This document shows, in pieces, positions 1 to 36,911 of a DNA stretch of 36,911 bases. The position numbers and the translations under genes are program-made. Source of the stretch: Gammaproteobacteria bacterium (GTDB taxonomy: Bacteria > Pseudomonadota > Gammaproteobacteria > Arenicellales > Poriferihabitantaceae); contig WTGA01000152.1 in NCBI GenBank assembly GCA_011523765.1, positions 1 through 36,911 of the forward strand, in the 5' to 3' direction. Below the pieces are notes generated by a model, which searched no databases, was not told the origin of the DNA, and worked only from the letters and a program-made list of their open reading frames with translations. Each line of letters begins with the position of its first letter. Within the stretch, counting starts at the first letter, position 1.

Positions 1-1
1 A

Positions 2-136
2 CTCCTGGGAAACCCCAACCCAATAATCAGCCCACGAACCGCACATATTTTTTCGGAGGAAGACGGAACACTTGGAGAGATGGCACGCTTTCAGCTTCAA
101 CGAAAGGAATGGGCATTTGTGAACGATACACTATAG
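2..136 (+). CDS. Possible C-terminal tail of a gene entering from the left edge
   Basis: Frame 2 is open from the first bases of the window to a TAG at 134-136, giving 44 residues that end in WAFVNDTL. The composition is protein-like (charged and hydrophobic residues alternate, including the stretch HIFSEEDGTLGEMARF), unlike the Arg/Pro/Ser-rich text of non-coding frames nearby. No start is visible and no family is recognised. If real, it converges on the recombinase gene that follows on the opposite strand. A 44-codon open frame can arise by chance, so this is a weak call. Confidence 0.2.
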   Translation, partial: LLGNPNPIISPRTAHIFSEEDGTLGEMARFQLQRKEWAFVNDTL

Positions 137-220
137 ATTTGTGACGTCTGGGTTTGTGAGATGAGAAGACAATCTGTGGGGGCGGAGCTCAGCAACAAAA
201 TGCGGCGGCAGTCGTGCCGT

Positions 221-1375
221 TTAGAGATTATCTCGTATGGCAATTTCGATGATTGCCCCCACCTTCTCCGCCGCCTCGACAAGATGTCCGTCGGCCAGGT
301 GGGCGTAGTCCGCCGTGGTACGATGCCGCTTGTGCCCAAGCAACTTCCCGACCAAAGACAGGTTCTCACCCGCCATGACTGCGTGGCTGGCTGCCGTATG
401 CCGAAGGTCATGCAGGCGCAGCCTGCCGAGCTTCGCATCGGCGCAAACAGCCTGCCAGCACGCAATGAGGCTGTGTTCGCACCGGGCTTCAGCATAGCGC
501 GGAAACAGGAACGCCTCGGGGTCGTGCGCACCGGGCAGTGCGCCGATGTGTGCCCGTGCGGCCTCGCCGAGCGGCACCGTGCGCGGCCCGGTCTTTGAAT
601 CGCGTAGTTTAAGGGTATCGGGGCCGATGTCGTGCCAGCGCAGATTCAGCACTTCGCTGCGGCGGCAGCCGGTCAGCATCAGCAAACGGACGACAGCGAC
701 GATGTGCGGGCACCAGAACTCGTTGCGGGCCAGCACGGGATTGAGCCGGGTCATTTCCTCCGCCGTCAGGGACCGCTCGATCGGCTTCATCTTGTAGCGC
801 CGGGTGTTCTTGCAGGGGTTGGTGTTGTGGCGGCGGTAGCCCCAAAGCTCGGCCATGCGCATCATGACGGACAACATGGGCATGGCGCGGTTGGCGATGC
901 CGGGCCGGTCGCTCATAGAGGCGAACCAGTCCCGGACCTGTTCGACGGTGATGGCGTCCACGGTCAGATCGCCGAAGGCGGGCAGGATTTCCTTGCGCAT
1001 GATGCTGGCGTTGGTGTTCCGGGTATTGGGCTTCCACAGGCGGGCCTGCCGGTCGAGGAATTCCTCGGCGAAGGGGATCATCGGATACCCTGGCGTCAGG
1101 GGGCCGTTCCCTGTTTTTGCCGGTTCGATGTAGCGGGCGATGAGCTTGCGGGCCTCACGCCGGGCTTCCGGTATCGTCATCGAATCGGCGTTGCCGAGGG
1201 TGGCGTAGCGGCGTCTCCCGCGCACCATGCTTGCAAGGGTGAAGGTGCGCGCGCCGCTCGGGAAGATGCGGAGCATCAGCCCCTGCACCGTGTCGTCGCG
1301 GACTTCATAGCGCTGGTCGCGGGGCTCGGCGGCGCGGACGCGCCGGGAAAAGGTGGGTTTCGGTCTGTCGTTCAT
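221..1375 (-). CDS. Tyrosine recombinase / phage-type integrase
   Basis: A 384-residue site-specific recombinase. The N-terminal part (about 15-90) resembles the DUF4102-like arm-binding domain of island integrases. A core-binding helical domain follows at about 100-190, and the catalytic domain covers about 205-375. The catalytic set appears complete: R238 in TGCRRSE, K261 in SKTG, H322 and R325 in HDLRH, H348 in LLGH and nucleophile Y357 in ADYAHL. The ATG at 1375 was chosen because homology-like sequence begins there with MNDRPKP, although the frame stays open upstream to 1762 with Arg/Pro-rich text typical of non-coding DNA. The gene reads toward the left edge, so any mobile element it serves probably lies to the left, outside the window. 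No tRNA or att-like duplication was found next to it. The family assignment is firm; the element type is unknown. Confidence 0.93.
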   Translation of the reverse strand: MNDRPKPTFSRRVRAAEPRDQRYEVRDDTVQGLMLRIFPSGARTFTLASMVRGRRRYATLGNADSMTIPEARREARKLIARYIEPAKTGNGPLTPGYPMIPFAEEFLDRQARLWKPNTRNTNASIMRKEILPAFGDLTVDAITVEQVRDWFASMSDRPGIANRAMPMLSVMMRMAELWGYRRHNTNPCKNTRRYKMKPIERSLTAEEMTRLNPVLARNEFWCPHIVAVVRLLMLTGCRRSEVLNLRWHDIGPDTLKLRDSKTGPRTVPLGEAARAHIGALPGAHDPEAFLFPRYAEARCEHSLIACWQAVCADAKLGRLRLHDLRHTAASHAVMAGENLSLVGKLLGHKRHRTTADYAHLADGHLVEAAEKVGAIIEIAIRDNL

Positions 1376-1780
1376 TTTTCGACTCTCTGTTCGGGCCGCG
1401 CGGCTGAGCGGTAGTACAGGAAGCAGCCGCAGCGGTGTTTCGTTGAGGAAGCCGTGCGGCGGATCGAAACGGTCCGATCCGCAAGTTGCTGACGTTACAG
1501 GCTTTTTCGCCCGTTCACGCGAAGGCGGACACTGGCAGGAAGTGCACCATCGGTGCGTGGACGGAGATGTGGCGGCGGGTACGGGCGCAATCCCGCTGAA
1601 CGCGCTGGAGTTGCCAGGGGAACCCTGTTCCGGGGGGCTCCCTCCGTCGACAGGCGTGTTTCCTCTCAGCGTTTCCCGGAAAACAGTGCCTGCACACCGT
1701 TGCGGGCATGGCCGGCCATCGGAAGCCTGGTCTGGCGTGGCAATCCGGCGGGGACAGACCACCGATTGCGGCGGGTGGTT
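1376..1780. other. Spacer upstream of the recombinase
   Basis: About 400 bp between the recombinase start and the stop of the next minus-strand gene. Open frames run through it on both strands, but their translations are Arg/Pro/Cys-rich with no recognisable domain. It holds an 8-bp perfect inverted repeat (1459-1482). No tRNA, excisionase-like gene or att duplication was seen. Confidence 0.5.
1459..1482. repeat. Inverted repeat upstream of the recombinase
   Basis: The arm GCGGATCG (1459-1466) and its exact complement CGATCCGC (1475-1482) are separated by 8 nt. The dyad sits about 85 bp upstream of the recombinase ATG, so it could be an operator or an arm-type integrase site. No T-tract follows on either strand, which argues against an intrinsic terminator. 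The function is not demonstrated. Confidence 0.35.
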
Positions 1781-2332
1781 TCAACCAATCGGCGTCACCC
1801 CGTTTTCCAGGAAAATGCCCGGCTCCAGGTCTTCAAAGTCACACTGATAACTCAGGACTTCCCCCCGGACCCCCGCATGATTGCTTTGTACCCGGGTCGC
1901 AATCATTGTTTCGAGATTGAAATTGATACTGAACGTCCAGCTTTCCGTGGTCAGGGGATTGGAAGCGGAAGACACCACAATCAGGCTTTCCTTGGTTTTC
2001 GAGCGTATTGAAACCAGATTGTGGGATTTGTCGTTGGTGATGATTTTTATTTTCGGACCCTTGTCCGTTTGCGGGTACCACAGAAAAGCAACTTTGGATT
2101 TGGTGCTGTTCTGGTTGCTTCCAAACAACCATTGCGTGAACCAGGACCGTGCCCGGTCCGGATTGCTTTCGTCATCGGTTTCGAGCATTTTGGCCTGTAC
2201 GCTGTTCTCTTCGCTGATGCACTTCACATGGCTGTGCGTATTGATCTCCAAAGCAGGACTTTCCCCGGGACACAGGGCATACAGCGGCACGGCCAGCAGG
2301 CAAGCCAACAACCGGATTGTTTTGATATTCAT
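1781..2332 (-). CDS. Hypothetical secreted protein
   Basis: A 183-residue protein with an N-terminal signal peptide: positively charged MNIKTIR, then a hydrophobic core LLACLLAVPLYAL, with likely cleavage around residues 24-29. The mature part is polar and rich in beta-strand-like alternation, with phrases such as SWTFSINFNLETM near 131-143 and two cysteines (C38 and C164) that could form a disulfide in the periplasm. No family is recognised. The ATG at 2332 follows a GGGAA ribosome site about 7 nt upstream, whereas the longer frame open to 2791 runs into the aminotransferase relic and is not the real start. A TATAAT box lies at 2390-2395 on the same strand, with no good -35. The gene stands alone between the recombinase and a decayed locus, so it may be accessory. 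Confidence 0.65.
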   Translation of the reverse strand: MNIKTIRLLACLLAVPLYALCPGESPALEINTHSHVKCISEENSVQAKMLETDDESNPDRARSWFTQWLFGSNQNSTKSKVAFLWYPQTDKGPKIKIITNDKSHNLVSIRSKTKESLIVVSSASNPLTTESWTFSINFNLETMIATRVQSNHAGVRGEVLSYQCDFEDLEPGIFLENGVTPIG

Positions 2333-3124
2333 GTGCAGTTCCCGTTCAGTTGCTTTCCTATGATACAGGTTAAATTCCGTATTGCCATCATTATATGGCG
2401 CCTCCGGCAAGCCTCGGTGCCCCCCCGTTCCCCTCGGCGAGGAATCAGGTGCAGGCTCCATCACACCAGATGGCGACGGTGCCTGCCCGGCATGAACGGT
2501 TATTCTGCACCGCCCGCAAAGGTCATGCCCGCTCTGGCCGGCAACTGATACGCCAGAACCCGGGGACATTGCCATGCCGGGCCACTCTGAGGTCCATGCA
2601 CCGGTGTTAAAACACTCGCCAAACCGCACCCCTTCTCTCACCAGTTCATCCGAGTAACCGACCATTTTCTCTGCCTGCTGTGCCATCGCTTCCGCGGTTT
2701 CCTTCCTGCCATAGCCGACATTTACGCACGATAATCCGCCTATCCTGTCCAGAAACCGATTGCCTTTTGAATCGTACACATAATCAGCCACGACCAGCGA
2801 CCCTCATCCTTGAGTGCGGAAAATCTATCCAGGGATGAATCTGGTGATTCCGGTCCTTTTCCCGGGCCCCACCATCTCGCAATGCAGGTCGTGTGCAGTC
2901 ACTTTCTTGCCTCGTTTGCTCCGGTTGGCACCCTCCTTCGGGAGAAGGTTCATCAGGCATGGTTTCCCGCGCACTTCGGAGCGGGAATCTCATTTTACCG
3001 AATGATTCGTCCATCTACGAAATACCAAGCCCTCACCCGGTTGCCCGGAACCGTATTGAGGCCAAAAACCAGTATCTAGTGCTTAAATTCTCCGCACGAT
3101 TGGGATAAAATCCAACTGTCTCAT
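2333..3124. other. Long spacer with a gene relic
   Basis: A 790-bp stretch with no intact gene. On the minus strand, 2648-2864 is the remnant of a class III aminotransferase (separate entry). A TATAAT at 2390-2395 (-) could serve the secreted protein, and a TAAAAT at 3106-3111 (+) could be the -10 box of the PBP-thyA-folA unit; neither has a convincing -35 box. The rest shows no recognisable domain on either strand. Confidence 0.5.
2648..2864 (-). pseudogene. Class III (omega-type) aminotransferase, N-terminal relic
   Basis: Two adjoining minus-strand frames together read like the first 70 or so residues of a class III PLP aminotransferase. Frame one (2864-2787) gives REKDRNHQIHPWIDF and then a stop at 2784-2786. 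Frame two (from about 2791) continues YVYDSKGNRFLD, GGLSCVNVGYGRKE and AEAMAQQAEKM. The block order HPWxDF, YVYDxxGNRxLD, CVNVGYGR is the one seen at the start of aspartate/omega-amino acid:pyruvate aminotransferases. The frame changes near 2787-2791, homology stops around 2648, and the whole PLP-binding and catalytic region is absent, so this is a decayed fragment. The next 300 bp downstream contain none of the missing part, so the loss looks like a deletion as well as a frameshift. Confidence 0.65.
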
Positions 3125-4390
3125 TTGCATGTAAAAACCCTGTTGTATCTGGTCAAATATATGTGGTTTTCAGTCAGTTCCGGAGTGCTCCTACTGATCA
3201 CATTGGGCTGGCCCGTTGCCATCGGCCTGGTTGACGTTGAAAAACCGAGTGACTGGGGGATTACCAAGCAGGCCATTGCAGAGGTACTGACCCCATCTGT
3301 CCGGGGCCATTCTCTCCCTGAAAAACTGTTGATCCCCGACTCAAAATATGAGGACGAACTCACAGTCCACTACACACTTGACCGGGGGTTGCAACATGAG
3401 GCCCAGCGTCTGCTCAAAAGATATAACCCGGACTACGGAATTTTTGTTGCCATCGAACCCCGCTCCGGACGTATTCTGGCTATGGCGGAATCCAGCCGGG
3501 ACGGGTTGAACCATGGGAACCTGTCACTGTCCAACACGTACCCGGCCGCGTCCATTTCAAAAATCATTACCGCCGTCGCGGCGGTCAATGAAGACCGGGC
3601 AACGGGCTCTACCATCATTCCGTTTAACGGCAAATCCTCTTCATTGTACAAGAAGAATGTTTTTCGTCACAAACAGAACAAATGGACCCGGAACCTGACG
3701 CTCAATGAATCTTTTGCCAAATCCGTCAATGTGGTGTTTGGCCGGCTCGGTGCCGTGGACCTGGGCGGTCAAAAAATGATGGAATATGCATACCGACTTG
3801 GCTTCAACCAGCGTTTCCTCTCCGACTTTGTTTTTGACAACGGATACATCGAACTCGATATTGGGGACAGCTGGCAGGTCGCAGAGATGGCATCCGGCTA
3901 CACCACCCGCAATACGCTGTCGCCACTGCATGCCGCCGCCCTGTCCGCAACCGCCGTGAATGGCGGCAAACTGGTGACGCCCGTCCTGGTCGAATCCATG
4001 GTTGGCCCCCATGGAATTCCAGCCTATGTCCATGAAAACCCCTCCTACTCTGAAGCCATGTCCGAGTCCTCGGCCGAACAGTTGAAAACCATGATGCAGG
4101 CCACCATCCAGAAAGGGTCCGCCAAATCATCCTTTCGAAGATTTCACAGGGGGGACATGGCTGGAGTCCGGGTAGGAGGCAAAACCGGGTCCCTGACCGG
4201 ATTCCATCCCAGGGGAAAATACGACTGGTTTGTCGGTTTTGGTGAAATGGAAGACCGGCAGATCGCGTATGCGGTTTTATGCATCAACAAGGAGAAATGG
4301 TATGTGAAATCGTCCCGGTTCGCCCGGGAGATGATGGAATTCTATTTTTCTCCAGAAACCATTTCTCAGACCGCTGACTCCATGGGATGA
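3125..4390 (+). CDS. Stand-alone penicillin-binding transpeptidase
   Basis: A 421-residue membrane-anchored DD-transpeptidase of the penicillin-binding protein superfamily, expected to cross-link peptidoglycan in the periplasm. One signal-anchor helix spans about residues 14-36. The catalytic domain carries all three motifs: S143-I-S-K146 (nucleophile Ser and Lys), S200-V-N202 and K353-T-G355. At 421 residues it is much shorter than FtsI or PBP2 and lacks a recognisable transglycosylase, PASTA or large pedestal domain. The TTG start at 3125 is preferred over ATG 3161 because it adds K4 and K11 before the helix, fitting the positive-inside rule. Neither start has a strong Shine-Dalgarno sequence, and a TAAAAT at 3106-3111 would leave only a very short leader for TTG, so the start is uncertain. 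The stop lies 7 nt before thyA, so the three genes probably form one operon. Confidence 0.85.
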   Translation: MHVKTLLYLVKYMWFSVSSGVLLLITLGWPVAIGLVDVEKPSDWGITKQAIAEVLTPSVRGHSLPEKLLIPDSKYEDELTVHYTLDRGLQHEAQRLLKRYNPDYGIFVAIEPRSGRILAMAESSRDGLNHGNLSLSNTYPAASISKIITAVAAVNEDRATGSTIIPFNGKSSSLYKKNVFRHKQNKWTRNLTLNESFAKSVNVVFGRLGAVDLGGQKMMEYAYRLGFNQRFLSDFVFDNGYIELDIGDSWQVAEMASGYTTRNTLSPLHAAALSATAVNGGKLVTPVLVESMVGPHGIPAYVHENPSYSEAMSESSAEQLKTMMQATIQKGSAKSSFRRFHRGDMAGVRVGGKTGSLTGFHPRGKYDWFVGFGEMEDRQIAYAVLCINKEKWYVKSSRFAREMMEFYFSPETISQTADSMG

Positions 4391-4397
4391 ACTGAAA

Positions 4398-5267
4398 TTG
4401 AAACAATACCTGAACACTGTCAAAGAAGCGCTTGAGACCGGCCAAAGGAAGGAGAACCGCACCGGTGTGGACACGATTTCGACGTTTAACATCAATTATG
4501 AAATTGATCTCCGGCTGGGTTTCCCGTTGCTCACCACAAAAGAAATTTCCTGGAAAAATATTGTCATAGAGAACCTGTGGTTTCTTTCAGGGCGCACGGA
4601 TATTGCATTGCTCAAACGGCACAATTGCAGGTTTTGGGATCCATGGGCGGACGAAAACGGCAAAGTCCCCAGTGCCTACGGTAATTTCTGGCGCCATTTC
4701 CCCCTTCCGGACCACAGGACCAATGACCAGATTGCCTATGTCGTGGATCAGTTGAAAAACAATCCCACGAGCCGGCGCATGGCCGTCACCGCATGGGCAC
4801 CGGGCAATGCCCAGACCAGTGCACTGCCGCCCTGCCATGCTTTCTGGATAGTGAACACCCAGTTCGACGAATCCGGCCGCCCCTACCTCTGCCTGCACCT
4901 GACCCAAAGGAGCTGTGATATCGCATTGGGTGTACCCTATAACATTGCAGGCTATGCTTTTTTACTTGAACTCTTTTCACGGTTCAGTGGAATTCCGGCC
5001 GGAATTTTTGGTCACACCCTGGTGGATGCCCATATCTATACCGCCAGGAGTGATGGTTCCATGGCGGAATATGACCACAGGCCCGGACTTCGCAAGCAAT
5101 TGGGCAGGGAACCCCGGAAATTGCCCAGACTGGAAATTGATCCCGGTATCCAGTCACTGGATGATATCGAGCCATTGTTGTCACTCGACACCGAAGAAAT
5201 CATGTCCCGTTTCATCCTGCACGGGTATGACCCGCATCCGGCGATCCATTTCAAAGTCGCTGTCTAG
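4398..5267 (+). CDS. thyA: Thymidylate synthase
   Basis: Converts dUMP to dTMP using 5,10-methylene-tetrahydrofolate, leaving dihydrofolate. The 289-residue protein shows the family hallmarks: R21 in NRTG for phosphate binding, the arginine pair in SRRMAVTAW at 126-127, nucleophile C146 in LPPCHAFW, the substrate-binding QRSCDIALGVPYN at 170-182 and the HIYTA segment at 212-216. The start is TTG at 4398, giving MKQYLNT, the usual ThyA beginning. Its length is about 25 residues above the 264 of E. coli ThyA. The stop TAG at 5265-5267 abuts the folA ATG with no spacer, suggesting translational coupling. Pairing with folA makes sense because ThyA is the main source of dihydrofolate. Confidence 0.96.
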   Translation: MKQYLNTVKEALETGQRKENRTGVDTISTFNINYEIDLRLGFPLLTTKEISWKNIVIENLWFLSGRTDIALLKRHNCRFWDPWADENGKVPSAYGNFWRHFPLPDHRTNDQIAYVVDQLKNNPTSRRMAVTAWAPGNAQTSALPPCHAFWIVNTQFDESGRPYLCLHLTQRSCDIALGVPYNIAGYAFLLELFSRFSGIPAGIFGHTLVDAHIYTARSDGSMAEYDHRPGLRKQLGREPRKLPRLEIDPGIQSLDDIEPLLSLDTEEIMSRFILHGYDPHPAIHFKVAV

Positions 5268-5756
5268 ATGAATCCCGATTCCCGCCCCCCGCTGCGGGGC
5301 ACCATTGCGGCGATGACCCGGGACCATGTCATCGGGCTGGACGGGAAAATTCCCTGGCATTACCCCGAAGACCTGCAACGTTTCAAGAAAAGAACGCTTC
5401 ACAGCGCGATCATCATGGGAAGAAGGACCTGGGAGTCCATCCACTGCAGGAGCCTCCCCCAACGCCGGAACATTGTCATCAGCCGGAACCGCGTGGACAA
5501 CGTCGAGCACTACGGCAGCCTCACCCTGGCCCTGGATGCGTGTGCCGGCTGTGATACCTGGATCATTGGCGGCGGGCAAATCTATCAGGAAGGACTCCCG
5601 TGGACCACGCTCCTGGATATCACGTATGTGCCGGACGTGATCCGTTCAGAAGATGCTATCCGGTTCCCTTCCATTGATTCCAACGAGTGGGAAGCCGTGG
5701 AAACCGTTTTGGTAGCCAATACGAATCTTCAAAACATCATTTACCGGCGCCGATGA
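5268..5756 (+). CDS. folA: Dihydrofolate reductase
   Basis: NADPH-dependent reduction of dihydrofolate to tetrahydrofolate, recycling the product of the adjacent ThyA. The 162 residues match the standard single-domain DHFR length. Visible elements are the N-terminal strand TIAAMTRDHVIG, the substrate loop KIPWHYPEDLQRFK at 27-40 with catalytic acid D35, the NADPH-binding MGRRTWESI at 50-58 and the WIIGGGQIYQEGL motif near 98-110. The ATG at 5268 directly follows the thyA stop. An N-terminal extension of about 10 residues (MNPDSRPPLR) precedes the first strand. It is the last gene of the plus-strand unit and converges on cmoB across 100 bp with no obvious terminator hairpin. Confidence 0.95.
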   Translation: MNPDSRPPLRGTIAAMTRDHVIGLDGKIPWHYPEDLQRFKKRTLHSAIIMGRRTWESIHCRSLPQRRNIVISRNRVDNVEHYGSLTLALDACAGCDTWIIGGGQIYQEGLPWTTLLDITYVPDVIRSEDAIRFPSIDSNEWEAVETVLVANTNLQNIIYRRR

Positions 5757-5857
5757 TCCTGTCTGCAAAACCTGTGCAGTCCACAACGGTCCGTGCATGT
5801 ACCGACCCACCGGGTACCCCCTTCGGCAGTCCGACAAGCAGGCATGGCAACCCGGCA

Positions 5858-6847
5858 CTACCTTCGGGTACACCGCAAAATTGCCCGGACCGGGGCCGGA
5901 TACCCTTCAATGGTTCTTGATCTGTCCAGGGGGTCCAGAAAATCCTCCAGGGATTCAAAGGTCATCCACGGAGTTTTCCGCTGCTCATTCCCGGTTGTCT
6001 GACTCAAATCGATCACCGTGACATCCGCGAACCCGGCCTGCCCGAGATCACGAATCAACTTGGGTAATGACGGAATCGCCCAGACATTGGGCATTTTTGC
6101 ATACGTCTTTTCCGGAACGAGTTCCGTGATGTCGCGGTCCCGGAGAACCAGTGTTTCCAGCACCAGTTCCCCATCCGGGCCCAGGCACTTTCGAAGCTCG
6201 TCAAGGTGCCGTTCAGGCGATCTGCGATGATACAGAATTCCCATGGAAAACACGGTATCAAATCCCCGTTTCCTCTGGACCAATGCTTCGGCCGGAAACT
6301 CTTCACACCGCAATGGCAGGATGGCCGCCGGCAGTCCCGGAAGGTACCTGCGGATTGCATGAAACTGGACGACAAACAACTGGGAAGGGTCAATGCCCAA
6401 TACAAACCCGGCGCGCGCTCCCAGCATCCGGCAAATGTAATATCCATTCCCGCAACCGACGTCCAGCACCAGCCTGTTTTTCAACGGGGAAATGGAACCG
6501 GCCAGTCTGGCCCACTTCCAATCGGACCGCCATTCGCTGTCGAGTTCAACCCCGAAAAGATTGAACGGGCCTTTGCGCCACGGCCGCAATGCCAGCAATG
6601 ACTGTTTCAACCTTGCCCGGTCATCCGGTGCGGCATCCGCGGGGTCACCAATACAGACCCAACCCTCGTTCAGGCGGACCCGGGAGGGGGAAATATCCGG
6701 CAGTTGATCGATGATATCCTGCCAGGAATCCAGGTCGCCGTGACGGCGGTCCTTCATCGCCTGCCTGGTGGCCTCCACCAGTTCCCGGGAAATGAACTCC
6801 AGGGGGGTCCCGGCAAGTTGGTGTTCCAGAACCGGGGCAGCAAACAC
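5858..6847 (-). CDS. cmoB: tRNA U34 carboxymethyltransferase CmoB
   Basis: Transfers the carboxymethyl group of carboxy-SAM to 5-hydroxyuridine at wobble position 34, giving 5-oxyacetyl-uridine in tRNAs that read four-fold degenerate codons. The 329-residue protein follows the CmoB pattern closely: RPWRKGPFNLFGVELDSEWRSDWKW split across 88-112, the SAM motif VLDVGCGNG at 127-135, GIDPSQLF, FSMGILYHRRSP and the C-terminal FLDPLDRSRTIEGYPAP. The GTG start at 6847 lies 3 nt after the cmoA stop, so the two are almost certainly cotranslated. It is the last gene of the minus-strand directon that begins with methylmalonyl-CoA mutase. Very secure assignment. Confidence 0.96.
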   Translation of the reverse strand: MFAAPVLEHQLAGTPLEFISRELVEATRQAMKDRRHGDLDSWQDIIDQLPDISPSRVRLNEGWVCIGDPADAAPDDRARLKQSLLALRPWRKGPFNLFGVELDSEWRSDWKWARLAGSISPLKNRLVLDVGCGNGYYICRMLGARAGFVLGIDPSQLFVVQFHAIRRYLPGLPAAILPLRCEEFPAEALVQRKRGFDTVFSMGILYHRRSPERHLDELRKCLGPDGELVLETLVLRDRDITELVPEKTYAKMPNVWAIPSLPKLIRDLGQAGFADVTVIDLSQTTGNEQRKTPWMTFESLEDFLDPLDRSRTIEGYPAPVRAILRCTRR

Positions 6848-6850
6848 GTC

Positions 6851-7573
6851 CTACTTCAGCGCCAGCACGGAAACAAAGTTAAAGCTCTGAAACCATTGCA
6901 AAATGCACCCAAACCCCGCATTGGTGAGTCTTTTTTCGTGGGTGGCCAGATCATCCAGAATCATGATTTTTTCCAGTGAGGATCTTTTGCGGCTGATTTC
7001 CATCTCGCTGTAACCATTGGCCTTCTTGAACTGTTGATGGAGCTGCTCCTGGACCGTGCCGGCTGCCGGGTCCCTGAACCTGATTTTTTCAGAAAGAACC
7101 AGCGCGCCTCCGGGCAACAGCCCCCGGTATATCCGATCCAGCAATTCCTGCCGGCATTCGGGCGCAACGAACTGCAGGGTGAAATTCATCACCACCACGC
7201 TGGCGCCCCGGATTTCAGCCCTTTCGACATCCCTCTCCACCAACTTCAATTGTGCAGGAGGAATGGTCCCCTCCAGGGCTGACCTGCATTTCTCCAGCAT
7301 CACACCGGAATTGTCCAGAGCGACATATTGCACGGATGGATCGCCAATTTGGGAATACATGGACAACGTACACGATCCGAGAGAACAACCCAGATCGTAC
7401 ACACGGCTGTCGGGCTGGACATGGCGCGCCGCGATGGAACCGATGAGTTCAACCACCGTCTGATAGCCCGGAACCGACCTGCGGATCATATCCGGGAAAA
7501 CCCTGGCGACTCTTTCATCAAAACAAAAATCTCCCGGAGAGGGCTGGGTGTGCGTGAACAGCTCGTCTTTCAT
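6851..7573 (-). CDS. cmoA: Carboxy-SAM synthase CmoA
   Basis: Makes carboxy-S-adenosylmethionine from SAM and prephenate, the cofactor then used by CmoB. The 240 residues include the opening KDELFTH, the D/E-rich FCFDERVARVFPDMIRRSVPGY segment split across 16-37, the SAM-binding VYDLGCSLG at 58-66, NFTLQFV near 130 and a C-terminal segment ending NFVSVLALK, all typical of CmoA. The length matches the 247 of the E. coli protein. The ATG at 7573 lies 18 nt after the epimerase stop. Its place downstream of propionate genes is unusual, but spacing throughout is operon-like. Confidence 0.96.
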   Translation of the reverse strand: MKDELFTHTQPSPGDFCFDERVARVFPDMIRRSVPGYQTVVELIGSIAARHVQPDSRVYDLGCSLGSCTLSMYSQIGDPSVQYVALDNSGVMLEKCRSALEGTIPPAQLKLVERDVERAEIRGASVVVMNFTLQFVAPECRQELLDRIYRGLLPGGALVLSEKIRFRDPAAGTVQEQLHQQFKKANGYSEMEISRKRSSLEKIMILDDLATHEKRLTNAGFGCILQWFQSFNFVSVLALK

Positions 7574-7591
7574 CCCGTTTCGCCGTTCATT

Positions 7592-7996
7592 CTACACCTG
7601 TTCCAGTTCAATCAGCACACCCAGGGTATCCTTGGGATGGAGAAAGAGAACCGGTTTCCCATGGGCACCGATACGGGGTTTTCCATTGCCCAGTACCCGC
7701 ATTCCCATTTGTTCCAGTCGCCGCGATGACTCCCCGATATCCTCCACTTCGTAACACAGATGATGCACGCCGCCATCGGGATTCCTGTCCAGAAACCGGC
7801 GAACCGGGGAATCCTGTCCCAGCGGGTGCAGCAGTTCAATTTTGGTATTGGCCAAGTGAACAAACACGGTGGTCACACCATGCTCGGGCAATTCAACTTT
7901 ATCGGACACCTGTGCACCCAGTTCGCATCGATATAACCGGGCCGCCGCATCCAGATCCGGGACAACGATCGCAACATGGTTCAACGGTCCGATCAT
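7592..7996 (-). CDS. mce: Methylmalonyl-CoA epimerase
   Basis: Interconverts (S)- and (R)-methylmalonyl-CoA, linking propionyl-CoA carboxylase to the mutase. The protein is a small vicinal-oxygen-chelate metalloenzyme of 134 residues. Metal ligands are visible as the His in LNHVAIVV near the N-terminus, a His in GGVHHLCYEV in the middle and the Glu in VLIELEQV at the C-terminus. The ATG at 7996 (MIGPLNHVAI) was chosen. An alternative TTG at 8017 would add MIDGNAA and overlap the meaB stop, as in a coupled operon, so the true start is not settled. Immediate neighbours are meaB upstream and cmoA downstream. Confidence 0.92.
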   Translation of the reverse strand: MIGPLNHVAIVVPDLDAAARLYRCELGAQVSDKVELPEHGVTTVFVHLANTKIELLHPLGQDSPVRRFLDRNPDGGVHHLCYEVEDIGESSRRLEQMGMRVLGNGKPRIGAHGKPVLFLHPKDTLGVLIELEQV

Positions 7997-8013
7997 GGCT
8001 GCATTCCCGTCAA

Positions 8014-8991
8014 TCAAACACCTTGATGACCCAAAAACGCGGACACCAGTATCCTGGCTCCACGGGAAGGAGGGATCTCTCCGTTCTTTACCCGGGCTTC
8101 CACCTGGTCTATCCGCTCCCGTGCAGACCGGTTTTCCTTCAATGTCGCCAACAGCAATTCACGGGCCTCTATCCACAACCAGTTCAACGCCTGGTGGTTT
8201 CTCTGGAGACTCAATTCACCGGATTCCCGGAACAACCTCCAGTATTTTTCAACCCGTTCCCATATTTCCTTCACATTCACCCGGTCCCGGGCAGAGGCGG
8301 TCAACACCGGAACCTGCCAACGGGAATGCCGGGGTTTCATCAGGCGCAGCGCCTGCTGGACGTCCGCTGCGGCCCGCTGTGCGTGTGACACCATGTCCCC
8401 ATCCGCCTTGTTGACCACCACCATGTCCGCGATCTCCATGATTCCCCGCTTGATTCCCTGGAGTTCGTCTCCCCCGCCCGGGATCAACAGCAGCAGGAAC
8501 ATATCGGTCATTTCACTGACCAGGGTTTCGGACTGCCCTACCCCGACGGTTTCAACGATGATGACATCAAAACCCGCCGCCTCGCACAGGACAATGGACT
8601 CACGGGTATGTCGTGCCACACCTCCCAAAGCACTTCCCGCCGGAGTGGGCCGGATAAACGCGTTTTGACTGGTCGCGAGCGTCTGCATCCTGGTTTTATC
8701 ACCAAGAATGGAGCCCCCGCTGATGGAGGAACTGGAATCCACGGCAAGCACCGCAATTCGGTGCCCCTGATCAATAACGTGGTTGCCCAGCACCTCAATG
8801 AGTGATGATTTCCCCGCACCCGGGACACCGGTCAGGCCGACCCGGATTGAACGGCCACTGTGGGGAAGCAGTTGTTGCACCAGCTCCGATGCCTGGTCCT
8901 GGTCATCCTGGCGCTTCGATTCGAGCAATGTGATCGCACGGGCCAAGACCCGCCTGTCCCCGTTGCGCAATGCCTGGATATCGATCCTCAT
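8014..8991 (-). CDS. meaB: Methylmalonyl-CoA mutase chaperone GTPase MeaB/ArgK
   Basis: G-protein chaperone that gates loading of adenosylcobalamin into methylmalonyl-CoA mutase and protects it from inactivation. The 325-residue protein has Walker A GVPGAGKS at 55-62, the family-specific VDSSSSISGGSILGDKTRM stretch near 84-102, switch motif ETVGVGQSE, base-recognition NKADGD and a C-terminal dimerisation helix. The ATG at 8991 lies 36 nt after the pccA stop. Older annotations call this family ArgK (arginine/ornithine transport kinase); the neighbourhood with mutase and epimerase makes the MeaB role clear. It sits in the same directon as its client enzyme. Confidence 0.96.
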   Translation of the reverse strand: MRIDIQALRNGDRRVLARAITLLESKRQDDQDQASELVQQLLPHSGRSIRVGLTGVPGAGKSSLIEVLGNHVIDQGHRIAVLAVDSSSSISGGSILGDKTRMQTLATSQNAFIRPTPAGSALGGVARHTRESIVLCEAAGFDVIIVETVGVGQSETLVSEMTDMFLLLLIPGGGDELQGIKRGIMEIADMVVVNKADGDMVSHAQRAAADVQQALRLMKPRHSRWQVPVLTASARDRVNVKEIWERVEKYWRLFRESGELSLQRNHQALNWLWIEARELLLATLKENRSARERIDQVEARVKNGEIPPSRGARILVSAFLGHQGV

Positions 8992-9027
8992 CGATTTACG
9001 GCCCGACCATGTGGTGGGCAGGATGTT

Positions 9028-11028
9028 TCAATCTCCCCCGGCACGCTCAAATTCGAGAATGGGCTGGTCAACCTCCAGGGTCGCACCGGGTTCCACCAGA
9101 ATATCCGCCACGACACAATCCTGGTCGGCCTTTAACGTGTTTTCCATTTTCATCGCCTCAATCACCGCCAGTTCCTGGTCGGCCTTTACCGCCTGCCCCT
9201 CGGATACGGAAAGGGACACCAGCAAACCGGGCATGGGGGAAAGCAGGTAACGGGACATGTCCGGGGCCACCTTGACCGGCATTTGACTGTTCAGCCGGGC
9301 GACCCTGCGGTTCAGCACAGAAACGGCCGTCCGGCTTCCCGAAACCCCCACTTCATAGCCATACCCCCTTTTTTCGATTTGAAAACACACCGGATTGCCG
9401 TTCACCGTCCCGGAATAGATGGTTTCGATGGGCTGCCACTGGTCCTGAACCAGGTGAATGGTCCCCCCGTACTCCACTTTCCACCGGCCATCCCTGCCAT
9501 GGATGGTCGTTTCGTGCTGCTCGCTCCCCATGACGACACACCAGTCCGACTCCACCTTTCGCGAATATCCCCGCACCTGGCAGGAAATGGTCGCCGCACG
9601 GCTGGTGAGCCGGTAGTGGATGGAAGTGAGAGCACAGATTAGCGGGGCCAGCAATGGTGCCGGCACGCTCACGGATGCAAACCCGTCGGCGTATTCTTCC
9701 GAAATGAAGTTGGTCGTGATCTCACCCGACTGAAACCGTGGATGCGCCATAATGGCACTCACGAACGGCAGGTTGGTTTCCACCCCCCGGATAAAATACT
9801 GGTCCAGTGCGCCCCGCATCCGGCTGACCGCCTGTTCACGGGACTCTCCCCAGGTCACCAGTTTGGCGATCATGGGATCATAGAACATGGAAATGGTGGT
9901 GCCTTCGTCCACACCGGTATCCACCCGGACAAATTCATTCTCTTCCGGCGGCCGGTATCTGGTCACCCGGCCAGTCGAAGGCAGAAATTCCCTGAAAGGG
10001 TTTTCGGCATAAATCCGGGACTCCATGGCCCAGCCGTTGATCCCGACATCCTCCTGTTTTACAGACAACTTTTCATTGTCGGCAACCCGTATCATCAACT
10101 CCACCAGGTCCAGCCCGGTGATCATCTCGGTAACGGGATGTTCCACCTGCAGGCGTGTATTCATTTCGAGAAAATAGAAATTCCTGTCTTCATCAACAAT
10201 GAATTCAACCGTGCCTGCGGACCGGTAGTCTGTGGCCCTGGCGAGGGCAACGGCCTGCCCGCACATCGCTTTTCGCATTGCGGGGTCCACCAAGACCGAC
10301 GGTGCCTCTTCGATTATTTTTTGATGACGGCGCTGTATGGAGCATTCACGTTCATTCAGGGCAACCACATTGCCGTGATTGTCGGCAATGATCTGGATTT
10401 CGATATGCCGGGGGCTGTCCACATACCTTTCAATAAAGACCCGGCTATCCGCGAAGCTGGATTCCGCTTCACTGGTGGCCCGGTCAAAACCGTGCCTGCA
10501 CTCCTCGTCATCCCTGGCGATGCGCATGCCTTTGCCGCCGCCCCCTGCACTGGCCTTGATCATTACCGGATAGCCGACCTCGTTGGAGATTTCCACCGCG
10601 GCCTGCGCATCGGGAACAACGCCGGTATATCCCGGAATGGTGTTCACGCCGGCTTCTGCCGCCAGTTTCTTGGAAGCAATCTTGTCTCCCATCACTTCCA
10701 GGGCATGAGTCCCCGGCCCGATAAAAGTGATGCCGGCCTCTTCCAGTTGTTGTGCAAAACCCGGGTTTTCCGAAAGAAATCCGTACCCGGGATGTACGGC
10801 TTCGGCATCCGCATCCTTGCAGGCCCGGATGATCCGGTGCCCGAGCAGGTAACTTTCAGCAGCCGGCGCAGGCCCGATACAGACGGCATCATCGGCCTCC
10901 CGGACATGTCTGGCGTTTTGATCGGCTTCAGAATACACCGCCAAGGACCGGATCCCCATTTTCCTGGCGGTCCGGATGACCCGGCATGCGATTTCACCCC
11001 GATTGGCTATAAGAATTTTCTGAAACAC
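9028..11028 (-). CDS. pccA: Propionyl-CoA carboxylase alpha (biotin) subunit
   Basis: ATP-dependent carboxylation of biotin, then carried to propionyl-CoA by the beta subunit. The 666 residues divide into a biotin carboxylase/ATP-grasp region (1 to about 450), with opening FQKILIANRGEIA, glycine-rich KASAGGGGKGMRIA, EMNTRLQVEHPVTE and FYDPMIAKLV; a less conserved linker (about 460-590), as in acyl-CoA carboxylases; and a C-terminal biotinyl domain with target lysine K627 in EAMKMEN. The GTG at 11028 is the only sensible start, as the domain begins at once. Spacing to pccB is 21 nt. Methylcrotonyl- or acetyl-CoA carboxylase alpha subunits look similar; linkage to mutase, epimerase and MeaB supports propionyl-CoA as substrate. 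Confidence 0.95.
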   Translation of the reverse strand: MFQKILIANRGEIACRVIRTARKMGIRSLAVYSEADQNARHVREADDAVCIGPAPAAESYLLGHRIIRACKDADAEAVHPGYGFLSENPGFAQQLEEAGITFIGPGTHALEVMGDKIASKKLAAEAGVNTIPGYTGVVPDAQAAVEISNEVGYPVMIKASAGGGGKGMRIARDDEECRHGFDRATSEAESSFADSRVFIERYVDSPRHIEIQIIADNHGNVVALNERECSIQRRHQKIIEEAPSVLVDPAMRKAMCGQAVALARATDYRSAGTVEFIVDEDRNFYFLEMNTRLQVEHPVTEMITGLDLVELMIRVADNEKLSVKQEDVGINGWAMESRIYAENPFREFLPSTGRVTRYRPPEENEFVRVDTGVDEGTTISMFYDPMIAKLVTWGESREQAVSRMRGALDQYFIRGVETNLPFVSAIMAHPRFQSGEITTNFISEEYADGFASVSVPAPLLAPLICALTSIHYRLTSRAATISCQVRGYSRKVESDWCVVMGSEQHETTIHGRDGRWKVEYGGTIHLVQDQWQPIETIYSGTVNGNPVCFQIEKRGYGYEVGVSGSRTAVSVLNRRVARLNSQMPVKVAPDMSRYLLSPMPGLLVSLSVSEGQAVKADQELAVIEAMKMENTLKADQDCVVADILVEPGATLEVDQPILEFERAGGD

Positions 11029-11049
11029 GATGGACAGTCAGGAACGTGG

Positions 11050-12582
11050 TTACAGCGGGATATTGCCGTGTTTCTTCCAGGGGTTCTGCAGTTTTTTCTT
11101 CTGCAACATTGCCAGGGACCGGCAGATCCGCTTGCGCGTGTTTCTTGGAAAGATGACATCGTCAATGAACCCCCTGCGCCCGGCCACAAACGGGTTGGCA
11201 AATTTCCTCCGGTATTCTTCCGCACGCTCCTCCAGCTGCTGGGGGTTTTTGGATTCCTCCCGAAATATGATTTCCACCGCCCCTTTCGGCCCCATGACCG
11301 CAATCTCCGCACTGGGCCAGGCGAAATTGACATCGCCACGCAGGTGTTTGGATGCCATGACATCATACGCTCCCCCGTAAGCCTTGCGCGTGATGACGGT
11401 GACCTTGGGCGCCGTACACTCCGCATAGGCATAAAGCAGTTTGGCACCATGGGTAATGATGCCCCCGTGTTCCTGGGCAGTGCCCGGCATGAATCCCGGG
11501 ACATCAACAAACGTCACAATCGGAATATTGAACGAATCACAGAATCGGACAAACCGTGCGCCTTTGATCGATGCGCTGATATCCAGGCAACCCGCCAGGA
11601 CCATGGGCTGGTTCGCAACCACTCCGACGGTTTTCCCTTCCATCCTGCCAAATCCAGTCACGATGTTCTTCGCATAGCCGGTTTGAAGCTCAAAGAAATC
11701 CCCCTCATCCACGACCTTGACGATCAGTTCCTTGATGTCATACGGCAGGTTGGGATTGTCCGGTACCAGGGTATCCAGTGAGGGCTCCGAACGGTCCTGT
11801 GGATCTGCCGTTTCACGATGCGGGACACCATCGCGATTGTTGGGAGGCAAAAAATTGAAAAATCGCCGGGTCATCAACAACGTCTGCACTTCATTTTCAA
11901 AGGACAGGTCCGCCACCCCTGACCGGCGGGTATGTGTGGCCGCGCCACCGAGGTCCTCTGCCGACACCTCCTCATGGGTCACGGTCTTGACGACATCCGG
12001 CCCGGTGACGAACATATAGGCACTGTCCTCGACCATAAAGATGAAATCCGTAATCGCGGGAGAATAAACCGCCCCGCCGGCACAGGGCCCCATCACCAGG
12101 GAAATCTGCGGAATGACTCCGGAGGCCATGACATTGCGCTGGAATACTTCTGCATACCCGCCGAGCGATGCCACTCCTTCCTGGATTCTCGCCCCCCCGG
12201 AATCGTTGATGCCGATCACGGGGGCCCCGACTCTCATGGCGTGATCCATCACTTTGCAGATTTTTTCCGCATGGGTTTCGGAAAGTGACCCACCGAAAAC
12301 GGTAAAATCTTGGCTATAGATGAATACCAGGCGGCCATTGATGGTGCCATAACCGATCACAACGCCATCCCCCGGAATGGCCTTGTCCTGCATGCCAAAA
12401 TCGGTACACCGGTGTTCGACGAAAATATCCCATTCCTCAAAACTTCCTTCGTCCAGCAGGACTTCAATTCGTTCCCTGGCCGTTAATTTTCCCTTTGAAT
12501 GCTGGGCACGGATACGTTTCAGCCCACCGCCCTGCTTGGCCAGTTCTCGTTTCTTCTCAAGTTGTTCCAATATTTCACGCAT
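11050..12582 (-). CDS. pccB: Propionyl-CoA carboxylase beta subunit
   Basis: Carboxyltransferase subunit that moves CO2 from biotin to propionyl-CoA, yielding (S)-methylmalonyl-CoA. The 510-residue chain is the usual PccB length. Recognisable parts are the N-terminal [19 protein letters not shown] block split near 30-48, two crotonase-like halves with the oxyanion-forming [15 protein letters not shown] and [18 protein letters not shown] regions, and the C-terminal [17 protein letters not shown] segment. The ATG at 12582 ([13 protein letters not shown]) is preferred; the frame is open to 12639, but the extra 19 residues are not family-like. The gene starts 66 nt after the mutase stop and ends 21 nt before pccA. 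Confidence 0.95.
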
Positions 12583-12648
12583 GGGCTGTATGGGTATTTG
12601 ATAAACGGAATGGTCCCGGCACAGGCGGCAACCGGCCATCCGGTTCTG

Positions 12649-14808
12649 CTAATGCGTTTTTCTCAGCAGGTCCAGGACCTCATTGGCCGCATCAGGAATA
12701 TTCGTTCCCGGACCAAATATCGCAGAAACTCCCGCCTGGTACAACATATCATAGTCGCTGGAGGGTATGACGCCCCCGCAAACGACGATAATGTCTTCAA
12801 CACCGGCATCCTGCAATGCCCGCATGACGGCGGGCACCAGCGTCCGGTGTCCGGCGGCCTGGGACGAGATGCCAATGATATGGACATCGTTTTCTATGGC
12901 CTGGTTCACCGCTTCCACGGGGGTCTGGAACAGCGCGCCAATATCGACATCGAACCCCATGTCGGCAAATGCGGTCGCAATGGTTTTTGCACCACGATCG
13001 TGACCATCCTGCCCTAATTTCACGACCAGCATTCTCGGCTGCCGGCCCATTTTATCGGCCAGTTGCTCTACTTTTTTCAGTAACATTTGAAAATCCGCAT
13101 CTCCGTCATAGGCCCGGCTGTACACCCCTCCCACAGACCGGATTTCTGCCCGATGCCGGCCATAAACCTTCTCCAGTGCATCCGAAATTTCCCCGACACT
13201 GGCGCGGGCGCGGGCGGCCCTGATCGCAGCCTCCAGCAGGTTTTCCGAATCACTTTCCGCCACTTGGCTCAATGCCTCGAGTGCAGACCGGACTGCGGCA
13301 TCATCCCGCCAGAGTCTCACGCCGGCCAGGCGCCTGATCTGGGACTCCCGGACAGCATGGTTGTCCACAACCAGGATATCGACATCATCTTCTTGTTCCG
13401 GCTGAAACCGGTTCACACCCACCACAATTTCCTCTCCCCGGTCCACCCGTGCCTGACGGCGCACCGATGCTTCTTCAATTCTCAATTTGGGCAGCCCTGC
13501 TTCGACGGCCCTGGTCATGCCTCCCATTTTCTCCACTTCATCAATCAGCTTTCTCGCTTCGATCATCAGACTCCTGGTCAGGCTTTCGACATAATAGGAC
13601 CCGGCCAGCGGATCCACCACATTGGTGATTCCAGTTTCATGCTTCAAGACCAGTTGCGTGTTTCGCGCAATGCGCGCGGAGTTTTCCGTCGGCAATGCCA
13701 GGGCTTCATCAAACGAATTGGTGTGCAAGGATTGCGTTCCACCCAGAACGGCCGCCATGGCTTCGATGGTGGTTCTGATCACATTGTTGTAGGGATCACG
13801 ACTGGTCAGACTCACCCCGGAGGTCTGGCAGTGGGTGCGCAATATCTGGGATCTCGGGTCCCTGGGTGAAAAAAATTCGGTCATCAGTTCGGACCACAAT
13901 GACCGCGCGGCACGCAGCTTCGCCACCTCCATGAAGAAATTCATGCCAATCGCAAAGAAAAACGAAAGCCGAGGAGCGAATTTATCGACTTCGAGGCCGC
14001 TGGAAATTGCGGTACGAACATATTCCACCCCATCCGCCAGAGTATAGGCCAGTTCCTGGACAATGGTCGCACCCGCTTCCTGCATGTGATAACCGGATAT
14101 GGAGATCGGGTTGAAATTTGGCATGTGTTCCGCCGTATAGGCAATGATATCCGAGACGATTCGCATGGACGGTCCCGGGGGATAGATATAGGTATTTCGA
14201 ACCATGAACTCCTTCAGGATGTCGTTCTGCAGGGTTCCGGTCAGTGCTGACTCGGCTACCCCCTGCTCCTGTGCGGCCACGACAAACATGGCCATCACCG
14301 GGATCACCGCCCCGTTCATGGTCATGGATACGGACATCCTGTCGAGCGGAATCTGATCGAACAGGATTTTCATGTCCTCCACCGTATCAATGGCGACTCC
14401 TGCCTTGCCCACGTCCCCTTCGACACGTGGATGATCCGAGTCGTACCCCCGATGGGTGGCCAGATCAAAGGCCACCGACAAACCGGTTTGCCCGCCCTGG
14501 ATATTCGCACGGTAGAATGCATTGGACTCTTCCGCAGTTGAAAACCCGGCATACTGCCGGATCGTCCAGGGCCTTCCCACATACATCGTGGCTTTCGGCC
14601 CGCGGGTAAACGGATGCATTCCGGGCATGGAATCAACCCGGGAAATGTCCTCCAGGTCCTCAGCAGTGTAAAGAGGCTTTACGTCGATCCCCTCCGGGGT
14701 TTTCCAGTGTACGCTTGCCAGGGGCTTTCCCTTTAATTCCTTGCTTGCCAGCCGCTTCCAGCAGTCAATGGGCTTTTCCCGGGGGACTTTACTGGTTTCC
14801 GCCATCAT
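12649..14808 (-). CDS. scpA: Methylmalonyl-CoA mutase (single-chain)
   Basis: Adenosylcobalamin-dependent isomerisation of (R)-methylmalonyl-CoA to succinyl-CoA, feeding the TCA cycle. The 719-residue protein contains both parts in one chain. The N-terminal TIM barrel (to about 560) has [35 protein letters not shown] split in the substrate region, and [11 protein letters not shown]. The C-terminal B12 domain has the DxHxxG motif DGHDRG with axial His at about 603, followed by GISSQAAGH and GGVIPSSDY. Two adjacent ATGs (14808 and 14805) are possible starts. It heads the seven-gene directon, so the operon promoter should lie in the spacer above 14808, where an extended -10 box is present at 14930-14938. 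Length fits the E. coli ScpA-type homodimer rather than the heterodimeric MutAB pair. Confidence 0.95.
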
Positions 14809-14929
14809 ATATTGGCCATGTCAAACACTCATCATCTGCGGTACCCGCGCCCTGTAGCATTCCTGTCATTCGAAATTTTACGGTAGCTGACGCCATTGCC
14901 GACAGATGCCCTGGCGGCCCGATCGGACT

Positions 14930-14938
14930 ATTCTAACA
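14930..14938 (-). promoter_or_regulatory. Candidate extended -10 promoter of the propionate directon
   Basis: On the minus strand the sequence reads TGTTAGAAT, a TGn-extended -10 box with one mismatch to TATAAT. It lies about 120 bp upstream of the mutase start, with no good -35 hexamer 17 bp further up. It is the best sigma-70-like match seen in this spacer; assignment is by pattern only. Confidence 0.3.
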
Positions 14939-15001
14939 AATCTTGCGCAATTCTCCACTGACAGCGGGCAAGCCCGACCGGGGCGGGACCGATGGGCGAG
15001 C

Positions 15002-15022
15002 CCGGAAACCGGCGGTTTCCGG
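15002..15022. repeat. Hairpin downstream of the MetX-like gene
   Basis: The perfect 9-bp arms CCGGAAACC (15002-15010) and GGTTTCCGG (15014-15022) have a 3-nt loop, and a flanking GGGC/GCCC could extend the stem after a bulge. It lies about 155 bp past the stop of the MetX-like gene (minus strand). No T-run follows on either strand, so it may be a rho-dependent or mRNA 3'-end structure, or a repetitive extragenic element, rather than a classic terminator. Confidence 0.4.
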
Positions 15023-15177
15023 CGCCCGATGAATGATGGATTCACGGGGATGGGCGCGTGCAGCCGGGACCGGAGCCCCGTCACGCATGGCGAGACCACC
15101 AAACCCTGTTTGTCCCGACCCGGACTACCCGCTGTCGGAATGGTTCCCGATGGATCGGACCGGATGTCATTTTCCGG

Positions 15178-16194
15178 CTATGCCAGCAAGTCATGAATCG
15201 CGGTATCAAGAAATCGGGCAAACTCCGGGTCATTGCCCGGTGATGCCACACAATGCCCCCACGGGGAGTGGTACACCCGAAGATCGGCATTGGGGATATG
15301 CCGGACCTCGATTTCATTGTCTTCCGGGGTAAAATAGAGGTCATTGTCGCAGGGGATGACAATGGTTTTCGCCTGGATGGCACCCAGCGCCCGCTTGAAA
15401 TCATTCCTGTACAGCTCATTCGCACTGATATCCGCCATCTGCCAGCTTTTCAATTTGCAAAGCAGATTGTTCGCATCCCATTCAAGGTGGTCGGTTTCCC
15501 AGTCCACCAGCATCGCTTCGGCGCTGTCAAACCCCAATTGACGAAACAATTCCTCCCGAAAGAAAGTCTGGGAATACGCCCAACCCGCATACACCCGCGC
15601 AAACGCCTTCAATCCCTTTTCCGGGGGAGAGGTGTAATCGCCATGATTGAATTTCTCGTCCGCCTGCAGGGCTGCTTTCACCCCTTCCAGGAAAACAAAA
15701 TTGTGTATGGATGTCTTGGCCGAACCGCAAAATGGCAAAATATTCTTCACCATGTCCGGGTACTGGGCACCCCATTGAAACGACTGGCAACCCGCCATTG
15801 ACCAACCGGCCACCAGCGCGATCTCCTCCACGCCGAAAAGTTCAGTCAGCAGGGTATGCTGGGCAAGGACATTGTCAAACAATGTGACCGATGGAAAACC
15901 GGAGCCGCGGTAAGGGGCCGGTGTATTGCTGGGGGAGGAAGAAAAACCGTTTCCAAACAGGTTGATGGAGACGATGAAATACCGATCCGGGTCCAGGGCA
16001 CGGCCTGCTCCCAGAAAGCCTTCATTTCTTATATGGTTCCCCGTAAAAAAAGTCGGCAACACCACGACGTTATCGCCATTGTCGTTTAATTTTCCGTAGG
16101 TTTTATAGGCAAGCGTCGCATTGGGTAAAGACCCGCCCGCCTGCAGCGGCAAGTGCTTTATAACGTAGGTTTTGTATTCCACTTCATTTCTCAC
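15178..16194 (-). CDS. MetX-like alpha/beta hydrolase (homoserine acetyltransferase superfamily)
   Basis: A 338-residue alpha/beta-hydrolase related to homoserine O-acetyltransferase. The start LPNATLAYKTYGKLN matches the MetX N-terminal strand pattern. The triad is visible as nucleophile S132 in G130-W-S-M-A-G135, acid D285 in PCDNDLYF and H314 in PWGHCVASPG. The nucleophile elbow reads GWSMAG, not the GGSMGG common in true MetX, and the gene is alone rather than with methionine genes, so the acyl acceptor is unknown; it may be a hydrolase. The GTG at 16194 is the longest start and a second GTG lies at 16182; neither has a clear ribosome site. Function in methionine synthesis should not be assumed. 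Confidence 0.82.
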   Translation of the reverse strand: MRNEVEYKTYVIKHLPLQAGGSLPNATLAYKTYGKLNDNGDNVVVLPTFFTGNHIRNEGFLGAGRALDPDRYFIVSINLFGNGFSSSPSNTPAPYRGSGFPSVTLFDNVLAQHTLLTELFGVEEIALVAGWSMAGCQSFQWGAQYPDMVKNILPFCGSAKTSIHNFVFLEGVKAALQADEKFNHGDYTSPPEKGLKAFARVYAGWAYSQTFFREELFRQLGFDSAEAMLVDWETDHLEWDANNLLCKLKSWQMADISANELYRNDFKRALGAIQAKTIVIPCDNDLYFTPEDNEIEVRHIPNADLRVYHSPWGHCVASPGNDPEFARFLDTAIHDLLA

Positions 16195-16510
16195 ACGGTA
16201 ACAGGTTTATCATGGACGATCCAACCGGACGGCCTATTCTATGACAAACGCAAGGCATTTTCCTGCGGGGCGAATGACTCCGTGATTGAATTGCCCGGCA
16301 TCCGGCCGCTGAAATGTCGGCATCCATGGCGATGCGGGTGTCCCGCCCATATCCATCCGGAAATCCTGGTATCGTACCTGACTGTCAGCAGCCATGGACG
16401 GGCAAAGGAATTCTGGTATATTCCGCATTGAATCCCCTGCCCGTGCGGTGAAGTCTGGACGCCGACAGCAAAATTCAATCCATCACTGTGGCCCCGATCT
16501 CAACAAACCG
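16195..16510. other. Divergent spacer between MetX-like and flavoprotein genes
   Basis: About 316 bp between two genes transcribed away from each other, so it must contain both promoters. On the plus strand TGGTATATT at about 16413-16421 resembles an extended -10 box, roughly 90 bp before the flavoprotein ATG, with no good -35. The open frame running into the flavoprotein gene from 16394 is Arg/Ser-rich and is not counted as coding. Confidence 0.4.
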
Positions 16511-18934
16511 ATGAAAACCCATGCTCGTGTTGTCGTGATCGGCGGTGGAATCGGTGGATGTTCGGCGCTCTACCATTTGACCCGGGAAGGCTGGAGTGAC
16601 GTAGTGCTCGTTGAACGCGATGAACTGACATCCGGAACCACCTGGCACTCTGCCGCCCAGTGCCCCAATCTCGCATTCAATCAATTGCTGATACTGTTGC
16701 GAAGCTACACCATCCACCTCTACAAGGAACTTTCCGAAGACCCGGAATACCCGATCAACTACCATTACGCCGTAGGCGGCCTGCGACTGATCACGGACCG
16801 GGACAACCTGGATGCCTGCCGGCACATCATCTCCGTTGCAAGGGGTGTCGGCGTTGATTTCGACCTGATCAGCGCTCGCGAAGCGGTCTCCCGCAACCCG
16901 CTCCTGACCTCCAACGATGTCCTGGCCGCTCTGTGGGACCCGCTGGACGGGGATATCGACCCCGCCCAGTTGTGCCAGGCCCTGGCAAAACGGGCCCGCA
17001 AGGCCGGAGCGGAAATATACCGGCACACTCCGGTTATCGGACTGACCCAAAAGCCCAATTCGGAATGGATTGTCCGGACTGGAAATGGGGACATTTCGTG
17101 TGAGCATATTGTCGTTGCGGCCGGTTACCGCGCAAACGAGGTCGGGGCGATGATGGGTCGCCCCTATCCCGTCATTTCCATGGAGCACATGTATTTCATC
17201 ACGGAGCCGATCCCGGACCTGGAAACCCGTGATACGCGGGTTCCGATGGTCCGGTGTCCACGGGACACATTCTATATGCGGCAAGAGAAAAAAGGCCTGC
17301 TGGTCGGGGTGTACGAACATGACTGCAGGACATTCGGTGTCGATGGAGTCGACCCGGATTTCGTGAACATGCTCTGTCCCAATGACCTGGACCGCTGCCT
17401 GCCCAAACTGGAAGCGGTTTTCAGCCGGGTACCCTGCCTGCAGGAGGCCGGCATTCAATCCATGGTCACCGGTCCCATCCCCTATTCCGCCGATGCAGGA
17501 CCTCTTGTGGGCAAACAGCCAGGATTGCGCAATGCCTGGTCGATGAACGGGCTGCGTGTGGGGATCGGCGAAGGTGGCGGTTACGGCAAGATGCTGGCGC
17601 AGATGATGGTGCATGGAGAAACCGAATGGGATACCTGGCAGCTGGACCCCAGACGGCTCACCGGCCATGCCAATTCCCGATACACGATTGCCAAGGCCGT
17701 GGAGGACTACCGGAATGAATTTCGCTGGCACATGCCCGATGAACACCGCCCTGCGGGACGTCCGGCAAAAACCACACCACTGTATCCGCGGCTCAAGGCC
17801 AGGGGGGCTGAATTCTGTGTCATCAATGGATGGGAACGAACCACGTTCTACAAGCCGCATTCCGGGTTCACTGCAACCCCCAGTTACCGCTTCCCCAACT
17901 GGCATTCCGTGGTTGCCTCGGAGGTCAGTTCCCTCTGTGAAGACGTGGGAATTGCCGAGGTATCTGGCTTCAACCGCTATGAAATTTCCGGCAAGCATGC
18001 CATCGGCTGGCTGGACAGTCTGAGCTGTTCCCGACTGCCGAGGCGAACAGGCAGGGTGGGCCTTGCCTACTTTCTCACCAGGCGGGGAAACATTCTCGGA
18101 GAAGCGACCATCGTGCAGCCGGATGAAAACCGGATTTGGTACAGTTCAGCTGCGACCGCGGAGTATCATGACATGGACTGGCTGCAGGAGCACTTGCCGG
18201 AAAACCCGGGTATCCATATCGAAAGCCTGACCAATACTCACACCGTTCTGGTGCTGGCCGGCCCGAAAGCCCGTGCACTGCTCGCGGCGGCGTCCCCCCG
18301 TTCAGACTGGAGCCAGAAAGGATTCCCCTGGATGACAGCAGGGTTCCATGTTATCGGCCAGGCCAGGGTCGTGGTGATGGCCGTCAGTTCCTCCGGTGAA
18401 CAGGCCTTTGAAATCCATGTGCCAAACCACCGGCTTTGTCATGTCTATGAACTGCTTACCGACCTCGGTACCGCCCATGGACTCGTGCATTTCGGCCTGT
18501 ACGCGACCCGGTCCATGCGTCTTGAAAAAGGATATGGCCACTGGAAAGAAGACCTGGTCACCGAGTTCAACCCGGTGGAAGCGGGGCTGGGCCGGTTTGT
18601 TGACTTCAGCAAGGAATTTCCCGGCAAGGCAGGGCTGCAACAGCAGGTCAGGGCAGGAAACCGCCGGGAACGAGTTCTGCTGGTCATCCACAGCAGGGAC
18701 GCACCCGCCCAGGCCGGTGAAACCGTTTTCTTTCAGGGCCGTCCAGCAGGCACGATCACTTCCGGTGCCTGGGGTTACCGAACCGGTAAAAATATCGCAA
18801 TGTCCTATGTGGACCCACTGCAGGCCCGAACCGGAACCGAATTGGAAGTCATGCTGCCTGGAGGAAATGCGAAGGCCGTTGTCAGTGCAGCCTGTCTTTA
18901 TGACCCGGCCAACACGATCCCTCAAGGCCTTTGA
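16511..18934 (+). CDS. Dimethylglycine/sarcosine dehydrogenase-like flavoprotein with folate-type C-terminal domain
   Basis: An 807-residue oxidoreductase expected to demethylate an N-methylated amine and pass the C1 unit to tetrahydrofolate. The N-terminal DAO-type FAD domain (5 to about 390) has the dinucleotide motif VVVIGGGIGG and TTWHSA with H46, the position of the covalently bound flavin histidine in dimethylglycine dehydrogenase. A FAO_M-like central part covers about 390-450. The C-terminal half resembles aminomethyltransferase GcvT, with RSMRLEKGYGHWKEDL, NPVEAGLGRFVDF and a terminal GCV_T_C barrel. The ATG at 16511 was chosen because the FAD strand begins 5 residues later. It is transcribed alone; the terminator at 19107-19142 lies beyond its stop. 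The exact substrate (dimethylglycine, sarcosine or another methylamine) cannot be told from sequence. Confidence 0.88.
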   Translation: MKTHARVVVIGGGIGGCSALYHLTREGWSDVVLVERDELTSGTTWHSAAQCPNLAFNQLLILLRSYTIHLYKELSEDPEYPINYHYAVGGLRLITDRDNLDACRHIISVARGVGVDFDLISAREAVSRNPLLTSNDVLAALWDPLDGDIDPAQLCQALAKRARKAGAEIYRHTPVIGLTQKPNSEWIVRTGNGDISCEHIVVAAGYRANEVGAMMGRPYPVISMEHMYFITEPIPDLETRDTRVPMVRCPRDTFYMRQEKKGLLVGVYEHDCRTFGVDGVDPDFVNMLCPNDLDRCLPKLEAVFSRVPCLQEAGIQSMVTGPIPYSADAGPLVGKQPGLRNAWSMNGLRVGIGEGGGYGKMLAQMMVHGETEWDTWQLDPRRLTGHANSRYTIAKAVEDYRNEFRWHMPDEHRPAGRPAKTTPLYPRLKARGAEFCVINGWERTTFYKPHSGFTATPSYRFPNWHSVVASEVSSLCEDVGIAEVSGFNRYEISGKHAIGWLDSLSCSRLPRRTGRVGLAYFLTRRGNILGEATIVQPDENRIWYSSAATAEYHDMDWLQEHLPENPGIHIESLTNTHTVLVLAGPKARALLAAASPRSDWSQKGFPWMTAGFHVIGQARVVVMAVSSSGEQAFEIHVPNHRLCHVYELLTDLGTAHGLVHFGLYATRSMRLEKGYGHWKEDLVTEFNPVEAGLGRFVDFSKEFPGKAGLQQQVRAGNRRERVLLVIHSRDAPAQAGETVFFQGRPAGTITSGAWGYRTGKNIAMSYVDPLQARTGTELEVMLPGGNAKAVVSAACLYDPANTIPQGL

Positions 18935-19106
18935 GTGCAGGATGGTTTCTGTACAATGGCGGGTACCCGGGCAGTTTCATGCCAACCCTTCTTTTTCCGG
19001 CACCGGCATGGAGGGGGTGGCAGGCTTGCCAGCATACCGGAAAGTGACCAACCGCGCCCTGCCGGCAATGGGGGATGTCAGCAGAAAGACCGGCAGAGCA
19101 GAACAC

Positions 19107-19142
19107 AAAAACAGGCGGTAGCGGTGAATCACCGCTACCGCC
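19107..19142 (-). terminator. Intrinsic terminator between converging genes
   Basis: A perfect 13-bp stem, GGCGGTAGCGGTG (19114-19126) with its complement at 19130-19142 and a 3-nt loop, is followed on the minus strand by TGTTTTT (19107-19113). It ends the LysM lipoprotein transcript, whose stop is 65 bp upstream. It can also stop transcription of the flavoprotein gene coming from the left, although the plus side has only CTTT after the stem. Confidence 0.82.
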
Positions 19143-19207
19143 CTTTACACAACACTTACTGCCACGCTACCCGGAGGTTCCCGTGAACCGGGGTGAACCG
19201 GGGAAAA

Positions 19208-19663
19208 TTACTCCGAACTGTTCAAGTATGCCTGATCGCTGGATTCTATGGGACCAACTGTCCATGCACCGCGCCCTTTTGCATGACCGATGGCCGCATC
19301 AACCTCGGCTTCCGAGGAGTCCCTGGGAATGGTCAATACCTGTCCAGGATAAATCAAGTCGGCATCTTCAATTTGGTCCAGGTTGGCTTTATAGATCAAC
19401 GGCCATTTTTCAGGAACATTGTACACTTCTTCATGTCCCGCGATACCCCAAAGATTATCCCCGGTTTCCACGGTCCAGCTGGTTGACATCTCCGGTTCCG
19501 GTTCCGGTGCAGGCTCTGGTTCAGGGACCACAACCGGGGCAGCCGGCTCGGCTTCCTCGGTAGGCGGGCTTTTTGCACTAACACATCCCGTCACAAAAAT
19601 GGCGGCTGCCAGGATTGCAAGTAGCTTGGTTACTGAGGCGGTTTTGTAAAATGCTGTTTGCAT
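19208..19663 (-). CDS. LysM-domain lipoprotein
   Basis: A 151-residue lipoprotein. The signal peptide (1-26) ends in the lipobox VTGC with C27 as the lipidated residue. A Pro/Glu-rich linker (PEPEPAPEPEPE, about 47-58) should span periplasm or cell-wall distance. One LysM domain (62-113) follows, WTVETGDNLWGIAG to YPGQVLTIP, a peptidoglycan-binding fold. A short polar tail ends at SSE. The residue at +2 is Val, so there is no Asp retention signal and outer-membrane sorting is likely. ATG 19663 has GGAG 12 nt upstream, and a TTGACT lies further up without a good -10. It ends at the strong terminator at 19107-19142, so it is a monocistronic unit. Probable role is envelope anchoring; no enzymatic domain is present. 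Confidence 0.85.
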   Translation of the reverse strand: MQTAFYKTASVTKLLAILAAAIFVTGCVSAKSPPTEEAEPAAPVVVPEPEPAPEPEPEMSTSWTVETGDNLWGIAGHEEVYNVPEKWPLIYKANLDQIEDADLIYPGQVLTIPRDSSEAEVDAAIGHAKGRGAWTVGPIESSDQAYLNSSE

Positions 19664-19776
19664 AACTAAAAAGGTCTCCGGATTCTTGAATTAGTAGTTG
19701 TGTCAGAAAGCATAGTCAGTCAATCCAACCTCCTTCTTAACCAATAAGTTTACCGTTCAGAATCCGAAGATGCAAG

Positions 19777-19801
19777 AATATATAACAGAAATATATAACA
19801 G
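19777..19801. repeat. AT-rich 12-bp direct repeat
   Basis: AATATATAACAG occurs twice, at 19777-19788 and 19790-19801, with one base between. It lies about 115 bp upstream of the lipoprotein gene in an otherwise GC-rich region. It could be an UP-element or regulator site; no function is shown. Confidence 0.45.
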
Positions 19802-20094
19802 TATTCGGCAATGCCGGACGATTATCTCCGGGGCCAGAAGCCCCCCGCTTGACATCAAAGAAAACTCCTTCCCGCCCATCTCCTGCCGCTCCTTGACCGG
19901 ATTATCTGGACCTGCTGGAGACCCCGCACCATCCGTGCATGATTCCCGGCCTGAATGCCGGTTTTCACGCGGTTCCTGGAAGCCCGTTCACGGAAAAACA
20001 GCGGTAACCGGCTTTGGTTCGTGGTCCCGGTCCCATCACCGCCTTCATCGGGCACGACCGCAACCGGTTGACCGGGTTCCTGGGAACCATAAAC

Positions 20095-20129
20095 CGGCAG
20101 CGGCGCTTTTGGTCATGCCGCCGCTGCCG
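20095..20129 (-). terminator. Probable terminator after gabD
   Basis: An 11-bp perfect stem, CGGCAGCGGCG (20095-20105) with complement 20119-20129 and a 13-nt loop, begins 21 bp beyond the gabD stop on the minus strand. It is followed by GTTTATGG. The T-run is short, so termination may be partial. Confidence 0.5.
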
Positions 20130-20150
20130 TCTGACTATCCGGACCAGGGT

Positions 20151-21614
20151 TTACTGAATGCCTCCCATGCACAAATATTTCATCTCCAGGTATTCCTCAA
20201 TACCATGGGACGACCCTTCCCGGCCCAATCCGGACTGTTTGATCCCGCCGAAAGGGGCCACCTCCGTTGAAATCAACCCCGTATTGATGCCGACCATGCC
20301 GTATTCGAGTTCTTCAGAGACCCGCCAAACCCGGGCGAGGTCCCGGCTGTAAAAATAGGAAGCCAGGCCGAATTCCGTATCGTTCGCCATCTCTATGACC
20401 TCTTTTTCCTCCTTGAAACGCAACAGCGGTGCCAAGGGGCCAAAGGTTTCTTCCCGTACAACCACCATGTTTGAGGTGACATTGGTCAGAAGCGTCGGCT
20501 CGAAAAAAGTGCCTCCGAGTTCATGGCGTCCCCCGCCGACGACGATCCTGGCTCCTTTCCCGACCGCATCATGGATGTGTTCCTCAACTTTTTCAACCGC
20601 ATTCATATCAATGAGCGGGCCCTGCACAACACCGTCTTCCATGCCGGCCCCCACTTTCATCCTGGACACCTCCTTGGCCAGTTTTTCAGCAAACGCATCA
20701 TAAATGCCGTCCTGCACATAGATCCGGTTGCTGCACACGCAGGTCTGGCCCGCATTTCGATATTTGGAAATCATGGCACCTTCCACCGCGGCATCCACAT
20801 CAGCATCATCGAAAACAATAAACGGGGCGTTCCCGCCGAGTTCCAGGGCAACCTTGATGATGGATTCGGAGCACTGTCTCATCAGCAGCCGGCCCACTTC
20901 CGTGGACCCCGTGAAACTCAGATGCCTCACAATGGGGTTGGAAGTCATCTCCGCCCCGATCGCACCGGATGCACCCGTGACCACACTCAAGACACCCGGT
21001 GGCACACCCGCCCTTTCCGCAAGTTCACACAACGCAAACGCTGAAAGCGGTGTCTGGGTCGCCGGCTTGACCACCACTGCACATCCCGCCGCCAGGGCGG
21101 GTCCCACCTTCCTGGTGATCATCGCCGAAGGGAAATTCCACGGCGTGATGGCCACACAGACCCCCACCGGTTGCTTGATCACGACAATACGCTTGTCGGC
21201 CTGGTGCTGGGGGATGGTTTCCCCGCTGATTCTGCGCGCTTCATCCGCAAACCATTCCAGGAAAGAAGCGGAATAACCGATCTCGCCCCGGGCTTCCGCG
21301 AGCGGCTTTCCCTGCTCCAGGGTCATCAGGACCGCGAGGTCCTCCTGGTTTTCGAGCATCAGGTCAAACCATCGCCTCAAAATCACTGACCGCTCCTTGG
21401 CCAGCATTCTTCGCCACGCTACCTGGGCCGTCTCGGCCGCCTCCAGCGCTTCCCTGGTTTCCTCCGCGCCCATCTTTGGAACGGTTGCGAGGATGGATCC
21501 ATCTGCCGGATTGTGGACATCAATCGTTTCGTTGCTGTCGGCATCGCGCCATTGCCCGTTGATGTAGCCCTGTTGACGGAAAAGCCTGGGATCTTTTAAA
21601 TTGACGCTTGCCAT
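20151..21614 (-). CDS. gabD: Succinate-semialdehyde dehydrogenase
   Basis: NAD(P)+-dependent oxidation of succinate semialdehyde to succinate, the last step of 4-aminobutyrate breakdown. The 487-residue aldehyde dehydrogenase has catalytic E258 in ELGGNAPFIVFDDADVD, nucleophile C292 in NAGQTCVCSNRIYVQDG, the cofactor loop FTGSTEVG and the GabD signature LEQGKPLAEA; the whole chain runs parallel to E. coli GabD (LFRQQ, KMGAEETR, PHQADKR-like QHQADKR, PFGGIKQSGLGREGS). ATG 21614 has GGAG 6 nt upstream and is preferred over GTG 21626. No GABA aminotransferase or transporter lies alongside. The hairpin at 20095-20129 probably ends the transcript. Confidence 0.94.
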   Translation of the reverse strand: MASVNLKDPRLFRQQGYINGQWRDADSNETIDVHNPADGSILATVPKMGAEETREALEAAETAQVAWRRMLAKERSVILRRWFDLMLENQEDLAVLMTLEQGKPLAEARGEIGYSASFLEWFADEARRISGETIPQHQADKRIVVIKQPVGVCVAITPWNFPSAMITRKVGPALAAGCAVVVKPATQTPLSAFALCELAERAGVPPGVLSVVTGASGAIGAEMTSNPIVRHLSFTGSTEVGRLLMRQCSESIIKVALELGGNAPFIVFDDADVDAAVEGAMISKYRNAGQTCVCSNRIYVQDGIYDAFAEKLAKEVSRMKVGAGMEDGVVQGPLIDMNAVEKVEEHIHDAVGKGARIVVGGGRHELGGTFFEPTLLTNVTSNMVVVREETFGPLAPLLRFKEEKEVIEMANDTEFGLASYFYSRDLARVWRVSEELEYGMVGINTGLISTEVAPFGGIKQSGLGREGSSHGIEEYLEMKYLCMGGIQ

Positions 21615-21686
21615 TTTGGTCTCCACGAAATTGATTGTTCAGGTATTGAATAAACGCTCTTGCAGGTTTGGCGGCGGGTGCACAGA

Positions 21687-23202
<1,516 letters not shown>

Positions 23203-23234
23203 GAATTAATGCAGACATTCCAATTGAGCCAAAC

Positions 23235-23259
23235 CGCCATTCACCCCGGGGGAATGGCG
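23235..23259 (-). terminator. Hairpin between hflC and DUF2065
   Basis: An 8-bp perfect stem CGCCATTC/GAATGGCG (arms 23235-23242 and 23252-23259) has a C/G-rich 9-nt loop. It lies just past hflC on the minus strand, with only GTTTGG after it. It may attenuate transcription between hflKC and the yjeT-purA pair; full termination is doubtful. Confidence 0.35.
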
Positions 23260-23363
23260 CTCATCCCGCTCTCAGCACCCGCCATGCTGCAAGACAGAAA
23301 TGACCGGAATGCCCGACTTTACAGGCGCAGTGTAACCGACCGGATACCCGGAGGGACGCCCTG

Positions 23364-24242
23364 TCAATTGGTGCCGAACGTGTCCGATTGCTTGAAATAC
23401 TTGAAAAATTCAGAACTGGGGTCCACGATCATGAGATCCTGCTTGCTGTTGAAACTGCTTTTGTAGGCATTCAGACTCCGGTAAAGGTTGTAAAACTCTT
23501 CATCCCGTCCAAACGCACTGGCATACGTTGAGGTCGCAATCGCATCGCCCTCTCCCCGAATTTTCTCGGCATCCCGGTTTGCATTGGCCAGCAAGATCTC
23601 ACGTTGCCGGTCCGCATCCGCCCGAATCTTTTCCGCTTCCTCTTCACCTTCGGCCCGCAACTCCTTGGCGACCCGTTCCCTTTCTGCATTCATGCGCTGA
23701 TAAACCCTTTCACTGATCGCCGGGTCGAGGTCTACACGTTTCAGGCGCACGTCAATGACGTTAATTCCAAGATTGATGGCCTCTTCCTCCATCACATTTC
23801 GAACCACCTCCATGATCAGCGCCCGGTCCCCGGAAATGACCTCCTGGACCGTACGTTTGCCGAATTCCTGCCGAAGACTGTCGTTTACCTGTTGGGACAG
23901 CCTTGACCTGGCGTTCGACTTCAATCCCTGCAACCGGGTGTAGTACTGATGGACATCCTTGATCTTCCACTTGACAAATGAATCCACCACCAGGTTTTTC
24001 TTTTCCACCGTCAAGTAGAGCTCAGGGTCGGCATCCATCGTCTGTACACGCGCATCGAAATACTGGACGTTGTTGATAAAGGGAACTTTCCAGTGCAACC
24101 CTGGACCAATGTCGGATTTGACGATTTCACCAAATTTGAAAACAATCGCCCTTTCACGCTCATCCACATAGTACGCAGAGAAAAATATCAGCGCTCCCGC
24201 AATCGCCACAAGCGCCATAAACAATGATGATTTTCCTTTCAT
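23364..24242 (-). CDS. hflC: HflC, FtsH-modulating SPFH protein
   Basis: Partner of HflK in the large periplasm-facing complex that encloses and regulates the membrane protease FtsH. The 292-residue protein has one N-terminal membrane helix (about 6-25), a band-7/SPFH domain (YVDERERAIVFKFGEI onward to about 190), a long charged coiled-coil rich in Arg/Glu (ERERVAKELRAEGEEEAEKIRA region, about 185-225) and the C-terminal FYNLYRSLNAYKSSF block near 250-265 typical of HflC. The ATG at 24242 lies 2 nt after the hflK stop, so the pair is cotranslated. It is followed by a 161-bp gap and then DUF2065. Confidence 0.96.
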   Translation of the reverse strand: MKGKSSLFMALVAIAGALIFFSAYYVDERERAIVFKFGEIVKSDIGPGLHWKVPFINNVQYFDARVQTMDADPELYLTVEKKNLVVDSFVKWKIKDVHQYYTRLQGLKSNARSRLSQQVNDSLRQEFGKRTVQEVISGDRALIMEVVRNVMEEEAINLGINVIDVRLKRVDLDPAISERVYQRMNAERERVAKELRAEGEEEAEKIRADADRQREILLANANRDAEKIRGEGDAIATSTYASAFGRDEEFYNLYRSLNAYKSSFNSKQDLMIVDPSSEFFKYFKQSDTFGTN

Positions 24243-24244
24243 GA

Positions 24245-25540
24245 TTACTGCCCCACTGTACGGTCAACGCTTCGGTCCGTCGACCGGAGCGAACTGGTCA
24301 AGGGCGGGTCCGCAGCATTCTGTCCCCGGGGCAGGCCGGACGAACCCGAGCCTCCCCCCCCTGTCTGGTTTCTGTTTCGTATCAACTGATCCAGAGGAAG
24401 GTACATGACGTTATTCCCTCCACTCTCCTGATCGATCACCATTTTGCTGGCATTGCTGAACACCTGTTCCATCGTTTCGAGATACAGCCTGTCCCGGGTA
24501 ATCTGGGGGGCCTCGGCATACTCGTCCAGCACCTGTTCAAAGCGGGCCGTTTCACCCTGGGCTTTCGCCGTCACCGATGCCCGGTAGGCTTCCGCCTCCT
24601 GGAGTATCCGGGCGGCAAATCCCCGCGCCCTGGGGATGACATCATTGGCGTAGGCCTGTGCAAGATTCTTCAACCGTTCCTCATCTTCCCGGGCTTTTAC
24701 GACATCATCAAAAGCATCCTTGACCTGTTCGGGGGGCTGTGCATTCTGCATTTCCACCGTGCGGATGTTGATTCCCGTCTCGTAGCGGTCGAGGATATCC
24801 TGCACCAGGGTTTTGGTTTCTGCCGCAAGCTGTGCCCGGCCTTCGGTGATTGCAAAATCCATCGTATTCCTGCCGACGATCTCCCGGACTGCACTTTCCG
24901 TTGCCTGTCGCACGACATCATGCGCAAGATCCCTGGGGTTGTACTCACTCACGTTGAATAGCAGGTCCGTGGGATCCTTGATGTCATACTGCACTGCAAA
25001 CTGGATATCGATAATGTTTTCATCCTGGGTCAGCATCAGCGCTTCACGGGGAACGGACTGTATGGTCCTTCCGCCCTTGCGATACCCGACTTCCACCGTG
25101 TTGACATTTTGTGTATTGATGATTTCCACGCTTTCCACGGGGGTCGGGATGTGCCATTGCAATCCCGCGCCATTGGTTTCCGAATACTCGCCAAACCGCA
25201 GCTCAATGGCCTGCTCACCCTGGTCCACGGTATAGAATCCCGTAAAAATCCAGAAGCCCAGCCCGACCACCAGCAAAATGACGACCATGTTCCGGCCACC
25301 TGCGGCCCCGCTGTGACCCGATCCGGGGTCCTCACCATTGCCGCCGCCGCTGCCGCTGTCTCCGCGACTGCCGCTGCTACTGCCGCCGCCGCGACTGAAC
25401 ATGCCATCCAGACGATCTTTGGCCCGCCGGAATATTTCGTCCAGGTCAGGGGGACCCTGATGACGGCCATTTCCACGTTTGTTCCGCTGACCCCAGGGGT
25501 CATTGTCATTTCCACCAGATCCAGGTTGATTCCAAGGCAT
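24245..25540 (-). CDS. hflK: HflK, FtsH-modulating SPFH protein
   Basis: Forms the HflKC cage with HflC around FtsH in the inner membrane. The 431 residues begin with a Gly/Ser-rich cytoplasmic tail (MPWNQPGSGGND, then GGGSSSGSRGDSGSGGG), as in E. coli HflK. A membrane helix follows at about 84-103, then the SPFH domain from YTVDQGEQAIELRFGEY, with NTQNVNTVEVGYR and a coiled-coil region at about 290-360. The C-terminal tail is Gly/Ser/Pro-rich. The ATG at 25540 has a TGATATAAT box 48 bp upstream (25588-25596), so hflK is probably the first gene of the unit. Confidence 0.96.
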   Translation of the reverse strand: MPWNQPGSGGNDNDPWGQRNKRGNGRHQGPPDLDEIFRRAKDRLDGMFSRGGGSSSGSRGDSGSGGGNGEDPGSGHSGAAGGRNMVVILLVVGLGFWIFTGFYTVDQGEQAIELRFGEYSETNGAGLQWHIPTPVESVEIINTQNVNTVEVGYRKGGRTIQSVPREALMLTQDENIIDIQFAVQYDIKDPTDLLFNVSEYNPRDLAHDVVRQATESAVREIVGRNTMDFAITEGRAQLAAETKTLVQDILDRYETGINIRTVEMQNAQPPEQVKDAFDDVVKAREDEERLKNLAQAYANDVIPRARGFAARILQEAEAYRASVTAKAQGETARFEQVLDEYAEAPQITRDRLYLETMEQVFSNASKMVIDQESGGNNVMYLPLDQLIRNRNQTGGGGSGSSGLPRGQNAADPPLTSSLRSTDRSVDRTVGQ

Positions 25541-26279
25541 TTATACTATTCCAAGAAATAAGGGGTTAAATACGACCAAGCCGCCGGATTATATCATATC
25601 GAAATCACGGTTCAGCTTAATTTGCTCGCGACACTTAATTTGGGCATTGTGCCGCATTCAAAACACGCCAGCCGATGTCACGATCGACCCGGGTCCAGCC
25701 GTCTGCAGAACGGCCGGAATTCTCAGGCAATTTCACGAACACCACCGGAAACCAGATGGTGGGACAACACAATCCTTGCCGGGCTTTCCGACCGTATACC
25801 CGTCCGGAACCGGTCCATCGTACCGGCTCACGTTGAAACCCGGTCTCCGCCCGTGAAGTGATGCAGGCATCCAGTGCATTAATGTCGTGGTTCCGGGATT
25901 TTTTTCAAGTCCGCATTCACCAGACGGTCCTTGCACCGCCATCACTCCCTTCCCGTCAGACTGTCCTGCAAGACCCCTGATTGGGTACCAGGGAACCACA
26001 GGGGAAACCGGGGTGGAGAGAGTCGTCCGGTCGATGGGTTTTCCCGGGTGCACCGGCCCGATAGCCATGCCCGGACCACCGGGGCATCCCAATCTCCCGA
26101 TAAAGGGATTGCAGCATCGCGGAAGGGGAGTCCGACGTCCTGATGCAACCTGTGCACGGCCCGGATTCTCTCTATCCGAAGCGGTTTCGGTGCCGTTGCC
26201 CGGGATTTTCGGGCCTGCGCCGCCCGTCCACTCCACCCGGACGGCTACCGCCACGAGTGGAGATTTCTGTACTGACGGG
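25541..26279. other. 740-bp spacer between hflK and glnA
   Basis: Apart from the hflK promoter near its left end, nothing recognisable is seen. It is GC-rich and open frames cross it on both strands, but they are rich in Gly, Pro and Arg and show no domain. It lies after the glnA stop on the minus strand without a clear terminator. Confidence 0.5.
25588..25596 (-). promoter_or_regulatory. Extended -10 promoter upstream of hflK
   Basis: The minus strand reads TGATATAAT, a perfect TGn-extended TATAAT. The -35 position has only a weak match, as is common with extended -10 promoters. It predicts a start near 25581 and a leader of about 40 nt before the hflK ATG. Confidence 0.5.
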
Positions 26280-27692
26280 TTACAGGCTGTAATACATCTG
26301 AAACTCAATGGGATGGGCAGCCATACGCATCTGGTTGACGTCCTCCATTTTCAGTTCAATATAGGCATCAATGGAATCGTTGCTGAATACGCCACCGGCA
26401 AGCAGGAAATCCCGGTCATTGTCCAGCGCTTCCAGTGCCACATCCAGACCATGTGCAACCGTCGGAATATCTTTCTCCTCCTCCGGAGGCAGGTCATAGA
26501 GGTCCTTGTCTCCAGGCGCACCGGGATGGATCCGGTTCTGGATGCCGTCCAGCCCGGCCATCAGCATCGCGGAAAACGCAAGATAGGGATTGGCGGTGGA
26601 ATCGGGGAACCGGATTTCTATACGGCGGCCCTTGGGATTCGCCACATGTGGAATCCGGCACGACGCAGAACGGTTCCGGGCAGAATACGCGAGCAGCACC
26701 GGGGCTTCAAACCCTGGAACCAGCCGCTTGTAGCTGTTGGTGCTGGCATTCGCAAAGGCATTGATGGCTTTAGCGTGCTTGAATATCCCTCCAATATAAT
26801 ACAGTGCTTCGTCACTCAGCCCCCCGTATTGGTCCCCCGCAAAAATGTTGGCCCCGGCCTTGAAGATGGACTGGTGAACGTGCATGCCGGATCCATTGTC
26901 CCCCACAAGCGGCTTCGGCATGAAGGTCGCCGTCAAGCCGGCGTTGTGCGCCACATTCTGCACGACATATTTCAGGATCTGGACCTCATCCGCCTTTCTC
27001 GTCAGGGTGTTGAACAGGGTGCCGATTTCCCCTTGTCCCGCGGTGCCGACTTCATGGTGGTGCACTTCGGTACCGCACCCCATCTCTTCGAGTACCAGGC
27101 ACATCTGGCCACGGACATCGGACTGGCTGTCCACGGGCGGAACCGGGAAGTACCCGCCTTTTACGCCCGGTCTGTGCCCGGTATTGTTGTCTTCGTACTC
27201 CTTTGAACTGTTCCATGCCGCTTCGGTGGATTCCACTTCATAAAAGGCATTTCCCATCTCATTGCCCCAACGCACCGAATCAAACAGGAAGAATTCATTT
27301 TCAGGACCAAAGTACGCCTCATCCCCCACCCCGGTCGATGACAGGTACGCTTCCGCGCGTTTTGCGATGGAGCGGGGGTCGCGGTCATAGCCCTGCATAT
27401 CCGCAGGCTCAACCACATCACAACGGAGGTTGACGGTCGGTTGCGAATAAAACGGGTCGGTCACCGCACTGTCGGCATCCGGCATCAGAATCATGTCGGA
27501 CTCGTTGATCCCCTTCCATCCCGAGATGGAGGAACCATCGAACATCTTCCCTTCTTCAAAAAATTCCTCGTCCACGATCTTTGCAGGGACCGTCACGTGC
27601 TGTTCCTTGCCTCGGGTGTCCGTAAACCGCAAATCCACAAACTTTGCTTTACTGTCTCGGATCAAATCTAACGCTTTTGCTGCAGGCATCAT
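26280..27692 (-). CDS. glnA: Glutamine synthetase type I
   Basis: ATP-dependent amidation of glutamate to glutamine, the main ammonium-assimilation enzyme. The 470-residue protein includes the beta-grasp motif [10 protein letters not shown], catalytic [22 protein letters not shown], the ATP-binding [16 protein letters not shown] and NRSASCRIP. The adenylylation tyrosine, Y399 in [10 protein letters not shown], indicates control by GlnE-type adenylyltransferase, as in GSI-beta enzymes. ATG 27692 has GAGG 6 nt upstream; a second ATG follows at 27689. The leader contains a sigma-54-type element (27817-27832) and, further up, a TATAAT (27904-27909), the same order as glnAp2 and glnAp1 in enteric bacteria. 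No ntrBC lies in the window. Confidence 0.97.
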
Positions 27693-27816
27693 TCACTACC
27701 TCTATACTGTTTTTCCAGGATTATCGGGTTTCATTGAATACTGTCCAGGTTCGCCCGACAATATCAAGACCAAGGGGATTGCAGAGTAAACACGCCGGCT
27801 TGCCCCACCATTTCAG

Positions 27817-27832
27817 TGCCATTCTCGTGCCA
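27817..27832 (-). promoter_or_regulatory. glnAp2-like: Sigma-54-type promoter of glnA
   Basis: On the minus strand the sequence is TGGCACG, 4 nt, TGGCA. The -24 block matches the consensus perfectly and the -12 block differs from TTGCA at one base, keeping the invariant GC. It predicts initiation about 110-115 bp upstream of glnA. No clear NtrC dyad was found further up. Confidence 0.7.
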
Positions 27833-27903
27833 ATCTCGGGTTTATCTCTTCATGCCAACCAACCGGCCAGTTCCAGCCAATTTTTCAACATGCAATCCCG
27901 CCG

Positions 27904-27909
27904 ATTATA
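27904..27909 (-). promoter_or_regulatory. Sigma-70-type -10 box upstream of glnA
   Basis: A perfect TATAAT on the minus strand lies just below the DUF938 stop and about 210 bp before glnA. No good -35 is present at 16-18 bp; the region upstream is AT-rich. It may be a second, nitrogen-independent promoter. Confidence 0.4.
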
Positions 27910-27923
27910 TAACAACTTGCCAA

Positions 27924-28586
27924 TCAATATATTACCGGTTTTTGCATTGATCGGAGCTTTCCTGTCCGCTCTATGCCCTTTTTTTTGAACACCAGGCTTC
28001 GGTTATTGGCCGGCATCCCCACATCATCCACGAGCACCAGTTTGTTTTCCCGGGCAACCCGGAAAATGTCCACATCGTTCCGGATCCCCATATGCGGCCG
28101 TTGCTCCCTCAGGGACTGATCGAACCGGGCATTGCTCTGGCTGGTATAGCTGCCATCACGGTTGAACGGGCCATATAGAACGAAACAGCCCCCGATTTCC
28201 AGTTGATGCCCGATGCCTCTCAACATTTCCAACACTCCCTGCCAGGGCATGATATGCGCCGTATTAGCACTGAATACACCATCGAATGCAGGCAGGGAGT
28301 CTTTCTTCAGGTCCTCCCAGTGACCCGGCTCCAGCACATCGAACTCCTTTGGGCGACCCACATTTTCAGTCCCGACCCGGTCAATCCACAGGTTAATCCC
28401 CGCATGGTGATGGGATTGGTCGCTGGTTTGCCAGAAAAGATGCGGCAACTGTTGTGAGAAATAGACCGCGTGCTGCCCGGTTCCCGAACCAATCTCGAAA
28501 ACCCGTTTGACCTGGGCGAAGTATTGTGTCAGCACCTCGAGAATGGGAGCCTTGTTATTCTCGCAGGCTTGGGAAAACGGACGCAT
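27924..28586 (-). CDS. DUF938 class I SAM-dependent methyltransferase
   Basis: A 220-residue protein of the DUF938 family (related to human METTL26), a predicted methyltransferase without known substrate. The family opening FSQACENNKAPILEVL is followed by the SAM-binding motif FEIGSGTGQHAVYF (30-43) and by FDGVFSANTAHIMPW, GGCFVLYGPFN and a C-terminal MPANNRSLVFKK. ATG 28586 lies 1 nt after the asmA stop and matches the usual family start. An upstream ATG at 28601 would add five residues and overlap asmA. The tail after FKK (about 15 residues, ending PVIY) looks non-conserved. It shares a transcript with the AsmA-like gene. Confidence 0.88.
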   Translation of the reverse strand: MRPFSQACENNKAPILEVLTQYFAQVKRVFEIGSGTGQHAVYFSQQLPHLFWQTSDQSHHHAGINLWIDRVGTENVGRPKEFDVLEPGHWEDLKKDSLPAFDGVFSANTAHIMPWQGVLEMLRGIGHQLEIGGCFVLYGPFNRDGSYTSQSNARFDQSLREQRPHMGIRNDVDIFRVARENKLVLVDDVGMPANNRSLVFKKKGIERTGKLRSMQKPVIY

Positions 28587-28587
28587 G

Positions 28588-31500
28588 TTATCCGCTTCCA
28601 TCCGGCAGGACGACGGTTTTGTCCATCAGGTCCACTCCCTCTTCCAGCGCAACCATGCACACATCCGAATTGGCCTGCATCTTGTCGTACAGCCCTTGTG
28701 CCAGCAACGACAGACCACCACTGAACAGGGCTGCCCCAATGGCAAATCCTGACTGCAGCAGGCCCTTGGGGTCCGCCTCAATTTCAGGTTCGCCAATCTG
28801 CCCTCCCACCTTGACCATCTTCGCAATGGACGAGGCATTGATCCCAAAACCCTTTCTTGCCTTGGGAGTCACAATCAGGTCCAGTTCCTCATTTTTCAGA
28901 TCAATGCGGCCTCCTCCCAAAAGCGTGATCTCCTTCATTTTCATCGCGAGGCCGTATTGGGATTGTGCCACACCATCCTTGATGTCAAACTGAATCACCC
29001 CGCACTCGGCCTCCAGGAACGCGTCGGACGTGGTCCGCAGATCAATGATATCCAGGAACCCGCGAAACAAATCCTTTCCAAACAGGTCCAGTCCTTCATT
29101 CCTGATCTTCACGCCGCTGAACTCCACCAGGGCAAAACCATTCAACGTCCCGGCGATCTCCGCAATGGATTTCCCGGTGCCCGAGAATCCTAGGTCCGCA
29201 TTAAATTCTCCTGAACTGCCGATCGTCCTGTTTGTGGAATTGCCCAGCGGGGACAACGACGAAAGACCGACACGGTCTCCCGCGACGAACATCAGCATGT
29301 CCACCCTGTCCTGTGGTTTGGCCAGCCCAAGATAAACTTCAAGGGGTCCCTGTGCACTGTGTCCAACCAGGTTCAAATCCAGCTTTCCCTGTGATACCGT
29401 GGTGTCCGCCGTCAATTTTCCGAAAGAAAAAAGATCGTTCCGGAATCCATCCGCTTCATAGCGGACCAGCGCCTCCACATGATTGATCCAATCCAGTCCC
29501 AAGCGCTCATCTGAAAAGAATTTTGGTTCGTCCTCGTCGCTGTCCAGAATTTCGGTCAAATCCATTCTCCTCGATGCCAGGTTCGCCTTTATAGCCTGCC
29601 TTGGTTTTTCAGCCGAATCCCCGCCGGCGTGATCAATCCTGATCTCTCCAGACAGGTCGCTGGATGCGACCACCATTTCCACATCGAGCAGGGTGGCCGC
29701 ATCGGTGCCGCGGACGGTGACCGAGCCTTTGGCCGCCTGGTCCCGCAATCGGGGACCATCGGGGTATTGCAACAGGCTGGGCAACGAATCGGTTTCCCAT
29801 TCCAGGTTCAATCCATTCGACCTGAAGGGAGAAATCCGGGCAACTGAACCAGTCGCCGCGACTCTGGATTCGGGAGCGTCCAGAACAAAATTGATGTGCT
29901 CGAACCCTATCCCATGCTGGCTGAACCGGACGTTCATGGAAGCATCAAGGTCCCCGCTTTTCAAGACCTGTACCCACGGGACGCCGGTGTTGACCGGCAT
30001 GTCCCGTGCCAGTTTCCCATGGACGTCGACCGCCAGGGTTCCTTCAGGAAGAACCGGCCGGGAACCGGAATCCGCGAACAGTCGGTCCAGCCTGCCGGAC
30101 ACCTTGCCCCGCAAGTCACCGGACAGGTTTTGCATCGAGATCTCTGACAAAGCATACCCCGGCCCATCAGCTTCCTCATTGTTTCGATGAAAGCGGGCCT
30201 GGCCGGTCAGCGGGAAAAACCGCGCTGGAACCATCGATTCCGGAAAATTCTCCACAACCGCGGCAATCGGACGGAGGGAATTGAACCGCCATTCCAGGTT
30301 TACGTCCACATCCGGGTTCTCTTGCAGTGTTCCGGTGTGCCCCCGGATGGAGACCGACAGATCCGGGTCATTTACCCCCCCGGATATGTCGCGAAGCATC
30401 CAGCCACCCTGTTCGGTTGACTGCAGGGTGGCGGACACCCTGCCGGGCGCCGTGGCCGGCAGACCATGGTCAAGCCAGGTTTCCAGTTTTTTCAGGCTGT
30501 CGAATTCAACGGTGGAATCGAGACGGGCACTTGTCAAGGGAAAGAGCCCGTCAATGGACCCGCTGCCGGTCAATCCAATCCCCTTCCCGCCCCCGGTGAT
30601 TTCCAGCTCAGGCAATGCAATGACCGAACCGGAGACGGTCATGACCCCTGTGGCCTGGTATGCATCCATCAGCTGAACTGCCTTTCCCCCTCCGAACCGG
30701 CGGATGAACCGGTCGGATGCGGTGGTTTCGAATTGAAACTTTCCTTCACGCCGCCCCACCAGATGATCGAGATACCCGGAAGCCGAAAACCCCAGGTCTT
30801 CACTTTTTGCGAAAGCCGTGATATCCACCAGCCGGAAAGCGGAATCTTCCCGCATCAATCCCGCGGATACCTCCATGGACGGAGTGCCCGGAAAGTCCAA
30901 TCCCACGGAGTCCGCAACCGTTTGCAGATTGTCCGTACTCATTGCGATACTGAGCGGATGGGACCAGTCGCCTCCCACTCTTTCGACCTTTCCGCTGATC
31001 CGGCCGGCCAGTCCCGGCCCCTGCAGGTCGCCCTTGAGGATCTCCACGGCCATGTTTTCACGACCACCATACAGAAGTCCGCCCAGGGCCACGTCCCATG
31101 CCAGGGATTCCGGTGCTTCGGGAAAGACCAGGTTCGGACGGAAGGCTCCTGTGGTTGCAAACTTCAACGAGACACCGTCCAATCGGGTCAGTTGCTTGAT
31201 CTCTCCTTCGATGGAGGTCTCCAGTCCATGATACAATGCGGACAGTTTCAGCAATTCCATGCTCAGGGTCGAGATCCTTTCCGGCTGCACCAGTTCCCAG
31301 GCCGCGGAAATATTCCTGAGCGGTGGCAGGGAAAACCCGGTCATATCCGAGAAATCCGTCAAGTCGGGCAGTTCGGCTTCCACCCACAGGTTCACACCGT
31401 GCCAATTCGGAAGGTCCTGGATGACACCGGAAAGGCTGAACCGGTTTTCCGGCGTTTTCAGGTAACCATCGAGATCAACCGCGGTTTCCATGGAACCCAG

Positions 31501-32217
31501 AATAGCCTCTGTACTGCCCAGTGTCCCGGCCAGTACCAGGGCCGTTCCTTCGATATCCCCCCGGATTTCAACATTGGTATGCCGGCCCTCCCGGGCTGAT
31601 TCCATGGAAACCCGGTCCAGCCCGAACGCCCAATCCGATTCCGGACCCCGATAGAGGATGTTGCCCCCTTCCAGGGCGATTTTCTCGACTCGCAACCATT
31701 GCGGTACCAGCCCGCTCCGGGATGAGACGGATCCGGTTGAATCAAATTCCAGGTTGAATTTTCCGCTTTGCGGGTCCCGTTCAACCCACAGGTTCGGTTG
31801 CTCCAGTTCAATGGCCGTGATTTGCAGCTTGCCCTGCAGCAAGGTTGAGAAGGACAGGGAGATGGCGACCCGTTCCGCCGTGAATGCCCAGGGACTGGTG
31901 CCCCAATCACTGTTGGCCAATTTGATATCTTCGGCAAAAAAGACCGGTGACCACCCCCAACTCGCACCCAGCCTGCCGTCAATGGAAAACTCCCGCCCCA
32001 GCGAAGATTGCACATAGGCTGACACCCGGTCCCCGACATGGGTATAATTGAGCACGACCGTCGTCAGGAGGGGGATCAACAGAATGATCGCCACGACTGC
32101 AACCGTAATCCTGAATTTTCGGGTCTTCAGAAACACGGGGTTCTGGGACCCGGTTTCCTGGACGGTCTTAGGTTTTTCCATGGATGATGGATCTTGAGCC
32201 TGCTCAAAATGGTTCAT
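28588..32217 (-). CDS. AsmA-family envelope protein
   Basis: A 1209-residue protein with a cytoplasmic N-terminus, one membrane helix (about 37-57, VAVVAIILLIPLLTTVVL) and a very long periplasmic part. The segment after the helix (YVQSSLGREFSIDGRLGASWGWSPVFFAEDIKLAN) is the typical AsmA N-terminal repeat, and the C-terminal region (about 1030-1180: DLGFSGTGKSIAEIAGTLNGFALVEFSGVKI, then LDLFGKDLF) matches the AsmA C-terminal domain. Related proteins (AsmA, YhdP, TamB) form beta-groove bridges implicated in lipid movement to the outer membrane; this role is inferred by family only. The start could also be M13 (32181). Its stop is 1 nt from the DUF938 ATG. It is divergent from ttcA across 46 bp. 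Confidence 0.86.
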   Translation of the reverse strand: MNHFEQAQDPSSMEKPKTVQETGSQNPVFLKTRKFRITVAVVAIILLIPLLTTVVLNYTHVGDRVSAYVQSSLGREFSIDGRLGASWGWSPVFFAEDIKLANSDWGTSPWAFTAERVAISLSFSTLLQGKLQITAIELEQPNLWVERDPQSGKFNLEFDSTGSVSSRSGLVPQWLRVEKIALEGGNILYRGPESDWAFGLDRVSMESAREGRHTNVEIRGDIEGTALVLAGTLGSTEAILGSMETAVDLDGYLKTPENRFSLSGVIQDLPNWHGVNLWVEAELPDLTDFSDMTGFSLPPLRNISAAWELVQPERISTLSMELLKLSALYHGLETSIEGEIKQLTRLDGVSLKFATTGAFRPNLVFPEAPESLAWDVALGGLLYGGRENMAVEILKGDLQGPGLAGRISGKVERVGGDWSHPLSIAMSTDNLQTVADSVGLDFPGTPSMEVSAGLMREDSAFRLVDITAFAKSEDLGFSASGYLDHLVGRREGKFQFETTASDRFIRRFGGGKAVQLMDAYQATGVMTVSGSVIALPELEITGGGKGIGLTGSGSIDGLFPLTSARLDSTVEFDSLKKLETWLDHGLPATAPGRVSATLQSTEQGGWMLRDISGGVNDPDLSVSIRGHTGTLQENPDVDVNLEWRFNSLRPIAAVVENFPESMVPARFFPLTGQARFHRNNEEADGPGYALSEISMQNLSGDLRGKVSGRLDRLFADSGSRPVLPEGTLAVDVHGKLARDMPVNTGVPWVQVLKSGDLDASMNVRFSQHGIGFEHINFVLDAPESRVAATGSVARISPFRSNGLNLEWETDSLPSLLQYPDGPRLRDQAAKGSVTVRGTDAATLLDVEMVVASSDLSGEIRIDHAGGDSAEKPRQAIKANLASRRMDLTEILDSDEDEPKFFSDERLGLDWINHVEALVRYEADGFRNDLFSFGKLTADTTVSQGKLDLNLVGHSAQGPLEVYLGLAKPQDRVDMLMFVAGDRVGLSSLSPLGNSTNRTIGSSGEFNADLGFSGTGKSIAEIAGTLNGFALVEFSGVKIRNEGLDLFGKDLFRGFLDIIDLRTTSDAFLEAECGVIQFDIKDGVAQSQYGLAMKMKEITLLGGGRIDLKNEELDLIVTPKARKGFGINASSIAKMVKVGGQIGEPEIEADPKGLLQSGFAIGAALFSGGLSLLAQGLYDKMQANSDVCMVALEEGVDLMDKTVVLPDGSG

Positions 32218-32263
32218 GCACGGACGAACGTCAAATTACAAAGACCAGCGTTAACATCAACCG

Positions 32264-33115
32264 ATGCATCAAATTCACTTCCCGGAACCGCATACCCTTC
32301 AATTCAAATCGAGCGTAACCCTGAAAAAGCTGCAGAAACGATTGCGCAGGAATGTCGGCCGTGCAATCGAAGATTACCACATGATTCACCATGGAGACCG
32401 GGTGATGGTCTGCCTGTCGGGAGGAAAGGACTCTTTCACCATGCTTGACATTCTCATGCAGTTACAGGCAAAGGCTCCCGTCCATTATGACCTGGTCGCC
32501 GTGAACCTGGATCAGAAACAGCCGGGCTTCCCGGCACACACCCTGCCCGAGTACCTGGAAAACCTGGGCGTGGAGTATGACATCATTGAACGCGATACCT
32601 ACAGCGTGGTCAAACGGCTGATTCCCCAGGGCAAGACCATGTGCAGCCTGTGTTCACGACTGCGCCGCGGCACTCTCTACGGCTATGCACAGGAACACGG
32701 CATCACAAAAATCGCCCTCGGACACCATCGCGAAGACATCATTGAAACGCTGTTCCTGAACATGTTCAACCAGGGGTCGCTGAAAGCCATGCCTCCCATA
32801 CTCAGGAGTGACGATGGAAAGAATACTGTCATTCGGCCCATGGCCTATTGTGCTGAATCCGATATCGCCCGCTATGCCGGCTGGCGGAAATTTCCGATCA
32901 TTCCCTGCAACCTCTGTGGCTCACAGGAGCACCTCCAGCGCAGGAAAATCAAGCGGATGCTCACGGAATGGGGAAAGCACCCCGGCAGAATAGAGAATAT
33001 CTTCCGCAGTATTTCCCACGTATCCCCTTCCCAGCTGGGCGACAAGGAACTGTTTGACTTTGACCAGTTCCGCCCCGAAAACCTGCCCGGGGGATGGGCG
33101 CATTACCGGGACTGA
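32264..33115 (+). CDS. ttcA: tRNA 2-thiocytidine(32) synthetase TtcA
   Basis: ATP-dependent thiolation of cytidine 32 in certain tRNAs, using an iron-sulfur cluster. The 283-residue protein carries the PP-loop SGGKDS at 52-57, the first cysteine pair C127-S-L-C130 and the second C215-N-L-C218, all characteristic of TtcA, plus [13 protein letters not shown] and the C-terminal [14 protein letters not shown] 32264 is preferred and no strong ribosome site is visible. Its stop overlaps the 3' end of the converging class V aminotransferase gene by 13 bp. It stands as a single gene. Confidence 0.96.
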
Positions 33116-34308
33116 CCGCACTGGCGCGCCCTGGCCGCAATCGATGCGATTGCCGTACCGAAAATCTCGATTTCCTCCCGGGTGTTGAAATAATGGACGG
33201 ATGCCCTCGCCACGGCATCCAGACCACGCTGCTGAAAATCCACCAGGCTTCCGGGACCGGCGGAAACCCAGATGTGGATTCCCTTCCCGGCCAATCGGGA
33301 CCGCAGGACCGATGCTTCGACTCCCTCCACCGTAAACGTCACAATTCCGCATTGCCGGCTGCCCTGGTCGTGTACCTGGACACCCGGGATCTCCTCCAGA
33401 CATTCGCGGCACCGCGCACCCAACCGGATCACCCGGTCTTCAATCCCGGCCAGTCCCCATTGCATGGCATAGTTCACCGCAACCCCCAAACCCAGCTTGC
33501 CGGCCAGATTGCATTCGAAGTTCTCGAATCGCCGGGCACTTTCCACCAGTTGGTAGGAGGTTTCATCAATCAGGTCCGCACCCTGCTGCTCCAGAAAGGC
33601 AGGATGGGCATTTTCGAGGTATTCTCTGGACACAAAAAGAAAACCGGACCCGCGCGGTCCGCGCAGGTACTTTCGGCCTGCCGTGGAAAGGGCGGTGCAT
33701 TGCAGCCTTTTGACATCCAGGTCCAGGTGGCCGGACGACTGGCATGCATCCAGCAAAAAGGGCACCCCGGCACTGCCTGCGATCTCACCGATCTTTTCCG
33801 CCGGGTTGATCATGCCATTGCCGGTTGGGATGTGGCTCACGGAGATCAATCTGGTGCGGTCCGTGACCAGTCGATGCAGATGATCCAGATCTATGTCTCC
33901 TTTTTCATCCGTATCCAGAAACACGATCTCCACATCACGGTATCTGGAAGCCTGGATGTAGGCCACCATATTGCTGCCGTAATCCACCCGGGTGGTGATT
34001 ATCCTGTCCCCCGGATTCAGCCGAAGGCTATAGAAAAACTGCTGCCAGCCCCGGGTTGCACTTTCACAGTAGGCAATTTCATCCGGCCTGCAATTGATCA
34101 GCCGTGCAACCGAATCATAAAAACCCTCCAGCTCCGGCTGCCTGGCAGCGGCTGCTTCATAGCCACCCGTTTCCTGTTCCTGGTCGAGGTACTCCAAAAC
34201 GGCCCGGTACACGGGGGTGGGCTGGAGAGAGCACCCTGCATTGTTGAGGTAAATCCGTTTTTCACAGGCGGGGGTTTCCCGCCTTATCCGGTCAAGATCC
34301 AATGCCAT
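33103..34308 (-). CDS. Class V PLP aminotransferase, function unassigned
   Basis: A 401-residue PLP enzyme of the class V (NifS/SufS-like) fold. The PLP lysine is K213 in [19 protein letters not shown], and the cofactor-ring aspartate is D187 in [15 protein letters not shown]. The C-terminal region reads [14 protein letters not shown], without the cysteine loop needed for a cysteine desulfurase, so it belongs to the isopenicillin-N-epimerase/aminotransferase-like branch. The substrate is not known. ATG 34308 lies 5 nt after the small coiled-coil gene, so it is the last gene of the argC unit. Its 3' end overlaps ttcA by 13 bp. Confidence 0.83.
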
Positions 34309-34313
34309 GGGCT

Positions 34314-34658
34314 TTACGGGGCCGCCAGTTTTTGCCGCAGGTCCTGCAGCAGGGCCCGCTGGTTTTCCAGCTGTTTCCTGAGTTCACCCCGCTCGGCATC
34401 CGACGCATTCACCTTTTCCAGCAAATCCTGGTAGACCACCCGGTTGGCCTGAATCTGCTGTTCCGCCAGCTGCAGTGTTTCCCGGAGCTCCTGGTTCCTG
34501 GTTTCCAGCTGACGGTTCATTTCGGTCAAAGCCTCCACTTTCCCGGTCAGCTCCCGGGTATTTTCAGTGAGTTCCTCCCCGTTTTCATCGACATACCAAA
34601 TCAGTACCAGGGGAATGGCTGCCAACCACGGCCACCATTCTTTCGGGGGCCATTTCAC
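34314..34658 (-). CDS. Small membrane-anchored coiled-coil protein
   Basis: A 114-residue protein. Residues about 7-22 ([16 protein letters not shown]) form one N-terminal membrane helix; from about 27 to the end the chain is charged and heptad-like ([28 protein letters not shown] region, then [13 protein letters not shown] and [22 protein letters not shown]), a predicted long coiled coil. No catalytic motif is seen. GTG 34658 is chosen because it overlaps the argC TGA as GTGA, the classic translation-coupling arrangement; the longer ATG frame from 34688 would overlap argC by 34 bp. It resembles FtsB/FtsL-like bitopic coiled-coil proteins in layout only; no family is claimed. Confidence 0.72.
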
Positions 34659-35701
34659 GGTACCAGGGCAATTCCGGAAAGGCCGCATCCCTCGTCCAGC
34701 CCGAGCATCAGGTTCATATTCTGCACGGCCTGCCCGGCGGCCCCTTTCACCAGATTGTCCTCGACCGCCAAAACGACGATGGTCCGGGAACCCGGAGGCC
34801 GATGCAGCGCCAGCCGGCAGACATTGCTGCCCCGGACATTGCGGGTATCGGGATGCGACCCGGTGGGCAACACATCCACAAACCTTTCATCCCGGTAGTG
34901 CCGTTCATACAGGGACTGGATTTCATCCAGGGGGGTTGCGCTCGCCGCCTCCGTAAGGCGGGCATACAAGGTGGCATGGATGCCCCGGATCATGGGCAGC
35001 AGATGGGGGATGAATACCAGTTCCACCGTACCGCCTCCCATCTCCCGCAGGCCCTGCAGGATTTCCGGCAAGTGCCGGTGTCCGGATGCAGCATAGGCCT
35101 TGAACGAATCCGACAGCTCCGAAAACGCCGTCCCCAGGACCGCCTTGCGGCCCGCCCCGGAAACCCCGGACTTGGCATCCGCGACCAGTGAACCGGTTTC
35201 CACCAGGCCGGTTTTCAGCAGCGGCAAAAAGCCCAGTTGCACGGCGGTCGGATAACAACCCGGGTTGGCGACAATGCCGGCCGTCCGGATGTCTTCGCGG
35301 TAGACCTCGGGCAACCCGTACACCGCCTCCGCCACCAGTTCGGGGCATTGATGTTTCAGGCCGTACCACTTTTCCCATTCCCCGATGTCCTTCAGGCGGA
35401 AATCGGCGGAAAGATCCACCAGCCGCACACCGGCATCCACCAGTTCCCGGGCGTGGGACATCGCGATTCCATTGGGTGCCGCACTGAATACCAGGTCACA
35501 CCCTTTGAGGTTGCCCTGGTCCGGATGGGAAAACCGCAGGCCGGAAACCTGTCTCAGGGATGGAAACAAATCGGAGACCAACTGGCCGCATTCACTTCTC
35601 GAAGTGACCTCGACCACTTCCGCTTCCCCGTGATGGGCCAGCAGGCGCATCAGCTCCATGCCGGTATATCCCGTACCCCCGATTATTCCGACCTTGAACA
35701 T
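34655..35701 (-). CDS. argC: N-acetyl-gamma-glutamyl-phosphate reductase
   Basis: NADPH-dependent reduction of N-acetylglutamyl-5-phosphate to the semialdehyde, the third step of arginine synthesis. The 348-residue protein has the dinucleotide motif [10 protein letters not shown] at 5-14, the SAAPNGIA block near 73-80, VDLSADFRL at 95-103, GLPEVYRE at 129-136 and nucleophile C149 in [10 protein letters not shown] 35701 (MFKVGIIGG) is chosen; an open frame to 35758 adds 19 residues that are not family-like. It heads the unit argC, coiled-coil gene, class V aminotransferase. No other arg gene lies in the window. Confidence 0.96.
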
Positions 35702-36079
35702 GTCCGAAACCCTGTCTTGCCCGCCAATATCCCACAACTCACTGCCCGGCCCGCACAATCAGGCAGCCGACCAGTCCGTTTCAGCAATTCTTCCCGCTCG
35801 ATTTCGCCAATCATTCTTCTTCAAACCTGCAGCCGACCGGGTGTCCCGGTACCGTTTCGCCCCCAAAACGGCACGGGGTAACGGGATTGGCACCGTACGT
35901 GATTTCTCCCAATGCCACCAAATGAATCCCCGTGGGTGCACGGGCTACACGCCAAAGGGCGTTGCCTGCCCGCCTCCTGACCACTCAGCCAGCCAGACGT
36001 TGAAAACCGTTAATTAAACATTCGGTGCTCAGGTCGGATGCCTGCACCCACCGCGCACCTGGGAACCGCGGCCGAACCG

Positions 36080-36313
36080 CTACCTGGCTCCGTGAGATAG
36101 TATAGGAAACACGAATTCACAAATCAATGCAGGAGTTTGGCCCGTGCAGGAGTTTGGCCCGCTACATCGAAACCAAATCCGGCCTTGACGAGTCCCATGC
36201 CCATGGAAGCATAATATCCCCTGCAAGACCCGCGTCGCTGCGCTCCGATCGATGGTCACCTTCATCCGGTCTGGGTGGTCACGTTCAGTGAAGATGAAGC
36301 CTAAATTGTGCAT
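36080..36313 (-). pseudogene. Possible small gene relic with compensating indels
   Basis: A minus-strand open frame begins MHNLGFIFTERDHPDRMK and continues VTIDRSAATRVLQG, which looks protein-like, then becomes Cys/Arg-rich. If one T is removed near 36208-36213 the text continues as IYASMGMGLVKAGFGFDVAG, and if one copy of the 17-bp duplication is removed it returns in frame to the last 18 codons (ending SHGAR). A 1-bp plus a 17-bp insertion would keep the frame open by chance while scrambling the middle. No family is recognised, and this reading is conjectural. Confidence 0.25.
36128..36161. repeat. 17-bp perfect tandem duplication
   Basis: TGCAGGAGTTTGGCCCG occurs twice back to back (36128-36144 and 36145-36161). 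A perfect two-copy tandem of this length suggests recent slippage or a small duplication. Confidence 0.9.
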
Positions 36314-36346
36314 AAACTCTAAATTCTCGTGGATCAGGCCATTTCT

Positions 36347-36911
36347 ATGCTCACTGGGCTAACCATACGCAACTTCAAGCGCTTCAACGAGATTGAGGTC
36401 GAATTGGGAAACCCGGTCGTCTTCATCGGACCGAACAACTCGGGCAAAACTTCGGCCATGCAGGCGTTGGCGCTATGGGATATTGGTCTGAAGCGCTGGA
36501 ACGAGAAATACTCCGGCAAGAGTGCACCGGACAAACGGCCTGGCGTCACTGTAAATCGCCGCGATCTTTTTCCGGTCCCCCATCCCACCGCCAATCATCT
36601 CTGGCGTCGATTGCGTGTGCGCGATGTCAGCAGTTCTGGAGGGTCCACCAAGACCAGCAATGTTCGCATTGATCTCATTGTGGAGGGCATCACTAACGAC
36701 AAGATTTGGAAATGTGGCCTCGAATTCGATTTTGCCAACACCGAATCGTTCTATTGCCGCCCCCTGAGGCAAGATGACAGCACGCACCCGCAGCGTTTTC
36801 CCGTACCGCCGGAGGCAGGCAATATTCATATCGCCTTTTTGCCACCCATGTCGGGCCTGATGGCGACCGAAACCCGGCTTGACCCGGGCGCGGTGAATGT
36901 ACGGGTCGGCG
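36347..36911 (+). CDS. AAA ATPase, RecF/OLD-like, N-terminal part (cut by window end)
   Basis: The first 188 residues of an ABC/SMC-type ATPase. It opens with the strand MLTGLTIRNFKRFNEIEVEL typical of RecF/OLD/AAA_15 proteins, followed by Walker A GPNNSGKTS at 28-36. Then come the phrases ALWDIGLKRWNEKYSG, KRPGVTVNRRDLFPVP and LWRRLRVRDV, and the insert before the distal ABC motifs; no signature or Walker B has been reached at the window end. The frame stays open to base 36911. ATG 36347 is the natural start; no strong ribosome site is seen. Proteins of this type are common in genomic islands and defence loci, often next to a nuclease or helicase, but the partner gene, if any, lies outside. 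It is transcribed away from argC, from the accessory-looking right edge. Confidence 0.82.
   Translation, partial: MLTGLTIRNFKRFNEIEVELGNPVVFIGPNNSGKTSAMQALALWDIGLKRWNEKYSGKSAPDKRPGVTVNRRDLFPVPHPTANHLWRRLRVRDVSSSGGSTKTSNVRIDLIVEGITNDKIWKCGLEFDFANTESFYCRPLRQDDSTHPQRFPVPPEAGNIHIAFLPPMSGLMATETRLDPGAVNVRVG

Follow-up and report, generated by a model that had tools for sequence, protein, structure and literature searches.

Which gene begins at the right end of this contig, and does it open a defence or mobile island, as the initial annotation had proposed? The window, 36,911 nucleotides at its full length, comprises the entire contig C139 of a gammaproteobacterial draft genome of 3.09 Mb in 177 contigs, for which a contamination of 0.53 is given. 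Near the right end an open frame starts with ATG at position 36347 and runs on the plus strand to the window end at 36911. The 188 translated residues begin with MLTGLTIRNFKRF and, together with the Pfam matches and the full-length relatives, mark the frame as the 5' third of an OLD-family ABC ATPase-TOPRIM-like gene, which runs off the contig after 188 codons.

The ATPase gene and its left-hand surroundings

The gene encodes the N-terminal part of an OLD-family ABC ATPase. The Walker A motif GPNNSGKT (residues 28-35, positions 36428-36451, plus strand) is also kept in the aligned relatives, and the 188-residue frame matches the Pfam families AAA_15 (1.6e-10) and AAA_23 (4.9e-7), both passing the cut-offs. 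Walker B and the H-loop are found in the relatives and the ATPase fold in structural models, so that the first reading of the frame as a RecF/OLD-like Walker A ATPase was confirmed. An ATPase of the AAA_15/AAA_21 type, as known for PARIS, was detected by Pfam both in the window frame and in full-length relatives. PADLOC, which the initial annotation had recommended, matched the window frame to 62 families, led by AriA (4.9e-12) with NsnB and GajA next; the best 25 of the 62 matches use the first 46 residues only, and therefore the system is not assignable from the window alone. A plasmid search with the 188 residues gave no match. The C-terminal domain had been expected beyond the window, and indeed the contig ends inside the gene.

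The left neighbour (34658-35701, minus strand) belongs to the semialdehyde dehydrogenase family according to Pfam and the relatives and is presumably argC. Farther left, Pfam recognises a class-V aminotransferase, a PP-loop family protein, AsmA/YhdP, DUF938, glutamine synthetase and HflK/Band_7. Among the nine left-hand frames scanned with Pfam, eight belong to ordinary families or gave no match (two of the nine are without a match), with no defence family among these eight. The spacer between argC and the ATPase gene (35947-36292) contains two stretches that resemble intergenic repeats elsewhere in the genome, the first (35947-36134) being 68% similar to one other site on contig C52 and the second (36160-36292) matching in parts five other sites on contigs C81, C138, C150, C9 and C4. 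At their junction lies an exact 17-bp tandem duplication (36128-36161, with copies at 36128-36144 and 36145-36161). The odd spacer with a duplication that had been remarked on earlier is thus real.

A second copy and the assembly break

A second copy of the gene in the same genome ends contig C123 (bases 565-2, minus strand) and is 96% identical to the window from base 36313 onward. The 34 bases 5' of the ATG (36313-36346, plus strand) are common to both copies and the homology fades farther left. The last 55 bases of the window (36857-36911) are identical to the end of contig C123; both termini carry this exact 55-mer and differ at the 56th base. A k of 55 is usual for SPAdes assemblers. With the common terminal 55-mer, a branch in the assembly graph is the simplest reading, past which the copies are too alike to be separated, and the cut-off of the contig inside the gene is best explained by such a branch due to the second copy.

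The two copies differ at 22 of 565 bases and look constrained, since dN is 0.028 and dS 0.079. Leaving the terminal 55-mer aside, they are identical over at most 218 consecutive bases, and in 200,000 random placements a run of this length arose at a frequency of 9e-5. The patchwork of differences therefore appears to reflect a recent sequence exchange between the two copies; synonymous differences are also missing around Walker A, where constraint could add to the patchwork.

The 3' end of one copy is found at the end of contig C127 (6088 bases), where a frame closes with EIDPEVSEKLDQIAETARTAMPIGLMDCTAS and aligns with the C-terminal end of the family. About 1.06 kb of the gene middle between the C123 and C127 ends is uncovered (573 - 188 - 31 codons). 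A 40-base pattern from the C127 end matched in the whole genome only C127 itself, so that no second downstream contig was found. The genes on C127 are read by us as hemJ, a trmL-like gene, gpsA and others, and the small gene beside the C123 copy as DUF1127-like; in Pseudomonas argC adjoins hemJ, which had suggested joining C139 to C127. To place C127, the hemJ loci of 29 relatives (L046-L074) were compared, most of which extend just 1.5 kb, so that the counts are lower bounds. The DUF1127-like gene lies beside hemJ in at least nine of the 29 loci and a lysR gene in at least seven, all within the same bacterial family, and argC was found in none of the 29. C127 was assigned to the C123 copy because the hemJ loci of the relatives carry the C123 genes, and for the same reason joining C139 to C127 was dropped. 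The gene 5' of argC differs among relatives, and synteny gave no name for the right neighbour of the window copy.

Two copies in a draft of 177 contigs might also arise by binning or from mixed strains, instead of representing two loci of one genome. We consider this quite unlikely, as the upstream sequences of the two copies differ, the C123 copy has neighbours that resemble the hemJ region of the same bacterial family, the best matches of the window's argC fall in that family too, and the contamination is given as 0.53.

In the nine relatives with the DUF1127-like gene, fewer than 700 bases separate the aligned parts of hemJ and this gene, too few for the ATPase gene. This indicates that the C123-C127 copy is an insertion at a site unoccupied in the nine relatives, of which three (G001, G018 and G020) have a homologue at another site. 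A search for a target-site duplication or terminal inverted repeats around the C123/C127 copy found none, with matches of just 8-9 bases, partly T-runs, which is weak evidence. Overall, the sister copy looks like a solitary insertion between housekeeping genes. It is isolated as far as its surroundings were read, the window copy is so on its left, and the relatives are mixed in this respect. The proposed entry to a defence or mobile island was not borne out, as the left neighbours of the window copy are ordinary and so is the far flank of the sister copy as far as it was read. Ordinary syntenic genes next to the ATPase had been named as the finding that would speak against an unusual system; they are present downstream of the sister copy, but the ATPase gene itself is absent there in the relatives. 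In the same genome, contig C163 (4.25 kb) carries a further OLD/RecF-type ATPase frame of 481 aa (L034:227-1672) beside a small frame.

Full-length relatives and their TOPRIM-like domain

Relatives were found in seven genome records, namely from Gammaproteobacteria, Nitrospinae, Aminicenantes, Bryobacteraceae, Dehalococcoidia, Thiomargarita and Hymenobacteraceae. Six of the seven are full-length frames of 525-617 aa and L021 is interrupted. The complete gene of about 575 residues in relatives comprises the ATPase (residues 1 to ~340) and a C-terminal TOPRIM-like domain. Viral contigs contributed two close homologues (L106 and L107) and a distant prophage-type set; L106 also carries what reads as a phage portal-like gene. 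Identity of the window protein over its 188 residues is 75.5% with L018, 72.9% with the Nitrospinae protein and 69.7% with the Dehalococcoidia protein, compared to 67.0% and 62.2% for two members from its own bacterial family (L035 and L036). The higher identity to other lineages fits a transfer between lineages, as far as sequence comparison can suggest it; the tree, with 8 starred of 21 inner branches and long branches, is poorly resolved and cannot alone carry this claim.

The gene is present in 10 of 369 genomes of the class at E <= 1e-80 and in 8 of 100 near relatives at E <= 1e-20, this genome being included in both counts. Broken copies occur in L021 (interrupted), L133 (one in-frame TGA) and G020 (two adjacent frames). 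A defence gene with high turnover would be expected to show such scattered sites, patchy presence and decay. A cellular role apart from phage, for example in DNA repair or the cell cycle, has been proposed for archaeal Cran1 (PMC12796447), and many copies indeed lie among housekeeping genes. For the present family we regard such a role as very unlikely, given the patchy presence at E <= 1e-80, the three broken copies and the positions within or next to defence genes; neither vertical inheritance at a single conserved site nor essentiality was seen. The L018 protein gave no match in a phage collection and six weak matches in plasmids (21 to 28% identical). In NCBIfam none of the best 25 matches per protein reaches the cut-off, and in PHROGs families of unknown function rank top.

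A TOPRIM domain in the same chain, which had been suggested as a check, was found in full-length relatives and in the fold model; the window copy itself stops before it. In the alignment, the C-terminal domain of the full-length relatives carries E369, D373, D429 and REIENY. An AlphaFold model of the whole L019 chain (pLDDT 81.5, pTM 0.63) matched in Foldseek GajA (3.3e-13, best), Thermus OLD (4.8e-13) and also PtuA, with low TM-scores of 0.26-0.40 over the chain. Residues 1-355 of this model match PtuA, SMC and Rad50 heads with Z of about 18 to 22. The C-terminal part folded alone gave a pLDDT of 90.8 and a pTM of 0.86. With this model Foldseek found nothing below 0.001, the best match being the PARIS chain 8ux9_A at 0.011. 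VIA-align ranked 8ux9_A first (Z 10.9, 194 residues, 4.5 A), followed by 8v46_D (Z 10.0), and at lower ranks the OLD TOPRIM domains (Z 7.9 and below), PH0156 (7.5) and retron Eco8 (7.1). The comparison to the BpOLD TOPRIM (Z 7.9, 169 residues, 4.7 A) lies slightly below the tool's safe Z of 8. Since chain B of 8ux9 is AriA, we take chain 8ux9_A for AriB. An AriB-like effector fold is thus supported by both Z values, at a Foldseek E of just 0.011, and a class 1 OLD-type TOPRIM fold in the same chain is present in the relatives according to the predicted model.

At the level of profiles, the AriAB model of PADLOC matched three full-length relatives (1.4e-15, 2.5e-14 and 6.7e-16), the matches being partial and mostly over the ATPase. 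DUF4435 (PF14491), the Pfam model for detecting PARIS (PMC9122126), gave no match up to E 1 in three full-length relatives, and 15 C-terminal domains, including seven from the distant prophage set, remained without one up to E 10. The same 15 domains showed weak matches to DUF3226 (6/15, best 7.5e-6) and OLD-like_TOPRIM (5/15, best 0.02). A search of PDB sequences with the C-terminal profile found nothing meaningful. As the fold ranks AriB-like but DUF4435 does not match, we name the protein PARIS-like and not PARIS.

The metal-binding DxD motif was compared in 33 homologues; L133 and L021 were left out for their broken frames, and L036 and L037 are incomplete but span the motif. The second aspartate is absent in all 18 close relatives, which have DRL (13), DRI (2), DRM, DRK or DPL (one each). 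Of eight more distant rows, five keep the aspartate (L139, L140, L038, L039 and L042) and three have asparagine (L040, L041 and L043), and all seven prophage-type rows have DRD. In the tree L140 (DND) falls on the close relatives' side, but its branch is very long and its place unsure; if this place is right, loss of the aspartate is not a clean mark of the whole group. The complete E plus DxD metal motif of class 1 OLD proteins is thus reduced to the glutamate and the first aspartate, with the second one replaced. Of the 18 close relatives, 17 retain E369, D373, D429 and E452, and L020 has K and E at two of these positions. In L020 (10001-11740) the open frame has TOPRIM changes of E to K and D to E and DPL, and this is perhaps a fully inactive effector.

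According to work on P2 OLD, class 1 OLD proteins conserve the second DxD aspartate, and every metal-A mutation, at this position too, abolishes killing (PMC7049728). In BpOLD this aspartate contacts the metal-A waters and the single mutant still cleaves, and triple mutants of one metal site abolish activity on linear DNA (PMC6755086). With this aspartate missing, nuclease activity is unsure: the TOPRIM domain of the relatives, to which this statement refers, may still cut, cut differently, or not cut, as judged from its residues. The domain could also be a catalytically inert regulatory part with the ATPase acting alone, as reported for the class 1 OLD protein YbjD of E. coli, which retains its anti-phage phenotype without TOPRIM (PMC13261556). 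The uniform loss of the aspartate and the further changes in L020 point in this direction. However, the four other residues are kept in 17 of 18 close relatives and BpOLD metal-A single mutants still cleave, although the matching P2 OLD mutation abolishes killing, and we therefore think an inert domain unlikely.

Defence neighbourhoods and possible function

The neighbourhoods were compared in ten loci outside this genome from a class-wide search, which form the less selected set; a set of ten proteins was picked by eye. In the less selected set, five of ten loci have a defence-listed neighbour (L133, L135, L136, L139 and L140). In the other five (L131, L132, L134, L137 and L138) none was found among those neighbouring frames that were scanned, L137 and L138 having been scanned by Pfam alone. 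A ThiF protein beside L134 matches PADLOC E1-E2 profiles and is read as housekeeping. In L135 the gene belongs to a type 2 BREX operon (PglW-[gene]-PglX-BrxC-PglZ), where it starts some 30 bases behind PglW and abuts PglX. On L141 (1-14296), PglW and PglX of a type 2 BREX operon flank an ATPase-TOPRIM gene, and BrxC/PglY and PglZ come next. L139, a 40% relative in which DGD is intact, adjoins HmaB and a second ATPase, with HmaC farther along, and L140, likewise a 40% relative, adjoins HsdS. On L142 (150-11201) HmaC, HmaB, two OLD-type ATPases and a gene judged PIN-like by eye are present. Weak links are a Mod-like C-terminal fragment beside L133 and a Fic protein beside L136, so that among the eight closer loci L135 is the only strong defence-linked case. 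Outside the less selected set, among loci picked by eye, HsdM and HsdS lie at a distance of about 1 kb from L018. A Mod-like methyltransferase is found near L106, and the neighbour is an adenine-methylase-like gene for L037 and an AbiLi-like ATPase for L023. The suspicion of a defence gene in the initial annotation thus gains support, as relatives were found within a BREX operon and next to Hma and restriction genes. TOPRIM-linked OLD-ABC proteins are described as common next to BREX (PMC12839542).

Taken together, the gene is real and probably defensive but of an ordinary kind, and represents a branch of ATPase-TOPRIM systems that are already known. We lean, somewhat beyond an even balance, towards a single-chain OLD-family ABC ATPase with a TOPRIM-like effector that acts as a PARIS-like abortive-infection guard and has spread as a single gene. 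In PARIS, which consists of the ATPase AriA and the TOPRIM/DUF4435 protein AriB or of an AriAB fusion, detection of Ocr by AriA leads to activation of AriB; host tRNA is then cut by AriB, with growth arrest (PMC12839542, PMC9122126, PMC12409363). The likeness lies in the OLD-ABC ATPase with a TOPRIM-type effector, in the C-terminal fold nearest to chains 8ux9_A and 8v46_D with the AriAB match in PADLOC, and in the relative placed inside BREX, as are the PARIS genes of Salmonella, for which no activity and no response to Ocr were found (PMC11341690). Unlike PARIS, the protein has no DUF4435 match, about 575 residues against 694 AriAB profile positions, and a DxD reduced to the DRL type.

The ATPase half is seen in the window, the full architecture in the relatives, and two copies in the genome; the mechanism described next is inferred. 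At rest, the ATPase would keep the effector domain silent. A phage product that blocks restriction or BREX would be sensed by the protein and serve as trigger, upon which the effector would be activated, host growth would stop and the infected cell would give few phages. By analogy to PARIS, the effector would cut host tRNA, and the one-chain protein may guard restriction or BREX in much the same manner. The gene would travel singly between genomes and sites and at times be captured by BREX, Hma or restriction loci. In the present genome three N6_Mtase genes were found, a family also matched in 13 of 14 control genomes, so that its presence says little, and a search for PglZ did not find it. 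Given these two results, the guarded party here could be a type I restriction system.

The protein might instead be a class 1 OLD nuclease of the ordinary sort, with a solitary ATPase-TOPRIM chain whose target is DNA, to be degraded or nicked, and not host tRNA as for a PARIS-like guard. Like P2 Old, Thermus OLD and E. coli YbjD/OldB it is a single gene with an N-terminal ABC ATPase and a C-terminal TOPRIM-like fold; it is mostly isolated, and class 1 is defined by isolation (PMC10568477). The whole-model Foldseek matches are GajA and Thermus OLD, and OLD TOPRIM domains rank next after PARIS in VIA-align. However, the PARIS chains lie two to three Z units above OLD for the C-terminal fold, all 18 close relatives lack the aspartate described as conserved in class 1 (PMC7049728), L135 is inside BREX and some other relatives are in multigene defence loci. 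We therefore judge this reading improbable. GajA of Gabija shares the ATPase-TOPRIM chain and is the best whole-model Foldseek match, but no GajB-like (UvrD-like) helicase was recognised by eye in the downstream contig C127 of the sister copy. The prophage ATPase-TOPRIM proteins on viral contigs (L110-L120, ~600 residues) are distant full-length homologues with the same motif order, 20 to 23% identical to L019 in seven aligned rows; unlike the close relatives they have an intact DRD in all seven rows and a shorter and different C-terminus.

Returning to the PARIS-like guard, a more far-reaching version is tentative and on balance doubtful. It describes a clade of one-chain guards in several bacterial phyla, in which a residue that is mostly hydrophobic has replaced the second DxD aspartate and the remaining site was kept. 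This clade would act through an altered mechanism (single-metal or non-cutting), move as a lone and self-contained gene, be captured into type 2 BREX between PglW and PglX, and have duplicates within one genome homogenised by gene conversion. In the literature searched, no publication was recognised as treating this exact group, which does not prove the group undescribed.

What stands out is the DxD change, the member embedded in BREX and the pair of copies at which the assembly breaks. As seen here, near-identical duplicates can hide genes of this sort at contig ends in draft genomes. The one residue change makes the question whether the TOPRIM domain must cut directly testable. The family adds to the ATPase-TOPRIM defence proteins a branch that is found in several phyla, is often solitary, and is tied to PARIS by fold and to type 2 BREX by position.
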